NCBI GenBank assembly: GCA_946481095.1
Contig: CAMLML010000006.1
Location: 1 to 64,000 of the forward strand
Length of the DNA: 64,000 nt
Direction: 5' to 3'
From: an uncultured Cellvibrio sp.
Lineage (GTDB): Bacteria; Pseudomonadota; Gammaproteobacteria; Pseudomonadales; Cellvibrionaceae
Part shown: positions 1 to 64,000 of the stretch, one piece after another
Numbering within the stretch: position 1 is the first letter of the stretch
Layout: each line of letters opens with the position of its first letter
Notes under the pieces: model-generated
Told to the model about the DNA's origin: nothing
Database searches by the model: none
Seen by the model: the letters and a program-made list of their open reading frames with translations, nothing else
Made by a program: the position numbers and the translations under genes

Positions 1-1025
1 TCGGAAAGTTTTTGTGAAATCGCCAATGCCTTTTTCTCATCGCCAATAATAATCGGCTGAATCGGCGAAGAAGATGGCATTAATTGCAGGCCCAATTGAT
101 CAGATCCTTTTCGAAAAGCATCAATAAGTTTTTGCAAATGTTCACGTCGCCAATACTCTTCCTGAATCAATCGCAAGCTGGTTCGTGTTGCCGCTGCAAC
201 AGCAGGTGGTAATGCTGTGGTGTAGATATAAGATCGTGCAAATTGAATTAAATTTTCGGTCAGCAATCGACTGCCTGCGACAAACGCACCAAAAGTGCCG
301 AAAGCTTTTCCCAAGGTGCCCATCAATATCGGTAATTGATTTTGCGAAAGTGAAAATAACTCTGCTGTGCCACCACCGTTTTTACCCAAACATCCCACGC
401 CATGGGCATCATCAACCATCAACCATGCATTATGCTGTGCTGCCAAATCGGATAGTTGATCAAGCGGTGCAAAGTCACCATCCATACTGAACACGCCATC
501 CACTACAATTAATTTTTTTTCTGCTTCTGATTTGCTCAATCGCGATTGTAAATTTTCCAAATCATTATGCAAAAAACGTTGGAATTTTGCGCCGCTCGCC
601 ATACCTGCATCCAACAAACTGGCGTGATTTAATTTATCTTCGAAAACCGCATCACCTTCCTGCATCAATGCAGTAATGCAACCCAAATTCGCCATATACC
701 CTGTGGAAAATAAAATCGCACTTTCGCGGCCGGTGAATACTGCCAATTCTTCTTCCAGTGCATGATGTTCCGATGAATGCCCGCACACCAAATGTGAAGC
801 ACCACTGCCAACGCCCCAGCGTTTTACTGCGGACTGAAATGCTTCAATCACTTTGGGATGATTTGCCAGGCCCAAATAATCATTACTGCAAAATGATACT
901 AATTTTTTTCCGTTCACTTGCAGATGAACAGATTGCGGAGATTCCAAAACAGATCTTTGCCGATAGAGTTGTTTTTCACGGCGATCATTGAGTCGTGATT
1001 GGAGGAAATGATTGAAGGGATTCAT
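1..1025 (-). CDS. bioF: 8-amino-7-oxononanoate synthase, 3' end cut by window edge
   Basis: PLP-dependent enzyme that condenses pimeloyl-ACP/CoA with L-alanine to give KAPA in biotin synthesis (cytoplasm). Reading the minus strand from the ATG at 1025 gives [20 protein letters not shown], then the family motifs [23 protein letters not shown] and [13 protein letters not shown]; the last holds the PLP-binding lysine (around 310 on the plus strand). About 341 codons are visible of a usual 385-400, and the C-terminus lies left of the window. It follows bioB on the same strand with an inverted-repeat element in the gap, so it is probably the second gene of a bioB-bioF operon under the BirA-type operator upstream of bioB. 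Confidence 0.95.
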
Positions 1026-1035
1026 GAGAAAAACA

Positions 1036-1115
1036 CACCCCCTCCTAACCTCCCCCTCCGAAAGGGGGAGGGACAGTCCCCTCCCCTTTCGAAGGGGAGG
1101 GTTAGGGTGGGGTTT
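1036..1115. repeat. Intergenic inverted-repeat element between bioB and bioF
   Basis: G/C-rich nested inverted repeat. The outer arms are CCCCCTCCTAACC (from about 1038) and GGGTTAGGGTGGGGT (to about 1113); an inner palindrome reads CCCCCTCCGAAAGGGGGAGG, with a second CCCCTTTCGAAGGGG. The same sequence flavour (CCCTCTCCC, GGGAGAGGGTTAGGG) recurs at 28365-28564, so it belongs to a dispersed repeat family. It sits inside the presumed bioB-bioF transcript and would fold as strong hairpins there, possibly affecting mRNA decay or read-through. Confidence 0.7.
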
Positions 1116-1143
1116 GTTTGGACATCAGGGGGTGATAATAAAA

Positions 1144-2208
1144 TCATTTTGCAGCGTTATAAAACAACGAATCCATTTGTACTTCGTGTAATTGATGCGC
1201 AAGTATTTCTTCTTGTTCAGATTCGGTTTGATGCACTTCATAAGCCTCGGGATTAATGCCCAGGCGCTTGAACAATTGCATGTCTTTGCTGGTTTCAGGA
1301 TTGGCAGTGGTCAATAATTTTTCGCCGTAAAAAATTGAATTGGCGCCCGCAAAAAATGCCAGCGCCTGTGTTTGATCATTCATTTTTTCGCGGCCCGCTG
1401 ACAACCGCACATGCGAAGCTGGCATTAAAATTCTGGCGACGGCAATAGTGCGAATAAAATCGAAAGGGTCGAGATCCATTTCATTTTGCAAAGGCGTGCC
1501 TTCCACTTTTACCAACATATTGATGGGCACTGATTCGGGATGCTCGGGCATATTGGCCAATTGCTGCAACAATCCGGCGCGATCTGTTTTTTCTTCGCCC
1601 ATTCCAACAATGCCGCCACAGCAGACTTTCATGCCGGCGTTACGCACATTCGCCAAAGTGTCGAGACGATCCTGATATGTGCGTGTGGTAATAATTTCAC
1701 CGTAGTATTCAGGAGAGGTGTCGAGATTATGGTTGTAATAATCCAAACCGGCGCTTGCCAAATCTTTTGCTTGCTGTTCGTCCAACATACCCAGGGTCAT
1801 ACAGGTTTCCATACCCAAAGATTTCACCCCCTGCACCATGCTGATCACATAAGGCATATCTTTGGCTTTCGGTGAACGCCACGCAGCGCCCATACAAAAA
1901 CGGGTTGCACCTGTGGCTTTGGCGGCTTTGGCCTCTTCAATGACCTTTTCGATTGCCATCAATTTTTCACGTTCAAGGCCGGTGTCATAACGGGCTGACT
2001 GGGGACAATAAGCACAATCTTCCGGACATGCACCGGTTTTGATTGAGCAAAGAGTGCTGACCTGAACTTCATTAGGGTTGAAGTGGCGGCGATGAACTGT
2101 TTGCGCCTGAAAGAGCAAGTCATTGAAGGGTAGGGATAATAAATCAAGGATTTCATCTCGGCGCCAGTCATGACGAATGACTTCGGGAGGATTGACTATG
2201 GCATTCAT
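1144..2208 (-). CDS. bioB: Biotin synthase
   Basis: Radical SAM enzyme that inserts sulfur into dethiobiotin to form biotin. The CxxxCxxC cluster appears as [10 protein letters not shown] near residue 60, followed by typical BioB blocks ([50 protein letters not shown]). The ATG at 2208 gives 354 aa (E. coli has 346) and has GGAG 9 nt upstream; an in-frame TTG at 2226 overlaps that Shine-Dalgarno and is less likely. A TTGACA-N16-TAATAT promoter on the minus strand (2269-2242) overlaps a BirA-type palindrome, so repression by biotinyl-AMP-bound BirA is expected. bioF follows. Confidence 0.97.
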
Positions 2209-2241
2209 GCAGGACTGCTCCAACAAAAGGACTATGCCGTC

Positions 2242-2269
2242 ATATTAACCAGCCGAGCTTCGCTGTCAA
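2242..2269 (-). promoter_or_regulatory. Sigma-70 promoter of bioB
   Basis: The minus strand has TTGACA (2269-2264), a 16-nt spacer and TAATAT (2247-2242), close to consensus and 34 nt before the bioB ATG. The -35 box is the left half of the BirA-like operator, so repressor binding would block RNA polymerase. Confidence 0.75.
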
Positions 2270-2296
2270 CCAATTATTTGCGAATTGGTTGACAGC
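2262..2296. promoter_or_regulatory. BirA operator (biotin repressor site)
   Basis: Perfect inverted repeat with 14-bp arms: GCTGTCAACCAATT (2262-2275) and AATTGGTTGACAGC (2283-2296), 7-bp centre. Read as a BirA box it is TGTCAACC-N15-GGTTGACA (2264-2294), which fits the known bacterial pattern TTGTAAACC-N14-16-GGTTTACAA. It lies between divergent bioB and ispB and overlaps the bioB -35 box. Assignment to BirA comes from pattern and neighbour. Confidence 0.88.
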
Positions 2297-2374
2297 AATA
2301 CGTTTCGCCATGCCTGCCCAAATTTTTCCCAAGCTGATAGCATGGCCCATTATTTTTTTCGGCCCCAAATTCTT

Positions 2375-3337
2375 ATGCTGCCTTTTCATAAAATCGTTCA
2401 AGACGACTTCACTGCGGTTAATCAGGTCATTATTCAACAACTTCATTCCGATGTCGGCCTGGTCGAAAATATTGGACATTATCTGGTTGAGGCCGGTGGC
2501 AAACGCCTTCGTCCCTTGTTGGTTCTGCTAACGGCCAATGCATTGGGTTATAAAGGAAAATCCCATATCGATCTGGCGGCGATCATAGAATTTATCCACA
2601 CCGCTACCCTTTTGCATGACGATGTAGTGGATATGTCGCAATTGCGCCGCGGCCGCCCAACAGCCAATGCCCAATGGGGTAATGCGCCGAGTGTGCTAGT
2701 GGGGGATTTTCTTTATTCACGTGCGTTTCAAATGATGGTCAGCATCAGCAATATGGATGTCATGGCGATACTGAGCAATACCACCAATCAAATTGCCGAG
2801 GGCGAAGTTCAGCAGTTGGTCAACGCCAAAGATCCCTCGGTCACAGAGGCCAATTATTTTCGGGTGATCGACAAAAAAACTGCCGTGTTATTTGCAGCAG
2901 CATGTGAAGTCGCCGCCGTCATTGCAGGCGCATCCAGTGAGCAACGCAAAACCTTGTATCAGTATGGATTGCATGTCGGAATTGCGTTCCAATTGGTTGA
3001 CGATGCACTGGACTACACCAGTGATGCCGCCACTCTGGGTAAAAATGTCGGGGATGACCTGGCCGAAGGCAAGCCAACCCTGCCTCTGATTCATGCCATG
3101 AAAAACGCCAGCAAAGATGATGCGGAATTAATTGCAGATGCAATTCGCAAAGGCGATGCCAGTCAATTGCCGAGAATTTTACAAATAGTCCAGGCAACAG
3201 GGGGCATGGACTACACTCTTGATTGTGCCAGGCAGCAAGTCAATTTTGCACTGGATCAGGTCTGTAAATTTGACAGTAACTCCTACACTCAAGCTATGAA
3301 GGAACTTGCCGAGTTTTCACTTGCCAGAAGCTACTGA
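2375..3337 (+). CDS. ispB: Octaprenyl/polyprenyl diphosphate synthase
   Basis: Trans-prenyltransferase that extends farnesyl diphosphate with isopentenyl diphosphate to make the ubiquinone side chain. Both aspartate-rich motifs are present: HDDVVD in [15 protein letters not shown] and VDDALD in [25 protein letters not shown] binds the diphosphate and [15 protein letters not shown] is typical of IspB. The start is set at ATG 2375 (320 aa; E. coli 323), because the 30 residues of the longer frame from 2285 have no family counterpart and would begin inside the BirA palindrome. It is divergent from bioB. No strong Shine-Dalgarno is visible. Confidence 0.93.
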
Positions 3338-3360
3338 TTGCAATTGCACATCGGTCAAAC

Positions 3361-3388
3361 TGGACATAAAAGTCAAAACCCTTAGAAT
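3361..3388 (+). promoter_or_regulatory. Promoter of fabA-fabB
   Basis: TGGACA (3361-3366), a 16-nt spacer and TAGAAT (3383-3388), about 50 nt before the fabA ATG. Good sigma-70 fit and it lies in the only gap before the operon. Confidence 0.6.
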
Positions 3389-3437
3389 GGCGGCCTTTTT
3401 GTGTGTAACACCTCAAGAATTGACAACGGATAATAAC

Positions 3438-3962
3438 ATGACACCTTTTTCACCCAAGCCCTCCTACAGTTACGAAGACCTGCTTGAATGCGGTAGAGGT
3501 AATCTTTTTGGCCCCGGTAATGCGCAATTACCCATGCCAAATATGTTGATGCTGGATCGTATTGCACACATCAGCAGTAGCGGTGGCGAATATGGTAAAG
3601 GTGAGATAGTAGCTGAATTGGATATCAAACCTGATTTATGGTTTTTTTCATGTCATTTTCCCGGTGACCCCGTAATGCCAGGCTGCCTTGGGCTTGATGC
3701 CATGTGGCAGTTGGTTGGGTTCTATCTTGGCTGGAGAGGTAATCCTGGTCGCGGACGTGCCCTGGGTTGTGGTGAGGTAAAATTTACCGGACAAATACTG
3801 CCAACAGCCAAAAAGATTACCTATCACATCAATCTTAAACGCGTTATCGAACGCAAATTGATTATGGGAATTGCAGATGGCCGCGTATCCTGCGATGGAA
3901 AAGACATCTACTTTGCTCACGACTTACGCGTGGGACTATTTCAAAATACTGATATTTTTTAA
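3438..3962 (+). CDS. fabA: 3-hydroxydecanoyl-ACP dehydratase/isomerase
   Basis: Makes and isomerises trans-2-decenoyl-ACP to cis-3, the branch point of anaerobic unsaturated fatty acid synthesis. The active-site histidine is His73 in [12 protein letters not shown] and the aspartate is Asp87 in LGLDAMWQL; these match E. coli His70/Asp84 with a constant offset of three. Length is 174 aa (E. coli 172). The start is the ATG at 3438, because everything upstream in frame is non-homologous and holds the promoter. It is followed after 47 nt by fabB, the classical fabA-fabB pair. Confidence 0.97.
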
Positions 3963-4009
3963 TTCGACAAAAACTGCATACAGTTTGTAAGTTAAACACG
4001 AGGTTGCCT

Positions 4010-5221
4010 ATGAAACGTGTTGTTGTAACCGGAATGGGGATTGTGTCCTGTCTGGGCAATAATATTTCTGCCGTGCTGGATTCGTTGCGCGCGGGTCGCT
4101 CCGGAATCAAATTTCAGGAAAGCTATAAAGAAAAAGGCTTTCGCAGTTTGGTTGCAGGCTCTATCGATATTGATCTGGCAAGTTTGATTGACCGAAAAGT
4201 GCTGCGCTTCATGGGGCATGCCGCCGCCTATGCTTATCTTTCCATGCAACAGGCGATTGCCGATTCAGGTCTTTCCGAGGATCAGGTTTCAAATGAGCGC
4301 TCTGGAATTATTATGGGGTCAGGTGGTGCTTCTTCCATGAATCTGGTCGAGGCAGCCGATATTTTGCGCGAAAAAGGTTTAAAGCGTGTTGGTCCGTATC
4401 GTGTCACCCAAACCATGGGCAGTACGACCTCTGCTTGTCTGGCAACTCCATTCAAGATCAAGGGTGTTAACTATTCCATTTCATCCGCTTGTGCCACCAG
4501 TGCCCACTGCGTGGGTAATGCTATGGAGCTGATCCAGCTTGGCAAACAAGATATTGTTTTCGCTGGTGGTGGTGAAGAAGAACATTGGACACTCACCGCA
4601 CTCTTTGACGCTATGGGCGCACTGTCAACCAAATACAACGAAACTCCGGATAAAGCTTCACGCGCATACGATGCCAATCGCGATGGTTTTGTCATTGCTG
4701 GCGGCGGCGGATGTTTGGTGCTCGAAGAATATGAACATGCAAAAGCACGTGGCGCCAAAATTTATGCCGAGCTGGTTGGCTACGGAGCAACATCTGATGG
4801 TTATGATATGGTTGCACCATCAGGTGAGGGCGCTGTGCGTTGCATGAAGCAAGCATTGGCAACAGTTAAAGGCGATATTGATTACATCAACTCTCACGGC
4901 ACCTCAACTCCGGTGGGTGATCTTGCAGAGCTCAAGGCTGTGAAAGAAACGTTTGGCGATAAAATTCCGGCCATTAGCTCAACCAAATCCTTAACCGGAC
5001 ACAGTTTGGGAGCAACCGGTGTGCAGGAAGCGATTTACAGTTTGTTGATGATGCAACACGATTTTATTTGCGCATCGGCCAATATCGAAACTCTCGACCC
5101 TGAAGCGGAAGGCATGCCGATTGTGCTGAAACGTCAGGATAATGTGAAACTTAATCGCGTTATGTCTAACAGTTTTGGTTTTGGTGGCACCAACGCAACT
5201 TTGGTTTTCCAAAAAGTCTGA
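4010..5221 (+). CDS. fabB: 3-oxoacyl-ACP synthase I
   Basis: Condensing enzyme that elongates the cis-3-decenoyl-ACP made by FabA. The Cys-His-His triad is visible: [12 protein letters not shown] (Cys near residue 161), [11 protein letters not shown] and [12 protein letters not shown]. The ATG at 4010 has GAGG 6 nt upstream and gives 403 aa (E. coli 406). Second gene of the fabAB operon, ended by a strong hairpin at 5247-5277. Confidence 0.97.
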
Positions 5222-5246
5222 TGTTGGTTCACAACAATTGCGACAC

Positions 5247-5277
5247 AAAAAAGCGAACCGAATGGTTCGCTTTTTTG
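5247..5277. terminator. Bidirectional terminator between fabB and the RidA-like gene
   Basis: AAAAAAGCGAACC-GAAT-GGTTCGCTTTTTTG: 7-bp G/C-containing stem flanked by A and T runs. It can serve fabB (plus) and the convergent lipoprotein gene (minus). Confidence 0.9.
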
Positions 5278-5291
5278 TTGGGTGGAAAATA

Positions 5292-5744
5292 TTATTCGCT
5301 AACAATCAATTCAATTTCAAATCGATGTGATTCATCGTAAAGTCGGTTGACCTGAATCCAGGTGGCAGCAGGAAAATGCTCGCCATACCATTTTTTTCTA
5401 AAGGGAATTTGCTGTTTCAGTGCCTCTATATCCCGCGCATAAATAGTCTCTTGAATAATATTTTCACGTTTGAGGTGCATTTTCTGTAACAAATCGTCCA
5501 ATGCCTGATAGCACATTGGTAAAGCTTCTGCATCTGTTGGTCCGCCACAAGTAACGCCTGAAAAATAAAACAGATTGCCATGCTTCACAATTTGTGAATA
5601 GCCTATATCAGCCTCCCAGGAATTAATTTGATGTCGTACTATTTTTTCACCTGAAACACTGGCGCACGCTGAGATCAAAACTGTTACCAACAACAGTATA
5701 AGTTTCAAAAATATATTTGGTAAAAAAATGCATATTGCTTTCAT
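5292..5744 (-). CDS. RidA/YjgF-like putative lipoprotein
   Basis: About 150 aa. An N-terminal hydrophobic segment ends in a lipobox (VLISAC, Cys27), so it is probably a lipoprotein. The rest resembles the RidA/YER057c/UK114 fold: GNLFYFSGVTCGG, a central helix with DDLLQKMHLKRENII, FPAATWIQVNRLYD and a terminal FEIELIVSE. Canonical RidA is a cytosolic imine deaminase whose key arginine lies in a CxxxRxxV-like block; here that block reads ATWIQVNRL, so activity is uncertain. The start at 5744 places the signal sequence at the N-terminus and has AGG upstream; 40 further upstream residues look non-coding. Monocistronic, convergent with fabB. Confidence 0.72.
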   Translation of the reverse strand: MKAICIFLPNIFLKLILLLVTVLISACASVSGEKIVRHQINSWEADIGYSQIVKHGNLFYFSGVTCGGPTDAEALPMCYQALDDLLQKMHLKRENIIQETIYARDIEALKQQIPFRKKWYGEHFPAATWIQVNRLYDESHRFEIELIVSE

Positions 5745-6091
5745 GGAGATGCCTGTGAAAAGTTGTACTCTATTATAGAAAATAATGTAAATCCTGAGCT
5801 GTCTGACACTCAATCCTAAAATATCTCGCAGCATAACGTTCGAAATTATTTTACGTGTACCCATATGCCAAATCGAAACATCTGTGTGAGTGATTTCCTA
5901 AATGACCAATTGGCATAAAAAATCAGCTTTTATAAAATTAATATCAAAACAAAACTTATGTGGTATCTTGTAACAAATTCATTCTACACTGTGCTAAATG
6001 GCGCCAGTTTCAATGACATGACAACATATTTTTGCAATGACAACAAATTTCGCGACAGAAATAGCCGATGTTCATTCTATGAGGGCTTTCT

Positions 6092-6307
6092 ATGAAATGG
6101 TTAATACACAGTATCAAATTACAACTTTCCGTTATCAGCACCATTTTCCACACGCAGCATGCCGAAACCAATCTAAGACTCACCTATTTATTCATTATCG
6201 GCAACGTCCTGTTTGTGTTACTTCATCCTGATTCTGTTGGTCTCGGAATTTTGGGTATATTGCTGGCGTGGAAATGCTATAAAACCAGAAAATTTATTGA
6301 ATTCTAG
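6092..6307 (+). CDS. Small membrane protein, unknown function
   Basis: 71 aa. An ATG at 6092 with GAGGG 6 nt upstream opens a frame with an amphipathic N-terminus (MKWLIHSIKLQLSVI) and one or two hydrophobic segments (YLFIIGNVLFVLL, VGLGILGILLAW), ending in a basic tail (KCYKTRKF). No family recognised. The good Shine-Dalgarno and membrane-like composition support it. It ends one base before the stop of the convergent methyltransferase gene. Confidence 0.5.
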   Translation: MKWLIHSIKLQLSVISTIFHTQHAETNLRLTYLFIIGNVLFVLLHPDSVGLGILGILLAWKCYKTRKFIEF

Positions 6308-7045
6308 TTAACGCTTGATACAAAGCCGCCATTGATACAAAGCCAGGCTCATAGCAACAGTTGCGTTGAGTGATTCCACTCCCGGTTCCATTGCAATCGC
6401 AATTGGCACTATAGGAATTTGCAGGGGTACTCCTTGCCCCTCTTCTCCCACCAATAATCGAAAATTTTCTGGCCAGGAAAAAGTGTGAATATTTTCGCCT
6501 CCGGCATCCAGCGCGATACAAGAAGATTTTATATCACGGATGGAAGGTGCCAAATAAAACTCTGCCAGAAAACAGGCCCCGCTACTGGCTTTGATTGCCT
6601 TGGGCAAGAATGGATGTGCCGCCTCTTTGGTTAACCAGATTTTTTTTATACCAAAAGCAACTGCAGAACGAATCATTGCACCTAAATTACCGGGGTCACT
6701 TAAAGGTAAAATCAATTCTGCAGATTGTGGCAACAAATCCAAATCACCTGAATGAAATGACGGCAATTTCATAACCAACAAATTGTGATGAGTTCCCAAT
6801 ACATCCAGTTCTTTAAACAAGTTGTTGGGTAAATGAATAATGTTGTCGGACGACAAAGTGGTCATTGCTTGGTAATCGCCAGTGATTATTTCCCAGCTAA
6901 TCAATTCACTTCTTTGCTGAATGGATTCCGCAATTAATTTTTTACCCGATAAAATAAATAGTTGTTCTTCCCGTATTCCTTTTGCTGACAACAGGGATTT
7001 AAAAAATTTGTAACGTGAATTCTGCGCACTTTCAATAATTTTCAT
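6308..7045 (-). CDS. TrmH/SpoU-family RNA 2'-O-ribose methyltransferase
   Basis: 245 aa SPOUT enzyme. An N-terminal substrate-binding part (SRYKFFKSLLSAKGIREEQLF) is followed by the knotted SAM-binding motifs: motif 1 in LPLSDPGNLGAMIRSAVAFG, motif 2 in FRLLVGEEGQGVP and motif 3 in ESLNATVAMSLALYQW. It should methylate a ribose in rRNA or tRNA; the exact target (RlmB-like or TrmH-like) cannot be read from sequence. 15 bp separate it from the upstream LRR gene on the same strand, so co-transcription is likely. Confidence 0.88.
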   Translation of the reverse strand: MKIIESAQNSRYKFFKSLLSAKGIREEQLFILSGKKLIAESIQQRSELISWEIITGDYQAMTTLSSDNIIHLPNNLFKELDVLGTHHNLLVMKLPSFHSGDLDLLPQSAELILPLSDPGNLGAMIRSAVAFGIKKIWLTKEAAHPFLPKAIKASSGACFLAEFYLAPSIRDIKSSCIALDAGGENIHTFSWPENFRLLVGEEGQGVPLQIPIVPIAIAMEPGVESLNATVAMSLALYQWRLCIKR

Positions 7046-7059
7046 TTTTGATTCTGTTG

Positions 7060-8829
7060 TTATTCAGTAGAATTTTTCTTGTCATTAATATAATTCCCAT
7101 AGCCTGACATTTTGTTGACAAATAAATGCTGAAACTTTTCAGGAAATTGTCGATGGAAATCACTGTATTGACCCGTTGAAATGGTTAATTGTTTCATATC
7201 AGCCATGGAATCAGGCAGCGATTTTATCTGCGCACCCGATAAATCCAAACCAATTAAATGTTTGAGCTGGACAATTTCAGGTGGAATTTCGACAAATGGA
7301 TTATGCCCAATATCCAACTTACGTAATTCCGGCAATTGCAAAATGCTGGCAGGGAATTGTGTCAGCCCGGTAAAACTTAAATCGAGATAACGTAAATTTT
7401 TTAACTGATGAAAACCGACAGGCAATCGACCAATGCTATTCATGGATAAATCCAACATTTGCAAGTTTGACAATTGACTTATGCCCGCAGGCAATTCAGT
7501 CATTCGCCCACTGATTTTCAAATATCGCAAATTGGTCAACAACGCTATTTCCGGAAGCCATTGATTTACCTCATCGTTTTCCAGCGCTAACGAATGGGCC
7601 TTGTCATGATTTATCAAAGCCTTTTGTAAATTAACAGGTAGTTGATTGAAACGTTTTTCGGCGACGCTCTCTGGTAAATCACTGACGATGGAAAAATTTT
7701 CACCTTGCCGCACCGTCAGTGTGTAAATACCAAGCCCTTCACGAAGCTGACTGAGGCTCCCCGCATTTTGCGTTACCTCTAAAAATTCCAATGAGTTTTC
7801 GATTTGAGTTTTAGGTAGCTTGAATTTACGAACGCCCAGATTATAAATAGGCCAAATCGATAACTTGTGAACATCTGGAATTTTGAATTTTATTTTGCAC
7901 CCTTTTAGTCTTGCGCTGATGTGAACAATACCAACACTATCGAATAAAGATTCAGAATGAGTCTTTTCGAATTTAACGACTTTAATATCACCAGCACCGG
8001 GATAGTTCCGAAATATATGGGGATCTTCAATATCCGATTCCAGTGGAATCAACTGCATAAGTGCCGGTGATTGTGGATAGTCTTGTGGTTTGTCGTAATA
8101 ATCAAAACTCACCCGATAAATTTGATCCCAAATTCCAGTTTTGAGGTTTTCGTCATTGTGCACACTGTGCATATAACTTTGTTTTAGCCCGGATAAAAGC
8201 ATCACCCATTCGCCTTTAATCTTGAACACCACGCCAGCTTCATGCAGATCATCACCAGACATACGCAGATTGACATACTCTATGTAATCCGCCTGCGCAT
8301 ACCACTCACGAAATGCTTTTATAAAATCGGATTGTGAAAGGTCCAAATTCCGGTTGATTATTTGCGAGTAACTTTTTGGTTCTACCGAACCCGAGGCCAG
8401 CCAATCCATGTAAAAATCTGGCGCGAAAAAAATTCCGCTAAAACGTGAGAAATTAACATTCGTATCAAAACTGGCTTCCATTTTCCCTTGGTGATTGATC
8501 AACAGGTAGCGGTGAACCGGATGTTTTCGATCAGACCAGCCGCTTTCCATATCCATTTCATTTTCAAATTCAATATAGGTTTTAATCAAATACTGATTGC
8601 GTTCTGGCCAATAAAAATAATTAGGCCTATAAATATTTCCCTGTATCAGAGGTGTTAATTCATAAACAGATTTTCGTGTTGGATACACACTGGCGTCTTC
8701 ACTGTAAATTTTTCGAAATAAAAATTTATGGCCAGATGAAAAACTGAAGGCGTTGGTGACAAACAAATAAAAAACCACAACCAGCAATAAGCAGGCACCG
8801 ATAAGATAATAATTCATGGGTTTCATCAA
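7060..8829 (-). CDS. Membrane-anchored leucine-rich-repeat protein
   Basis: 589 aa. One N-terminal transmembrane helix (YYLIGACLLLVVVFYLFVT, residues about 7-25) anchors a large extracytoplasmic region of unknown fold. From about residue 430 to 550 there are five or six 23-residue LRRs (LTNLRYLKISGRMTELPAGI, LSNLQMLDLSMNSIGRLPVG, LKNLRYLDLSFTGLTQFPAS, LPELRKLDIGHNPFVEIPPE, LKHLIGLDLSGAQIKSLPDS). LRRs normally bind proteins; the partner is unknown. Its ATG overlaps the stop of the upstream reductase gene by 4 nt (ATGA), which fixes the start and implies translational coupling. Confidence 0.8.
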   Translation of the reverse strand: MMKPMNYYLIGACLLLVVVFYLFVTNAFSFSSGHKFLFRKIYSEDASVYPTRKSVYELTPLIQGNIYRPNYFYWPERNQYLIKTYIEFENEMDMESGWSDRKHPVHRYLLINHQGKMEASFDTNVNFSRFSGIFFAPDFYMDWLASGSVEPKSYSQIINRNLDLSQSDFIKAFREWYAQADYIEYVNLRMSGDDLHEAGVVFKIKGEWVMLLSGLKQSYMHSVHNDENLKTGIWDQIYRVSFDYYDKPQDYPQSPALMQLIPLESDIEDPHIFRNYPGAGDIKVVKFEKTHSESLFDSVGIVHISARLKGCKIKFKIPDVHKLSIWPIYNLGVRKFKLPKTQIENSLEFLEVTQNAGSLSQLREGLGIYTLTVRQGENFSIVSDLPESVAEKRFNQLPVNLQKALINHDKAHSLALENDEVNQWLPEIALLTNLRYLKISGRMTELPAGISQLSNLQMLDLSMNSIGRLPVGFHQLKNLRYLDLSFTGLTQFPASILQLPELRKLDIGHNPFVEIPPEIVQLKHLIGLDLSGAQIKSLPDSMADMKQLTISTGQYSDFHRQFPEKFQHLFVNKMSGYGNYINDKKNSTE

Positions 8830-9656
8830 CTACCTGATTGATTGCGTTGTGCTAACCATTCTTTAATGAGCAGCAGTAAATTGGGTCGCCAACTTCGCGC
8901 TTGAATACCAAAGCCATCGCGTAAACGCCTGCATCCCAAAATGGCGCTGGTGTGTTCCTCTTCATCGGTATCAATCAATTGCAAGCTGGGTTCGGCTGTT
9001 AACAGTTGATATTGAATTAAATATTGCAACACTTGTTCAGCAAATTCTTCTTCACTGCAATGATCACTGGAGCAATAATGCATAACGCCCCAATTATCTG
9101 CATTACATAATATTTGTTTAACAATCGCCGCTATTACTCGGGAAAAATCTTCTATTGATGTTGGCGCTCCGCGCAAACCGGGATGAACTTCAACCTGGGC
9201 GCCATCCAAAAAAGCAGACAACAAACGTGTTAATGGATTATTGCCGCTTGATGCTATCAGCCAGCTGCTGCGCAAAATCATGTATTTTGTTATTTGCGAC
9301 GTTACTATGTCTTCAGCTTCCAACCATGGATTGGCAACTGACTCCTGATGCATGGGCTGATCTTTTTCATTGTGTACATTTTTTTTGTCTGCACCAAAAA
9401 CGCGATAGCTGGACACATGAATTAACGGGATATTATTAACAGCACAAAATTGCGTAATTTGTCGGGTATCGGATAGCGCGGAATCAACATCATCATTCAA
9501 CATGGCGATGTTTAAAGCGCACACTATATCCTGCTTATCCAGATCATCAGTCAACAACTGCAACCCGGCACAAGATGACAAAAACTCTGTCAGTAAATTC
9601 AACAGGGATTGTCCCAGTGGCGACCTTGCCTGTGTAATCAACAACTTTGGTGGCAT
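8826..9656 (-). CDS. RmlD-like NAD(P)-dependent sugar-nucleotide reductase/epimerase
   Basis: 276 aa, extended SDR fold of the RmlD substrate-binding type. It shows an N-terminal nucleotide-binding start (LLITQARSPLGQSLL, lacking the full GxxGxxG), the catalytic-region HVSSYRVFGADKK with Ser/Tyr, and ILRSSWLI, as in dTDP-4-dehydrorhamnose reductases. Real RmlD carries a YxxxK; here the tyrosine context is degenerate, so substrate and activity are uncertain. The ATG at 9656 has AGGAA 8 nt upstream and is preferred over a TTG at 9662. It is translationally coupled to the LRR gene. Confidence 0.72.
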   Translation of the reverse strand: MPPKLLITQARSPLGQSLLNLLTEFLSSCAGLQLLTDDLDKQDIVCALNIAMLNDDVDSALSDTRQITQFCAVNNIPLIHVSSYRVFGADKKNVHNEKDQPMHQESVANPWLEAEDIVTSQITKYMILRSSWLIASSGNNPLTRLLSAFLDGAQVEVHPGLRGAPTSIEDFSRVIAAIVKQILCNADNWGVMHYCSSDHCSEEEFAEQVLQYLIQYQLLTAEPSLQLIDTDEEEHTSAILGCRRLRDGFGIQARSWRPNLLLLIKEWLAQRNQSGS

Positions 9657-9767
9657 AAACAAATTCCTGACATTTTTTAAGTTCCGGCGTTAATAGTTTT
9701 GCAATAGCGCTTATACTGCCCGTCTTTTTCTTGCGATGAAATACTTGTCAAAGGCCATTCAATATTT

Positions 9768-11027
9768 ATGACCCAGCATACTGCACCAGGAATCATCAAA
9801 ACCGATATTTGTATACTGGGTGGTGGTATTGCAGGCCTCTGGTTTGCCAATCAGGTAAAAGCAAAAGGACTGGATTTGTTATTACTGGATACACGGGCAT
9901 TGGGTAGCGGGCAAACCATGGCATCTCAAGGCATGATTCATGGCGGCATGAAATATACATTAAATGCAGCGCTCACTGGTGCATCCGAAGCTATTGCCGA
10001 AATGCCAGCATACTGGCGTCGTTGTTTATGTGGGGAGGGGGATGTATCACTGCGTGATACCCGAATTTTAAGTGATCACTTTTTCCTCTGGTCAACTGAC
10101 ACCCTGTCTTCAAAATTGACTACTTTTTTCGCCAGCAAACTGACCCGGGGCAGAGTGACTGCCGTTGATGAAGATCATCGCCCTGCATTTTTGCGACACG
10201 CTAATTTCACAGGCTCCCTTTATAAACTCGACGATCTGGTATTGGATGTTCCCAGTCTGGTTGCCAACCTTGCACACAATCTTGATGGTCGTTGTTTTGT
10301 GATTGGCGATTATCAATTACAAAAAAATACAGATCACACTTATTGTTTGCGCACAAGCTCGCTGGAAATTCACGCACAGGAATTCGTACTGACGGCAGGA
10401 GAATTCAATCAAAGCATTTTGCAACAATTGGGTATGCCCTGGCCTGAACAACAATTGCGACCTTTGCAACAGGTGATGGTTAAACATCATCATCCTTATC
10501 ATTTTTTTGGTCATTGTGTTGGCACTGGCACCACACCGAGATTGACAATTTCAAGCCATCGTTTGCCTGCGGGTGAAAGTGTTTTATATCTGGGGGGAGG
10601 CCTTGCCGAAAAAGCAGCTGAACTGTCAGCTGAAGACGCTATTGCGCTGGCAAAATCAGAATTAAATGAGTTAATTCCCTGGATGAATCACGAAAAGAGT
10701 AGCTGGGCCAGCTTGCCTGTGAATCGCGCCGAACCCAAACAGCCGGGTTTCGTACGTCCGGACAATGCGTTTGTTGCATCGCTTGTCGATACCAATATTT
10801 CTATCGGCTGGCCAACAAAATTAACTTTGGCTCCCAACATGGCAAGTCAAATGATGGCTTTATTGGACGCAAAAAAAGTACAACCTCTGTTTTCCAACCG
10901 CAAAGCCGACCTGGAATTCTTGATGCCCGCCAACATCGCCAAAACGCCTTGGGAGATAGCATTTCCACCGCCGGAAGCTATTGAAGAAACTCTGGCAAAA
11001 CGTTTCAAAGAAGAGGATGCAAATTAG
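9768..11027 (+). CDS. FAD-dependent oxidoreductase, DAO family
   Basis: 419 aa. An N-terminal Rossmann dinucleotide motif (DICILGGGIAGLWFANQVKAKG) is followed by a typical DAO block (GSGQTMASQGMIHGGMKYTL). The family oxidises amines or glycerol-3-phosphate-like substrates with FAD; this substrate cannot be predicted. It is followed after 3 nt by an aldo/keto reductase and then hisI, so the genes are probably co-transcribed. Confidence 0.85.
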   Translation: MTQHTAPGIIKTDICILGGGIAGLWFANQVKAKGLDLLLLDTRALGSGQTMASQGMIHGGMKYTLNAALTGASEAIAEMPAYWRRCLCGEGDVSLRDTRILSDHFFLWSTDTLSSKLTTFFASKLTRGRVTAVDEDHRPAFLRHANFTGSLYKLDDLVLDVPSLVANLAHNLDGRCFVIGDYQLQKNTDHTYCLRTSSLEIHAQEFVLTAGEFNQSILQQLGMPWPEQQLRPLQQVMVKHHHPYHFFGHCVGTGTTPRLTISSHRLPAGESVLYLGGGLAEKAAELSAEDAIALAKSELNELIPWMNHEKSSWASLPVNRAEPKQPGFVRPDNAFVASLVDTNISIGWPTKLTLAPNMASQMMALLDAKKVQPLFSNRKADLEFLMPANIAKTPWEIAFPPPEAIEETLAKRFKEEDAN

Positions 11028-11030
11028 ATA

Positions 11031-11951
11031 ATGCTAGCTAAACGCCCATTGGGCAAAACCGGAATGTATGTCAGTTGTTTGGGATTGGGTACAGTCAAGT
11101 TTGGTCGCACCCATAATTTGCGTTATGCCGAAAAATTCAACTTGCCTGACGATAGTCAATTAACACAATTGCTGGATGTCGCCCGCGAATGCGGCATTAA
11201 TTTGCTGGATACCGCACCAGCTTATGGGTACAGCGAAGAGCGATTGGGCGAATTACTGAAAACGTCACGTAAAGACTGGATAATTTCCACCAAAGCGGGC
11301 GAAGAGTTCACAGTGAACAAGGCTACCGATCAAGCTGAATCCCGTTTTGATTTTTCAGCCAGGCATATTCGTCTCAGCGTTGAGCGCAGTTTGCGCCGCT
11401 TGAAAACGGACTATCTGGATCTGGTATTGATCCACTCCGACGGGGAAGATGAAAAAATCCTGACGCAAACCGATGCATTGGACACCCTGATCCAACTCAA
11501 ACAGGAGGGCTGGATTCGCGCCCATGGTATCTCCAGTAAAACCAGCGCCGGTGGATTAATGGCGGCCAATAAGACCGACGTATTGATGGTCACGTACAAC
11601 CCTCAACAACCGGAAGAAGCCAGTGTTATTGAAGCCTGTGATAAAAGCGGGGCTGGCGTGTTGATTAAAAAAGTACTCGGCAGCGGCCAGGTCTGCCAGA
11701 ATGACGACACACAACAGAAGATCCGTACCGCCCTGGCGTTTGCCCTGACACCACAGGCAGTTTCTTCAGCTGTTTTAGGGACTATCAACCCGAAACATTT
11801 GTGCGAAAATATCATGGCTGTTTTGACTGGAGATAAATTGGCAAGATTATCCGAACACCTTAACGAAGGTGCTCGCCAAGCCAAAACCGGCCAACTTGTT
11901 AAACACTTTTCAATGGATAAATTAATTCAACAGTTGGATGATGACTTTTGA
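11031..11951 (+). CDS. Aldo/keto reductase
   Basis: 306 aa (beta/alpha)8 NADPH-dependent reductase. It shows [21 protein letters not shown] at the N-terminus, the catalytic Asp/Tyr in [19 protein letters not shown], Lys in [10 protein letters not shown] and His in [11 protein letters not shown], so the tetrad is complete. Substrate unknown. It is three bases downstream of the DAO-family gene. Confidence 0.88.
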
Positions 11952-11964
11952 GATTCGATCAAAG

Positions 11965-12369
11965 ATGAAAAACTGGCTAGACGAGTTACACTGGGACAGC
12001 GATGGCCTGATCCCGACAATTGCCCAGGATGCCAAATCCGGGCGAATCTTGATGATGGCCTGGATGAACCGGGAATCATTAGCGCTGACCGCCGAAAAAA
12101 AAGAAGCCGTTTATTGGTCGCGCTCACGGGGAAAATTGTGGCATAAAGGTGAATCTTCCGGACACACGCAAAAAGTACTGGAAATTCGCCTTGATTGCGA
12201 TGAGGATGTGCTCATATTACAAGTAGAACAATCCGGTGGTATTGCTTGTCACACGGGGCGCGAATCCTGCTTTTATCGGGTGCTGGATAATAATCAATGG
12301 CAGGAAGTGGACCCGGTACTGAAGGATCCACAAACCATTTATCATTCTGTGAGCCACAAACATGACTAA
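11965..12369 (+). CDS. hisI: Phosphoribosyl-AMP cyclohydrolase
   Basis: Opens the purine ring of PR-AMP in histidine synthesis (third step). The 134-aa protein starts [10 protein letters not shown] like pseudomonad HisI and carries [28 protein letters not shown] and [14 protein letters not shown]; the cysteines bind Zn. An earlier in-frame ATG at 11938 would overlap the upstream reductase by 14 nt and add nine non-conserved residues. It overlaps hisE by 8 nt. HisI and HisE are separate proteins here, as in Pseudomonas, not fused as in enterics. Confidence 0.95.
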
Positions 12370-12706
12370 TGATGTATTGAAACAGCTTACAGAAGTTCTG
12401 GAATCACGAAAGAAACATGCGGATGCTGACAGTTCCTACGTTGCCAGTTTGCACAAAAAAGGCCTGAATAAAATATTGGAAAAAGTGGGCGAGGAGTGCA
12501 CCGAAACGATTTTAGCCGCAAAAGACGCTGCTATTTCCGGTAACACGGACGACTTGATTTATGAAACTGCTGATTTGTGGTTTCACAGCTTGGTGATGCT
12601 GTCACATTTAGGTGAAAATGCCGACGCTGTTTTGAAAGAACTGGCGCGTCGTTTTGATCTATCCGGAATTGACGAAAAAGCATCGCGTAATACATCGCAC
12701 CATTGA
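12362..12706 (+). CDS. hisE: Phosphoribosyl-ATP pyrophosphatase
   Basis: Hydrolyses PR-ATP to PR-AMP, the second step of histidine synthesis. 114 aa; MazG-like helical fold with [17 protein letters not shown] and the metal-binding [16 protein letters not shown]. It overlaps hisI by 8 nt and is followed by tatABC, the conserved gammaproteobacterial hisI-hisE-tatA-tatB-tatC order. Confidence 0.95.
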
Positions 12707-12751
12707 ACATCACACTATTAATAGGTTAATTGAAAAACGAGGTTTAGCATT

Positions 12752-13015
12752 ATGTTAGCAGCAGGTAACTTCGGTAGCCCGACACAACTACTGATTATTG
12801 CATTGATTGTTTTATTGTTATTCGGCGGCAAGCGTTTACGGTCTTTGGGTAGCGATCTTGGTCAAGCGATCAAAGGCTTTAAAAATTCCATGACGGGTGA
12901 CAAGGATAAAGAAAACAAAACTGATGAAAACGAAAATCAGCCACCCAAAAATTTGGAGCAATCCAGCCAGCAACAGAATTCAGTCAATCAAACTGAAAAA
13001 AACGAACACAAATAA
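12752..13015 (+). CDS. tatA: Sec-independent translocase subunit TatA
   Basis: 87 aa pore-forming subunit of the twin-arginine translocase. It has one N-terminal membrane helix ([17 protein letters not shown]) with the FGxKRL hinge, an amphipathic helix ([16 protein letters not shown]) and a polar acidic/Gln-rich tail. GAGG precedes the ATG. First gene of tatABC. Confidence 0.95.
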
Positions 13016-13029
13016 AATAAGGCCAGACT

Positions 13030-13443
13030 GTGTTTGATATTAGTTTTGGTGAAATGCTTGTTTGCCTGGTGGTTTTTCTGGTGGTCATTGGCCCGGAAAG
13101 ACTACCGGAAACTGTGCGCACAGTAGCCCTGTGGATCGGCAGGTTAAAACGCAGCTTGCGTGAAACCCGCGCTGAAATTGAAAAACAAATAGGTGCCGAT
13201 GATATTCGGCGTCAACTGTATAACGAAGAAATTATTCGCAGTATCGAAAGAACCCATGCTGAAATGAATCAAACGATTAACAATATCAGCCAGGATATTC
13301 AGAACCCGCTGCACAGCTTGACTGAAGAACAGAAAGCGGCAGCTTACAGCCCGCCGGAAGAATTACCGGATCATGCACACACCCATGAAACATCCTCTGG
13401 TACTACAACGCCAACCAATCCAGATACTACGACCAAAGCATGA
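13030..13443 (+). CDS. tatB: Sec-independent translocase subunit TatB
   Basis: 137 aa. Starts at GTG 13030 with the diagnostic MFDISFGEMLVCLVVFLVVIGPERLP (membrane helix, then GPERLP), followed by the amphipathic helix and a Thr-rich tail. With TatC it forms the receptor for twin-arginine signal peptides. Its stop overlaps the tatC ATG by 4 nt (ATGA). Confidence 0.95.
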   Translation: MFDISFGEMLVCLVVFLVVIGPERLPETVRTVALWIGRLKRSLRETRAEIEKQIGADDIRRQLYNEEIIRSIERTHAEMNQTINNISQDIQNPLHSLTEEQKAAAYSPPEELPDHAHTHETSSGTTTPTNPDTTTKA

Positions 13444-14198
13444 CTGATAACCAACCCCATCACCAACCACTGATCGAACATTTAATCGAACTTCGCGATC
13501 GTTTATTGCGTGTTATTTATTGTTTGGCTATCAGTTTTGGCATTTTGTTTATGTTCCAGACTGATATCTACGCAATTGTTGCCAAACCTTTGCTCAATGT
13601 TTTACCGGAAGGTGCTGGCATGATTGCCACTGATGTGGCATCACCTTTTTTTACACCCATGCGCCTGACGTTCTTTGTGTCCATACTGATTACTATTCCC
13701 TATTTTTTATATCAGACATGGGCGTTCATTGCGCCAGGTTTGTATCAAAAAGAAAAACGTTTTGCATTCCCGCTTTTATCATCCAGTGTATTGTTGTTTT
13801 TTACAGGTATGGCTTTCGCCTATTTTGTTGTTTTCCCATTAATTTTTCGATTCATGGCGGGAATACAACTGGAAGGGGTTACAACGCAAACTGATATCAG
13901 CAAATATCTGGATTTTGTATTACACATGTTTCTGGCTTTCGGATTTATTTTTGAAATCCCCATCGCAACATTGTTGATGATCCGTTCCGGCATTGTCACT
14001 GTAGAAGGTCTCTCTCAAAAGCGACCCTACATCATCGTCGCCTGTTTTGTCATAGGTATGTTGCTCACGCCACCTGACATAATGTCACAATTTTTATTGG
14101 CCATTCCCATGTGGCTTCTGTTTGAAATAGGTTTATTGCTAGGCCGCTGGGTGAAACCCGAAGAAGCTGAGGGAGAGTTGGAAGAGAATCAGGACTAA
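13440..14198 (+). CDS. tatC: Sec-independent translocase subunit TatC
   Basis: 252 aa with six membrane helices. Diagnostic blocks are IEHLIELRDRLLRVIYC at the N-terminus, YFLYQTWAFIAPGLYQKEK, FLAFGFIFEIPIATLL and LTPPDIMSQFLLAIPMWLLFEIGL. It binds the RR signal peptide. Only 29 nt separate it from the next gene, so the following cassette may be read from the same transcript. Confidence 0.96.
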   Translation: MTDNQPHHQPLIEHLIELRDRLLRVIYCLAISFGILFMFQTDIYAIVAKPLLNVLPEGAGMIATDVASPFFTPMRLTFFVSILITIPYFLYQTWAFIAPGLYQKEKRFAFPLLSSSVLLFFTGMAFAYFVVFPLIFRFMAGIQLEGVTTQTDISKYLDFVLHMFLAFGFIFEIPIATLLMIRSGIVTVEGLSQKRPYIIVACFVIGMLLTPPDIMSQFLLAIPMWLLFEIGLLLGRWVKPEEAEGELEENQD

Positions 14199-14227
14199 GG
14201 GCTTTTTATTTTTAACAGGAACTCAAG

Positions 14228-15295
14228 ATGAAACGTTACTTTGAATTTCAAGACTCAAAATCCTACAAGTTTTGGCAAGTGGAATTGGACGGTAATAAAT
14301 TTACCGTCACCTACGGTAAAATCGGCACAGCAGGGCAGGCCAAACTCACCGAATGTGCTTCAGCTGAAGTTGCTGAAAAGGAAGCCGGTAAGTTAATCGC
14401 CGAAAAAACAAAAAAAGGTTACGTTGAAAAAACGGAAGCCAGCTCGAAAAAAATCAGCAAACGACTCAGCCTGACTTACGATGAAGCCGACCAGGGTAAA
14501 ACTTTGTTGGAAAAAATGGAGGCATTCGTCAATAGCGCACAAGCAGCCGAAACAGAAGCTCTGGTCATTGGTGCATGGGAAGAAGCCTATGAAACTTCTC
14601 CCACTGAGGCCTTGACACTGTTGTTTGATTCAGCCAACAAATTACCTCTATTACGTGAAATTTTTGTTGGCGATATGGATTCAGAAGAGTGCGAAATTTC
14701 CTGGATTCAACAAGATAATTACACACGATTATTCAGCGCATTTCCGCAACTGGAGCGCTTGCATATCAAAGGGTCAACCGGTTTAACTTTATCGGACACT
14801 CCGATTAATCATGCGAGCCTGAAAGCATTAACAATAGAATGCGGCGGTTTGCCCAAATCAGTGCTGCAACAAATCGCTACCGCGGATTTACCGAATCTTG
14901 AATATTTGCAACTCTATTTGGGTGTGGAGGATTACGGTTTTGATGCCAGCATAACGGACTTACATCCCTTTATATCGGCAACACCTTTTCCAAACTTAAA
15001 ACATTTGGGATTAATGGACAGCGAAATCGCTGATGAAATTGCGATGGCAATTGCCAATTCGCCAGTGCTTCAACAACTGGAATCTCTGGATTTATCACAA
15101 GGCACATTAAGTGATGAAGGTGCACAGCACTTGTTGGCTAGCGATGCCATTAAGCAACTGAAAAAACTCGACTTACATTATCACTATTTATCAAATGACA
15201 TGATGAAAAAACTGAAAGCCCTGCCATTGATCGTTGATGCCAGCGAACAGCAGGACATAGAAGACGATTGGCGTTATCCCGCCGTTACGGAATAA
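14228..15295 (+). CDS. WGR-domain/leucine-rich-repeat protein, STM4015-like
   Basis: 355 aa. Residues 1-70 form a WGR-type domain (MKRYFEFQDSKSYKFWQVEL, then TVTYGKIGTAGQAKL and a Lys-rich helix), a fold found in PARPs and MolR-like proteins. Residues about 150-330 carry degenerate LRRs (LERLHIKGSTGLTL, LKALTIECGG, LKHLGLMDSEIADEI, LESLDLSQGTLSDEGAQHLL, LKKLDLHYHYL). With the next four genes it matches the Salmonella STM4011-STM4015 set, where the LRR member is STM4015. Function unknown; it may recognise the substrate or partner. ATG with AGGAA upstream; 13 nt to the next gene. Confidence 0.78.
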   Translation: MKRYFEFQDSKSYKFWQVELDGNKFTVTYGKIGTAGQAKLTECASAEVAEKEAGKLIAEKTKKGYVEKTEASSKKISKRLSLTYDEADQGKTLLEKMEAFVNSAQAAETEALVIGAWEEAYETSPTEALTLLFDSANKLPLLREIFVGDMDSEECEISWIQQDNYTRLFSAFPQLERLHIKGSTGLTLSDTPINHASLKALTIECGGLPKSVLQQIATADLPNLEYLQLYLGVEDYGFDASITDLHPFISATPFPNLKHLGLMDSEIADEIAMAIANSPVLQQLESLDLSQGTLSDEGAQHLLASDAIKQLKKLDLHYHYLSNDMMKKLKALPLIVDASEQQDIEDDWRYPAVTE

Positions 15296-15308
15296 TTTTT
15301 TTATCGCC

Positions 15309-16409
15309 ATGTTAATTATTGGCAACCCTGAAAACCGTCGCGTAACGCTTTTTCAGCAAGCGTTACGCGATTTACATCAACCACCAGCCAGCATTATTTC
15401 CTGGTTGGATCTACTGCAAAATCCTGTCAATTTACATTCTCTTTCCCGATTTGCTTCCATTCGTATTGAATCTCCCGGTGAAAATTTTCAAGTTGAGAAA
15501 TGGATACTGGAGCTGGGTGGGTTGGAATCAGCGAAACAGTTGATCGAAGAAAAAGGTCGTATTTATTTTCCTGGTATTTGGTATAAAGGTTTCAAAAAAA
15601 TATTATCCGACATTGCATCAGCCGCCCCCCGGAGCATCTGGTTTAACCGTCCTGATGACATTGCCTTGATGTTTGACAAGCCGAAAGTGAAAGCGTTAAA
15701 CCCGGATCACAGTCTGGCCGCTTTGCCGTCTTTCAATAATTATGAAAATTTTTTTGCCTATGCGTGCCAGCAAAATTATCCGCGTTTTTTTATCAAATTA
15801 AATTACAGCTCGTCTGCATCCGGTGTTTTAGCCTTTGAATATAATCGCAAAACCGGAAAAGTTCAGGCGCAAACAACCATGGAGTTGGTTCGTCATGATT
15901 CGCGGTGTTATTTTTATAACTCATTAAAAGTAAAAAAATATTCGCATCATCAAGATCTGCAAGACCTGATTGATTTTTTATTTCAACAAGGTGCTTATGT
16001 TGAGCCGTGGATTACCAAAGCCCAACATGATGATGGTGTATTTGATCTGCGCGTTTTAGCCATTAACGGCACAAGACAACATAGTATTGCGCGAGTGAGT
16101 AAAACACCCATTACCAATTTGCACTTGGGCAACCAGCGTTGTGCGATCAATGATTTGAATTTATCGTCCAGTCGCAATCAACAGATAGAAAAACTGGTTT
16201 CTGATGTCATGCAAACTTTCCCCAGGAGTTTATATTCCGGCCTGGATATTCTGTTGCCACGCGATGAAAACAAGTTGCCGATTTTATTGGAGGTCAATGC
16301 TTTTGGTGATTTATTGCCTGATTTATTACATCAAGGAAAAAATACGTATCAAGCAGAATTAATTGCTCTTTATGAACAATATCCGCAACTGATGAAAAAA
16401 GTTGCTTAA
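15309..16409 (+). CDS. ATP-grasp-type protein, STM4014-like
   Basis: 366 aa. The centre and C-terminal half read like an ATP-grasp ligase: PRFFIKLNYSSSASGVLAF (Lys and Gly-rich ATP loop), AYVEPWITKAQ, FDLRVLAINGTRQ, ARVSKTPITNLHLGNQRC and the metal-binding end YSGLDILLPRDENKLPILLEVNAFGDLLP. ATP-grasp enzymes couple a carboxylate to an amine or thiol through an acyl-phosphate. Substrate unknown. Second gene of the STM4015-4011-like cassette; AAGGAG at its stop is the Shine-Dalgarno of the next gene. Confidence 0.8.
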   Translation: MLIIGNPENRRVTLFQQALRDLHQPPASIISWLDLLQNPVNLHSLSRFASIRIESPGENFQVEKWILELGGLESAKQLIEEKGRIYFPGIWYKGFKKILSDIASAAPRSIWFNRPDDIALMFDKPKVKALNPDHSLAALPSFNNYENFFAYACQQNYPRFFIKLNYSSSASGVLAFEYNRKTGKVQAQTTMELVRHDSRCYFYNSLKVKKYSHHQDLQDLIDFLFQQGAYVEPWITKAQHDDGVFDLRVLAINGTRQHSIARVSKTPITNLHLGNQRCAINDLNLSSSRNQQIEKLVSDVMQTFPRSLYSGLDILLPRDENKLPILLEVNAFGDLLPDLLHQGKNTYQAELIALYEQYPQLMKKVA

Positions 16410-16422
16410 GGAGAAAAACGGC

Positions 16423-17232
16423 ATGGCATTGAATATGAATCAGATAGTGGGTGGCTCGCACATACTGATGATTACATTCGACACACTTCGTTATGATGTT
16501 GCCTGTGAGCAATTGGATTCAGGTAATACGCCAAATCTCGCGCGTGTGCTGCCGGAAAAAAGATGGCAAAAATGTCATTCTCCCGCCTCATTTACTTACG
16601 CTGCGCATGTCGCTTTTTTTGCCGGATTTCTACCAACACCGGCAACACCGGGGCGACATGAACGTTTGTTTGCTCTGAGGTTTTCTGGTAGCGAAACCAC
16701 TGGTCCTAATACGTTTATATTTGATACGCCCGATATAGTATCGGGTTTGGCTAACGAAGGTTATCGTACGATTTGTATTGGTGGCGTGGGATTTTTCAAA
16801 AAACAAAATCCTTTATCCCAACAATTACCGGGATTATTTCAAGAAAGTTACTGGGACGATTCTTTAGGGGTAACCTGCAAAGATTCAACACGCAACCAGG
16901 TTAATTTGGCTTGTCGATTATTACAAGAAAACACACAACCTCTTTTTCTGTTTATTAATATTTCAGCTTTACATCAGCCCAATTATTTTTATTTGGAAAA
17001 TACCAAAAATGATTCATTGGATACTCATGCTGCTGCTTTGCGTTATGTTGATTCAGAATTGGGACGATTATTTTCAGCTTTTGAGCAAGATAGAGACACA
17101 TTGATGATTTTAACTTCCGATCATGGTACTTGTTATGGAGAGGACGGATACACCGGCCACCGCATTGGACATGAACAAGTTTGGACTGTGCCTTACGGCG
17201 TTAATTTGATAAAAAAGCCAAATAAAAAGTAG
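16423..17232 (+). CDS. Sulfatase/alkaline-phosphatase-fold hydrolase, STM4013/SEN3800-like
   Basis: 269 aa. Metal-binding motifs of the superfamily are seen: MITFDTLRYD near the N-terminus and ILTSDHGTCYGEDGYTGHRIGHEQ near the C-terminus. The position equivalent to the formylglycine Cys in CxPxR of sulfatases is Thr in SFTYAAHVAFFAG, with the same 10-residue distance to the Gly. It is therefore unlikely to be a true sulfatase and may be a phosphatase or phosphodiesterase-type hydrolase with a Thr nucleophile. The start at 16423 has AAGGAG 9 nt upstream. Short for the superfamily. Third gene of the cassette; an inverted repeat separates it from the next gene. Confidence 0.8.
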   Translation: MALNMNQIVGGSHILMITFDTLRYDVACEQLDSGNTPNLARVLPEKRWQKCHSPASFTYAAHVAFFAGFLPTPATPGRHERLFALRFSGSETTGPNTFIFDTPDIVSGLANEGYRTICIGGVGFFKKQNPLSQQLPGLFQESYWDDSLGVTCKDSTRNQVNLACRLLQENTQPLFLFINISALHQPNYFYLENTKNDSLDTHAAALRYVDSELGRLFSAFEQDRDTLMILTSDHGTCYGEDGYTGHRIGHEQVWTVPYGVNLIKKPNKK

Positions 17233-17256
17233 AAACATGATTTCACCAAGTAGCAG

Positions 17257-17360
17257 CCACGTAAGGTAGCATCAGTTTCAAAACCTTCGATTCAGGGACG
17301 AATCGAAGGAGCTACAGGGATGTATTCATGCGATTTTGAAACTGATGCTATCTTACATGG
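17257..17360. repeat. MITE-like nested inverted repeat inside the STM401x-like cassette
   Basis: Outer arms GTAAGGTAGCATCAGTTTC (17261-17283 in full) and the reverse complement at 17334-17356 match over 23 bp with one mismatch, and the similarity extends a few bases outward. An inner perfect palindrome CCTTCGATTC-N6-GAATCGAAGG spans 17284-17309. The segment between holds CTACAGGGATGTATTCATGC. It looks like a non-autonomous mobile or REP-like element inserted between the hydrolase and radical SAM genes. No transposase is nearby. Confidence 0.75.
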
Positions 17361-17402
17361 ATGCGGGTTAGAACCAGAAAAAGATTTATTATTGGAAACA
17401 CC

Positions 17403-18734
17403 ATGCTTGAATTTGAACACTATCTAAAATCCAATAGCCGTTACCAGAGCTATTTATATTCCTATCCGCACAAAACGGCTTATCGTCATTTTGAAACAGC
17501 TGTTGATTTGAATGAATTATGGCAAGATGAAAAAAAAAATTCGCTTTATCTATACAGTCATATTCCGTTTTGCAGAATGAAATGCAGTTTTTGTAATTTA
17601 TTTACCGTTTCCAATCCTGAGAAAGATGCCGTTGAGTTGTACTTGAAACAATTACAAACCGAAGCATCTGTCATACGTGACATTTTAGGAGATTTTGCAT
17701 TTGCAGGTTATGCAGTTGGCGGAGGCACCCCCAGTTTGTTGGAGCCCCATCAACTTGAAGATCTGTTTTTAATCTACAGTGACATACTGAATGTAGATTT
17801 AGCAAACACACCGGGGTCGTTTGAAATTTCACCGGAAACTATTACTGACGAAAAATTAAAACTGTTATCTGATATCGGAATTGAACGAATCAGCATCGGC
17901 ATTCAAAGTTTTATCGAAAGCGAAGCAAAATCTGTTGGACGTTATCAAACTGACAATTTTATTCAGCCCATATTAGAAAAAATAATCGGCTATCAATTTC
18001 CTGTTTTTAACCTGGATTTAATTTACGGCATTCCTGGACAAACGGTGGAAACCTGGTTGATCTCATTAAAAACCGCCATGCAATATCAGCCGGCCGAAAT
18101 TTTTCTCTATCCACTCTATATTCGGCCACTGACATCACTGCATAAAAAAAATGGCATTCAAGTTACTGAGACCGATATTCGTGATGAGCTGTATAAAATT
18201 GGTCGTGAGTTTTTAATATCACAAGGATACATACAGAATTCTATGAGGTTATTTCGTCACGCAAGTGTCACTCAAACTTTGGGCTCGGATTATTCCTGCC
18301 AGGAAGACGGCATGATTGGTTTGGGCACCAATGCACGCTCTTATACGCGCGACCTGCACTACTCTACCGAGTATGCCGTAAGTCGCCCGAACGTAAATGC
18401 TATAGTGCAGGATTATTTACAAAAACCGGCAAGTGCATTCCTGCAAGCCAATTACGGTATAAAACTCAGCGAGGATGATCGCAAGCGCCGTTATTTAATT
18501 AAATCGTTACTAAAAGCCGAAGGATTGCATTTACAGGATTACCACAATTTGTTTCAGGAAAATATTCTGGAATCATTTCCTGAATTAAATTGCCTGACTG
18601 ATTTGCAGCTCGCCACCCAGGATGAAAAAACCATAAAATTAACGATAGAAGGTTTAGCCTACTCGGATTTATTAGGGCATTGGTTTATTTCTGATCCAGT
18701 CAAAAACAAAATGCAAGAGTACGTTCATAAATGA
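17403..18734 (+). CDS. Radical SAM protein, HemN-like, STM4012-like
   Basis: 443 aa. The 4Fe-4S motif CRMKCSFC occurs near residue 56 in LYLYSHIPFCRMKCSFCNLF, with further HemN/coproporphyrinogen-dehydrogenase-type blocks (GYAVGGGTPSLLEPHQL, FEISPETITDEKL, RISIGIQSF, NLDLIYGIPGQTVETW). A C-terminal region of about 130 aa could be the HemN-type wing. Because of the neighbours it is assigned to the STM4012 family, not to haem synthesis. The ATG at 17403 has GGA upstream and avoids 14 residues read from the edge of the repeat. Its stop overlaps the next gene (ATGA). Confidence 0.85.
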   Translation: MLEFEHYLKSNSRYQSYLYSYPHKTAYRHFETAVDLNELWQDEKKNSLYLYSHIPFCRMKCSFCNLFTVSNPEKDAVELYLKQLQTEASVIRDILGDFAFAGYAVGGGTPSLLEPHQLEDLFLIYSDILNVDLANTPGSFEISPETITDEKLKLLSDIGIERISIGIQSFIESEAKSVGRYQTDNFIQPILEKIIGYQFPVFNLDLIYGIPGQTVETWLISLKTAMQYQPAEIFLYPLYIRPLTSLHKKNGIQVTETDIRDELYKIGREFLISQGYIQNSMRLFRHASVTQTLGSDYSCQEDGMIGLGTNARSYTRDLHYSTEYAVSRPNVNAIVQDYLQKPASAFLQANYGIKLSEDDRKRRYLIKSLLKAEGLHLQDYHNLFQENILESFPELNCLTDLQLATQDEKTIKLTIEGLAYSDLLGHWFISDPVKNKMQEYVHK

Positions 18735-19588
18735 CGCTGAAAATTTTGTATCGCGGCTATTTAACGGATTGCAATTACACTTGCGAATACTGCCCTTTTG
18801 CCAAAACCAAAAATACTGAAGAAGAACAAGCGCAAGATCGCACGGCTCTGGACGCTTTTGTCAATTGGGTTGCGCAAAATGCTCATGCCAACAGACCCAT
18901 GGAAATTTTACTTACGCCTTATGGTGAAGCCATGGTAAGGCCTTGGTACCGACAAGCATTTGTTCAACTTTCCCACTTGCCTTTTGTTAAAAAAATTGCA
19001 GTGCAAACCAATCTTTCATGGCACACGTCCTGGTTATCTGAAGCCAATACTGAACGCACTGCTATCTGGGCTACTTTTCATCCGGATTTTGTCAGCGTCG
19101 AAAAATTTTTAGAAAAATGCAGCCAGCTTTCAGATTTAGGTGTGGCCTACAGTGTAGGTGCTGTCGGGTTACGCGAGCATTTTAAGAAAATTCAACAATT
19201 GCGAGTACAGTTACCATCAAATATTTATTTGTGGATTAATGCTTACAAAGATGTTCCTTTATATTATTCATCTGATGAAATTCAATTTCTATCTAATATT
19301 GACTCACACTTTCCCACCAACCTGCAAAATTATTCCAGCCAGAACCAAGCTTGTCGCACAGGTGATGAAGTTGTATCAATAGAGGGCGGTGGCGACTTAT
19401 ACCGCTGTCATTTCATCAAAGAAAAACGCGGCAATATTTTTAAAGATGATCTCGACAAGATGCTCTGGCGCAGCCCCTGCACCCGCAATATTTGCGATTG
19501 TCATATAGGTTACGTGCACATGAATGATTTGAAATTGTATGAGCTTTATGGCGATAGAGTAATGGAGAGGATCCCTCTCCATTTTTGA
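18731..19588 (+). CDS. Radical SAM protein with C-terminal Cys cluster, STM4011-like
   Basis: 285 aa. The radical SAM motif is CNYTCEYC near residue 14 (YRGYLTDCNYTCEYCPFAK). The C-terminus carries a second group of cysteines (ACRTGDE, LYRCHF, SPCTRNICDCHIGYVH), reminiscent of a SPASM-like auxiliary cluster and so of peptide- or protein-modifying radical SAM enzymes. It starts inside the stop of the preceding radical SAM gene, which implies coupled synthesis. The last codons also encode a perfect terminator hairpin. Last gene of the five-gene cassette; substrate unknown. Confidence 0.85.
   Translation: MTLKILYRGYLTDCNYTCEYCPFAKTKNTEEEQAQDRTALDAFVNWVAQNAHANRPMEILLTPYGEAMVRPWYRQAFVQLSHLPFVKKIAVQTNLSWHTSWLSEANTERTAIWATFHPDFVSVEKFLEKCSQLSDLGVAYSVGAVGLREHFKKIQQLRVQLPSNIYLWINAYKDVPLYYSSDEIQFLSNIDSHFPTNLQNYSSQNQACRTGDEVVSIEGGGDLYRCHFIKEKRGNIFKDDLDKMLWRSPCTRNICDCHIGYVHMNDLKLYELYGDRVMERIPLHF
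19562..19588 (+). terminator. Terminator encoded within the last codons of the cassette
   Basis: ATGGAGAGG-ATC-CCTCTCCAT followed by TTTTTG: a perfect 9-bp stem with a 3-nt loop (19562-19582). The sequence also encodes the C-terminus MERIPLHF of the STM4011-like protein. Confidence 0.75.
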
Positions 19589-19603
19589 CTGGTTTTTTAC
19601 ACT

Positions 19604-19810
19604 CTAGCCAGATTGCACCTGTAAATTTTGTTCGGCGCGTTTTGCTTCGATTTTTTTCCACACCAGCTCATGAAAATGAAAAGCAACTGTATTGATTGCA
19701 GGTTCAACCAATGCCAAAGCGCTACCTACTACAACACTACCCGTTAATGCGTAACCAACAGAAAAAGCAACAGTGAAATGTATGACAGCGAAGCTTGCAG
19801 TTTTGGCCAT
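19604..19810 (-). CDS. DUF2061 small membrane protein
   Basis: 68 aa. MAKTASFAVIHFTVAFSVGYALTGSVVVGSALALVEPAINTVAF and HFHELVWKKIEAK match the DUF2061 pattern: an N-terminal KT, a membrane span with LTGS, an E in the second span, then HE.xW. The ATG at 19810 has AGAGG 7-8 nt upstream. Convergent with the STM4011-like gene. Function unknown. Confidence 0.8.
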   Translation of the reverse strand: MAKTASFAVIHFTVAFSVGYALTGSVVVGSALALVEPAINTVAFHFHELVWKKIEAKRAEQNLQVQSG

Positions 19811-19915
19811 GATTTTTACCTCTGACTGTTTTAATAAAATGTTTACCTGATCCCAGTCTAGTCAGAAGAATAAATTGTTAAAGTTAAACCTTTAAAAGAA
19901 GCCTATAGCTATTGC

Positions 19916-20563
19916 CTATGATAAAAATGGATTCAAAATACGCATCCAACCTGTAAAGCGAATAGGCGCATTTAATACCGCAATACAAATACAATCTTCA
20001 TTTTGTAATGCTGTCGGACTGTGTTTGTGGCTGGCGTCACGGCTGATGAAATCACCGCGGTGATAAACACCCAGTTCATCAGAAAAACCACCGCGCAGAA
20101 TCAGAGTGTACTCAGTACCCTTGTGAGTGTGTTTCGGCACCTGGGCGCCTGCTGATATTTTTTGCAACACTACATCTGCATTTTTTTCACCCAGCAAACC
20201 ACTCAAATCAAACTTGCTGATGGTTTTGGTTTGTTTTTTCCATGCAAGGTTATGCAGGTCAGCAGGCAGGTATTTGTCGAGTGGATTATTAAACCCGTTT
20301 GTCACTGACGAGCTACTCTCGGCCGCCACTCCTTTTCTTTCCGGCAATGAGGCAATAAATGCATCTATTACATCACGATTATCCGGGGTTGCAGGGGTTA
20401 TGTTTTCAAACAAAACGCCACCCAGCAAATTGGTTTGGCGCACATAGGTTTGGCATTGATGACATGAAGCAAGATGCACAGAGACAATCAACGCTTCCGC
20501 AGACGATAAATTTCCGGCTGCATAATTCATCAACATTAATTCATCAGGATGATAGTGACTCAT
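19916..20563 (-). CDS. ChrR-type zinc anti-sigma factor with cupin domain
   Basis: 215 aa. The N-terminal zinc anti-sigma (ZAS) domain begins MSHYHPDELMLMNYAAGNLS and has H-x3-C-x2-C in SVHLASCHQC. The C-terminal cupin domain has metal-ligand residues in VPKHTHKGTEYTLILRGGFSDELG and a second histidine in DASHKHSP. In Rhodobacter, ChrR holds sigma-E until singlet oxygen or organic peroxides act. Here it is encoded directly after an ECF sigma gene with a 4-nt ATGA overlap, as expected for the ECF11 group. Confidence 0.93.
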   Translation of the reverse strand: MSHYHPDELMLMNYAAGNLSSAEALIVSVHLASCHQCQTYVRQTNLLGGVLFENITPATPDNRDVIDAFIASLPERKGVAAESSSSVTNGFNNPLDKYLPADLHNLAWKKQTKTISKFDLSGLLGEKNADVVLQKISAGAQVPKHTHKGTEYTLILRGGFSDELGVYHRGDFISRDASHKHSPTALQNEDCICIAVLNAPIRFTGWMRILNPFLS

Positions 20564-21174
20564 AAATCTTTTGCCTCAAACATCATGCGCAATTTCTGCA
20601 GCGATAAACGAATTCTGCCTTTTACTGTGCCAAGGGGAATATTCAACTCTTCTGCAACTTCTTCGTGGGTTTTGCCTTCGTAATAGACTTTTCGCAAAGC
20701 AATCATTTGTTCTTCAGGCAAAGTATCCATCGATTTTTTTACAAAGCTTTCCGTGGACATTTGTTGAATCGATAGTACCGTAGTGTCTTCAGTAGGAATC
20801 TGCCAGAGTTCCTCCGTTTCAATTACCACTTCAGCACTGGTGCGGTTCATTCGCCGCAACATATCAATACGCTGGTTTCGCGCTATGGTAAAAATCCAGG
20901 TGGAGATATTGGCTATATCTTCATTGTATTTATCTGCATTTCGCCACACGCTGGTCATGACTTCCTGTACCAATACATCCGCTTGCTGACCAAAACGCTG
21001 GTTGATCGCATAGGCTTTTATTCGTGGCGCAAAGTATTGATAAATTTCACGAAACGCCGCGCGATCATCATGCTCGGCAACCCGTTTTAATAATTCCGCC
21101 CAATTGCGGTTCGGCGTGGATGTTTCCGATCCATGCATGGGTGCTACCTGACTTGTTGCCATATTGAGTCTCAT
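20560..21174 (-). CDS. ECF RNA polymerase sigma factor, RpoE/ECF11-like
   Basis: About 204 aa. Region 2 runs FREIYQYFAPRIKAYAINQRF to STWIFTIARNQRIDMLRR and region 4 is DTLPEEQMIALRKVYYEGKTHEEVAEELNIPLGTVKGRIR. Partner ChrR-like anti-sigma follows with an ATGA overlap. The start is uncertain between ATG 21174 and ATG 21162; the TTG at 21228 is ruled out because it lies in the promoter. An ECF11-type promoter on its own strand suggests autoregulation, and the same motif precedes the divergent DUF4397 gene. Confidence 0.92.
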   Translation of the reverse strand: MRLNMATSQVAPMHGSETSTPNRNWAELLKRVAEHDDRAAFREIYQYFAPRIKAYAINQRFGQQADVLVQEVMTSVWRNADKYNEDIANISTWIFTIARNQRIDMLRRMNRTSAEVVIETEELWQIPTEDTTVLSIQQMSTESFVKKSMDTLPEEQMIALRKVYYEGKTHEEVAEELNIPLGTVKGRIRLSLQKLRMMFEAKDL

Positions 21175-21207
21175 TATGCGCTCTGTGGATTGTCTTGTAA
21201 CGCCTCT

Positions 21208-21235
21208 GATACGTAAGCTTTTTGACAAGCGATCA
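21208..21235 (-). promoter_or_regulatory. ECF11-type promoter of the sigma/anti-sigma operon
   Basis: Minus strand TGATCG (21235-21230), 16-nt spacer, CGTATC (21213-21208). It fits the TGATC-N16-CGTA pattern recalled for ChrR-partnered ECF sigmas and lies about 28 nt from the likely transcript-to-ATG distance of the sigma gene. Confidence 0.75.
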
Positions 21236-21302
21236 ATTCATAAATTTTTTTTCTAAAAAACAGGATTTTCCTTGCATATATCACTATTCAATTCAAAAAA
21301 AT

Positions 21303-21330
21303 TGATCCTTCGACAAAAACTGCCCGTAAG
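21303..21330 (+). promoter_or_regulatory. ECF11-type promoter of the DUF4397 lipoprotein gene
   Basis: TGATCC (21303-21308), 16-nt spacer, CGTAAG (21325-21330), the same spacing as the sigma operon's promoter in the opposite direction. It lies about 70 nt before the ATG at 21400. Confidence 0.75.
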
Positions 21331-21399
21331 CCAAGCGCATGTTTGATTAAACCCCTGTGCTGTTAACAACGATAATCCAAACTCAAAGAGGATTGTGTT

Positions 21400-22971
21400 A
21401 TGAAACTTTTTCAATTTTTAATGGCTGGACTTTTAAGTTTTCTGCTAGCTGCCTGTGGCAGTGACTCGAAAGACAATACCTCCATCACGGCAAGTGCATC
21501 CGCAACCACAGTAAAAGCAACTCAAACACTGACATTTACTGCAACAGTTACGGGCACATCCAATACATCTGTCAGCTGGAAGGTTGACCAGGCAAATGGC
21601 GGCACAATAACAGCGGATGGACTCTATACCGCACCCAACACACCGGGAGCTTACTCTGTGACAGCAACCAGTGACGCCAACAAAAAGCGCACCGCCACTG
21701 TTTCTTTCACAGTAGTACCGCTGGATAAAACAATGGTGCGTGTCTTCCACGCCTCACCGGACGCCCCCAAAGTGAATCTTTGGGTAAACGATGCAGTCGC
21801 CGTGTCCAATCTGGATTATCAAAACTCCACAGGGCAAATAGCTCTGGATGAAGGAACTTATAAAGTGGCGGTGGAAGGTGTGATCCCCGCTGGTAACGCA
21901 ACTGTGATTGGTCCGGTTAATCTTTCACTGGCGGGCAACACGGATTACGACGTGATTGCTGTGAATAGTGTCGCTAACATTGAGCCATTAATTATCAGCG
22001 ATACAGGAAATTTAACTGACAATAGCAAAGTTCGTGTACGCGTTGCACATCTCGCGGCGGCCGCACCTGCAGTAAAAGTATTTGTTACTGCGCCAGATGT
22101 CGATCTGATGGGTGTTACGCCATTGGGAACATTTTCATTTAAAGAAACGCTTGGGCCTGTCGAAATTGCTGCAGGAAATTACCAAATTCGTGTTGCTCTT
22201 GCCAACAATACAGTAGTGTTTGATTCAGGCAGTGTTGCACTTGCTGCAGGAAAAGATTTATTGATTGGAGCAGTACCCAATGTGCACACAGGCACATCGC
22301 CTATTAGTCTTGCGGTGTTGGATGGCGATGCAGTCGCGCTGGTTCACGACAAATCCGCCGGTGCAAAATTACGTGTTGTTCACGCATCGGCAAATGCACC
22401 TGCGGTCGATATATTAGCGAACAATAGCACCACACCCGCCGTGAGTAATCTTGCATTTCCTGATGCAACCGATTATTTAAATTTGCCCGCCGCCACTTAC
22501 AATTTTAAAGTCGTTCCCACTGGAACTTTGACACCAGCAGTGATCAACGCCGATGTTCCATTAATCAACGGCAGTAGTTACAGCTTGCTGGCAGTCAATC
22601 AATTATCGGCCATCGAACCTTTACTGGTGACTGACAATCTACGCAAAGTGGCAACTGAAGCCAGAATTCGTTTAATTCATGCATCAACTCTGGCAGCGAA
22701 TGTCGATATTTACGTGGTTGCTGCAGGCGCTTCAATTGCAAATGCAACGCCCAACTTTGCCAATGTTCCATTCAAAGCTGATACCGGTTATGTCTCACTG
22801 GCGGCGGGAAATTATGATGTCATCATCACGCCGACCGGTACCAAAACTGAAGCGATCAAAGCAACATTGAGTTTAAGCAATGGAAAAATTTACATCGCGA
22901 TTGCACGTGATGGCACCAATCTGACAACACCTTTGGGTGTGATTGGTTTGGATGAACTTGCCGCAAACTAA
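21400..22971 (+). CDS. DUF4397-repeat lipoprotein with Ig-like N-terminal domain
   Basis: 523 aa. The signal peptide ends in a lipobox (SFLLAAC, Cys19). Residues about 25-105 form a bacterial Ig-like domain (SWKVDQANGGTITADGLYTAP, YSVTATSDANKK). After that come four DUF4397 units, each beginning RV.HAS or RIRLIHAS with AP.V and ending in an AVNSVA.IEPL-type strand (starts near residues 110, 205, 325 and 425). It is probably surface- or periplasm-exposed; ligand unknown. Strong Shine-Dalgarno (AAAGAGGA). The ECF11-type promoter makes it a predicted direct target of the adjacent sigma factor. Confidence 0.85.
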   Translation: MKLFQFLMAGLLSFLLAACGSDSKDNTSITASASATTVKATQTLTFTATVTGTSNTSVSWKVDQANGGTITADGLYTAPNTPGAYSVTATSDANKKRTATVSFTVVPLDKTMVRVFHASPDAPKVNLWVNDAVAVSNLDYQNSTGQIALDEGTYKVAVEGVIPAGNATVIGPVNLSLAGNTDYDVIAVNSVANIEPLIISDTGNLTDNSKVRVRVAHLAAAAPAVKVFVTAPDVDLMGVTPLGTFSFKETLGPVEIAAGNYQIRVALANNTVVFDSGSVALAAGKDLLIGAVPNVHTGTSPISLAVLDGDAVALVHDKSAGAKLRVVHASANAPAVDILANNSTTPAVSNLAFPDATDYLNLPAATYNFKVVPTGTLTPAVINADVPLINGSSYSLLAVNQLSAIEPLLVTDNLRKVATEARIRLIHASTLAANVDIYVVAAGASIANATPNFANVPFKADTGYVSLAAGNYDVIITPTGTKTEAIKATLSLSNGKIYIAIARDGTNLTTPLGVIGLDELAAN

Positions 22972-22988
22972 AAATTTCCAGGGTCACA

Positions 22989-23018
22989 AAAGGGAAGCTT
23001 GATGCTTCCCTTTTTTAT
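22989..23018 (+). terminator. Terminator after the DUF4397 gene
   Basis: AGGGAAGC-TTGAT-GCTTCCCT followed by TTTTTA: 8-bp stem and T run, 20 nt after the stop. Confidence 0.88.
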
Positions 23019-23108
23019 TGGCATGAGAAATTGCAAGTCACAAATCTGTAAAGAAGATTTATTAGTCTGTTATTCTGGTTCTGCAAATAATCTCACACAG
23101 GGTGACGC

Positions 23109-24440
23109 ATGAAGGTAACCGTTTTTGGTATAGGTTATGTTGGATTGGTGCAAGCAGCAGTATTGGCAGAGGTTGGGCATGATGTCATCTGTATTGATAT
23201 AGATGAGCAAAAAGTTGAACTGTTAAAACAAGGGATTGTTCCGATCTACGAACCTAACCTCGATGCATTGGTTAAACAAAATTTTGCAGCTAATCGTCTT
23301 AATTTTTCAACTGATGCAAAGATTGGTGTTGCACATGGCGACATTCAGTTTATTGCTGTAGGCACGCCCCCGGATGAAGATGGCTCGGCTGATTTGCAGT
23401 ACGTATTATCGGTTGCAAAATCCATCGCACAACACATGGATACAAACAAAATCGTTGTCAATAAATCTACTGTGCCTGTCGGCACTGGCGATAAAGTTAA
23501 ACAGAGCATAGAAAAAATTCTGCAGGAAGCCAACAAGTCACACCTCAAAGTGGATGTGATATCCAACCCGGAATTTCTTAAAGGTGGTTCTGCCGTTGCT
23601 GATTGCATGAAGCCTGATCGAATTATTATTGGCACAAACGATAGTGATGCCGAAGAAATCATGCGCGAATTATATGCGCCATTTAATCGCAATCACGAAA
23701 AAATTATCGTGATGGATATGCGTAGTGCCGAACTCACCAAATATGCAGCCAATTGCATTCTGGCAACCAAAATCAGTTTTATGAATGAAATTGCCAATCT
23801 TGCAGAAATATTAGGCGCCGATATTGAGGCGGTGCGCCAGGGCATAGGGAGTGATCCGCGTATTGGTTATCACTTTATTTATCCGGGAATTGGTTATGGT
23901 GGCTCTTGTTTTCCAAAAGATGTTCAAGCTCTGATTAAAACTGCCGAACAAATTCAATTCGATGCCAAATTATTAAAAGCGGTTGAAGCACGCAATAACG
24001 AGCAAAAGCTAACAATATTTAAAAAAATATCGCAGCATTTCAATAAGGATCTAAAAGGAAAAACGTTTGCCCTTTGGGGACTGAGTTTTAAACCCAACAC
24101 CGACGATATGCGCGAAGCTCCTTCACGTGTATTAATGGAACTCTTGTGGCAAGCAGGTGCAAAAATTCAAGCATTTGATCCGGAAGCCATGAATGAAACG
24201 CAAAGACTTTACTCCGACAGAGAGGATTTATTGCTCTGCGGCACCAAAGAGGCAGCATTAAAAGGTGCAGATGCATTGGTAATACTGACCGAATGGCAAG
24301 CCTTCAGAGCGCCGGATTTCGACTTGATCAAATCCAGACTAACCTATCCGGTTATTTTTGATGGCCGCAATTTGTATGACCCCAAACGAATGCAAAAGAA
24401 AGGATTAACTTATTATTCTGTTGGGAGAAAAGCGGCGTGA
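23109..24440 (+). CDS. ugd: UDP-glucose 6-dehydrogenase
   Basis: Oxidises UDP-glucose to UDP-glucuronate with NAD, supplying exopolysaccharide or lipid A precursors. 443 aa with the N-terminal Rossmann motif ([21 protein letters not shown]), [23 protein letters not shown], catalytic Cys in [12 protein letters not shown] near residue 260, and the C-terminal binding domain ([18 protein letters not shown]). Good Shine-Dalgarno (AGGGTGA). It stands alone, so its pathway role is not shown by context. Confidence 0.93.
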
Positions 24441-24557
24441 TTAATCTGCTTCGGGATACTTGGTGTCATTTCGTTACTGAGGGCTTTGTGAAACTTCCCT
24501 GTAGCATATTCAATCAAAACAATATTTTTACACTCTTCAATTTGAGTATCCCGCCAA

Positions 24558-25190
24558 CTATTTTTTTGAACGTTCTGACCTGATTTTTTTAATTAAAAAA
24601 TCGGCGATAGCGAGCATTTTTTGATGAGCGTCTTTGCTGGCGGGTGAGTCGATTCTGTACTTGCCGTCAACAATCAAGGCTGGAGTTCCTGAAATCTTAT
24701 AGCTACGAATTTTCGAATCCGCTATTTTTATTCGGCTGGAAACAGCTAAAGAGTCATAAGTGGCAATCACTGTTTCTTTGGATACACCATAAGGTTCCAT
24801 AAGCTCGGCCCAAGCTTTCGCTGTATCAAGCATATTGCGTTTTTCCTGAAATTCCTTAAACACTGCCATCTGGATTTTCGGCTGTAATTTCAATGTAACT
24901 GCTGTATAAAATCCTCGTTGTAATGGCTCCATAAAAGGAGCCCATGCCGCATGCATCTGTACAAAAGCAACATCAGGAGATTGCTTCTTCACCCAGGATT
25001 CAAGCAGTGGCTCAAAATGAAGACAATGTGGGCAGTGATAGGAAAATACTTCCAACACTTCAATTTTAGACGGATCAAAAGGTCTAACCTGATTTTCCAG
25101 TACTACGTAGTCTTTGTCTTTCAAAAAGGTCTCGTCTGCAAAAGACAACAGCGAAAGAAATAACAACGAAAATCCAACAAAAAATCGCAT
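24558..25190 (-). CDS. dsbA: Thiol:disulfide interchange protein DsbA
   Basis: 210 aa periplasmic disulfide oxidase. The signal peptide is MRFFVGFSLLFLSLLSFADE. The thioredoxin active site is CPHC in FSYHCPHCLHFEPLL, and the cis-Pro loop is GTPALIVDGKYRI. DsbA donates disulfides to exported proteins, and the Cys-containing secreted enzymes in this window are plausible clients (inference). Good Shine-Dalgarno (GGAGTAAAAA). Convergent with ugd. Confidence 0.93.
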   Translation of the reverse strand: MRFFVGFSLLFLSLLSFADETFLKDKDYVVLENQVRPFDPSKIEVLEVFSYHCPHCLHFEPLLESWVKKQSPDVAFVQMHAAWAPFMEPLQRGFYTAVTLKLQPKIQMAVFKEFQEKRNMLDTAKAWAELMEPYGVSKETVIATYDSLAVSSRIKIADSKIRSYKISGTPALIVDGKYRIDSPASKDAHQKMLAIADFLIKKIRSERSKK

Positions 25191-25280
25191 TTTTTACTCC
25201 AGCCAATCCAATAAACGGGAACTATTGGATTCAAAATTAACCAATATGTTCAATCATCAGGATTATTTTGTTCAACACTA

Positions 25281-26471
25281 TTACACCTCACGCAAAGCCG
25301 TCGCTATCGGCAAATTGGCTGCGCGAATGGCGGGGAAAAATCCGCCGATGAAACCAATGATTACCGCAAACCAAATGCCTTGAATGATGAGTTCTTTGGT
25401 AACTGCAAAATCGAAAACGACCTGACTGAAGCTGGAAAAATTTAAAGTTGATACGGTATAACCATTAAAGAGTAAATACACCACTACTGCACCAATCAAA
25501 CCGCCGACAAGCGACAACAAAATAGATTCCACTAAAGTTGAAATTGCAACAGGTAAAGATCCAAAACCAATTGCACGCAAGGTGGCAATTTCACGTGTGC
25601 GGGTTGAAACCGATGTATACATGGTGTTGATTGCGCCGAAAACTGCACCTATTGCCATCAGGATTGCCACTGGCCAGCCAATGGTTTTAATAAAAATAGT
25701 CAGCGGTTTTGACTGCTCCGCCAAATATTCCGATTCCAGCTGTGCAGAAAAATTAAATGTAGGATTGGAAGCCAAGCCTTCTTTTAATTTTTGCAGTCCA
25801 TCAGCACCATCCAGTTTTACCCGAACAGTTTGGAAAGAATTTCCACGGCGATACACTTCTTGCAAAACTTTGGCATCACACCACAATTCCGATTCAGCCA
25901 ATCCACCTTCAGCTTCGAATGCGCCCACAACTGTCCACTCGGTTGAACCGAATTTAATTTTGTCGCCGACATTTAATTGTGCAAATTGACGCTGCACAGC
26001 ACGACCAACAACCAATTCATTAGTGCCCGGAGTAAATTGTCGGCCTTCCACAATTTTTAAATTTTTTCTGATGCTGAAAGCAGTCGAAAGAACACCACGC
26101 AAAGGTACGTTAGCTGATGAATTGGTGCTGCGTTTGGTAACGTCTACCACTACATATAATTCCGGTGAACTGATGGGTTCTTCACCATTGCGAACAATAC
26201 CGGGTAAGTGTGAAATTTCCTGAGCCTGTGCGTAACCCAAACCACTCGCCATTTCCGAAGTTGCACCGGATCGCATAATAATCGCGATATCTTCAGCGCC
26301 GCCTTTTAACATGGTGCGCTGAAAACCTGTGGCCATCGACAGTACGCCGATAAAAACACCCACCACACAAGCGACACCAAAAATAGCGACAGACGATGTA
26401 CCCAAACGCTGTGGGATATTACGAATATTCATCCAGCTGATAATGGGGATTTGCAATAAACTGTGTGACAT
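25281..26471 (-). CDS. ABC transporter permease, FtsX/MacB type (second subunit)
   Basis: 396 aa. One N-terminal membrane helix, a periplasmic MacB-PCD domain of about 200 aa (MLKGGAEDIAIIMRSGA, ELVVGRAVQRQFAQLNVGDKI) and three C-terminal helices with an FtsX block (STRTREIATLRAIGFGSLPVA). It belongs to the type VII ABC (mechanotransmission) class. It is separated by 3 nt from the preceding permease; with it, an ATPase and an adaptor it forms a complete exporter or lipoprotein-trafficking unit. Substrate unknown. Confidence 0.9.
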   Translation of the reverse strand: MSHSLLQIPIISWMNIRNIPQRLGTSSVAIFGVACVVGVFIGVLSMATGFQRTMLKGGAEDIAIIMRSGATSEMASGLGYAQAQEISHLPGIVRNGEEPISSPELYVVVDVTKRSTNSSANVPLRGVLSTAFSIRKNLKIVEGRQFTPGTNELVVGRAVQRQFAQLNVGDKIKFGSTEWTVVGAFEAEGGLAESELWCDAKVLQEVYRRGNSFQTVRVKLDGADGLQKLKEGLASNPTFNFSAQLESEYLAEQSKPLTIFIKTIGWPVAILMAIGAVFGAINTMYTSVSTRTREIATLRAIGFGSLPVAISTLVESILLSLVGGLIGAVVVYLLFNGYTVSTLNFSSFSQVVFDFAVTKELIIQGIWFAVIIGFIGGFFPAIRAANLPIATALREV

Positions 26472-26474
26472 GAT

Positions 26475-27632
26475 TTATCTCCTGCGCAACGCCGCTACAA
26501 TTTGTAAACGCAAACCTTGAATAGCAGGAATTGCACCGGTAAAAATTCCAAAAATCACAATCAACAATAATCCCTGTAATAAAACCTGCGAACTCATCAC
26601 CAAACCGGGCAAAGTTGCCGCGAGCGCTTCTGCAGCACCGGCAACAATAACCTGCGCAAATAATAAACCGATTACGCCACCCACAACCGACAAAAATACC
26701 GCTTCACCCAGCACCAACCACATCACATTGGTATCAGAAAATCCCAGAGTTTTTAACACGGCCAATTCCGGAATGCGTTCGCGAAAACTTTGCGCCATGG
26801 TATTGCCGGCAACTAACAGCATAGTAAAAAATACTGCCCCCAAAATTATCGATGTAATAAAACCTATATCGGCAAATTGTTTGGCAAACGATTTTGTAAA
26901 ATCTTTTTCGCTACTGGTTTTGGTTTCAGCCGCCGAATTAGCAAAGAGAGCATCAACCTGTTTGGCCACCAGTTCAGATTGATTTTTATCTTTTACTTTC
27001 ACAATCATCCAACCCAGCGTGCCCTTACCATAAAGCCGCGCCTCATCAAAATAGGAATAGTGCATCAACATGGTACTGGTATCAGCACCTTTGGTTTTGA
27101 CATCATAAATTCCGCTGATTTCAAATTCCCAGGTAGTGCTGCCGCCTTGTTGTGGAAACATACCAATCAAAGGAACCCTGTCACCAATTTTCCATTTGTA
27201 TTTATCCACCAGTGCTTTGCCTATCACCACACCAATACGATTGGCTTTCCAGGCTTTCATTTGTTCTTCAGGCAGGCTCACCATATCTTCGTAAATCGAA
27301 AAATAATCATCTGCTTCAATTGCAAATTGCGGAAACTGATTTTTTTGTTCCTGGTAATAACCGCCAAACCAATTGGCCTGGGTTGCGATGGCGACGCCAT
27401 CCAGATTTTTTACTTTTGCGAGATAGTTGTAAGGTAAGGGTTGAATCAAGGTAATTTTATTAATGGTGACCAATCGATCCTCACCCGCAAGCTCGGCACC
27501 CTGATCAAATGCACTGCCTAAAGTACGCAGCAACCCAAATAATAAAAACGCAACCACAATCGACAAGCATGTCAAAATCGTACGGACTTTTTTTCGTCCG
27601 AGATTTTTCATAATAAAGTAGAGGTAATACAT
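26475..27632 (-). CDS. ABC transporter permease, FtsX/MacB type (first subunit)
   Basis: 385 aa with the same architecture as its neighbour: N-terminal helix (TILTCLSIVVAFLLFGLL), large periplasmic domain, and three C-terminal helices with FRERIPELAVLKTLGFSDTNVMWLVLGEA. The two permeases are distinct, so the transporter is probably a heterodimer like LolCE and unlike homodimeric MacB. It lies 2 nt after the ATPase stop. Confidence 0.9.
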   Translation of the reverse strand: MYYLYFIMKNLGRKKVRTILTCLSIVVAFLLFGLLRTLGSAFDQGAELAGEDRLVTINKITLIQPLPYNYLAKVKNLDGVAIATQANWFGGYYQEQKNQFPQFAIEADDYFSIYEDMVSLPEEQMKAWKANRIGVVIGKALVDKYKWKIGDRVPLIGMFPQQGGSTTWEFEISGIYDVKTKGADTSTMLMHYSYFDEARLYGKGTLGWMIVKVKDKNQSELVAKQVDALFANSAAETKTSSEKDFTKSFAKQFADIGFITSIILGAVFFTMLLVAGNTMAQSFRERIPELAVLKTLGFSDTNVMWLVLGEAVFLSVVGGVIGLLFAQVIVAGAAEALAATLPGLVMSSQVLLQGLLLIVIFGIFTGAIPAIQGLRLQIVAALRRR

Positions 27633-27634
27633 GA

Positions 27635-28333
27635 TTACACCAGCCTGCCTTTATCCATGTTTAAAATCGTTTTGGCATGATCAGCTGCACGCGGGTCATG
27701 CGTAACCATCACAATGGTTTTGCCTTGTTGCTGATTCAGGGTTTGCAATAACGTTAAAATTTCATCTGCTGTTGTACGATCCAGATCACCGGTTGGCTCG
27801 TCGCACAATAAAATTTCCGGATCACTCACCAATGCGCGTGCAATCGCGACGCGCTGTTCCTGACCACCGGATAATTCATTCGGATAATGAGTTGCACGAT
27901 CAGATAATCCCACCAGCGCCAATGCAGCAGCCACATGTTGTTTCCGCTGTGCGCTGTTGAGATTGGTTAAAAGCAAGGGTAATTCCACATTTTTTTCTGC
28001 CGTTAATACCGGCATTAAATTATAAAATTGAAAAATAAATCCAACATGTTGAGCACGCCAACGCGTTAATTGTGCATTGGACATTTGATCCAGACGCGCC
28101 GAACCTATAGTCAATTCACCTGAACTGGGTTTGTCCAATCCGCCCAACAAATTTAACAGCGTCGTTTTGCCTGACCCGGATGGCCCCATCAATGCTAAAA
28201 AATCGCCGCGATTGATTGTCAGGTTCAAACCATTCAATACATTTACTTTTTCTTTTCCTTTCGGATAGTGTTTCGAAATAGCTTTCAACTCAACCAGGGT
28301 TGAACCTGCAACTGTAGATTCCGGGGCGTTCAT
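27635..28333 (-). CDS. ABC transporter ATPase, LolD/MacB type
   Basis: 232 aa. Walker A GPSGSGKTTLLNLLGGLD, signature LSGGQEQRVAIARAL, Walker B ILLCDEPTGDLDRTT and the H-loop VTHDPRAADHA are intact, and the Q-loop reads FIFQFYNLMPVLTA as in LolD/MacB ATPases. Strong Shine-Dalgarno (CAGGAG). It powers the two downstream permeases. Confidence 0.95.
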   Translation of the reverse strand: MNAPESTVAGSTLVELKAISKHYPKGKEKVNVLNGLNLTINRGDFLALMGPSGSGKTTLLNLLGGLDKPSSGELTIGSARLDQMSNAQLTRWRAQHVGFIFQFYNLMPVLTAEKNVELPLLLTNLNSAQRKQHVAAALALVGLSDRATHYPNELSGGQEQRVAIARALVSDPEILLCDEPTGDLDRTTADEILTLLQTLNQQQGKTIVMVTHDPRAADHAKTILNMDKGRLV

Positions 28334-28364
28334 TTTTTTGCTCCTGTGGGGGTAATAATGTAAA

Positions 28365-28564
28365 CCCCCCTCTTCCCTGCCCCTCTCGGTAAGTGCTCCT
28401 GCTTTACTCTATCTCCTGCTTCCTGCAGTCGTCCCACAAGGGGAGAGGGCACTGAGTTCTATTCAATATCTTTGTTAATTCACAGACTTTCAAATTACAA
28501 AAATTTTATATAGAAACTCAATCTATTCCCTCTCCCTTGATGGGAGAGGGTTAGGGAGAGGGTG
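28365..28564. repeat. Two clustered copies of the CCCTCTCCC inverted-repeat family
   Basis: The first copy has arms CCCCTCTC (about 28380) and GGGAGAGGGC (28441-28450) around a 50-nt centre. The second is the compact palindrome CCCTCTCCC-TTGAT-GGGAGAGGG (28528-28550), followed by TTAGGGAGAGGG. Both resemble the element at 1036-1115. They lie between the adaptor and ATPase genes of one apparent operon. Confidence 0.7.
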
Positions 28565-28568
28565 TTTT

Positions 28569-29786
28569 TTAATAAGTCACTCGAATACCATTTTTCAAAT
28601 TATCGGGAATTTCTACTACAAAATCTTCGCCGGCAGTAATGCCCGATGAAATATACACATCGTTACCATAACTGGCCGACAAAATGACTTTACGCTTTTC
28701 TGCGCGTTTGTCTTTTACAACAAAAACATATTTTTCTTCACCTTCGGATAACACTGCAGTGGTAGGAATACGAATGCCCAATGGTTGTTTTGCTTTTTCT
28801 TCTGTTTCAGGTACCGCATTCATAAAGGCAACTTTTACGCCCATTTCCGGTAAAATTCGCGGGTCTGAAATTTGAAATGCAATGCGGACTTTTACTGTGG
28901 CTTTTTGTCGATCGGCTGCCGGAATAATGGCAATCACTTTCGCAGGAATTTTCCAATCCGGATACGCTTCCAGAACAGCTTGTACAAATTGATCTTCGCG
29001 CACACGCTGAATGTAGGATTCATTCACATCCACTTCAATTTCCAGCGACGCCATATCAACCAAAGTACAAATTCCTGTTCGGGTAAATCCACCACCAGCC
29101 GACATTGGAGAAATCATTTCACCGGGCTGTGAATCTTTACTGATTACCACACCGGCAAAGGGTGCCCGCAATTGCATATCATCCAGATATTGTTGTTCCA
29201 GTGCCAAACGTTTTTCTGACACATTGACATCCGCTTTGCGCGCTGCCAGCTGTGCAGTCAGGGATTCAAAATCAGCACGGGCTTTATCCAAAGTGGCAGC
29301 ACTGACCAATTGCTGTCTCGCCAATTCAGTGTTGCGATCCAGATTTAATTTGGCTTCCGTCAAACGCGCCTGGGTTTCAGCAACCATGGTTTTGGATGCC
29401 TGCATTTGCGCACGATAAAGTTCCAGTGATTTCACTGTGTTGACATCATCCAGGCGCGCCACTATTTGATCTTTTTCGACAAACATTCCTTCTTCAATAA
29501 AAATTTCTGCAACCTTGCCCGTCACTTTGGACGATACGGTTGCCATACGACGGGCGACTACATAACCGGTTGCATCCAGTACGCGGGCATCTGCAGAATC
29601 CACTACAGCAACACTGGCCATCTCAATTCGGACTTCTACCGGATCAGGTTCGTGAAAAAATGTATATCCAATAACGAGAATGGCCATAATTGCCAACAAC
29701 ACCAATACCCACCAACGGGTTTGGGATTCGGGTTCCTGATCACGCTGAATACGCAATTGCGATATGAGTTCTTCTTGGTTCGCCAC
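28569..29786 (-). CDS. Periplasmic adaptor subunit (membrane fusion protein), HlyD/MacA-like
   Basis: 405 aa. One N-terminal membrane anchor (WWVLVLLAIMAILVIGYTFF) is followed by a barrel-sandwich half (ATVSSKVTGKVAEIFIEEGMFV), an alpha-hairpin rich in Ala/Leu/Gln (QASKTMVAETQARLTEAKLNL) and the second half (LRAPFAGVVISKDSQPGEMI). Start is GTG 29786 with AGGA upstream. It precedes the ATPase and both permeases across a repeat-containing gap. No outer-membrane channel gene is adjacent. Confidence 0.9.
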   Translation of the reverse strand: MANQEELISQLRIQRDQEPESQTRWWVLVLLAIMAILVIGYTFFHEPDPVEVRIEMASVAVVDSADARVLDATGYVVARRMATVSSKVTGKVAEIFIEEGMFVEKDQIVARLDDVNTVKSLELYRAQMQASKTMVAETQARLTEAKLNLDRNTELARQQLVSAATLDKARADFESLTAQLAARKADVNVSEKRLALEQQYLDDMQLRAPFAGVVISKDSQPGEMISPMSAGGGFTRTGICTLVDMASLEIEVDVNESYIQRVREDQFVQAVLEAYPDWKIPAKVIAIIPAADRQKATVKVRIAFQISDPRILPEMGVKVAFMNAVPETEEKAKQPLGIRIPTTAVLSEGEEKYVFVVKDKRAEKRKVILSASYGNDVYISSGITAGEDFVVEIPDNLKNGIRVTY

Positions 29787-29950
29787 GGAATAATCCTGTT
29801 TTTGGAAAGTTATTAATCTTCACCAGCAGCTGTGCGAATTGTGCAGATGAATCCAGAGAGGTAACAGTTTGCCTTGTCACTTAATTATGGTGACATTTGT
29901 GAGATGCCTTATCAAACAAAAGATAGGCAATAACGAAAGTGATTATTGAA

Positions 29951-31762
29951 TTAATGGTTAAGCGCCAGAAGCGCAGGCAAATCCCGCAAATAAATATCCG
30001 GTTTGAACACCAGTCGGGTATTGTCCTTCAGCTCAACTGTCCAGTAGGCCAACATAACCGGAACTTTTTCTTTCAGACCGAGATTGTGTGTCTTTCCGGT
30101 TTTCAAAATGGTTTCGACACTGACCTTGTCCATTTGGTTTTTTTCCTGAAGCAGCAGCTCAACCAATTCCATAATATTTTCGACACGAATACAGCCCGAA
30201 CTAAAAGCACGCTGACTTCTTTTGAATAAACGTTGGTGTGGTGTGTCGTGCAAATAAACAGAATAGGGATTGGGAAACCGGATAACAGCCTTACCTAATG
30301 CTGCATCTGCACCGGCATCCTGTCGCAAAGTTATAGATCCGGGAGCAGACCAGTCGATACTGGCAGCGTCCACTTCTTTTCCTTCCTGATTAAAAACACG
30401 AATATTATTTTTGCGAAGATAATTAATATCTTCACGCACTTTTGGCAGCACATCTTTTTTCAAAATGGTTGGCGGTACTGTCCAGCCTGGATTTAATGTC
30501 AGGTAGTGAATATCCGAGCGGAAAATGGGTGTGGTGCGATAAGCCATTCCCACTTGCACGCGTGATTCCCAAACGGGTTTTGACGAACGAAAATAAGTTA
30601 ACTTGAATCCCGCCACATCAACCAACACCAGGTCCGCCGGAATTTTTCGCAATAAACTGCGCGCACGATCAAGGTTAACGCGAATCTGGTCAATGCGGGA
30701 TTGCACAGAAATATTCAAGGCTGAGCGCGTGGACAAACCCACTGCAGCATCCACTTCCAGATATTGGTCACGCTGAAATTGTTTTACCGCTTCAACCAAA
30801 CGCACATCAAATAATTCATCCGCATTCAATGAAGATGATGCGCTGGAAGATGAGGCCTCGCTACTGGACCAGGACACAGAAACTGTCGAACTTGTGGTTT
30901 CATCGGCTGTTGTTTCATCGACGGCAGCCAGGCTGGAATTCGTCGAAGAAGAGCTCGATGACGAAGAGCTTGCCGGGTACACAGCAAGGCAATCCGCAAC
31001 CGGATCGCTGTTTGGGTTTTCCGATGAAAGAGGATCGGTATATTCACCCGTAATGCGCAACCGCCGACGCAAGACTGCAATCTGCGGATCAACCACACAA
31101 GGTTTCAAAGTCGGCCCATCTGCCAGGGTGGGCCAGCCGCCCGCATCTGCCAGGCTTTGATAATATTTCAGGTTTTCTACCAGTGCTTGATAAAACGAAT
31201 GATCAGGGCGAGCCTGTTGAAAAATATTATCTACCTGCGCTGTTTCTGCCGCCGTTAATAATTCAGATCCCAGCATCGCGGTTAATTGTGACAAATCTAT
31301 TTGCCACTGCGCACGAACGCCGTCAGCATCAACTTTGCCAAAATACAAATGAAACAATGCAATGAGGTAAACACCGGTTGCGCGGAGCTCATCATCTACC
31401 CGCAGAGCCACGGCATCATTATTTCGCATCGCCACAATCGGTAACGCAATCTTCAATTGCGATAACAAATAATCCTGGGGATTCAGTCCATCTGATTTTA
31501 ATGCGTCGATATTATGAATTAATTGGCGCAGGGATTTTTCAGTCCAGACTGGCTGATAGCGCCGCTGTTGGTAAAACTGAACCAATGCCGCCGAAAAATA
31601 ACGCGGTTTAAGCTCCGGGTTTTCGAGTGACTGGATGGCGCTGATTCTGGATTCAAGTGATTGCGACATCAGCTGATCAAAATTGAGTTTGGGTTTTGCA
31701 ATTGCCGGGCAGCCAATCACCAGGCAACAACACATAACCCACGCTCGTATACACCACAACAT
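29951..31762 (-). CDS. L,D-transpeptidase of the YcbB/LdtD type with Ser-rich insertion
   Basis: 603 aa. Signal sequence (WVMCCCLVIGCPAIA), N-terminal scaffold, a peptidoglycan-binding-like domain and a C-terminal YkuD catalytic domain with YSVYLHDTPHQRLF and the active-site SSGCIRVEN (Cys near residue 523). LdtD-type enzymes make 3-3 peptidoglycan cross-links. A segment of about 50 residues (about 262-311), mostly Ser, Thr, Glu and Ala, interrupts the PG-binding domain between CLAVYP and LFDVRLVEAVKQFQRD. This linker type is otherwise typical of secreted enzymes in this organism. Divergent from a second, unrelated L,D-transpeptidase-family gene. Confidence 0.88.
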   Translation of the reverse strand: MLWCIRAWVMCCCLVIGCPAIAKPKLNFDQLMSQSLESRISAIQSLENPELKPRYFSAALVQFYQQRRYQPVWTEKSLRQLIHNIDALKSDGLNPQDYLLSQLKIALPIVAMRNNDAVALRVDDELRATGVYLIALFHLYFGKVDADGVRAQWQIDLSQLTAMLGSELLTAAETAQVDNIFQQARPDHSFYQALVENLKYYQSLADAGGWPTLADGPTLKPCVVDPQIAVLRRRLRITGEYTDPLSSENPNSDPVADCLAVYPASSSSSSSSSTNSSLAAVDETTADETTSSTVSVSWSSSEASSSSASSSLNADELFDVRLVEAVKQFQRDQYLEVDAAVGLSTRSALNISVQSRIDQIRVNLDRARSLLRKIPADLVLVDVAGFKLTYFRSSKPVWESRVQVGMAYRTTPIFRSDIHYLTLNPGWTVPPTILKKDVLPKVREDINYLRKNNIRVFNQEGKEVDAASIDWSAPGSITLRQDAGADAALGKAVIRFPNPYSVYLHDTPHQRLFKRSQRAFSSGCIRVENIMELVELLLQEKNQMDKVSVETILKTGKTHNLGLKEKVPVMLAYWTVELKDNTRLVFKPDIYLRDLPALLALNH

Positions 31763-31954
31763 CCATTGCCCCTTGCACTAAATTTGCGGGTCATTTTAGC
31801 CTAAGATCACAAACTGATTTCAGGATGAAATCCGCAATTTGCTCATACCGAAATGGAGTGCTAGTCTTCGGACTGGAGACAGCAAGTCGATTCATCAGGC
31901 AAGGCCGCTATAGCATTAACTTGATAGCGGCTTTCCCCGCCCCGGATATCCCCC

Positions 31955-32704
31955 ATGTTGACCAACAGCTTATTTGTTAAGCTCGCTGTTTTGTACTCGC
32001 TGCTATTTGCCGGACAAACTTTTGCTGACGTATTTTTTAACAGACCCGACACCAATGTTACGCCGGCCGCGCAACTTGCCATGATGAAATCAGCGCCCAA
32101 TCTGAATCCGAAAGTACTTGGACTGGCTATCAATGCTATTGATTGTGCAACAAAACAAAATGACATCATTCCGGGGAATAAACTCACCATTATTGATTAC
32201 TCGCTGGCTTCAACCCAGCCTCGCCTCTGGGTGTTTGACCTGACGACAGGCAAATTAATTTTTAATGAGTTGGTTGCACACGGAAAAAACTCGGGAAAAA
32301 ATTATGCGACACGGTTTTCAAATCGCACTGGCAGTCTGCAATCCAGCCTCGGATTGTTTCAAACAAAAGACACCTACAACGGCAGCAATGGCTATTCGTT
32401 ACGCATGGAAGGGTTGGACAAAGGGTTTAATGACAAATCCATGGAAAGAGCAATTGTTTTCCATGGTGCACCTTATGTGAATGTCAAACACGCAAAAAAA
32501 TTCGGGCATTTGGGCCGCAGTTGGGGATGTCCCGCCATCAATAATGGCATAGCCAGAAAAGTCATCGATACAATCAAAGGTGAGCAATTTGTTTTTTCTT
32601 ATTACCCGGATAAAGTATGGTTACATACATCCAGCTTGCTGAATTGCCATCGCAATATTTTGTTGGCAGCGAACGAAAAAAATACACTCACTGACGCTTT
32701 TTAA
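31955..32704 (+). CDS. Murein L,D-transpeptidase catalytic-domain protein, YkuD_2 type
   Basis: 249 aa secreted protein: signal peptide (LAVLYSLLFAGQTFA), then IIDYSLASTQPRLWVFDL, FHGAPYVNVKHAKKFGHLGRSWGCPAI with catalytic His and Cys (Cys near residue 193). This compact family is distinct from YcbB. It probably acts on peptidoglycan. Encoded divergently from the LdtD-like gene with 192 bp between them, so shared regulation is possible. Confidence 0.82.
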   Translation: MLTNSLFVKLAVLYSLLFAGQTFADVFFNRPDTNVTPAAQLAMMKSAPNLNPKVLGLAINAIDCATKQNDIIPGNKLTIIDYSLASTQPRLWVFDLTTGKLIFNELVAHGKNSGKNYATRFSNRTGSLQSSLGLFQTKDTYNGSNGYSLRMEGLDKGFNDKSMERAIVFHGAPYVNVKHAKKFGHLGRSWGCPAINNGIARKVIDTIKGEQFVFSYYPDKVWLHTSSLLNCHRNILLAANEKNTLTDAF

Positions 32705-32745
32705 TTTCCTCCATTTAAAACGTTTTGCAAAATGTGATTGGATTT

Positions 32746-32906
32746 ACATATCGACAGGTATTAACCAACAGATTTGAAAAATTACCCGCTGAAAATCCCC
32801 GCTGTTTTTAATTTGACTTAAGATTCCTTCAGAAAGGATTGATTGACTGGGTTGCACAAAAAATCTGCAGCTCGATGTACGCAATTTCCTTCCTGAGATA
32901 AAACAC
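32746..32906 (+). promoter_or_regulatory. Upstream region duplicated before the pectate lyase gene
   Basis: The stretch with TGTGATTGGATTTACAT, then CAACAGATTTGAAAAA, CCGCTG and TTAAGAT resembles 33865-33960 (TGTGATTCGATTTGCAT, CAACAGAATTGAAAAA, CCACTG, ATAAGAT) in the same order. Conservation of non-coding sequence before two paralogous secreted proteins suggests a common control region. The binding factor is unknown. Confidence 0.55.
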
Positions 32907-33782
32907 GTGCGCAACTTCACATTTTTATTCGGTATAGTTTCCCTGATGCTGGCCAGTGCAGTATCAGCAGCCAATCGCCCGACAGGTTATGCAACTATTT
33001 GCAATGAAGGCAGATTTTGTTACCTAAGCAAACCGACAACTGTGGCGTTTGGGCGTGCCGATAGATTTACTTACAAAGAATTGAGCGGTGGTTTTATTTG
33101 CAGGGAAAGTACTTTTGGTACAGGCACACGTGTACCCGGTGGCAAAAATGAGTGCTCGATTCCCAAATACAATTCAGGAACCCGGTCTTCTTCCAGCAAA
33201 ACTTCATCCAGTAAATCGTCTTCCCGTATTTCAAGTTCCTCTTCAAGTTCCTCTTCAAGAAGTAGCCTGTCGTCTATCAGCTCAAGTCGTTCTTCAAGCG
33301 TCTCATCAAGTATGAGTTCAAGTTCAAGAAGTTCATCTTCTATTAGCTCAAGCCTTTCTTCGTCAAGAATGTCTTCCAGTGTTTCATCAAGTTCTTCATC
33401 CAGCGTCAGCTCGAGTATAAGCTCAAGCTCTCGAAGCTCGTCTGTTAGTTCCAGCATCTCTTCTTCGAGCCGCTCTTCATCCAGCGTCTCTTCCAGCCGC
33501 AGTTCCAGTGCAAGCAGCTCAAGTGTTGCTGCAACCAAATCTGTAACAATCCAATGGTCACACCCAACACAGAGAGAGAATGGCGCTTATCTTGAACTCC
33601 ATGAAATTGGCGGTTACGAAATCAGGGTTCGCACAAGCGGCAACTCATCCTATACAACTTACAGAATCACCGGCAACACCACGACCAGCTACACACTGCC
33701 CGCTTACAATAGCGATACATCTGTAGAAATTGCCGTGTTTGATACAGCAGGAATTTACAGCAGTTTTATAGTTGTTAATTGA
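32907..33782 (+). CDS. Secreted Ser-linker protein with pectate-lyase-type N-terminal module
   Basis: 291 aa. Signal peptide (FLFGIVSLMLASAVSA), a 65-residue four-cysteine module (NRPTGYATICNEGRFCYLSK to GGKNECSIPKY), a polyserine linker (residues about 93-205) and a C-terminal domain that looks fibronectin-III-like (VTIQWSHPTQRENGAYL, YRITGNTTTSYTLPAYN). No catalytic domain is present. The N-terminal module is nearly identical to that of the downstream pectate lyase; a carbohydrate-binding role is plausible but unproven. GTG start, matched by the ATG of the paralogue. Confidence 0.8.
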   Translation: MRNFTFLFGIVSLMLASAVSAANRPTGYATICNEGRFCYLSKPTTVAFGRADRFTYKELSGGFICRESTFGTGTRVPGGKNECSIPKYNSGTRSSSSKTSSSKSSSRISSSSSSSSSRSSLSSISSSRSSSVSSSMSSSSRSSSSISSSLSSSRMSSSVSSSSSSSVSSSISSSSRSSSVSSSISSSSRSSSSVSSSRSSSASSSSVAATKSVTIQWSHPTQRENGAYLELHEIGGYEIRVRTSGNSSYTTYRITGNTTTSYTLPAYNSDTSVEIAVFDTAGIYSSFIVVN

Positions 33783-33797
33783 GGTCTTTACACCAAT

Positions 33798-33843
33798 CAG
33801 ATTTCTCGTCATTCCCGCGCAGACGGGTATGACGAGAAATCTG
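33798..33843. repeat. REP-like inverted repeat between the paralogous secreted genes
   Basis: CAGATTTCTCGTCATTCCCG and CGGGTATGACGAGAAATCTG form a 20-bp stem with one mismatch around GCGCAGA. It matches the common GTCATTCCCGCG-type dispersed palindrome of proteobacteria. It may also end transcription of the upstream gene. Confidence 0.75.
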
Positions 33844-34050
33844 GCTCACAAACTTTCGACAATCTGTGATTCGATTTGCATCGCAACAGGGAGTATCCAA
33901 CAGAATTGAAAAAATAATTTCGGACTCTCCACTGTTATTTCCTGATTCACATAAGATATCTGTTGAAAAAGGCTTTGTGCTTTTCCTTTTCCAATCGGCA
34001 CATCCACACAAAATAATGACAATTTCCTTTAAATCAACAGGTACACACAC

Positions 34051-35655
34051 ATGCGTAATTCCACTTTTTTATTGGGTATTGCATCTCTGATGCTTGCCAC
34101 CACCGCATCAGCGGCCAATCGTCCTTCGGGTTATACAACGATTTGTAATGAAGGCAAAACCTGCAGCTTGAGTAGCCCAACCACTGTAGCTTATGGGCGC
34201 GCAGACAAATTTACGTTCAAGGAATTGAGTGGCAGTTTTATTTGTGGTGAAGTGACTTTTGGCACAGGCACCAAAGTGTCCGGCGGAACAAATGAATGTT
34301 CTATTGCAAAATCGACAACCAGTTCGATTTCATCCAGTCGATCTTCCAGCTCCAGCAGAAGCTCTTTATCCAGCAGCTCACTCAGTACAAGTCGGTCGTC
34401 ATCAAGTTCAAGTCGTTCGACAACCAGTTCATCGATCAATTCTTCCAGCAGAAGTTCAAGCTCGGTTTCGAGCAGCTCATCAAGCAGTTCTTCGACATCA
34501 GTACCACCAACACCGGTTGGTGATGGATTGGTAGGCTGGGGCAGATTGCACACTGATGGTTTGCCAACCGGCGGCGCAGGTGGACAATCCTGTACGGCAA
34601 CTTCACTCGCCACTCTGCAATCCTGTATTTCAACAGCGAGCAGCGGCTCCAATAAAAATATTCCATGGACAATTTATGTAAAAGGTTACATTGATGGCGC
34701 CACCAATTCGGATGGCACCGGTTACACACAACAACGTATTTCCCGTGCGAATACATCACTGATTGGCGTTGTTGAAAATGGTGTAATCCCAACGCTTAAT
34801 GCTGTGTGGATTAACATTAGCGGTTACAACAATATTATTGTGCAAAATGTACGTTTTGTTGCAGGCAAAGATACGTCCTGGTCGTATGAAAACTTTTCAA
34901 AATGTACCTACACCGATAAAGATTACTGTGCATCAAATGCTGAGCCTGATGCTATCACTTTACAAAATGTACAACGCGCCTGGATCGACCATTGCGAATT
35001 TACCGATGGTGCCGATTTTAACGGTGTGAATAGCAACAAAGCGTTTTATAAAATGTACGATGGTTTATTGGATATCAAAAAAGGTTCGGATTACATCACT
35101 GTTTCTTACAACAAGTTCAGTAATCACGACAAAACCATGTTGATCGGATCTTCCGATGTTATCGACGGCGATTATCGCATCACTCTTTATCGCAACTGGT
35201 TCCAATATATTGGCCAACGCAGCCCGCGTGTTCGTAATGGCCAACTGCATATCCTCAACAATCTGTACGAAAACACCAAGCGCACAACGGAAGATCGCCC
35301 TTATTTTTCAACCTATGTAATTGGCTTGGGATTCAACAGCAAAGTGTTCTCGGAGCGTAATGCATTTGATATTCAGGGCGCTGTTGCAACCGATCTGGTT
35401 TCTGCCAACTTCGATGGATGGGGACAATATTTTACCGACGTGGGTTCATGGTTAAACGGTGCAGGTGTTGATCTCAACGCGGCTGCAGCCAGTGTGATTA
35501 ATGCGAAAAACACCGAAGAGGGCGATTCAAAACCCTTCCTCGGCCCTGTCACCTGGTCGCCATCAGATCATTACAGCTACACCCCTTTAACTAACGCTGC
35601 CGATGTCCGCACGCAAGTTAAAGCCAATGCCGGTGTTGGAAAAATTACGCCATAA
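34051..35655 (+). CDS. Secreted pectate lyase, polysaccharide lyase family 1
   Basis: 534 aa. Signal peptide, the Cys-containing N-terminal module shared with the upstream gene (residues about 23-88), polyserine linker (about 90-148), then a PL1 parallel beta-helix (about 155-534). Seen motifs: EPDAITLQNVQRAWIDHCEF (Ca-binding region), GLLDIKKGSDYITVSYNKF, HDKTMLIGSSD and the substrate-binding/catalytic RSPRVRNGQLHILNN. It cleaves polygalacturonate by beta-elimination outside the cell. ATG start set by the signal peptide. No transfer signs; composition like neighbours outside the linker. Confidence 0.92.
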   Translation: MRNSTFLLGIASLMLATTASAANRPSGYTTICNEGKTCSLSSPTTVAYGRADKFTFKELSGSFICGEVTFGTGTKVSGGTNECSIAKSTTSSISSSRSSSSSRSSLSSSSLSTSRSSSSSSRSTTSSSINSSSRSSSSVSSSSSSSSSTSVPPTPVGDGLVGWGRLHTDGLPTGGAGGQSCTATSLATLQSCISTASSGSNKNIPWTIYVKGYIDGATNSDGTGYTQQRISRANTSLIGVVENGVIPTLNAVWINISGYNNIIVQNVRFVAGKDTSWSYENFSKCTYTDKDYCASNAEPDAITLQNVQRAWIDHCEFTDGADFNGVNSNKAFYKMYDGLLDIKKGSDYITVSYNKFSNHDKTMLIGSSDVIDGDYRITLYRNWFQYIGQRSPRVRNGQLHILNNLYENTKRTTEDRPYFSTYVIGLGFNSKVFSERNAFDIQGAVATDLVSANFDGWGQYFTDVGSWLNGAGVDLNAAAASVINAKNTEEGDSKPFLGPVTWSPSDHYSYTPLTNAADVRTQVKANAGVGKITP

Positions 35656-35674
35656 TTTTTCTATTCACTTGAAT

Positions 35675-35715
35675 AAAAAATAACCCGCGTGAGAAATCAT
35701 GCGGGTTATTTTTTA
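35675..35715. terminator. Terminator after the pectate lyase
   Basis: AAAAAATAACCCGC, a 12-nt loop, GCGGGTTATTTTTT: 10-bp stem flanked by A and T runs. Confidence 0.88.
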
Positions 35716-35821
35716 AGAGTTACTACAAATCAAAAATCTCTACAGAATGTTCATTTAAAACCAAATAATTAACTCGGTAATTTTGATGTTTTTATGCAAA
35801 ATGGAATGAGCAAGCTACCGC

Positions 35822-36313
35822 TTAAACTGTTAAAACGAACTTGGCTTGTAAATCCCTCAACAACTCAAAGCTATTGATGTATAACACACCAAAATCATTG
35901 CAAATATTTGGGATTTTTATTTTTTTGCTTTCTACAGGAACGGGCATTTCTTGAGTTACGACTATTGCACCTGTCGTAGCAGCTTTTGCTATCAGCCAAG
36001 GATCTGCACCTGCTAAAAAACTGGCAATATTTGTTTGGCTTTTATTAGGCAATTCGTAAATATATGCAGCGATTTCGCCAAATTTATTTTGTGTATCAGC
36101 ATCAGTAACATCTAAAAAATGATTTTTGTGATTGGCGACCCAAAGGCTTAACTCATCTTTTTTGTTAACAAGTTCATCATAAACAAGCTGAATACTGGCG
36201 ACTTGGCCTTGAGTAAATTGTTGATCTAACCAATCCCAATAGGCAGGACAAAAATCCATTCCGTAATACTGATTTTTTGCTGAAATGTAAGTATTCGCAT
36301 CCATTAAATACAT
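35822..36313 (-). CDS. DUF4411 PIN-like toxin
   Basis: 163 aa. The N-terminal MYLMDANTYISAKNQYY holds the first PIN acidic residue; further ones lie in YDELVNKKDEL and AGADPWLIAKAATTGAIVVTQE. DUF4411 proteins are PIN-fold putative ribonucleases. The upstream XRE/ImmA gene ends in TAATG, whose ATG starts this gene, so the two are translationally coupled as a type II toxin-antitoxin-like module. The second in-frame Met (residue 4) is an alternative start. Confidence 0.85.
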   Translation of the reverse strand: MYLMDANTYISAKNQYYGMDFCPAYWDWLDQQFTQGQVASIQLVYDELVNKKDELSLWVANHKNHFLDVTDADTQNKFGEIAAYIYELPNKSQTNIASFLAGADPWLIAKAATTGAIVVTQEMPVPVESKKIKIPNICNDFGVLYINSFELLRDLQAKFVLTV

Positions 36314-37458
36314 TAAATGCCTAACTCCTTAGCGAAGGTGCTGATTTTACCGGGTGCTATAGCCAATAATTTGCCTGCGTCTCGTAATAAAACTCGGCCA
36401 CTTAATGTTTCAGAGACCAAGGCTTTAGCAAATCTCTCACTCAATTGACCCTTACGAGTACGATAATAAGTCGGGCCACTATCACTACGTTCGCGCTCTC
36501 TATGTTCACGTTGAACTTGGTCAATATAGTGTTGATATTGTTGTTGCGTAATTTTTCGGAGAGTTAATGCCCGGCGGGCGATTACCCATTTGCTTACACG
36601 AAAATGGGTTTCCAATATTGGTAAGTTAGCTTGCCAATCAGGAAGTGGTTGCCATAACCCTAAGAACTCTTCTGCAGGGACTAACAATTCAGCAGCAACC
36701 GCATTGCAGAGCACTTCTTCTGCTCTGCTCGCATTAGGCTTGGCATCGGACACACCGCTTTGGCCTATCCAGATATGAGCTAACTCATGAATCAACGTGA
36801 ACAATCTGGCACTGGGTGCATCTGCTTGGTTGATGAAGATGATAGGAGCCAAAGGATCATAAAGAGCGAAGCCACGAAATTCTTTCACGCTGAGTGGTTT
36901 GGTGTAGTGACCAAGATCAGCTTGGCGCATAACCAAAACACCAACGTCTTCTATTCGTTTGATTAAATCGCGATAGTAGTCTTCCCAATCACCTCGTTCG
37001 GGGTACGCGGGAATACGCAGCACATTCCGCATGTCAGCCACTATTTCATGAGCAGATTGTGCGACAGTAAAGCGGCCCAGGTAGGGGTTGCGTTCCAATC
37101 CTTGATCATGGCGCAAATAGTCTTTATACCAATCTTGCCGTTCAATAATGGTATGAACCATTTTGATCAGCTCTGCACTTGGCAGCGGGTTGGGTTCATT
37201 CTCTATAGTGCGCAAATCGGGAATGGGTAGTGTTTCTACAGGTTCAATATTTAAAAACAAATAACCAAACGGGATCAGCGTCTGCTTGGCAAAGTCCTGT
37301 GCTTGTTTGAAGGTTACTTTCTTTTCGCCTAGCTCCCAGGCGACCAGCTTGTCTTCATCTACACCGAGTTTTTTCGCGAGCAAAGCTTCACTCAACTGAG
37401 CTCGTTCACGAGCCCAGCGAAGATTAGCCGGGTTAATCTGTGCGTATGCAACTGCCAT
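36313..37458 (-). CDS. XRE-HTH / ImmA-IrrE metallopeptidase antitoxin-like protein
   Basis: 381 aa. N-terminal helix-turn-helix (NLRWARERAQLSEALLAKKLGVDEDKLVAWELGEKKVTF) and a central ImmA/IrrE zinc-peptidase domain with HELAHIWIG near residue 224 and a downstream Glu (NAVAAELLVPAEEF). The C-terminal helical part is Arg/Glu rich. Proteins of this type are encoded before DUF4411 genes and probably act as regulator and antitoxin. Two TTTGTGAC repeats lie between the predicted promoter and the ATG. Confidence 0.88.
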   Translation of the reverse strand: MAVAYAQINPANLRWARERAQLSEALLAKKLGVDEDKLVAWELGEKKVTFKQAQDFAKQTLIPFGYLFLNIEPVETLPIPDLRTIENEPNPLPSAELIKMVHTIIERQDWYKDYLRHDQGLERNPYLGRFTVAQSAHEIVADMRNVLRIPAYPERGDWEDYYRDLIKRIEDVGVLVMRQADLGHYTKPLSVKEFRGFALYDPLAPIIFINQADAPSARLFTLIHELAHIWIGQSGVSDAKPNASRAEEVLCNAVAAELLVPAEEFLGLWQPLPDWQANLPILETHFRVSKWVIARRALTLRKITQQQYQHYIDQVQREHRERERSDSGPTYYRTRKGQLSERFAKALVSETLSGRVLLRDAGKLLAIAPGKISTFAKELGI

Positions 37459-37466
37459 GATATGCG

Positions 37467-37535
37467 TTTGTGACCTATATTTTGTACACTGCTTTGTGAC
37501 AGATATGTAGTATAGCTTTACAAATATACCTGTGC
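37467..37535 (-). promoter_or_regulatory. Promoter and direct-repeat operator of the toxin-antitoxin pair
   Basis: On the minus strand TGCACA-N16-TATACT (the -10 is AGTATA at 37509-37514 on the plus strand) precedes two direct repeats GTCACAAA (plus-strand TTTGTGAC at 37467-37474 and 37493-37500). Repeats located between -10 and start codon suit autorepression by the XRE domain. Inference from position. Confidence 0.45.
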
Positions 37536-37679
37536 ACGTAACACGTCTAATTATCTAATCTAATTCACTGACAACTATTAAATGACAGATACCTGACATA
37601 TATGGAAGATGCTGTTTTTTTCATGTGTTCAAGAAAATATTTGTCGTTCTTAAATAAAAACCGAATTAAAAATAAAATC

Positions 37680-38498
37680 TCAAACACCCCACTTCACAAT
37701 TCCAAAATAAGCCGTAATCAAAATAATCAAACCGAATGCAATGCGATACCAGGCAAATATTTCATAGGTATGATTGGCAACAAAACGCACCAAAGTTCTG
37801 ATGGCGAGCCAGGCACTGAAAAATGCGGTGATAAAACCGGCGGCAAATACCGGCGCATCGCTTCCATCTAAAAATTCGCGGTGTTTGTAGATGTCATAAA
37901 AAGTGGCGGCAAACATTGTCGGAACTGCCAGAAAAAAAGAAAACTCTGCGGCGACCTTTCTATTCAATCCGATAAACAATCCGCCAATAATTGTCGCGCC
38001 TGAACGTGAGGTTCCGGGGATCATGGACACTACCTGAAACAAACCGATTTTGAGTGCATCAGTCCATTGCATATCGTCTACGCTGCTGACGCGTTCCTGA
38101 TGTTGGCGGCGCTCTGCCCAGAGAATTACCAGGCCGCCCAGTATTAACATGGTCGCAACACTGAGTGGATTAAACAAATAGGTTTTGATGATCGAAATAA
38201 ACATCACACCGATAATTGCAGCAGGTAAAAAAGCAATCAACAAATTCATAATAAAACGCTGTGATTGATTGTCATTAAACATACCAAGTGCGACTTGGGT
38301 AAACCGGTTTCGGTATTCAACCACTACAGCGAGAATAGCGCCCAACTGAATGGCAATTTCAAATACATGGCCATCATTTTTAAAACCAATCAAATCACCA
38401 ACCACAATCAAATGACCGGTACTGGATATAGGCAAAAATTCGGTGAGCCCTTCAACAATACCCATCACAATTGCTTTGAAAATCAAAATTAAATCCAC
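37680..38498 (-). CDS. uppP: Undecaprenyl-diphosphatase
   Basis: BacA-type membrane phosphatase that recycles undecaprenyl diphosphate for peptidoglycan synthesis. 272 aa, mostly membrane helices. The two catalytic motifs are EGLTEFLPISSTGHLIVVGD and MIPGTSRSGATIIGG. The GTG at 38498 has GGGG 6 nt upstream and gives MDLILIFKAIVMGI; an in-frame TTG at 38510 adds four residues. Monocistronic on the minus strand. Confidence 0.94.
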   Translation of the reverse strand: MDLILIFKAIVMGIVEGLTEFLPISSTGHLIVVGDLIGFKNDGHVFEIAIQLGAILAVVVEYRNRFTQVALGMFNDNQSQRFIMNLLIAFLPAAIIGVMFISIIKTYLFNPLSVATMLILGGLVILWAERRQHQERVSSVDDMQWTDALKIGLFQVVSMIPGTSRSGATIIGGLFIGLNRKVAAEFSFFLAVPTMFAATFYDIYKHREFLDGSDAPVFAAGFITAFFSAWLAIRTLVRFVANHTYEIFAWYRIAFGLIILITAYFGIVKWGV

Positions 38499-38664
38499 GC
38501 TTATCCCCAACCCTTTTAAATAAAAAGCTGCGCAAGTCTGATTTAAAAGTTCAGGGTTCGCAATTCTTTTACTACAAACTTTTACCAGATTGCGACTTGT
38601 GCCGGTATACGAAAAGGTATCTTGCGACTAGAATCCTCTAATACAGGTTGAGGAGAGCTCCAAA

Positions 38665-39195
38665 ATGCTTCGTTTATCCAAATTCATTTCCTTTGTGTTA
38701 CTAATCCTGATTTCAGGCTGCGCATCGGTAAAATATGCAGATGACTTCAAATCAGGCACAGATTTCAGCAATATCAAAACCTACAGCTGGCGCGCAGCCA
38801 CTGTGGATATAGCCGGTACGGATAAGGTTTATTTGCAGCAGCTTGTGGATCAACAACTGCAATCCCAGGGCTATCAATTGGTGACGCAAAACGCAGATGT
38901 TTTGGTGGATCTGCAAGTGTTTTCCAGGGTTAGCAAAGGGGGTAATACCAGTATCGGTATTGGCATAGGTTTGCCAATTGGTCGTAATGGCAGCTTCGGT
39001 TTGGGCACAGGCAAAACGCTCGGGCAGGGCAAGCAGGAAGGTGTAATCATTATTGATATCACTGAACAGGCCAGTAATACATTAATCTGGCGTGGTAACG
39101 CAGAAGGTATTCCTCTACTCTATTTCAGCCTTAAATCCGAACCAAAATTGCGTGAAAATATTCGTCAGACATTGATGCAATTTCCACCCAAATAA
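38665..39195 (+). CDS. DUF4136 lipoprotein
   Basis: 176 aa. Signal peptide with lipobox LISGC (Cys19), then the DUF4136 pattern: YADDFKSGTDFSNIKTYSW, a central DVLVDLQVFSRVSK, a glycine-rich loop (GIGIGLPIGRNGSFGLGTGK) and EGVIIIDITEQASNTLIWRG. Probably outer-membrane lipoprotein; function unknown. Good Shine-Dalgarno (GGAGAG) and a terminator after the gene. Confidence 0.85.
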   Translation: MLRLSKFISFVLLILISGCASVKYADDFKSGTDFSNIKTYSWRAATVDIAGTDKVYLQQLVDQQLQSQGYQLVTQNADVLVDLQVFSRVSKGGNTSIGIGIGLPIGRNGSFGLGTGKTLGQGKQEGVIIIDITEQASNTLIWRGNAEGIPLLYFSLKSEPKLRENIRQTLMQFPPK

Positions 39196-39219
39196 TTTTA
39201 TTTATCACTCATAAAATGG

Positions 39220-39250
39220 CGGCACTTCTTTTTTGAGTGCCGTTGTTTTT
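39220..39250 (+). terminator. Terminator after the DUF4136 gene
   Basis: CGGCACT-TCTTTTTTG-AGTGCCG followed by TTGTTTTT; 7-bp stem. Confidence 0.7.
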
Positions 39251-39270
39251 CTTTCGAACAAGTTTATTTT

Positions 39271-40188
39271 ATGCCAAAAAATGTTCGCCTTTCGCTTGAA
39301 GGTTTATTGTTGTTATTGGGTATGGCGATTGGATGGGGAATCAATTGGCCGATTATGAAAACTATATTGAATGAAGTGCCCCCGCTGACATTTCGCGGAT
39401 TTTGTTTATTCACGGGTGGGCTGGGAATTTTATTACTTGCTAAATTGGGTGGGCATAAATTATCAATTGCAAAAATTCACTGGCAAAAAGTTTTCTGGAT
39501 TTGTTTATTCAATATTTTTGCCTGGAATTTAATGGCTACTTACGGCCTCAGTTTATTACCGGCGGGGCGATCTGCTTTGTTGGGTTATACCATGCCAATC
39601 TGGGCAGTTTTATTGTCTGTCTGGATTTTAAAAGACTCGTTTAATTCGCGCACACTGATCGCTCTGATTCTCGGCATGGGTGGTATTTTTACCTTAATGA
39701 TCGACAGTATTTTTCAATGGTCACATCAGGGTAATCAAACTTCGTTATTAATCGGCGCATTACTCATGCTTGCCGCCGCGTGGTGTTGGGCATTGGGAAC
39801 CAATCTGATGAAGCGCTGGGCATTACCCGTCAATTCAGTTGTGCTGACTGGATGGCTATTATTGCTCGCCAGTCTGCCAACCATTATCGGAGCGGCTGTG
39901 GTAGACGGAGTTCCTGTGAAATTCCCCAGTAGCCTGATTATCTGGGGCATTATCTACAATGTACTGATTGCTTTTATGTTTTGTTATTGGGCTTGGGTCA
40001 GGATTATCGAAATCACTCCTGTCAGCATTTCATCTTTGTCATCCTTGCTGACCCCTCTAATCGGCGTTTTCAGCAGCATTTGGCTACTCAACGAAACCCC
40101 GGGCTGGCCGGAATTTTCAGCCGCCGCTTTGATATTGGGAGCGGTTGCGGTGGTGAATTGGCAATCGAGTAATAAGAGTCAATTATGA
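39271..40188 (+). CDS. EamA/DMT-family transporter
   Basis: 305 aa with about ten hydrophobic segments in two EamA repeats (GMAIGWGINWPIMKTILNEVPPLTFRG to ILGMGGIFTLMI; LIGALLMLAAAWCWALGTNLMKRW to the end). Internal-repeat prolines and the terminal SSLLTPLIGVFSSIWLLNETPGWPEF block are typical. It probably exports a small metabolite; substrate unknown. Alone between a terminator and dksA. Confidence 0.88.
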   Translation: MPKNVRLSLEGLLLLLGMAIGWGINWPIMKTILNEVPPLTFRGFCLFTGGLGILLLAKLGGHKLSIAKIHWQKVFWICLFNIFAWNLMATYGLSLLPAGRSALLGYTMPIWAVLLSVWILKDSFNSRTLIALILGMGGIFTLMIDSIFQWSHQGNQTSLLIGALLMLAAAWCWALGTNLMKRWALPVNSVVLTGWLLLLASLPTIIGAAVVDGVPVKFPSSLIIWGIIYNVLIAFMFCYWAWVRIIEITPVSISSLSSLLTPLIGVFSSIWLLNETPGWPEFSAAALILGAVAVVNWQSSNKSQL

Positions 40189-40307
40189 TTAGAAAAAATT
40201 CTAGCCAGAGCTACCCTTATCTGATAGTTTGCTGCCCCTTCTTGATTCTGCCTTGGTATAAATCCGAGCGCAGGGAATTGATACTGCGAGTCTTACGAGG
40301 CTGATTT

Positions 40308-40751
40308 ATGGCGAAAAAAAGTCCATCTACTGAAACCCTGGCCTTGCGTCCTTTTGTTCCTTACGAGGAGAAAAAAGGCGAAAGCTATATGAATGACAAC
40401 CAAAAAGCTCATTTCAGACACTTGCTGCTGAATTGGCGCTCTGAACTAATGGAAGAAGTTGATCGCACTGTTAGTCATATGAAAGATGAAGCGGCTAACT
40501 TTCCTGATCCAGCTGACCGCGCAAGTCAGGAAGAAGAGTTCAGCCTTGAATTGCGCACCCGTGATCGCGAACGCAAACTCATCAAAAAAATTGACTCTAC
40601 CCTGGAGTTAATTGAGAACGATGATTATGGATATTGCGATGCTTGCGGTGTTGAAATTGGTATACGCCGTTTGGAAGCTCGTCCCACTGCCACTTTGTGT
40701 GTTGACTGCAAAACTTTGGCAGAAATCAAAGAAAAACAAGTCGGTAGTTGA
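40308..40751 (+). CDS. dksA: RNA polymerase-binding transcription factor DksA
   Basis: 147 aa. Coiled-coil hairpin whose tip holds the acidic motif DPADRASQEEEF, and a C4 zinc finger (YCDACGVEIGIRRLEARPTATLCVDC). DksA inserts into the RNAP secondary channel and works with ppGpp. Strong Shine-Dalgarno (ACGAGG). It overlaps the possible TTG of gluQ; the dksA-gluQ order is conserved in gammaproteobacteria. Confidence 0.96.
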   Translation: MAKKSPSTETLALRPFVPYEEKKGESYMNDNQKAHFRHLLLNWRSELMEEVDRTVSHMKDEAANFPDPADRASQEEEFSLELRTRDRERKLIKKIDSTLELIENDDYGYCDACGVEIGIRRLEARPTATLCVDCKTLAEIKEKQVGS

Positions 40752-40756
40752 TTGCA

Positions 40757-41665
40757 ATGACCTTCACAGGTCAGCAACAACCCTATACAGGGCGCTTTGC
40801 GCCCTCTCCCTCAGGCCCACTCCATTTTGGTTCGCTGGTTACCGCACTGGGTAGCTTCCTCGATGCTCGTTTCCATAAGGGGCAATGGCTGGTGCGTATG
40901 GAGGATCTGGATCCCCCTCGTGAACAAGCCGGTGCTGCCGATGAAATTTTGCACTGCCTTGAAGCTCATCAACTTTTTTGGGATGGCCCGGTGCTCTACC
41001 AAAGTCATCGTCATGATGCTTATGAAAAATGTCTGGATTTTTTAAGGTCCCGCGATTGGATTTACGCTTGCGATTGTTCGCGACAGGAATTGCATCTCAC
41101 GCAGGGAATTTATCAGGGACGCTGTCGCAACCGGCAGGCAGATGTGCAATTTCCCTGTGCGTGGAGATTGAAACTTTATGATTTACCTGATCACACATCT
41201 TCAGAAATACAAATATTTGATGATTTGATTCAAGGGCAGCAAATACAGGATTTGCGAACCGCAGCTGGCGATCAAATTTTAAAACGCCGCGATGGTTTTT
41301 ATGCTTATCAGCTGGCAGTTGTGCTTGATGATATTGAACAGCAAATTACACATGTCATCAGAGGGCGGGATTTGTTGGATGTCACTGCGCGGCAGGTATT
41401 TTTTTTTAATTTACTCAAAGCCAATACACCACAATTTGGCCATCTGCCTTTGGCGATCATGCCAAATGGACAAAAGCTCAGCAAACAAAATAAAGCACCC
41501 GGAATTAACCCTGAAAATGCCAATCAGAATATCTGGCAAGCTTTGCATTTCCTTGGGCAAAATCCACCTGCAGAATTAAAACATCAAGCGTTAAACCAGT
41601 TGTTGGATTGGGCAATATCGAATTGGCAATTGAGCCGGATTCCAATAAGGGATCAGGTCGTTTAG
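40757..41665 (+). CDS. gluQ: Glutamyl-Q tRNA(Asp) synthetase
   Basis: 302 aa truncated GluRS paralogue that glutamylates queuosine on tRNA(Asp). The HIGH-like GRFAPSPSGPLHFGSLVTAL, zinc-binding cysteines (YACDCSRQEL, QGRCRNRQ) and KMSKS-like KLSKQN are visible. It lacks the anticodon-binding domain, as is normal for the family. ATG 40757 is preferred over TTG 40748. It follows dksA directly. Confidence 0.94.
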   Translation: MTFTGQQQPYTGRFAPSPSGPLHFGSLVTALGSFLDARFHKGQWLVRMEDLDPPREQAGAADEILHCLEAHQLFWDGPVLYQSHRHDAYEKCLDFLRSRDWIYACDCSRQELHLTQGIYQGRCRNRQADVQFPCAWRLKLYDLPDHTSSEIQIFDDLIQGQQIQDLRTAAGDQILKRRDGFYAYQLAVVLDDIEQQITHVIRGRDLLDVTARQVFFFNLLKANTPQFGHLPLAIMPNGQKLSKQNKAPGINPENANQNIWQALHFLGQNPPAELKHQALNQLLDWAISNWQLSRIPIRDQVV

Positions 41666-41773
41666 TCCGCCAAAAAAACTCTTTTCATAAATGGAATAGT
41701 TTCTGCATTCTTCCGGCTATTACAGAAAGCCTGGATTGGGCTAAACTGCCCGAAAATCGTTAACTCAATGCAG

Positions 41774-41783
41774 AATAACAATC
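41774..41783 (+). promoter_or_regulatory. CA motif (putative Hfq/Crc site) directly before cbrX
   Basis: AATAACAA (41774-41781) occupies the Shine-Dalgarno region two bases before the cbrX ATG. AAYAAYAA-type motifs are bound by Hfq/Crc in Pseudomonas. Inference by pattern only. Confidence 0.45.
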
Positions 41784-41966
41784 ATGAATAACGCGCGTCT
41801 GGTCATTTTACTCTTGCTCATTGCCTATATTTTTTCGCCAACCTTGCTCAACTGGATACTAGACCCCGAGGGCGCATGGTATCGCCCGTTTATCGCATGG
41901 GCGCTGGTGATTCTGCTGGCATTTCTGATGCAGATCAAACGCAAAAATTACCACGAATTTGACTGA
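41784..41966 (+). CDS. cbrX: Small membrane protein upstream of cbrA (CbrX-like)
   Basis: 60 aa with two hydrophobic helices (LVILLLLIAYIFSPTLLNWI, FIAWALVILLAFLMQI) and a polar tail (KRKNYHEFD). In Pseudomonas an ORF of this size between gluQ and cbrA is called cbrX, and the position is identical here. Its stop lies one base before the cbrA ATG, so translational coupling with cbrA is likely. Function unknown. Confidence 0.75.
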   Translation: MNNARLVILLLLIAYIFSPTLLNWILDPEGAWYRPFIAWALVILLAFLMQIKRKNYHEFD

Positions 41967-41967
41967 T

Positions 41968-44934
41968 ATGAATTTCGATCCGAGCCAGGTTGTACTTATA
42001 GGACTAGGTTATTTGCTACTGCTATTCGGCATAGCCTACATTACCGAAAGGGGATTTATTCCCGACAGAATCACCAGTCATCCGGTGACCTATATTTTGT
42101 CTCTGGGCATTTTTGCCAGTGCCTGGGCTTTTTATGGTGTTGTGGATCTGGCCTTCCAATATGGTTATGGTGCATTGGCCTACTATCTGGGAACCGGTGC
42201 TCTATTTTTGTTCGCGCCTGTTGTACTTGCACCGCTGGCGGAACTGGCACGACGCCATCAGGTGCATTCCCTTGCTGACCTTCTGGTATTCCGCTATCAC
42301 AGTCGTACCATAGGTGCTTTGACCACGCTTTGTATGCTCGGCGGCATATTGCCCTTGATGGCGCTGCAAATACAGGCAATTGCGGACACCATGCACATAC
42401 TGACTGTCAGTGCCAACCCCCATCTACCCAATGACGAATCAGGGTTGACCTTCAAAGCGGTAATGGCGCTCTGTTATTGCGTGATTCTGGCGTTATTCAC
42501 CATTTCATTCGGTGCCAATCGTGAGCAGCACAAAGGCTTGGTTACTGCTATGGCATTCGAGTCACTGTTAAAAGTCTGCGCATTGACTGCCATAGGTTTA
42601 CTGTCGGTTTTTGGTGTATTTGGCGGACTTGACGGGCTCGACAGATGGTTGCTGGATCACCCCGAAAATCTGGCACTGTTGCACCAGCCTATCCACAATG
42701 ATTCGGCACACACCCTGCTGCTGGTATTCGTTGCGACAGCTGTGACCATGCCGCACATTTTTCATCTGGGACTGGCAGAAAACCCCCTGATGCGTAACTC
42801 ACACACGGTGACATGGGCTTTTCCCTTATTCCTGTTGCTGATGGCTATACCGGTATTTCCTATTCTCTGGGCTGGAGCTGACTTGTCGGTCAACCTGCCA
42901 CCCCAGTATTACACCCTTGGGGTACCCATTGCATTTGGCTCTCCAGGGCTGACTTTGCTGGCATTTGTTGGTGGTTTATCCGCAGCTACCGGCGCTATGG
43001 TGGTTATTTCTCTGGCGCTATCAACCATGGTGATGAACCATCTGCTATTACCGATTCTCAAGCTGCGTACCAAAGATGACCTCTACAGCCAGTTACTTTG
43101 GATTAGACGTATTTTGATCGCCGCCATTTTTTTGGGGGGATATCTGTTTTACTGGACCCTCGACAACCAATACAGCCTGACTAATCTGGCGATGACTGCT
43201 TTTATCGAAACCCTGCAATTTTTACCGGGGACTTTTGCGATAGTGTTCTGGAGCCAGGGAAGTCGTCGAGGTGTTATTGCCGGTCTGGCTATTGGTACTT
43301 TTGTCTGGGCCTTGGGGCTGCTGCTGCCGATGATGACAGGAATCCACTATATTCAACTTCCTTTTACTGATTTTGCCATTCCTGTAGGCCCTAACTACTG
43401 GAGTCAGGTCACGCTGATTTCGGTTGGTTTGAATACTTTGTGCTTTTTGATTTTTTCGCTCCTGACCAGGAAAACCAGCGACGAGGAATACAGTGCTGAC
43501 CTTTGTTCTGCCGATGAATTGAGCCATCCGGTTCGACAGGCGTTGGATGTTCACTCCGCCGCTGATTTCAAAACACGTCTCGCCAAACCTCTGGGTAAAG
43601 TTACCGCCTCACGCGAAGTGGATAACGCATTGAGGGAATTACAATTCAGTATCAATGAACGCCGTCCCTATTCATTGCGTCGCTTGCGCGACCAGATTGA
43701 AGGCAATTTATCCAGCTTGATGGGTATTCATCTTGCCAGCGAAATTATGGATAAATACATTCCCTATCACACCGCCGAATCGCGCAACACGGTGGATATC
43801 AATCTGATTGAAAACCGCCTGGCCGAATACCGCGATCACCTGACAGGTATGGCAGCTGAATTAAACAACCTGCGTCTCTATCATCGTAAAACCCTTGAGG
43901 AATTACCCATGGCAGTTTGTTCGCTGGGGCGGGATATGGAAATCCTGATGTGGAATCGCGCCATGGCCAGCCTGACACGCACCCCCAGTGAAGAGGTAAC
44001 GGGTTCCTATCTTGAAGATATTCCTGAACCCTGGTGCAGTTTGTTAATTGACTTCAGCCGCAGCAAAGAACCTCATTTTTATCGCCGTGAAATTGAGCTG
44101 GATGGTCGTCCTCACTGGGTCAGCCTGCACAAAGCAGCTATTGAAGGCACTATTGCCGCAGGTGTTTATGATCAGGTCATGCTGCTGGAGGATGTCACCG
44201 AAACGCAAATGCTGGAACAGGAGTTGGTTCACTCCGAAAGGCTTGCTTCAGTGGGTAGATTGGCGGCCGGAGTCGCCCATGAAATAGGCAACCCTATAAC
44301 GGGGATTGCCTGCCTCGCACAAAACCTGCGCTATGAATCAGAAAGCCCCGATGTACTGGAAACCGCCAACCAGATTCTCAGCCAAACCGACAGGGTAGGC
44401 CGCATAGTGCAGTCTCTGGTGAGCTTTTCCCACGCGGGACACGCCAGCAAAAGCGAGTTTGCACCTGTATCTTTACGTGACTGTGCCAGCGAAGCCATAC
44501 AACTTTTGTCACTGCAAAAAGATAAGCGTCAGGTACTCTTTGCCAATGATATTCCTGCCAGCGCAATCATTGCGGGTGACCACCAACGTATGATTCAGGT
44601 GTTTATCAATCTTTTATCTAACGCGCGGGATGCCAGTCCGGACCAAGGCCGTGTTATGCTTGAAAGTAACGAAGATGAGAATTCGGTAACAGTGAGTGTT
44701 ACCGATGAGGGTACTGGGATCCCACCTGAACTTATTGATCGCATTTTGGAACCCTTTTTTACTACCAAAGAACCAGGAGAAGGTACGGGATTGGGGCTGG
44801 CAATGGTGTACAGCATTATCGAAGATCACAGTGGCTATCTTGATATTGTGAGTCCTGCCGACATAGTGAATAATCGGGGCGCGCGATTCATTATCATCTT
44901 GCCTCGGCATCTGGATTCTGTTCTGGATCTTTGA
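41968..44934 (+). CDS. cbrA: Sensor histidine kinase CbrA with SLC5-type transporter domain
   Basis: 988 aa. Residues about 1-500 form a sodium:solute-symporter-like membrane domain (12-13 helices). A linker with a PAS-like segment (LEELPMAVCSLGRDMEILMWNRAM) follows, then the kinase core: phospho-acceptor His in GVAHEIGNPITGIACL, N-box NLLSNARDASPDQG, and G-boxes DEGTGIPPELIDRILEPFFTTKEPGEGTGLGLAM. CbrA with CbrB adjusts carbon/nitrogen use in Pseudomonas. ATG 41968 is preferred over TTG 41959. Followed after 30 nt by cbrB. Confidence 0.95.
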   Translation: MNFDPSQVVLIGLGYLLLLFGIAYITERGFIPDRITSHPVTYILSLGIFASAWAFYGVVDLAFQYGYGALAYYLGTGALFLFAPVVLAPLAELARRHQVHSLADLLVFRYHSRTIGALTTLCMLGGILPLMALQIQAIADTMHILTVSANPHLPNDESGLTFKAVMALCYCVILALFTISFGANREQHKGLVTAMAFESLLKVCALTAIGLLSVFGVFGGLDGLDRWLLDHPENLALLHQPIHNDSAHTLLLVFVATAVTMPHIFHLGLAENPLMRNSHTVTWAFPLFLLLMAIPVFPILWAGADLSVNLPPQYYTLGVPIAFGSPGLTLLAFVGGLSAATGAMVVISLALSTMVMNHLLLPILKLRTKDDLYSQLLWIRRILIAAIFLGGYLFYWTLDNQYSLTNLAMTAFIETLQFLPGTFAIVFWSQGSRRGVIAGLAIGTFVWALGLLLPMMTGIHYIQLPFTDFAIPVGPNYWSQVTLISVGLNTLCFLIFSLLTRKTSDEEYSADLCSADELSHPVRQALDVHSAADFKTRLAKPLGKVTASREVDNALRELQFSINERRPYSLRRLRDQIEGNLSSLMGIHLASEIMDKYIPYHTAESRNTVDINLIENRLAEYRDHLTGMAAELNNLRLYHRKTLEELPMAVCSLGRDMEILMWNRAMASLTRTPSEEVTGSYLEDIPEPWCSLLIDFSRSKEPHFYRREIELDGRPHWVSLHKAAIEGTIAAGVYDQVMLLEDVTETQMLEQELVHSERLASVGRLAAGVAHEIGNPITGIACLAQNLRYESESPDVLETANQILSQTDRVGRIVQSLVSFSHAGHASKSEFAPVSLRDCASEAIQLLSLQKDKRQVLFANDIPASAIIAGDHQRMIQVFINLLSNARDASPDQGRVMLESNEDENSVTVSVTDEGTGIPPELIDRILEPFFTTKEPGEGTGLGLAMVYSIIEDHSGYLDIVSPADIVNNRGARFIIILPRHLDSVLDL

Positions 44935-44964
44935 GACTAACGCAACGGGTAGAACTATAGAGTT

Positions 44965-46359
44965 ATGAGCAAGATTCTGATTGTTGAAGACGAAAATATT
45001 ATCCGCAATGCTTTGCGCAAGCTTTTGGAACGTAATCTTTATGAAGTTCAGGAAGCACCTTCTGTTAAAGAAGCGATCAAATTTAATCTCAAAGATTTTG
45101 ACCTGATTATCAGTGACCTACGGTTACCGGGTGCGCCGGGCACCGACCTGATCAAACTGGCTGGCGATATACCGGTGTTGATTATGACCAGCTATGCAAG
45201 CCTTCGCTCGGCGGTTGATTCCATGCGTATGGGCGCAGTTGATTACATCGCCAAACCTTTTGATCACGACGAAATGGTCAACGCTGTAAAACGCGTTATA
45301 GGTAAAGCCAAAGCCCAGGCCAAAGTTGTCCCCACCGCCAGTAATGCCATAGCCGGAATGATCGGTGTCAGCGATGTCATGAAAGAGCTGTATAACCGCA
45401 TCCATAAAGTTGCCCCAACCGCCGCCACTGTATTGATTCACGGTGAAACAGGTACCGGAAAAGAGTTGGTAGCCCGTGCCCTGCACGAAGAAAGTACCCG
45501 CAGCAACCACTTGATGATCTCGGTGAACTGCGCGGCCATTCCCGAAACTCTGATTGAATCCGAACTTTTTGGATATGAAAAAGGTGCGTTTACCGGGGCA
45601 TCCAATAATCGTGAAGGATTGGTTGCTGCTGCCGATGGTGGAACCTTATTCCTTGATGAGATAGGTGAACTTCCCCTGGAAGCACAAGCGCGTCTTCTAC
45701 GCGTATTACAGGAGGGAGAGGTCCGACCTTTGGGTTCAGTCGAATCACGCAAGGTAGATGTACGCCTGATTGCAGCCACTCACCGTGACCTGCGCAAACT
45801 GACCAAAGAAAACAAATTCCGCGAAGATCTTTATTTCCGACTCAATGTTGTGCAACTGGAGTTACCACCTCTGCGCCAACGTGGTCGCGATATCATTACA
45901 ATCGCCGAATACCTGCTCCAACGTTACTGCGCACAATTTAACAAACCCCTGTTGAAGCTATCCGAAAAAGCCATTGAATCCATCATGAGCTACCCCTGGC
46001 CGGGTAATGTCCGTGAACTGGAAAACGCCATGCAGCGCGCCGTTATCCTCTGCGAGGATAGCAACGAGATTGGCGACAACCTGTTGTCTATCGATATGGA
46101 AGCTGGCGATATAGGCGATGAAACAACCAGCTCCGTTATTATTTCCCCACGCATAGCCAATCGCAGTAACCCCGGTCATGCGGGTGATGAAGATTTGTCC
46201 CTCGAAGATTATTTCCAACGATTTGTGTTGGAACACCAGGATCGTATGAGTGAAACCGAACTGGCTAAAAAGCTTGGTGTTAGCCGTAAATGCCTCTGGG
46301 AACGTCGTCAGCGCTTGGGTATACCAAGGACAAAAGGTACCTCGGGCATCAAGTCATAA
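44965..46359 (+). CDS. cbrB: Sigma-54-dependent response regulator CbrB
   Basis: 464 aa NtrC-family activator. Receiver domain with Asp51 in LIISDLRLPGAPG; AAA+ domain with Walker A GETGTGKE, GAFTGA loop in YEKGAFTGASN and Walker B GGTLFLDEIGELP; C-terminal Fis-type HTH (SETELAKKLGVSRKCLWERRQRLG). It should activate the sigma-54 promoter found 240 bp downstream, in front of the CrcZ-type RNA, as in Pseudomonas. Confidence 0.96.
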   Translation: MSKILIVEDENIIRNALRKLLERNLYEVQEAPSVKEAIKFNLKDFDLIISDLRLPGAPGTDLIKLAGDIPVLIMTSYASLRSAVDSMRMGAVDYIAKPFDHDEMVNAVKRVIGKAKAQAKVVPTASNAIAGMIGVSDVMKELYNRIHKVAPTAATVLIHGETGTGKELVARALHEESTRSNHLMISVNCAAIPETLIESELFGYEKGAFTGASNNREGLVAAADGGTLFLDEIGELPLEAQARLLRVLQEGEVRPLGSVESRKVDVRLIAATHRDLRKLTKENKFREDLYFRLNVVQLELPPLRQRGRDIITIAEYLLQRYCAQFNKPLLKLSEKAIESIMSYPWPGNVRELENAMQRAVILCEDSNEIGDNLLSIDMEAGDIGDETTSSVIISPRIANRSNPGHAGDEDLSLEDYFQRFVLEHQDRMSETELAKKLGVSRKCLWERRQRLGIPRTKGTSGIKS

Positions 46360-46434
46360 CTTATTTTTCAAAAACCCCCAAAATTGGACACTTGCGTGCT
46401 AAAAGTGACATAAAGAACAGCTTAAACGCCAGAC

Positions 46435-46521
46435 TGTTACTCCCGATCACGCAAGTGTTACCCAGCCAAAAATGTTACCGCTACCCAATTTGAGTAACAC
46501 ATCACATTCAAATATGTAACC
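46435..46521 (+). promoter_or_regulatory. Cluster of TGTTAC/GTAACA half-sites (candidate CbrB enhancer)
   Basis: TGTTAC at 46435, 46456 and 46473, GTAACA at 46494 and a GTAACC at 46516. The pair 46473/46494 is an inverted repeat with a 15-nt spacer. Five half-sites within 90 bp, 75-160 bp upstream of a sigma-54 promoter, fit an NtrC-type enhancer. As far as I recall, Pseudomonas CbrB sites use the same TGTTAC/GTAACA halves. Confidence 0.7.
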
Positions 46522-46594
46522 GTTGGAAATAGCAAAAAGTAATAAAAACTCTTTTAAAAAGTTAACTAATTGATTTTAAAAGATAATTTATAAC

Positions 46595-46610
46595 TGGCAC
46601 AGGAAGTGCT
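46595..46610 (+). promoter_or_regulatory. Sigma-54 promoter of the CrcZ-type RNA
   Basis: TGGCAC-N5-GTGCT (46595-46610); the invariant GG and GC are separated by exactly 10 nt. Predicted start near 46621. Confidence 0.82.
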
Positions 46611-46620
46611 CTATTGCGGC

Positions 46621-47014
46621 CATAACAAAAACAAACAATAAGAAATATTTGCTAACTTCTAATAACAACAACAAATAATAACAACAGCGATTTGACGGAA
46701 TAACAACAAGAAACAATAACAAGAGCGAATCTTTCTGTGCCAAATGTACAGCTAGGAGATCTCAAAAAACAAAAAGTTCTGTATAAGAACAACAAACAAT
46801 AAAATGCTTAACAAGCAGTCAGACGCAAGGCGTCTGGAACATAAGAAAGGCCAATGAAAAGAATTCGACGCGGGGAATAACTTTTCACGTTTTATAGATA
46901 CACAAAGTGAATAACAACAAGGCACAGGTGGGGTTAGCAAACAGTAAGACCCATGAGTTGCCAGATGCACTTAGGTGCTAACCTCTAACGGGAAAGCTTG
47001 GGCTTTCCCGTTTT
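46621..47014 (+). ncRNA. crcZ: CrcZ-type sRNA (Hfq/Crc decoy)
   Basis: A region of about 394 nt without a credible ORF, between cbrB and pcnB as crcZ is in Pseudomonas (about 400 nt there). It starts at a sigma-54 promoter and ends at a strong hairpin. It carries at least five CA-motif clusters of the AACAACAA/AATAACAA type: near 46625, 46662-46686, 46702-46722, 46787-46801 and 46910-46920. CrcZ titrates Hfq/Crc and relieves catabolite repression. Confidence 0.88.
46987..47014 (+). terminator. Terminator of the CrcZ-type RNA
   Basis: ACGGGAAAGC-TTGG-GCTTTCCCGTTTTGC: stem of about 9 bp and a T run. Confidence 0.88.
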
Positions 47015-47094
47015 GCTTTCTGTGAATCTAACTCTAGCTACTCCGTGTCTGTTACACTTCAGCCAAACAAACAGTTCGGGATCTTCAGTTCTCT

Positions 47095-48426
47095 ATGCTC
47101 AAACGCATTTTAAACCTCTTCAAACCGGATACTGATTCAAGCAAAGGACGCATTATCCCCCGCGATCAGCACACAATATCCCGCAAGCATATCAGCCCCG
47201 GCGCATTGAAAGTTATCAGGCAACTTCAGGGGGCGGGCTATCAGGCTTACCTGGTTGGGGGTGGTGTACGCGACCTGCTTCTGGGTAACACGCCCAAAGA
47301 TTTTGATGTGGCCACCAACGCCACACCTGAGCAAGTCAAAAATCAATTCCGGGGGTCGCGCATAGTCGGCAGACGCTTCCAGATTGTTCACGTACGAATG
47401 GGACGTGAAATTATTGAAGTCACGACTTTCCGCGGCCAGGACGATCAGTCAAAGAGCAGTACCAAAAATGAAGATGGCATGTTGTTGCGCGACAATGTCT
47501 ACGGCACTCTTGAGACAGACGCATTGCGTCGGGATTTTACGGTTAACGCGCTGTATTACGACCTGCATGACTTTAGCCTGATTGATTACTGCGAAGGTAT
47601 CAAGGATCTTGAAAAACGCCGTTTGCGGATCATTGGTGACCCCGAAACACGCTACAAGGAAGACCCGGTTCGAATGTTACGAGCACTGCGGTTTGCTGCC
47701 AAATTAGGGTTCTCGATTGAAACCACGACAGCAAAACCCATCAGTGAGCTTAGCCACCTGTTATTAAACGTGTCAGATGCCCGACTGTTTGAGGAATTGC
47801 TCAAGCTCTTTCTGAATGGTTCAGCAACGGCAACATTTTATCTATTGCGGGAATACGATCTCTTATCGATTTTATTACCCGGTACAGACGCGGCACTTAA
47901 ATCCGGCGACACACTGGGCCTGGCCATCGTCGAAAAATGCATGACCAACACTGATAAACGCATTCGTGCCGACAAAACCGTAACGCCCGCATTTCTTTAC
48001 GCTGCTCTCTTGTGGCCGGCATTACAGGCCAGATTCAAAACCTTGTGTAAAGACTTGCCAGCTGCCCAGGCCTGGATACAAGCCTCACAGCAAGTGATAC
48101 AGCAGCAATTGACCCGTACAGCTATTCCCAAACGCTTTACCCTTCCCATGCGCGAAATATGGGATTTACAAAACCGTTTGCCACACAGGTCCGGACTAAA
48201 AGCCCTGCGGACACTGGATCACCCCCGATTCAGGGCTGCTTACGATTTCCTGTTGATGCGTGAAGACTCGGGGGAGGATTTGCAGGGTTTGGGGCAATGG
48301 TGGACCCATTATCAAACGGCCGATGACGAACAGCGTATTTCCATGGTTAAAGCGCTCAGTAAACCTATGAGCGAGGCGAAGCCCCGCAGCCGTCGTCCCC
48401 GAAAAGCCAAACCCAAAGCAGAATAA
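47095..48426 (+). CDS. pcnB: Poly(A) polymerase I
   Basis: 443 aa nucleotidyltransferase that adds 3' poly(A) to RNAs for decay. Diagnostic LVGGGVRDLLLGNTPKDFDVATNA near residue 55, then RDFTVNALYYD and the RNA-binding RMLRALRFAAKLGF. The C-terminal tail is very basic (KPRSRRPRKAKPKA). N-terminal Lys/Arg-rich segment. Directly before folK, as in pseudomonads. Confidence 0.95.
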   Translation: MLKRILNLFKPDTDSSKGRIIPRDQHTISRKHISPGALKVIRQLQGAGYQAYLVGGGVRDLLLGNTPKDFDVATNATPEQVKNQFRGSRIVGRRFQIVHVRMGREIIEVTTFRGQDDQSKSSTKNEDGMLLRDNVYGTLETDALRRDFTVNALYYDLHDFSLIDYCEGIKDLEKRRLRIIGDPETRYKEDPVRMLRALRFAAKLGFSIETTTAKPISELSHLLLNVSDARLFEELLKLFLNGSATATFYLLREYDLLSILLPGTDAALKSGDTLGLAIVEKCMTNTDKRIRADKTVTPAFLYAALLWPALQARFKTLCKDLPAAQAWIQASQQVIQQQLTRTAIPKRFTLPMREIWDLQNRLPHRSGLKALRTLDHPRFRAAYDFLLMREDSGEDLQGLGQWWTHYQTADDEQRISMVKALSKPMSEAKPRSRRPRKAKPKAE

Positions 48427-48430
48427 AAAT

Positions 48431-48916
48431 ATGTCTCTGGCTTATGTGGGACTAGGTAGTAATTTACAACAGCCTCTTCATCAAATTACACGGGCACTGC
48501 AAGAGTTGGATCAAATTCCTGAAACAAGGCTGCTAAAATCCTCACGTATGTACCAGAGCCAGGCAATTGGTCCAGAGCAACCGGACTTCATCAATGCCGC
48601 TGTATCGCTGGAAACTGGCCTCGATCCGTTTTCTCTATTGGATGAATTGCAAAAAATCGAGCAAACTCACCAACGCCGCCGTGAACAGCATTGGGGCCCG
48701 CGGACGCTGGATCTGGATCTGTTGTTATTCGGCCAACAGCAAATTCAATCAACACGCTTAATTATTCCGCACCCTTATTTGACGGAAAGGGCTTTTGTGC
48801 TTTTACCTTTGATAGATCTTGATGCTAATTTACGCTTGCCGGATGGCAGTTTGGTGCAATCCTGGTTGATAAATTGCCAGTCTCAAAAAATTCAGGTGCT
48901 CCCTGAAATAATGTAG
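48431..48916 (+). CDS. folK: 2-amino-4-hydroxy-6-hydroxymethyldihydropteridine pyrophosphokinase
   Basis: 161 aa. YVGLGSNLQQPLHQI at the N-terminus, QPDFINAAVSLETGL, RRREQHWGPRTLDLDLLLFG and LIIPHPYLTERAFVLLPL are the HPPK signature blocks. It transfers diphosphate to the pterin in folate synthesis. 4 nt after pcnB. Confidence 0.96.
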   Translation: MSLAYVGLGSNLQQPLHQITRALQELDQIPETRLLKSSRMYQSQAIGPEQPDFINAAVSLETGLDPFSLLDELQKIEQTHQRRREQHWGPRTLDLDLLLFGQQQIQSTRLIIPHPYLTERAFVLLPLIDLDANLRLPDGSLVQSWLINCQSQKIQVLPEIM

Positions 48917-48927
48917 AGGACTTAATT

Positions 48928-49611
48928 GTGACCCCCCTGTTTGACGAAATTAATCTGGATCTCAATCGCGAAAAATTACCGCGATTTATTGCTGTTGAAG
49001 GTTGTATAGGTGTTGGCAAAACCACTTTGGCACGCAATCTGGCCAATTTATTTAATTACGAAACTTTATTGGAGCAAGCAGACGAAAATCCTTTTTTGGA
49101 AAAGTTTTACAGAGATCCAAAAGCAACTGCATTACCCACTCAATTATTTTTTTTATTTCAACGCGCCAACCAACTGGGCGATTTACGACAAAATGATTTA
49201 TTCAGCCCCATACGCGTAGCCGATTTTTTAATGGATAAAGATCAACTGTTTGCAAAAGTTACACTTGATAAGGACGAATATAATATTTATCAACAAGTAT
49301 TTGACAGGCTGACGATTGATTCGCCAACACCTGACCTGGTGATTTATTTGCAAGCGCCGGTTGATATTTTACTGGATCGAATTCGTCAACGCGGAATTGC
49401 TGCCGAGCAATACATTACACGGGATTACTTATCTGCATTGAATGATGCCTATACCGAATTTTTTCATTTTTATGATCGCGCGCCATTATTAATCGTCAAC
49501 GCCAGAGAACTCAATTTGGCAACCAACCGTGAGCATTTCAAACAATTGGTTAATTATATTTTACATATCAAAAACGGCCGTCATTATTACAACCCCAGCC
49601 CCGAACTATAA
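48928..49611 (+). CDS. Deoxynucleoside kinase family protein
   Basis: 227 aa. P-loop in FIAVEGCIGVGKTTLARNLA, then ENPFLEKFYRDPKATALPTQLFFLFQR and the lid Arg region LDRIRQRGIAAEQYI, all typical of the dNK/dGK/dAK family, which phosphorylates deoxynucleosides for salvage. Start is GTG 48928 with GAGG upstream. It sits between folK and panB, likely in one transcription unit, though substrate is unknown. Confidence 0.88.
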   Translation: MTPLFDEINLDLNREKLPRFIAVEGCIGVGKTTLARNLANLFNYETLLEQADENPFLEKFYRDPKATALPTQLFFLFQRANQLGDLRQNDLFSPIRVADFLMDKDQLFAKVTLDKDEYNIYQQVFDRLTIDSPTPDLVIYLQAPVDILLDRIRQRGIAAEQYITRDYLSALNDAYTEFFHFYDRAPLLIVNARELNLATNREHFKQLVNYILHIKNGRHYYNPSPEL

Positions 49612-49622
49612 CGGAGACTGTC

Positions 49623-50459
49623 ATGCCTTATTCCAGCATCAGCACACCTACCAGCAATACACAGCTCACAAAAAAAATCACCATTAATAGCTTGCAAAAA
49701 CTTAAAGCGGCAAAAGAAAAATTTGTCGTTATATCGCTTTACGACGCACACATGGCAGCTATGGCTGAACGCTGTGGTGTGGAAGTGGTATTGGTTGGCG
49801 ATTCGCTTGGCATGACTGTTTTGGGGTACGACAGCACTATTCCTGTCACTATGGAACAAATGATTTATCACGTAGAGGCAGTTGCGCGTGGAAACAAAAA
49901 ATCCCTGATCATGGGCGATTTGCCTTTTATGACTTATGCCACCACTGAAGATGCATTGCGCAATTGCGCGCGCATCATGCAGGCCGGCGCACATATGGTA
50001 AAACTCGAGGGTGGCACATGGCTCGCCGATACGGTGAAACAATTATCCGAGCGCGGTATTCCGGTGTGTGCGCATCTGGGGCTAACCCCTCAATCAGTTA
50101 ATAAATTTGGCGGCTTCCGGGTACAAGGTCGCGATCAAATTACTGCAGAAAAAATTCGTCGCGATGCAATGATATTAACTGATGCAGGCGCTGATTTATT
50201 ATTGCTCGAATGCGTTCCATCATTACTGGCCAAACAAATTACAGACGATATTTCAATTCCCACTATAGGAATAGGGGCAGGACGCGATACAGACTCCCAG
50301 GTTTTAGTCATTAATGATATTTTGGGCTTGACTGAGCAACCCCCAAAATTTTCCAAAAATTTTTTATTGGAATCCAAAGATATTCCCGGTGCCATGCAAA
50401 AATATGTTGCTGATGTGAAGGCAGAAATTTTTCCGGGAGATGAGAATATTTTTGTGTGA
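49623..50459 (+). CDS. panB: 3-methyl-2-oxobutanoate hydroxymethyltransferase
   Basis: First step of pantothenate synthesis. 278 aa; GVEVVLVGDSLGMTVLGYDSTIPVTMEQM, MGDLPFMTYAT, AGAHMVKLEGG and LGLTPQSVNKFGGFRVQGR are conserved PanB blocks. GGAGAC lies upstream of the ATG. panC, often adjacent, is not found after it. Confidence 0.96.
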   Translation: MPYSSISTPTSNTQLTKKITINSLQKLKAAKEKFVVISLYDAHMAAMAERCGVEVVLVGDSLGMTVLGYDSTIPVTMEQMIYHVEAVARGNKKSLIMGDLPFMTYATTEDALRNCARIMQAGAHMVKLEGGTWLADTVKQLSERGIPVCAHLGLTPQSVNKFGGFRVQGRDQITAEKIRRDAMILTDAGADLLLLECVPSLLAKQITDDISIPTIGIGAGRDTDSQVLVINDILGLTEQPPKFSKNFLLESKDIPGAMQKYVADVKAEIFPGDENIFV

Positions 50460-50461
50460 AA

Positions 50462-50492
50462 AATAAAAAAGCCGATGTTTTTCAACATCGGC
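50462..50492 (-). terminator. Rho-independent terminator reading on the minus strand
   Basis: GCCGATGTT (50471-50479) pairs with AACATCGGC (50484-50492); the T-rich tract lies on the minus strand only. Confidence 0.8.
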
Positions 50493-50640
50493 CAAGACCA
50501 TACTAGATACAAAACAAAGGGAGTTCCAACTGGGCCTCAAAATACCCAAGGGTAATGCTTTACCCCATTTCAAGTCATCACAGGGACGCTACACACTAAC
50601 ACCCCTGTGGTGATGTTCAGCACCACCCTGAACTTAAGTA
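50463..50640 (-). ncRNA. Candidate structured sRNA antisense to the panB 3' flank
   Basis: On the minus strand TTGAAA-N17-TTATCC (50675-50647) gives a start near 50640, and a hairpin GGCCGATGTT-GAAA-AACATCGGC followed by TTTTTTATTTTT ends it (50492-50462). Between them are three more possible stems: GTGGTG/CACCAC, CACAGGG/CCCTGTG and GGGTAA/TTACCC. The T run is only on the minus side, so this is not a simple panB terminator. No ORF. Confidence 0.5.
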
Positions 50641-50839
50641 TTGTTCGGATAACAGAATTCGCTAGTGTTTTTCAAATTATTTTTAAATTGTTTTGCAATT
50701 ATACAAATTCATTGATTCTAATTGGATATAAGTAATATTTACACCAATCCAGGTTTATGTCATTCCTGTGAAAACAGAATCTGTTATGGAAATGCGAAGA
50801 AAAAATTGGACAAGGCGATTCGTGTATAGGCCTATAAGT

Positions 50840-51172
50840 TTATTCCTGCATTGTCAAAGTCAATGCATCAGGAATTAAACGCTCCAAACTGGCGGCTGTT
50901 GTTGAATGCAAGACCAACTCATGAATGTATTTATTGAGCTGCATCAATTTAACCTGGGCCACACCAAAAGATTCCGTTATAGATTCATAACGCAAGTCGT
51001 GATCCTGAACACTGAGTTTGTTTAACTCGGACAACTCGGCGTAAATAGCCCGAATAATGTCGTAGAAGAAATCTTTATTATCCGCTGAATTGGCCTCCCA
51101 ATAGGCTTTGTCCAATCCGGCCAGTAGTTCTTCCAAAATAAAGATTGCTTTGGAAATCGTTGCATAACCCAT
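50840..51172 (-). CDS. Hypothetical alpha-helical protein
   Basis: 110 aa, no family recognised. It is highly alpha-helical in appearance (AIFILEELLAGLDKAYWEAN, DIIRAIYAELSELNKLSVQ, QLNKYIHELVLHSTTAASLERLI) with no signal peptide or membrane segment, so probably cytosolic. ATG at 51172 with GGTGAAG upstream. Its predicted downstream neighbour on the same strand is the candidate sRNA. Confidence 0.65.
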   Translation of the reverse strand: MGYATISKAIFILEELLAGLDKAYWEANSADNKDFFYDIIRAIYAELSELNKLSVQDHDLRYESITESFGVAQVKLMQLNKYIHELVLHSTTAASLERLIPDALTLTMQE

Positions 51173-51294
51173 ACTTCACCCATTGATACCCGGCTCATTA
51201 TTTTTTTCAGTATAGAAGGCTTTGCACATTTTGCCTCAGAATATAGCCTGAAGTAGTATCCATCCGCCGCTCAATAACCGAAAAGTCAGGATCT

Positions 51295-51906
51295 ATGGAA
51301 GTGCTAAATTCCTCGTTTGCGTTTATTACACTCACCCTGTTCCTGTCCGCCAGTCCTGGTCCCGTCATGATCAACTGCATGACCGATGCAGCCCATTACG
51401 GTTTGAGAAAAACGTTTCGCACTATGTTTGGCGTCAGCCTTGGTAATTTAACCTTGATTTTGCTTTCTGCATTCGGGGTTGCTTTATTTCTGCAAAAGTC
51501 TCCTGCAGCCCTGATCTGGATTCAATATATCGGTGGCGCTTATTTAATTTATCTTGGAATGCAATTATTCATGCGCACAGGAATCAATCCCGATTCCACA
51601 AAAAAATTCCAGGATTCACGGCTATTTCTGAAAGGCTTTCTCATAGCTGCCACCAATCCAAAAGGTATTATTTATTTTGGTGCACTGTTCCCACAATTTA
51701 TTCATCCATCACAAAATTGGCCAATACAATATGTATATCTCACGCTGATTTTTTTATGTATTGATTTATGCTGGATGTTGATTTACGCCATTTCAGGTAA
51801 AAAAATGATGCTCTGGATTAAATCCCCGCAACATCACACAGTATTTAACCGAATCTGCGGGGGATTATTAATTGTTGCCGGTATTGCTCTGGGGTTTTAT
51901 AAATGA
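51295..51906 (+). CDS. LysE-family amino-acid exporter
   Basis: 203 aa, about six membrane helices. LSASPGPVMINCMTDAAHYGLRKTFRT near the N-terminus and KGFLIAATNPKGIIYFGALFPQFI are LysE/RhtB family marks. Substrate unknown. Good Shine-Dalgarno (CAGGA). Confidence 0.88.
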   Translation: MEVLNSSFAFITLTLFLSASPGPVMINCMTDAAHYGLRKTFRTMFGVSLGNLTLILLSAFGVALFLQKSPAALIWIQYIGGAYLIYLGMQLFMRTGINPDSTKKFQDSRLFLKGFLIAATNPKGIIYFGALFPQFIHPSQNWPIQYVYLTLIFLCIDLCWMLIYAISGKKMMLWIKSPQHHTVFNRICGGLLIVAGIALGFYK

Positions 51907-51926
51907 GTAAACCACGGTCGTGGATT

Positions 51927-52391
51927 TTATTCATTCAAATAATTTTTTATTCGCAACAAACTTTTTTCTACATCAGAACCCTGAGCTGCATATCGTAAAC
52001 CTTGAAGCACAAAATTTTTGGCCTGTTGTGGCATTTGCAATTGCATATAACTTTGCGCCAAAACCAGATATAAACTGGCTGCACGTCGATCAATACGCAA
52101 CCCGCGCTCCGCTGTTGCAATAGCAGATTGATACTGTCCTGCCTGATATTGTTGACGTGCCATTGCTGCCAAACTGTCAGTTGCAATACTCACTACAGGC
52201 TGAGGTCTGCTGGTCTCTGTGGGTTTTACAGGTTGTACCGCTCGCGGAGCGCTGGTATCACCACTCTCCTCTTGTGGCTGCTCCTGTTCAATTTCCACTT
52301 CATCTGCTTCAGTAACAGGCTCGGTATGCGTTGCACAAGCTGTCAGCAAACTGAAGATTGAAAAACATGTCACCCACAATAATTTACGCAT
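51927..52391 (-). CDS. Putative TPR lipoprotein
   Basis: 154 aa. Lipobox SLLTAC (Cys19), then an acidic/proline-rich linker (residues about 25-70) and two TPR-like helix pairs (AARQQYQAGQYQSAIATAERGL-like, SLYLVLAQSYMQLQMPQQAKNFV). It may be a small outer-membrane assembly or scaffolding factor; no precise family is claimed. Convergent with lysE. Confidence 0.68.
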   Translation of the reverse strand: MRKLLWVTCFSIFSLLTACATHTEPVTEADEVEIEQEQPQEESGDTSAPRAVQPVKPTETSRPQPVVSIATDSLAAMARQQYQAGQYQSAIATAERGLRIDRRAASLYLVLAQSYMQLQMPQQAKNFVLQGLRYAAQGSDVEKSLLRIKNYLNE

Positions 52392-52483
52392 AACACTACC
52401 CTTAAATAAATTGACGCTTAAATAAATTGCCCGGGATTATACGTGAGCCGCTAGAATGGTGGAAATTATTTGGGTAATTCATC

Positions 52484-53464
52484 ATGGTGCAAGATCATCC
52501 CTATGCAGCGCTGACACCGGATCTGGTTTTGACGGCTGTTGAATCCACAGGATTACTCAGTGATGCACGCATATCCGCTCTCAACAGTTATGAAAATCGT
52601 GTTTATCAAGTTGGCGTGGAATCATCGCAACCGGTGATAGTGAAATTTTACCGGCCGGATCGATGGACAGATCAACAAATTCTGGAAGAACATCAATTCA
52701 CACTGGCGCTGCAAGATCTGGATATTTCTGTAGTAGCTCCGACAGTGGATGCCGATGGCAAAACCTTGCATCAATTCGAGCAATTTCGTTTTTCACTTTA
52801 TGCCCGTCAGGGTGGGCACGCACCCAATCTGGATGATATGGATACACTCTTGTCATTGGGCCGCACATTGGGTCGTATACACGCACTCGGCAAAGCAAAA
52901 ACATTTATTCATCGCCCGGAAATTACGTTGCAAACTTTTGGATTGGATAGCGTTGAATTTTTATTGGCGCATCATTTTATCCCGGAAAATTTGCAAAAAG
53001 CTTATAGCAGTTTGGCTGAAGATTTACTCAAGGCTTGCAAAGAAAAAATGCAAATCCCCTACAATAAAATCGGCCTGCATGGTGACTGTCACCCGGGTAA
53101 TATTTTGTGGCGAAATGATGTCGCCCATTTTGTCGATTTTGATGATGCCCGTAATGGCCCGGCTATTCAGGATTTGTGGATGTTGTTATCCGGTGAGCGT
53201 CAGCAACAAACCGAACAACTCAGCGAAATATTGGAGGGTTATCGTGAATTTTGCGATTTTGATCTGCGGGAGTTAGCGCTCATCGAAAGCCTGCGCAGTT
53301 TGCGCATTATCCACTACAGCGCATGGTTGGCGCGCCGCTGGCAAGATCCCGCTTTTCCCAAATTTTTCCCATGGTTCAATACCGAACGTTATTGGGGTGA
53401 ACATATTTTGCAATTACGTGAACAACTGGCTGCAATCAACGAACCGCCATTAGTGATTTATTGA
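52484..53464 (+). CDS. srkA: Stress response kinase A
   Basis: 326 aa, YihE/RdoA type aminoglycoside-phosphotransferase-like kinase. VIVKFYRPDRW, GLHGDCHPGNILW (catalytic Asp) and HFVDFDDARNGPAIQDLWMLL (metal Asp) are intact. In E. coli SrkA counters stress-induced death. It ends 55 nt before the cysE ATG. Confidence 0.92.
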   Translation: MVQDHPYAALTPDLVLTAVESTGLLSDARISALNSYENRVYQVGVESSQPVIVKFYRPDRWTDQQILEEHQFTLALQDLDISVVAPTVDADGKTLHQFEQFRFSLYARQGGHAPNLDDMDTLLSLGRTLGRIHALGKAKTFIHRPEITLQTFGLDSVEFLLAHHFIPENLQKAYSSLAEDLLKACKEKMQIPYNKIGLHGDCHPGNILWRNDVAHFVDFDDARNGPAIQDLWMLLSGERQQQTEQLSEILEGYREFCDFDLRELALIESLRSLRIIHYSAWLARRWQDPAFPKFFPWFNTERYWGEHILQLREQLAAINEPPLVIY

Positions 53465-53518
53465 TGTTTTTATTTGAATCACGTGATAATGCCTGGACAA
53501 ACAGCAGAGGATTCTTCC

Positions 53519-54316
53519 ATGAATGCGACAGCACCGGATTTGATGCTTGATAACCTGTGGCAGACCCTGCGCGAGCAAACCCGCCAGCAAGCAGATAATG
53601 AGCCAGTACTGGCCAGTTTTTTGTACGCGACCATTTTAAATCACGACACACTGGAAGCCGCTGTCAGTTTTCATCTGGCCACCAAGCTCGATAGTCCTGC
53701 ATTGCCTGCTATGTTAATTCGCGAAGTGTTTGATGAAGCCTTTGCTAAAGATAAATCTATTGGTGATGCATTACGTGCGGATTTGATCGCCGTCAACCAA
53801 CGCGATTCTGCTTGCTGTTCATTGGTCACCCCCTTACTTTATTTCAAAGGTTTCCATGCATTGCAGTCCTATCGTATTGCCCATTGGTTATGGCAACAAG
53901 GCCGCGAATCCATGGCCTTGTTTTTACAAAACCGGATTTCATCTGTATTTGCCGTAGACATACACCCTGCCGCCGTCATAGGCAAAGGCATAATGTTCGA
54001 TCACGCCACCGGAATTGTGATCGGCGAAACGGCTGTTGTTGAGGACGATGTTTCGATCATGCAATCAGTCACTCTTGGCGGAACCGGAAAAGAAGCCGGC
54101 GACCGTCATCCCAAAGTTCGCAAAGGTGTTTTGATTGGCGCTGGCGCAAAAATTCTGGGCAACATCGAAATCGGCCACTGCGCACAAATCGGTGCAGGCA
54201 GTGTCGTTTTAAAAGAAGTTCCACCCTGCACAACTGTTGCCGGCGTCCCCGCAAAAATAATCGGCAACACCAGCTGCGAAAACCCGGCCTTGGAAATGAA
54301 TCATCTGTTGGGGTGA
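53519..54316 (+). CDS. cysE: Serine O-acetyltransferase
   Basis: 265 aa (E. coli 273). N-terminal helical part (FHLATKLDSPALPAMLIREVF), then the left-handed beta-helix with hexapeptide repeats: DIHPAAVIGKGIMFDHATGIVIGETAVV, QSVTLGGTGK, RKGVLIGAGAKILGNIEIGH. It acetylates serine for cysteine synthesis. ATG 53519 has GAGG 8 nt upstream; ATG 53489 and TTG 53474 are less likely. Confidence 0.94.
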   Translation: MNATAPDLMLDNLWQTLREQTRQQADNEPVLASFLYATILNHDTLEAAVSFHLATKLDSPALPAMLIREVFDEAFAKDKSIGDALRADLIAVNQRDSACCSLVTPLLYFKGFHALQSYRIAHWLWQQGRESMALFLQNRISSVFAVDIHPAAVIGKGIMFDHATGIVIGETAVVEDDVSIMQSVTLGGTGKEAGDRHPKVRKGVLIGAGAKILGNIEIGHCAQIGAGSVVLKEVPPCTTVAGVPAKIIGNTSCENPALEMNHLLG

Positions 54317-54689
54317 TCGGCTTTTTCCCTCAATCTTTATCCAGCCTCACAGGGATTTCGCACTTTCGTTATTTCCATTTGGTTTGGGAACCTTGTCCCG
54401 TTATTTTGGTTCAGGGGTTGTTCTGCCATCTTCTCTTGGTTATATTTGTAACCGTTTACAGAAGCAGTCCGCAGCAGCGTAATAACAATAATTAGAGGAT
54501 TGTTGGTCAACTCCCTCTTGCAGTAACTACACAGACCTTTTCACTTTCTGTAATACAGCCAGGCAGTTTTTCGCCTGTTCCCAATCAGAATTACACACAC
54601 CGAAAGCCTTATTTATTGGCGGTAGATTCGGATAACAATAACGCACTGACAGTTTTATTGTCGGTATTTGACTATCTATGGGATAAGTT
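54317..54689 (+). promoter_or_regulatory. Long leader region before the mannanase gene
   Basis: A 373-nt gap without a convincing gene. It contains a LacI-family-like palindrome TGTAAC-CG-TTTACA (54447-54460), a CA motif AATAACAATAA (54481-54491) near an AGAGGA, and a second AACAATAA (54634-54641). These suggest local repression by a LacI-type regulator and Hfq/Crc control, but no test was possible. Confidence 0.45.
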
Positions 54690-56648
54690 ATGAAAAAATC
54701 CATATTTAAATCAGTGAGCCTTGCGCTCTCTTTGGCATTGTTGGCGGGAAGTGCAGCGGCCAACTGGAGTGTCAGTGGTTCGCAAATCCTTGACCCTAAC
54801 GGAACCCGCTTCGTTTTTCGCGGAGTGAACCATGCACACGCCTGGTACACGGACAGAACTACACAAGCATTAAAAGATATCGCCGCGACAGGCGCCAACT
54901 CGGTACGTGTTGTATTGAGTAACGGTACCCAGTGGACACGTAATAGTGGCAGTGATGTCAGCAATATCATCAGCCAATGTAAAGCCAATAAACTGGTCTG
55001 TGTGCTGGAAGTGCATGACTCCACTGGTTACGGGGAAAGCAGTGCAGCCACTCATATTTCAAGAGCGACTGAATACTGGTTAAGTTCAGATGTAAAAGCA
55101 GCGATTGTTGGGCAAGAAGACTATGCCATCATCAATATTGCCAACGAACCGTTTGGTAATAACACCAGCGCATCAACCTACACAGCAGACACCATCACCG
55201 CCATCAGAGCTTTACGTTCAGGTGGTTTGACGCACATGCTGATGGTTGATGCAGCCAACTGGGGTCAAGACTGGACAGGCGCTATGCGTGATAACGCTGC
55301 CAGTATCTTTGCTGCTGACAGTTTGCGAAATACTGTGTTCTCGGTACATATGTACGAAGTCTATGGTAATGCAAGTACTATCCAGTCTTATCTGAGCAGT
55401 TTTACCAGCAGGGGTTTGCCTATTGTTGTGGGTGAGTTTGGTGGCGAGCACGGTGGCCAAAATGTGGATGAAGGCACCATCCTTCAATACTCACAAGACA
55501 ATGGTATTGGTTATATCGGCTGGAGCTGGTCAGGCAATGGCAGCTGCTGTACCCAGTTGGACATAGTCAATAACTGGAACCCTGCATCCTTGAGCAGCTG
55601 GGGTCAAACACTGATTAACAGTACCAATGGTATTAAAGCCACCTCGAAACTGGCTACACATTTTGGTGGTGTGACCAGTTCATCAAGGTCATCCTCCAGT
55701 TCATCCCGATCTTCAAGCATTTCAAGCTCAAGCCGTTCTTCAAGTGCATCAATATCATCTTCAAGATCATCAAGTCGCTCCAGCATTTCCAGTTCGAGAT
55801 CCAGCAGTTCTTCACGATCCAGCTCGTCCAGCGTTGCTATCTCAGGTCAAATGTGTAACTGGTATGGGAATCTTTACCCTGTTTGTGCCAACTCAAACAA
55901 CGGTTGGGGATGGGAAAACCAGAAGAGTTGTATTGGTGCGTCTACATGTTCTTCCCAGCCAGCACCTTATGGAATAGTGGGGGCGACCAGTTCATCAAGT
56001 GCGGCTAATCGCGCACCAACGGCTGCATTCACTTATACATGGGCATCCACTTGTCCCCAAGGCAACATCACACTGTCTGCTGCAAGTTCTTCAGATCCGG
56101 ATGGTGATGCACTGACCTATGAATGGTTGGTTGCTTATAACAGCACCTCATACACCGGGTCCGGGGTTACTTTATCCGTAGGTATGAGACCTGTCACAAA
56201 CTACACTTTCACTCTCACTGTTAGAGATGGAAAGGGCGGTGTGGCATCTACCAGCCAAGTGATTTATCACTCATTTACTGATAATTGCATCGGCTGGTCG
56301 TCAGCGGGCAACTCATCTTCCAGATCCTCAAGCTCTTCCAGCTCCTCAAGCTCTAGCAGCCAATCCGACAGTTCAACCTGTAATAGCAGCAACTTCAACA
56401 AGGCCGCATCCAAAGGTGTTGAGTTCGCGGCTGTGGCTGGCGATTGCATCCGCTACAACAAAAGCTCGGGTACATTGCAGATAGGTTCATGGACTGGCGT
56501 GGCCTCTACTTACAACATCACTTCCGGTGCACAGGGCATCACCAATAGCGGTGGTGGCTGGACATCCGTCAGCGCTGCCAATGGCGATCTGTACATTAAA
56601 GTTGTTTCAGCATCACGCAGCTTCAACGTTAAATTTGATAATTGGTAA
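54690..56648 (+). CDS. Secreted beta-1,4-mannanase, GH5 (subfamily 8 type), multimodular
   Basis: 652 aa. Signal peptide (residues 1-25); GH5 catalytic domain (about 26-330) with FVFRGVNHAHAWY, acid/base Glu near 152 in INIANEPFG and nucleophile near 249 in VVGEFGGEHG; polyserine linker; CBM10-like module (about 386-435, CNWYGNLYPVCANSNNGWGW, SCIGAS); PKD domain (about 443-530); second Ser linker; C-terminal domain of about 90 aa (from 559) not recognised. The catalytic sequence reads like bacterial GH5_8 mannanases. Strong Shine-Dalgarno (GGGATAAG). Extracellular hydrolysis of mannan/glucomannan expected. Confidence 0.9.
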   Translation: MKKSIFKSVSLALSLALLAGSAAANWSVSGSQILDPNGTRFVFRGVNHAHAWYTDRTTQALKDIAATGANSVRVVLSNGTQWTRNSGSDVSNIISQCKANKLVCVLEVHDSTGYGESSAATHISRATEYWLSSDVKAAIVGQEDYAIINIANEPFGNNTSASTYTADTITAIRALRSGGLTHMLMVDAANWGQDWTGAMRDNAASIFAADSLRNTVFSVHMYEVYGNASTIQSYLSSFTSRGLPIVVGEFGGEHGGQNVDEGTILQYSQDNGIGYIGWSWSGNGSCCTQLDIVNNWNPASLSSWGQTLINSTNGIKATSKLATHFGGVTSSSRSSSSSSRSSSISSSSRSSSASISSSRSSSRSSISSSRSSSSSRSSSSSVAISGQMCNWYGNLYPVCANSNNGWGWENQKSCIGASTCSSQPAPYGIVGATSSSSAANRAPTAAFTYTWASTCPQGNITLSAASSSDPDGDALTYEWLVAYNSTSYTGSGVTLSVGMRPVTNYTFTLTVRDGKGGVASTSQVIYHSFTDNCIGWSSAGNSSSRSSSSSSSSSSSSQSDSSTCNSSNFNKAASKGVEFAAVAGDCIRYNKSSGTLQIGSWTGVASTYNITSGAQGITNSGGGWTSVSAANGDLYIKVVSASRSFNVKFDNW

Positions 56649-56685
56649 GTTTGTACAGCTAGTTCAGTAAAACTCTCCCCTCTTG

Positions 56686-56718
56686 AGCGGTTTGTAAGAA
56701 ATTACAGACCGCTTTTTT
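56686..56718 (+). terminator. Terminator after the mannanase gene
   Basis: AGCGGTTTGTAA-GAAA-TTACAGACCGCT followed by TTTTTT: 12-bp stem with one G-U pair. Confidence 0.9.
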
Positions 56719-56852
56719 TATTTGTCACCATGAAAACAAATACCATAGCCAACTTTTATGGATTTCAAATTGCCGGACAACACCGAAACCCCGTACAAAT
56801 GGCGGGCTGTTTCAAACAGCACTAATAACAACTATTTTGGATCGGTGTTCTC

Positions 56853-58139
56853 ATGACAACTGCTCAACTCTCCGTCGTTTTCTTTTTACAAATGTTCGTC
56901 ATCCTGGCTGTCTGCCGACTGGTGGGCTGGATCGGACAAAAATACCTTCATCAACCACAAGTCGTGGGTGAAATGATTGCCGGGGTTATTCTTGGCCCGT
57001 CATTATTTGGCTTGCTGATGCCCGAACTCCAAAAAGCCCTGTTCCCTACCGAAATGAAAGGCGTGCTGTATGTAGGCGCACAACTGGGTGTTGGTATGTA
57101 TATGTTTTTGGTGGGATTGGGATTCCGGGGCGATCACTTCAAAAGTAATTTCAAAAGTGCAGCCGCCGTTTCCATATCCGGTATGGCAGCTCCCTTTCTG
57201 GTAGCGATTGTCATCACCCCCTGGTTGCTGACAGTACCCGGACTTTTCTCCGAAAAAGCCACACCTTTCAGTGCTACCCTGTTTATGGGTGCTTGCATTG
57301 CGATTACTGCCTTTCCAATGCTCGCCAGAATCATCCACGAACGCGGCCTGAGCCAAACCAAACTGGGCACGCTTTCCCTGTCTGCCGGTGCCATAGATGA
57401 CGCGGGCGCCTGGTGTGTATTGGCGATTGTTTTAGCCACATTTGGTGCAGGCTCTGCACTCGCCATCAAAACCATTTTAGGCGGCATAGCATTCGCAGCC
57501 TTTATGATTCTGGTCGCCCCCAAAGTTCTGGGTTATCTGGCACGTGCCGCCGAGAAGCAAGACAAACTAAGCCCAACCATGCTCGCTCTGGTTCTGATGT
57601 GTTTTATGTTGGCAGCATTTACCGCTGATGCCATCGGACTCCACGCAGTATTCGGCGGATTCCTATTAGGCGCTGTTATGCCACGTGGCAAATTGACTCA
57701 AGAAGTGAAACGCCAACTGGAACCTTTTGTTGTGATAGTCCTGATCCCAATCTTCTTCACTTATTCCGGCCTGAATACCCAATTAACCATGGTGAATAAC
57801 ATTGAATTGTTAGCAATCGCTGCTGTGATCCTTATAGGCTCTGTCGTCGCCAAAGGTGTTGCCTGTTGGGGTGCTGCACGCCTCTGTGGTGCTGACAACC
57901 GAACCGCGTTAGGTATAGGTGCACTGATGAATGCGCGCGGCCTGATGGAGCTGATCATCATCAACATAGGCCTGCAAGCCGGAGTCATTGGCCCAGCCCT
58001 TTTCTCGATGATGGTATTAATGGCGATCATCACCACATTAATGGCATCGCCCTTGTTTGAAATGGTCTACGGCAAAAAAGCCCGCGAAAGCGGAGAACTG
58101 GAAGCTATAGGCGCTGAAGCAAAACCACAAGCCACTTAA
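56853..58139 (+). CDS. Kef/NhaP-type cation:proton antiporter (CPA2 family)
   Basis: 428 aa, 12-13 membrane helices. QVVGEMIAGVILGPSLFGLL near the N-terminus, FLVGLGFRGDHFKSN, AITAFPMLARIIHERGLSQTKLG and AGAIDDAGAWCVLAI (the Asp pair of the ion site) are CPA2 marks. It exchanges Na or K for H. No TrkA-N domain follows. AATAACAACTATT lies in its leader. Confidence 0.88.
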   Translation: MTTAQLSVVFFLQMFVILAVCRLVGWIGQKYLHQPQVVGEMIAGVILGPSLFGLLMPELQKALFPTEMKGVLYVGAQLGVGMYMFLVGLGFRGDHFKSNFKSAAAVSISGMAAPFLVAIVITPWLLTVPGLFSEKATPFSATLFMGACIAITAFPMLARIIHERGLSQTKLGTLSLSAGAIDDAGAWCVLAIVLATFGAGSALAIKTILGGIAFAAFMILVAPKVLGYLARAAEKQDKLSPTMLALVLMCFMLAAFTADAIGLHAVFGGFLLGAVMPRGKLTQEVKRQLEPFVVIVLIPIFFTYSGLNTQLTMVNNIELLAIAAVILIGSVVAKGVACWGAARLCGADNRTALGIGALMNARGLMELIIINIGLQAGVIGPALFSMMVLMAIITTLMASPLFEMVYGKKARESGELEAIGAEAKPQAT

Positions 58140-58192
58140 TTTTGTATGCTCTACCCAGCCAACGAGTTGTTAATTTAAAACTCTAATGATTC

Positions 58193-58219
58193 AGCCCGAG
58201 CTTGCTCGGGCTTTTTTTG
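58193..58219 (+). terminator. Terminator after the antiporter gene
   Basis: AGCCCGAG-CTTG-CTCGGGCT followed by TTTTTTG. Confidence 0.92.
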
Positions 58220-58366
58220 TTTGCAAATATAAGATCAACTTTTCTGCACTAAAAAAACACACCCGATCAATTTTGCATCCCAAATCAATGCAGAATTTTT
58301 TCATTTTCATGCTTCACTATTGAGCATTATCTCTTTTTGCATGGAAACACTTCCCCTTTTCAGGCT

Positions 58367-58382
58367 TGGCATAGTGATTGCT
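58367..58382 (+). promoter_or_regulatory. Sigma-54 promoter of the NarK-type gene
   Basis: TGGCAT-N5-TTGCT (58367-58382), GG and GC separated by 10 nt. Start predicted near 58393, about 44 nt before the ATG. It suggests NtrC-dependent nitrogen control; no NtrC-type site was confidently found upstream. Confidence 0.72.
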
Positions 58383-58436
58383 GAAACGGATTCAAGGCTG
58401 AATGGCCGTTTCTTTTCACATCATGAGTTTATTGCT

Positions 58437-59909
58437 ATGTCTCAACGACTGAATTTTCTCGATTTTTCAAACAAATCTGTGGCGACTTTGCATTTCACCT
58501 GGTTTGCTTTTTTTCTCACATTCGTCATGTGGTTTAGTCTTCCACCACTGAAACCATTAATTACTGCTTCACTGCAACTCACACCACAGCAATGGGCTGC
58601 GCTTCTGACATTGAACGTTGCTCTGACAATTCCTGCGCGAATTGTGGTGGGTAGTTTGGTGGATAAATTTGGCCCGCGCGCTATTTACAGCATGTTGTTG
58701 TTTGTATCGGGTTGTGTGCTGATTGCATTCTCTTTTGCTCAAAGTTTTGAGCAGGCAGCTTTGTTTCGTTTTTTGCTTGGATTTGTTGGGGCCGGTTTTG
58801 TTATTGGTATTCGTTTGGTTGGTGAGTGGTTTCCTGCTCGTCAGGTTGGCCTGGCTGAAGGTATTTATGGTGGTTGGGGCAACTTCGGTGCGGCAGCAGC
58901 CGGTTTCCTCTTACCCTTTTTAGCCATTCATGTATTTGGTGGCGATGATGGTTGGCGTTATGCAATGACTACTGCTGGTGTTATTGCAATGATTTATTCA
59001 GGATTGTTTTACGCGCGTGTTCGCAACACACCAAAAGGTTCTACTTATTTCAAACCAAAAAAATCCGGTGGACTTGAAGTCAGCAGCAAACGTGATTTCT
59101 GGTTCTATGTGATTTTAAATGTGCCGATGTATTTAATTCTGGCTGTGCTTGCCTGGAAAATGTCACCCAGTAATTTGGGGCTGCTAAGTCAAGCCATGAC
59201 CTACATTATGTATGCGATTCTGCTGGCATTATTTGCATTTCAATTTTCACAAATTTATCGCGTTAACAAAGATATGTTGAAAAACGGCGTTGCAGATCAC
59301 GACAAATATGAATTCAAACAAGTGGCTATTTTAAGTTGGGCCTATCTCGCTACTTTTGGTTCTGAAATTGCGGTGGTCTCTGTGCTGCCTGCTTTTTTCA
59401 TGGATACATTTACTGGTCTCAGTGTTTCACAAGCCGCGATGCTCGGCGGTTCTTTTGCGTTTATGAATTTGGTTGCACGCCCGGGCGGTGGTTGGTTCAG
59501 CGATAAATTCGGGCGCCGTTTCAGCATGAGTATTATTCTTGCCGGTGTCACGCTGGGTTATCTTTTGCTTTCACAAATCAACGCAAGTTGGCCACTGGCA
59601 TTGGCATTCCTTGCGGTGTTTATTTGTTCCCTGTTTGTTCAAGCCGGATGTGGTGCAGTGTTTGCTGTAGTGCCACTCATCAAACGCCGTATGACTGGAC
59701 AAATTGCCGGGCTGGCTGGTGCCTATGGTAATGTCGGTGCACTTTTCTTTTTAACCATGAATACGTTTATTGGCATTCATTATTTTTTCTACATGTTGGC
59801 AATCGCTGCACTGATAGGTTTGGTGTTCGTTCAATTTTTACGTGAACCTAAGGGGCACGTCGTTGAAGTGAATGAAGATGGCAGTTTGCAAAAAATAGAA
59901 GTGTCTTGA
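58437..59909 (+). CDS. Nitrate/nitrite transporter, NarK/NasA type
   Basis: 490 aa MFS transporter, 12 helices. Nitrate-signature-like [36 protein letters not shown] and the second NS motif [19 protein letters not shown], plus [24 protein letters not shown]. The ATG at 58437 is chosen because the sigma-54 promoter lies just upstream; earlier in-frame Met codons precede the promoter. A PP2C/kinase gene follows, as beside assimilatory nitrate transporters of Pseudomonas. No reductase genes are in the window. Confidence 0.88.
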
Positions 59910-59926
59910 TAAATGTTTTGTTGATC

Positions 59927-59957
59927 ATGCCCGCACTATGCGGGCATTGTTTTTTTA
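59927..59957 (+). terminator. Hairpin between the transporter and kinase genes
   Basis: ATGCCCGC-ACTAT-GCGGGCAT followed by TGTTTTTTT. It may end or attenuate the transcript before the PP2C-kinase gene. Confidence 0.8.
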
Positions 59958-59973
59958 CTTTGAGTAAAAAATT

Positions 59974-61695
59974 ATGGATCATTTGCAATCGCATCTGGAA
60001 ATCAGTTTTGCGCAAAAAAGTGAAGCTGGAGTCAAACCTGAAAATCAGGATACCGTCGGTGCACGTATTCCTGAGGGCAATTTATTAACAACCAAAGGAA
60101 TCGCAATTGCGATTGCCGATGGTGTTAGTAGCAGTATGGCTGCCCGCGAAGCCAGTCAGACAGCTGTTGCCGGGTTTTTAACAGATTATTACGCAACACC
60201 TGATACCTGGCGTACACAACAATCCGCTATTCGTGTTATCCAATCCTTAAACTCAAGTTTGTGGGGACGCAGCCAAAATTCTATTTATGGTGAAGGGTAC
60301 CTCACCACATTTTCGGCATTAATTTTAAAAGGTGACACCGGATTTATTTTTCATGTGGGCGATACGCGCGTGTATCGTTTACGCGAAAATAATCTTGAAT
60401 TACTGACACGTGATCACACACAACGAATTGATCGTCATACAACGCATTTAAGTCGTGCTATGGGTGCTGATCCTTATCTCGAAGTTGATATGCACAGCTT
60501 TGAATTGAGTGTCGGGGACATTTTTATTTTGACCAGCGATGGAGTTCATGAAGCCATTTCTGTGAATGATTTTAAAAAATTAATTCTGGATCATCAGCAA
60601 ACCCCTGAATTGCTCACAGCCAAAGCACTGGCATTGGCACTGGAATGCAAAAGTCAGGACAATCTGAGCATTCAGGTCTTACGCATTGAAAAAATAGGTA
60701 CAGCTACACAAACTGATGCCATTCAGGTTTTATCGCGTTTGCCTTTTCCTCCTCCTCTGATTCCGGGCAATATTATTGATGGATTGAAAGTCAAAAGAAT
60801 TTTGCATGAATCAACTCGCAGTCAGGTGTATCTGGTAGAGGATGCAAATAAAAATCTTTTGGTCATGAAGACACCTTCGGTTTTATATCAGGACGACAAG
60901 GCCTATACCGAACGATTTGTGATGGAGTCCTGGATAGGTGCACGGATTCAGAATTCTGCTGTTGTGCGTGTGATTCCGGCGCCGGAATCCCGTTCCTATT
61001 TGTATTATCTGACGGAGTATATTGCAGGGCAAACACTCACTTCATTATTAAAAGAGCGCGGCATATTATCGATTGTTGATGCAGTTGAATTAATCGAACA
61101 AATCATTCGCGGCATTCGCGCTTTTCACCGTAAGGACACTTTGCATCAGGATATTAAACCGGACAATATTGTGATTGGCAGCAGAGGCCCGGTAATTGTC
61201 GATTTCGGTTCATGCTGGATTGCAGGTGTTGCAGAGATAGGTTCAAGTATTGAGCGCGATAAAATATTGGGCACAGCAGATTATTCTGCGCCTGAATATC
61301 GATATGGAGGGAAAACCGGGCCAGCATCCGATCAATTTTCATTGGCAGTTTTACTCTACGAAATGCTGACTGGTAAATTACCTTACGGAACTTCATACGC
61401 ATCTGCATTTGATTTTAAAAGTTTTCAACGGCTGCATTATATTTCTGCCATGAAACATAATCCTTTGGTTCCTTTTTGGTTGGATAAAGCGCTGGAAAAA
61501 GCACTTAACATCAATCCGGATGGGCGCTATGAAGCGCTTTCAGAATGGCTGCAGGATTTAAAACGTCCCAATCCCAATTGGTTAAATTCCCGTGCCCAGC
61601 CTTTGCTGGAAAAAGATCCATTATTATTTTGGAAAATAACGGCAATATCGGGTTGGTTACTCGTGGTGGTATCAGGTTATTTTCTGTTGTTGTAA
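59974..61695 (+). CDS. Bifunctional PP2C phosphatase / Ser-Thr kinase
   Basis: 573 aa. PP2C-type domain (residues about 1-240): GIAIAIADGVSSSMAAREAS, GDTRVYRL, LTSDGVHEAIS. Kinase domain (about 265-530): nucleotide-binding VYLVEDANKNLLVMK, catalytic HQDIKPDN (HRD Arg replaced by Gln), VDFGSCW (DFG) and SAPEYRYGG. C-terminal membrane anchor (ISGWLLVVVSGYFLLL). The pairing with NarK is known from Pseudomonas nitrate-assimilation clusters. Substrate unknown. Starts after GAGTAAAA. Confidence 0.9.
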   Translation: MDHLQSHLEISFAQKSEAGVKPENQDTVGARIPEGNLLTTKGIAIAIADGVSSSMAAREASQTAVAGFLTDYYATPDTWRTQQSAIRVIQSLNSSLWGRSQNSIYGEGYLTTFSALILKGDTGFIFHVGDTRVYRLRENNLELLTRDHTQRIDRHTTHLSRAMGADPYLEVDMHSFELSVGDIFILTSDGVHEAISVNDFKKLILDHQQTPELLTAKALALALECKSQDNLSIQVLRIEKIGTATQTDAIQVLSRLPFPPPLIPGNIIDGLKVKRILHESTRSQVYLVEDANKNLLVMKTPSVLYQDDKAYTERFVMESWIGARIQNSAVVRVIPAPESRSYLYYLTEYIAGQTLTSLLKERGILSIVDAVELIEQIIRGIRAFHRKDTLHQDIKPDNIVIGSRGPVIVDFGSCWIAGVAEIGSSIERDKILGTADYSAPEYRYGGKTGPASDQFSLAVLLYEMLTGKLPYGTSYASAFDFKSFQRLHYISAMKHNPLVPFWLDKALEKALNINPDGRYEALSEWLQDLKRPNPNWLNSRAQPLLEKDPLLFWKITAISGWLLVVVSGYFLLL

Positions 61696-61700
61696 AAAAT

Positions 61701-61726
61701 AAAAAGGCACTGATCAGTGCCTTTTT
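61701..61726. terminator. Bidirectional terminator between the convergent genes
   Basis: AAAAAGGCACTGATCAGTGCCTTTTT, perfect palindrome serving the PP2C-kinase (plus) and S41 peptidase (minus) genes. Confidence 0.9.
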
Positions 61727-61748
61727 ATTGTTGCGTGAGTTTTGATTT

Positions 61749-63257
61749 TCAATGAGACAAATCAAATATGGAAATTTCATCTCTGAATGATCGGATAAGC
61801 TGTCCATCAACCGTTGATCCCTGCACTTTTTGCATTTTACCAACACTGCTACCTGTTGTTGCGCATACGCCCGTATTTCTAAAGTTCAGTGCTGTTGATA
61901 ACACCGCTTCATCAGGATCACCCAAAGCATGTGTTAAATCATCATTAACTTCGCATCCTTTTACCAAATCCAATCCATTGTCAGTATTGGAAGGTACAAA
62001 ACCATCAGAATACTCGCCAAAACCCTTGGCATTAATTCCGGTGAATTGAATGGTGTAATAAGTTGTGCCGCAATTATCTTCCGGTGTGAAACCATAAGGT
62101 TTGCCGCAAGTAGAGTCACCAATCAGAAAAACTTCAACTCCGGCACCACGCAAACTGTTCACAATTAATTCACTGGCAGAGCAGGTACCCGATGTGGTTA
62201 ACACATACACACGATTGAGATTTAATGTTGGCAAATTATTATTTTTGTTCACCCCATAAAGGCCCAGAGTGGTGAAACTATAAGGAGCTTCTGCCGCATA
62301 TTGATCATTGGCAACATACTGGATAAAGGTTTTCCCCGATACATTAGTGCCACCAATCATGTAAGCAACCATGGATGCAATGGAAATTAACCCGCCACCG
62401 TTGTAACGCAAATCCAAAACCAGATCACTGACACCTTCGGCCTGAAGATCCTGGATGGCGTCCACCCATTCATCCTGAGCATTCTCAATAAAAGTATTGA
62501 ATTGGATATAACCTACTTTGGCCTCGCCCTGTGTGATGACTCGGGTAACCGGTACAGCTGTTATATCAACCTCGGCTGACACCAAAGTAACTGTGTAGCT
62601 GGTTGTTTCACCTGCATGCTGCAAAGTAAATGAATGCGCTTCGTTGAGCACATCAGGAAAGAGTGCACCATTTAATGTATTGATGCCTGCATTGGTGTTA
62701 TCGGAAATTAAACTGACATTATCAAGCTCAAGAATCTGATCACCGCGCTTGATGCCTGCATTGGCTGCCGGGGATCCCGGTTCCACATCAGACACGAAAA
62801 AACTGCGTGGTGGTACCGTTGAAAAGACTTTTAAATGAAGCCCATAACCATAAGTCATGCCCGCTTCCCAGGCTTCTGAATCTTCTGTTGGTTCATAAAA
62901 ATGGAAATTATCTTTTGGTTTTCCGGAAGATGTTTTTGCACTGGTTTTTAATTTGTCAAAATAAACCTGCGGTGTATCAGAGTTGGCGGGATTGATATCC
63001 GGTAACTCTTTGTACCAAAGATAGGTTTCATGACTCCAGGATCGAAGAAAATTTTTCTCGTCCAATCGTGTTCCTTTTTGATCAGGAAAAGGAATATCGG
63101 TAATTTTACTTCTACCTACACGGGGAGTCTGGCATTGATTCTTATATATATCCGAGTTTTTGAACTCGCCTTCTTCCCATTTGTCGGGGGGAGCATCCCC
63201 ACCACAAGCAGACAACATAGCAGCAATTAAAATTGAACCATAAATCGATTTGGTCAT
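61749..63257 (-). CDS. S41-family peptidase lipoprotein with PDZ domain
   Basis: 502 aa. Lipobox MLSAC (Cys18 from ATG 63257), N-terminal helical cap, PDZ (FVSDVEPGSPAANAGIKRGDQILEL), then the S41 core: GYIQFNTFIENAQDEW, LVLDLRYNGGGLISIA, catalytic Ser in TTSGTCSASELIVNSLRG and Lys-bearing GDSTCGKPYGF. It resembles carboxyl-terminal processing proteases of the CtpA/Tsp superfamily. Several Cys pairs suggest disulfides. The 11 additional residues of the frame from 63290 are not favoured because the signal sequence starts at MTKSIYG. Confidence 0.85.
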   Translation of the reverse strand: MTKSIYGSILIAAMLSACGGDAPPDKWEEGEFKNSDIYKNQCQTPRVGRSKITDIPFPDQKGTRLDEKNFLRSWSHETYLWYKELPDINPANSDTPQVYFDKLKTSAKTSSGKPKDNFHFYEPTEDSEAWEAGMTYGYGLHLKVFSTVPPRSFFVSDVEPGSPAANAGIKRGDQILELDNVSLISDNTNAGINTLNGALFPDVLNEAHSFTLQHAGETTSYTVTLVSAEVDITAVPVTRVITQGEAKVGYIQFNTFIENAQDEWVDAIQDLQAEGVSDLVLDLRYNGGGLISIASMVAYMIGGTNVSGKTFIQYVANDQYAAEAPYSFTTLGLYGVNKNNNLPTLNLNRVYVLTTSGTCSASELIVNSLRGAGVEVFLIGDSTCGKPYGFTPEDNCGTTYYTIQFTGINAKGFGEYSDGFVPSNTDNGLDLVKGCEVNDDLTHALGDPDEAVLSTALNFRNTGVCATTGSSVGKMQKVQGSTVDGQLIRSFRDEISIFDLSH

Positions 63258-63435
63258 AGTAGGAATCCCTAGAAATAATAATCCGGCCATTCAAGGCTGC
63301 AGAGATGTTAGTCCCTGATAATAGGGATTGCCAATTAAAAAGCTCCTGCCCCTGACCTGGTTTGATAGATTTGAGCTTACACGGACATCCAATAACAGGG
63401 CTGGTTCACATTTACGGCCTTGGGTAAGCATAAAA

Positions 63436-63471
63436 AAACCGTCGATCACATTGCCAATGATCGACGGCTTT
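63436..63471. terminator. Bidirectional terminator beyond xylA
   Basis: CCGTCGATCA (63439-63448) pairs with TGATCGACGG (63458-63467); A run before, T run after. Ends xylA on the minus strand. Confidence 0.9.
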
Positions 63472-63489
63472 TTTATTGTTTGGACAGGA

Positions 63490-64000
63490 TTAACGAATAT
63501 AACGATTGATAATATTTTCGTAGAGTTCCTGACGACCGCTCTGCAATTTCAACTCGCCGCCTGTGTTACCTATCTCTGCCAGCTGTTGCAGTGTCAATTT
63601 ACCTTGTTCAAATTCAGCACCTTTGCCTGAATCGAATGATGAGTAACGCTCCCGGCGCATAGCTTCAAGAGGTGACTTTTGCAGCAGGTTGTCTGCAATA
63701 ATCAAAGCGCGGGCGAAGGTATCCATACCGCCAATATGACCATAAAAAAGATCTACCGGATCAGGTGAATTGCGGCGCGCTTTCGCATCGAAATTGACTC
63801 CGCCACCTTGCAAACCACCACTGCGCAACAATACCAGCATCATTTCCACTGTTTCGTTGATGTTGTAAGGGAATTGATCTGTATCCCAGGCATTTTGGTA
63901 ATCACCACGGTTGGCATCCAAAGAACCTAACATGCCTGCATCAGCAGCCGTTTGCATGTCATGGCACATAGTGTGGCCAGCAAGAGTGGCGTGGTTGGTT
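63490..64000 (-). CDS. xylA: Xylose isomerase, 5' part cut by right window edge
   Basis: 170 C-terminal codons seen; start lies right of the window. NHATLAGH at the edge, [20 protein letters not shown] (metal-binding Asp/Glu region), [34 protein letters not shown] and [16 protein letters not shown] match the E. coli XylA C-terminus block for block. It converts D-xylose to D-xylulose; a plant-wall-degrading host fits. Confidence 0.95.

Follow-up and report, generated by a model that had tools for sequence, protein, structure and literature searches.

The window, the whole 64,000-nucleotide stretch of DNA that was analysed, contains five open reading frames between positions 14228 and 19588, all on the forward strand and free of internal stops. 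Together they form an intact cassette in the order STM4015-STM4014-STM4013-STM4012-STM4011 (Table 1). Each protein was scored against the curated cut-off of its own NCBIfam model and exceeds it. The five families that the first-pass annotation had named are thereby established, and the set is complete as it had claimed. No NCBIfam model from outside the STM401x families passed at its cut-off, and the profiles thus do not assign the genes to separate known pathways. Two start codons were set by inspection. The ATG of STM4013 was picked by eye from a ribosome-binding-like AAGGAG, and that of STM4012 was chosen by reading the sequence, the listed upstream start at 17361 falling in a repeat arm; the score given for STM4012 is that of the listed frame beginning at 17361.

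Table 1. Positions of the cassette genes and associated features in the window.
Feature	Positions	Strand	Evidence
STM4015-family protein, 355 aa	14228..15295	+	NCBIfam NF038076, 349.7 bits (cut-off 275); Pfam WGR and LRR
Acidic linker of STM4015, residues 334-348	15227..15271	+	Acidic fraction 0.44 versus 0.18 for whole proteins
STM4015 tail RYPAVTE	15272..15292	+	Last codon (15290-15292) encodes Glu, the proposed attachment site
STM4014-family ATP-grasp ligase, 366 aa	15309..16409	+	NCBIfam NF038074, 331 bits (cut-off 175)
STM4013-family hydrolase, alkaline phosphatase superfamily	16423..17232	+	NCBIfam NF038075, 409.2 bits (cut-off 250); fold
Inverted repeat, 112 nt, 31-nt arms	17253..17364	.	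Arms 90% complementary; STM4013-STM4012 gap
STM4012-family HemN-like radical SAM protein (CX3CX2C)	17403..18734	+	NCBIfam NF006067, 547.4 bits (cut-off 380)
STM4011-family radical SAM protein	18731..19588	+	NCBIfam NF038073, 380.8 bits (cut-off 200)

The spacing of the genes had been described as tight with one ATGA overlap. The overlap is present (18731-18734), but STM4013 and STM4012 are separated by the inverted repeat. The corresponding hairpin (17245-17372) has a minimum free energy of -57.9 kcal/mol (z = -9.1 versus shuffled sequences). The repeat arm has no further copy in the window when up to three mismatches are allowed, the inverted repeat has no match in Rfam and the hairpin has none in the plasmid collection. 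It is possibly a small inserted element or an attenuator.

Of 90 loci fetched from several phyla, 70 show the order seen in the window and 73 contain all five genes; the same order appears in annotated Paenibacillus, Salmonella, Methylobacterium, Streptomyces and Deinococcus plasmid records. Judged from record titles, the loci come from Proteobacteria, Bacillota, Actinomycetota, Cyanobacteria, Planctomycetota, Chloroflexota, Bacteroidota, Deinococcota and Myxococcota. Among 148 genomes of Paenibacillaceae, 52 have the full five, 93 have none of them and the other three contain copies that are partial or decayed. In the Paenibacillaceae sampled the cassette is retained or lost as a whole. The genes co-occur as a set, so that the lack of co-occurrence which would have refuted the earlier annotation was not seen. 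A megablast search with the Salmonella cassette gave no match in the E. coli collection. No paper found in our literature search gives a function for the STM4011-STM4015 set. In the available text of the two Salmonella papers that name one gene of the set, the gene is a table entry (PMC3844500, PMC2784778). The accessible portion of a paper on CDC123 ATP-grasp proteins does not mention WGR, leucine, radical SAM, sulfatase, HemN or Salmonella (PMC4431377), and that of a graspetide survey mentions radical SAM but not WGR, leucine-rich, sulfatase, HemN or LRR (PMC8939145). The interest of the set lies in its presence in several phyla and its joint retention or loss, together with the lack of an assigned reaction in the literature found.

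STM4015 consists of a WGR domain (approximately residues 1-70), an LRR body, an acidic linker and a C-terminal tail; the WGR domain is missing from some relatives. The last conserved leucine of the LRR body lies 40-60 residues from the terminus in 84 aligned sequences, and the columns that are at least 95% conserved in these sequences contain no Cys. The final residue is Glu in all 240 database relatives listed; when the best copy is taken from each locus, it is Glu in 88 of 89. The C-termini of the other four cassette proteins vary. This fixed terminal Glu is a new observation. In the same 89 copies position -7 is Arg in 84 and position -6 is Tyr or Phe in 86. Overall, Tyr, Phe, Ser or Asn occur at -6 and Thr, Ser, Ala or Gly at -2, and the last eight residues contain no fixed Lys, Thr or Ser. 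Extra copies of STM4015, the proposed carrier, are found in 14 of the 90 loci and occur in cyanobacteria and some others.

The neighbourhood of the cassettes was searched for a precursor peptide, none having been visible at first. The set comprised 3038 open reading frames that encode 30-110 residues and lie no more than 2 kb from a cassette, after removal of those with over half their length in a cassette gene. Forty-one clusters link at least two groups and none links three or more. A HEEH-type small protein accompanies DUF6745 and was found in 14 of 90 loci with its own profile. We do not take it as a precursor because it ends in Asp (14 of 14) and is absent from most cassettes. When larger frames within 4 kb were clustered (alignments of at least 50 residues), a HAD family appeared in ten groups; other families in three to four groups, named by eye, are general ones (P-loop, AraC, LysR, WD40, ABC etc.). 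The neighbouring tatABC genes raised the possibility of a role for Tat, and the reported 29-nt gap downstream of tatC was confirmed (Pfam TatC). Since no tat family is among those common to at least three groups in this clustering, we judge the adjacency to be probably local.

The earlier suggestion that the LRR protein could be the carrier or substrate gains support because its C-terminal Glu is fixed, in contrast to the variable termini of its four neighbours, because it occurs in extra copies and because, the HEEH-type protein aside, no small-ORF family links at least three groups near the cassette. STM4015 may be a carrier or substrate.

Pfam places STM4014 among the ATP-grasp proteins, and its catalytic ATP-grasp residues are invariant. 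The predicted model has a pLDDT of 93.8. Among solved structures the nearest is ArgX with its carrier LysW, in a tie with glutathione synthetase; RimK follows closely, and the Foldseek list has PsnB, a graspetide ligase, in third place. The profile matches listed at E ≤ 10 are NF038074, CofF and MptN only, with the HMMER filters dropping most matches above about 0.1, and the latter two are weak; within the same filter limit no LysX or RimK model is among the matches listed. The ligase class assigned to STM4014 rests on this predicted fold, which appears most similar to that of ligases working on the C-termini of proteins or peptides and in that respect supports the carrier idea.

STM4013 had been described as a sulfatase-fold hydrolase. 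The fold is supported by Pfam and by structure, but the formylglycine sulfatase signature C/S-x-P-x-R is not found in any of 81 sequences. Thr54 (numbered from 16435) occupies the place of the nucleophile, and Thr54 and His58 are invariant in these sequences; we set the two residues over the signature by their distance to the following Gly. STM4013 is likely to act as a phosphatase or phosphotransferase rather than as a formylglycine sulfatase. In 13 of the 90 loci the gene for a HAD-type hydrolase sits between STM4014 and STM4013.

The two remaining proteins carry radical SAM signatures. Pfam finds the domain in STM4012, where Cys57, Cys61 and Cys64 (numbered from 17403) are invariant in 77 sequences. 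The Pfam match of STM4011 is weak and below the cut-off (E = 0.019), but all 74 aligned sequences share its CX3CX2C motif. In these, Cys14, Cys18, Cys21, Cys208, Cys226, Cys250, Cys255 and Cys257 are all invariant, and the second, C-terminal set of cysteines probably holds an auxiliary cluster. The Bacteroides form gives a weak SPASM match, again below the cut-off (E = 0.0028).

We propose that the cassette encodes a pathway for an amide-tethered carrier or for modification of a protein C-terminus, a reading to which we give a probability of about 0.48. STM4014 would activate a carboxylate of the terminal Glu of STM4015 and couple it to an amine or amino acid, akin to the loading of LysW by LysX or ArgX or to the extension of S6 by RimK. 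The LRR body and acidic linker would display the tail for the remaining enzymes. STM4011 and STM4012 would perform radical chemistry on the attached unit or on the end of the tail, while STM4013, which in some relatives is found beside the HAD phosphatase, would take off or transfer a phosphoryl group. The base for this proposal is what is observed, namely the five families, their common order, their joint presence or loss, the fixed Glu, the ATP-grasp fold class and the conserved catalytic signatures. The tail as the ligase substrate, the nature of the attached unit, the order of the steps and the choice between release of a product and its retention on STM4015 are matters of inference. The fixed candidate site reduces the matter to a single testable question, whether the presence of STM4014 raises the mass of the STM4015 C-terminal peptide. 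If so, STM4015 would represent a new class of carrier protein, and its C-terminal peptide would be a handle with which to fish out the metabolite or cofactor.

STM4015 could instead be the scaffold of a five-protein complex, its tail serving for docking alone, in which the ATP-grasp and radical SAM enzymes act on a free small molecule. LRR and WGR are usually binding domains, the tie of glutathione synthetase with ArgX in the fold ranking brings in a small-molecule ligase, and the weak CofF and MptN matches are to extenders of small molecules. Yet in our judgement a last residue that is fixed in nearly every member from several phyla amid drifting flanks is not expected of a docking motif, and glutathione synthetase too joins an amino acid onto the C-terminus of a peptide. 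We regard a pure docking role as rather unlikely.

It is also unlikely, and slightly more so, that the cassette makes a RiPP-like product with the LRR body as a very large leader, the radical SAM enzymes crosslinking or altering side chains of R-[YF]-x-x-[VLI]-x-E and the ATP-grasp enzyme forming a lactam or ester as in graspetides. The near-constant Arg and aromatic residue at -7 and -6, the second cysteine set of STM4011 with the weak SPASM match, and the rank of PsnB would fit such a scheme. However, the terminal Glu is the sole chemically fixed residue of the tail, with -6 and -2 varying, and no fixed Lys, Thr or Ser is at hand as the acceptor. Neither STM4011 nor STM4012 has an RRE or PqqD-like match in NCBIfam or Pfam.

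A role in haem synthesis or breakdown, with STM4012 as a HemN, HemW or ChuW/HutW type enzyme, is very improbable: STM4012 is a member of the HemN-like radical SAM group, but its scores for HemN (148.6 bits) and HutW (122 bits) are far under the cut-offs of 324.95 and 400 and below that for its own model, and none of the other four proteins has a match to a haem family in NCBIfam. Anaerobic sulfatase maturases oxidise Cys or Ser, and activation of the sulfatase-fold STM4013 by STM4011 as such a maturase can be set aside as the least credible option, since the weak match of STM4011 to that model (E = 6.6e-6, 25.4 bits versus a cut-off of 349.45) is offset by the replacement of the oxidisable residue, by position, with the invariant Thr54.

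Compared with the cassettes of the NCBIfam families STM4011, STM4012, STM4013/SEN3800, STM4014 and STM4015, which it resembles in all five proteins, the set in the window has a strong hairpin parting STM4013 from STM4012. Its STM4015 also differs in having an N-terminal WGR domain, for which the tested members from Paenibacillus, Salmonella and Streptomyces give no Pfam match.

Among systems of known function, graspetides combine an ATP-grasp enzyme with a peptide substrate and at times SPASM radical SAM enzymes, according to the portion of the survey available (PMC8939145). In contrast to the PsnB type, the cassette has no short precursor with constant acceptor and donor positions among frames of 30-110 residues within 2 kb, and the terminal Glu is the one fixed residue of the STM4015 tail. 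RimK is an ATP-grasp ligase that acts on the C-terminus of the folded ribosomal protein S6, as stated in the accessible text of PMC10092738. The STM4014 model shows high predicted fold similarity to it but lacks a match to the RimK model among those listed. RimK is not known to have radical SAM partners.

Pearlins, according to the part of the source available (PMC9303977), are derived from amino acids and assembled at the C-terminus of a carrier peptide; one case involves a radical SAM enzyme. The proposed use of a C-terminus as the building site and the radical SAM partner are shared, while the proposed loader in the cassette is an ATP-grasp enzyme; no PEARL (LanB-like) ligase is found among the five proteins with NCBIfam or Pfam, and no short carrier peptide was found within the same size and distance limits.

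The LysW system is similar in that a dedicated protein, STM4015, carries an acidic stretch followed by a C-terminal Glu available for ligation, and STM4014 combines the ATP-grasp fold and conserved catalytic residues of LysX/ArgX, with ArgX-LysW as its nearest fold. LysX and ArgX couple their substrate through an isopeptide bond to the gamma-carboxyl of the terminal Glu of the partner protein. LysW carriers are defined by Zn-binding Cys residues and an EDWGE motif in the text available (PMC10433800). STM4015, an LRR protein with no conserved Cys, no EDWGE and a RYPAVTE-like tail, differs from them, as does the set in having no listed LysX match and, instead of a release peptidase, radical SAM enzymes. 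We propose by analogy that the cassette may act like an amino-group carrier system outside the LysW family. Tentatively, it could be a third kind of amide-tethered biosynthesis beside LysW carriers and pearlins, in which an LRR carrier of about 280-570 residues is loaded at its C-terminal Glu by the proposed ligase STM4014 and a possibly phosphorylated compound is then built on it by the pair of radical SAM enzymes, a phosphatase-type hydrolase and, in some cases, a HAD phosphatase.

The five genes of the cassette lie on the forward strand, and their products match STM4015, STM4014, STM4013, STM4012 and STM4011 above the curated NCBIfam cut-offs. Pfam identifies a WGR domain and leucine-rich repeats (LRRs) in STM4015, an ATP-grasp domain in STM4014 and a sulfatase (alkaline phosphatase superfamily) domain in STM4013. 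STM4012 is assigned a radical SAM domain, and the corresponding match of STM4011 is weak and falls below the cut-off. The cassette is immediately preceded by tatC, which ends 29 nt upstream, and an ATGA overlap joins STM4012 and STM4011. Judged by eye, two gene starts are better set at other positions, that of STM4012 because the upstream start codon at 17361 lies within an arm of an inverted repeat. This repeat is predicted by folding to form a very stable RNA hairpin; it has no Rfam match and its arm has no second copy within the window. It could represent a small insertion or act as an attenuator, and the hairpin may split expression of STM4012 and STM4011 from that of the first three genes.

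Features of the window and of related loci
Feature	Location	Strand	Remark
Cassette STM4015 to STM4011	14228-19588	+	five genes
Preferred start of STM4013	16423	+	preceded by AAGGAG
Inverted repeat	17253-17364		112 nt
Preferred start of STM4012	17403	+	
ECF-type sigma factor gene adjoining a gene for a ChrR-like cupin protein that has a zinc-finger match	19916-21228	-	cassette upstream, on the opposite strand
STM4011 with a C-terminally fused HAD domain, Bacteroides plasmid	L004, 8740-10683		STM4013 and STM4012 are remnants
Gene pair: DUF6745 protein; small protein containing a conserved HEEH-like stretch	L003, L005, L006, L008, L009, L010, L024, L025, L027, L033, L058, L066, L073, L077		together beside the cassette

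Related cassettes were collected from 80 genome loci, the best 80 of 551 confirmed with the STM4014 profile after scanning with patterns from two conserved STM4014 stretches, and from plasmid records, which added ten. Genes were called with profiles from annotated members, and each counted as present above 60 bits. All five are found in 73 of these 90 loci, on one strand in 71 of the 73, and the order 4015-4014-4013-4012-4011 is kept in 70, with L089 as a departure; the loci are not independent, as 36 of the genome loci and one of the plasmid loci come from Paenibacillus. Several of the 17 incomplete loci are cut by a contig edge. In the genomes behind 14 of them STM4015 was detected in all 14 (13 above the cut-off) and STM4011 in ten, the four lacking it including a Calothrix record titled complete genome. 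In two planctomycete loci (L027 and L077) the 4015-4014 pair stands apart from the 4013-4012-4011 triple, whose orientation is divergent; this may point to two functional modules.

Joint presence and loss were followed in 148 genomes of the family to which the Paenibacillus locus L037 belongs, in which the five families were searched separately (E-value limits of 1e-15 to 1e-80). STM4015 was matched in 55 genomes, STM4014 and STM4011 in 54 each, and STM4013 and STM4012 in 53 each; comparison of the match lists places all five in 52 genomes and none in 93, one of the latter having just an STM4012-like protein below the cut-off. The three partial sets are a fragmentary copy (G105) and decayed remnants with internal deletions (G121 and G153). 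No genome of this sample holds a lone intact gene of the set above its cut-off, and the five genes are a unit. In two genomes of the Paenibacillus family the decayed copies (L091 and L092) have genes of the set deleted into one another.

STM4015 ends in an acidic linker followed by a short tail, which reads RYPAVTE in the window. The terminal Glu is present in 120 of 120 relatives in both a first protein search and a Streptomyces-centred one, each list giving the top 120 among about two thousand matches. Among STM4015-like reading frames of the fetched loci and the window it is the last residue in 113 of 118. Two of the five others (L035 and L075) come from genes with a broken reading frame; they are the front halves, and the back halves do finish in Glu. 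Of the rest, one is a non-member scoring 29.5 bits (L081) and two are real extra copies alongside normal ones (L049 and L065). When the best copy per locus is taken, with the window among them, 88 of 89 end in Glu, all but the L075 front half; 84 have Arg at -7 and 86 have Tyr or Phe at -6. The entropy of the last residue is 0.09 bits, compared with 2.97 to 3.70 bits for the other four proteins. For the alignments of conserved residues and linkers, a copy had to reach at least three quarters of the median length, which removed five of 89 for STM4015; in the remaining 84, 40 to 60 residues separate the last conserved LRR leucine from the terminus. Acidic residues make up 44% of the stretch before the tail and 18% of the whole protein. 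In 14 of the 90 loci there are two to four full copies (above 100 bits and 240 residues); their bodies are 37-73% identical, while the terminal Glu is kept in all but the L049 and L065 copies. Such a pattern would be expected if enzymes act on or grip the terminus, and not for an ordinary structural end.

The best matches of the STM4013 model, itself of the alkaline phosphatase superfamily, include arylsulfatases, LtaP and phosphoethanolamine transferases. Thr54 and His58 are invariant in 81 sequences and, in our placing, would occupy the position of the sulfatase C/S-x-P-x-R motif; a formylglycine sulfatase is therefore unlikely, and the enzyme is more likely to be a phosphatase or phosphotransferase. 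The CX3CX2C motif is invariant in STM4012 (77 sequences) and in STM4011 (74 sequences), where five further invariant Cys residues near the C-terminal end suggest an auxiliary iron-sulfur cluster. In 13 of the 90 loci (two checked with Pfam) a gene for a HAD-type hydrolase separates STM4014 from STM4013, a Cof-type HAD follows STM4011 in Salmonella, the Bacteroides STM4011 carries its own HAD domain, and HAD domains are listed for an STM4014 relative (P0229). These genes and fusions make phosphorylated intermediates plausible.

Other neighbours recur as well. The DUF6745 and HEEH-type pair accompanies 14 of the 90 loci in several phyla; DUF6745 C-termini are mostly Y-x-P-x-x-E-T or E-A, and, of 23 cassette-bearing genomes searched for the family, 11 have it. 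An APS-kinase-like gene, forming one BLAST cluster, lies 3' of STM4011 in Paenibacillus loci L017-L020, L023, L039, L071 and L084 and was checked with Pfam for L018 and L039.

The five families bear NCBI names, so the set is already catalogued. In the portion of the literature covered, which is open access and mostly excludes subscription journals, no paper on its function was found, and neither the fixed terminal Glu of STM4015 nor its reading as a carrier was met. By analogy with known systems, STM4015 may be a carrier and STM4014 the loader of its terminal Glu, with the radical SAM enzymes modifying the load. The weakest points of this reading are the missing release enzyme and the tie with glutathione synthetase; if no release step exists, the modified STM4015 protein itself could be the product. 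Pearlins, as outlined in parts of PMC9303977, are built on the C-terminus of a carrier peptide. The known parallel for STM4015 and STM4014 is the amino-group carrier protein system, in which, according to passages of PMC10433800, LysX links alpha-aminoadipate, through its amino group, to the gamma-carboxyl of the Glu at the C-terminus of LysW. STM4015 is nevertheless not a LysW family member by its sequence, since it lacks both the conserved Cys residues and EDWGE and no LysX model matched STM4014. Carrier and loader would belong to a separate system, in which the radical SAM enzymes would act as modifiers.
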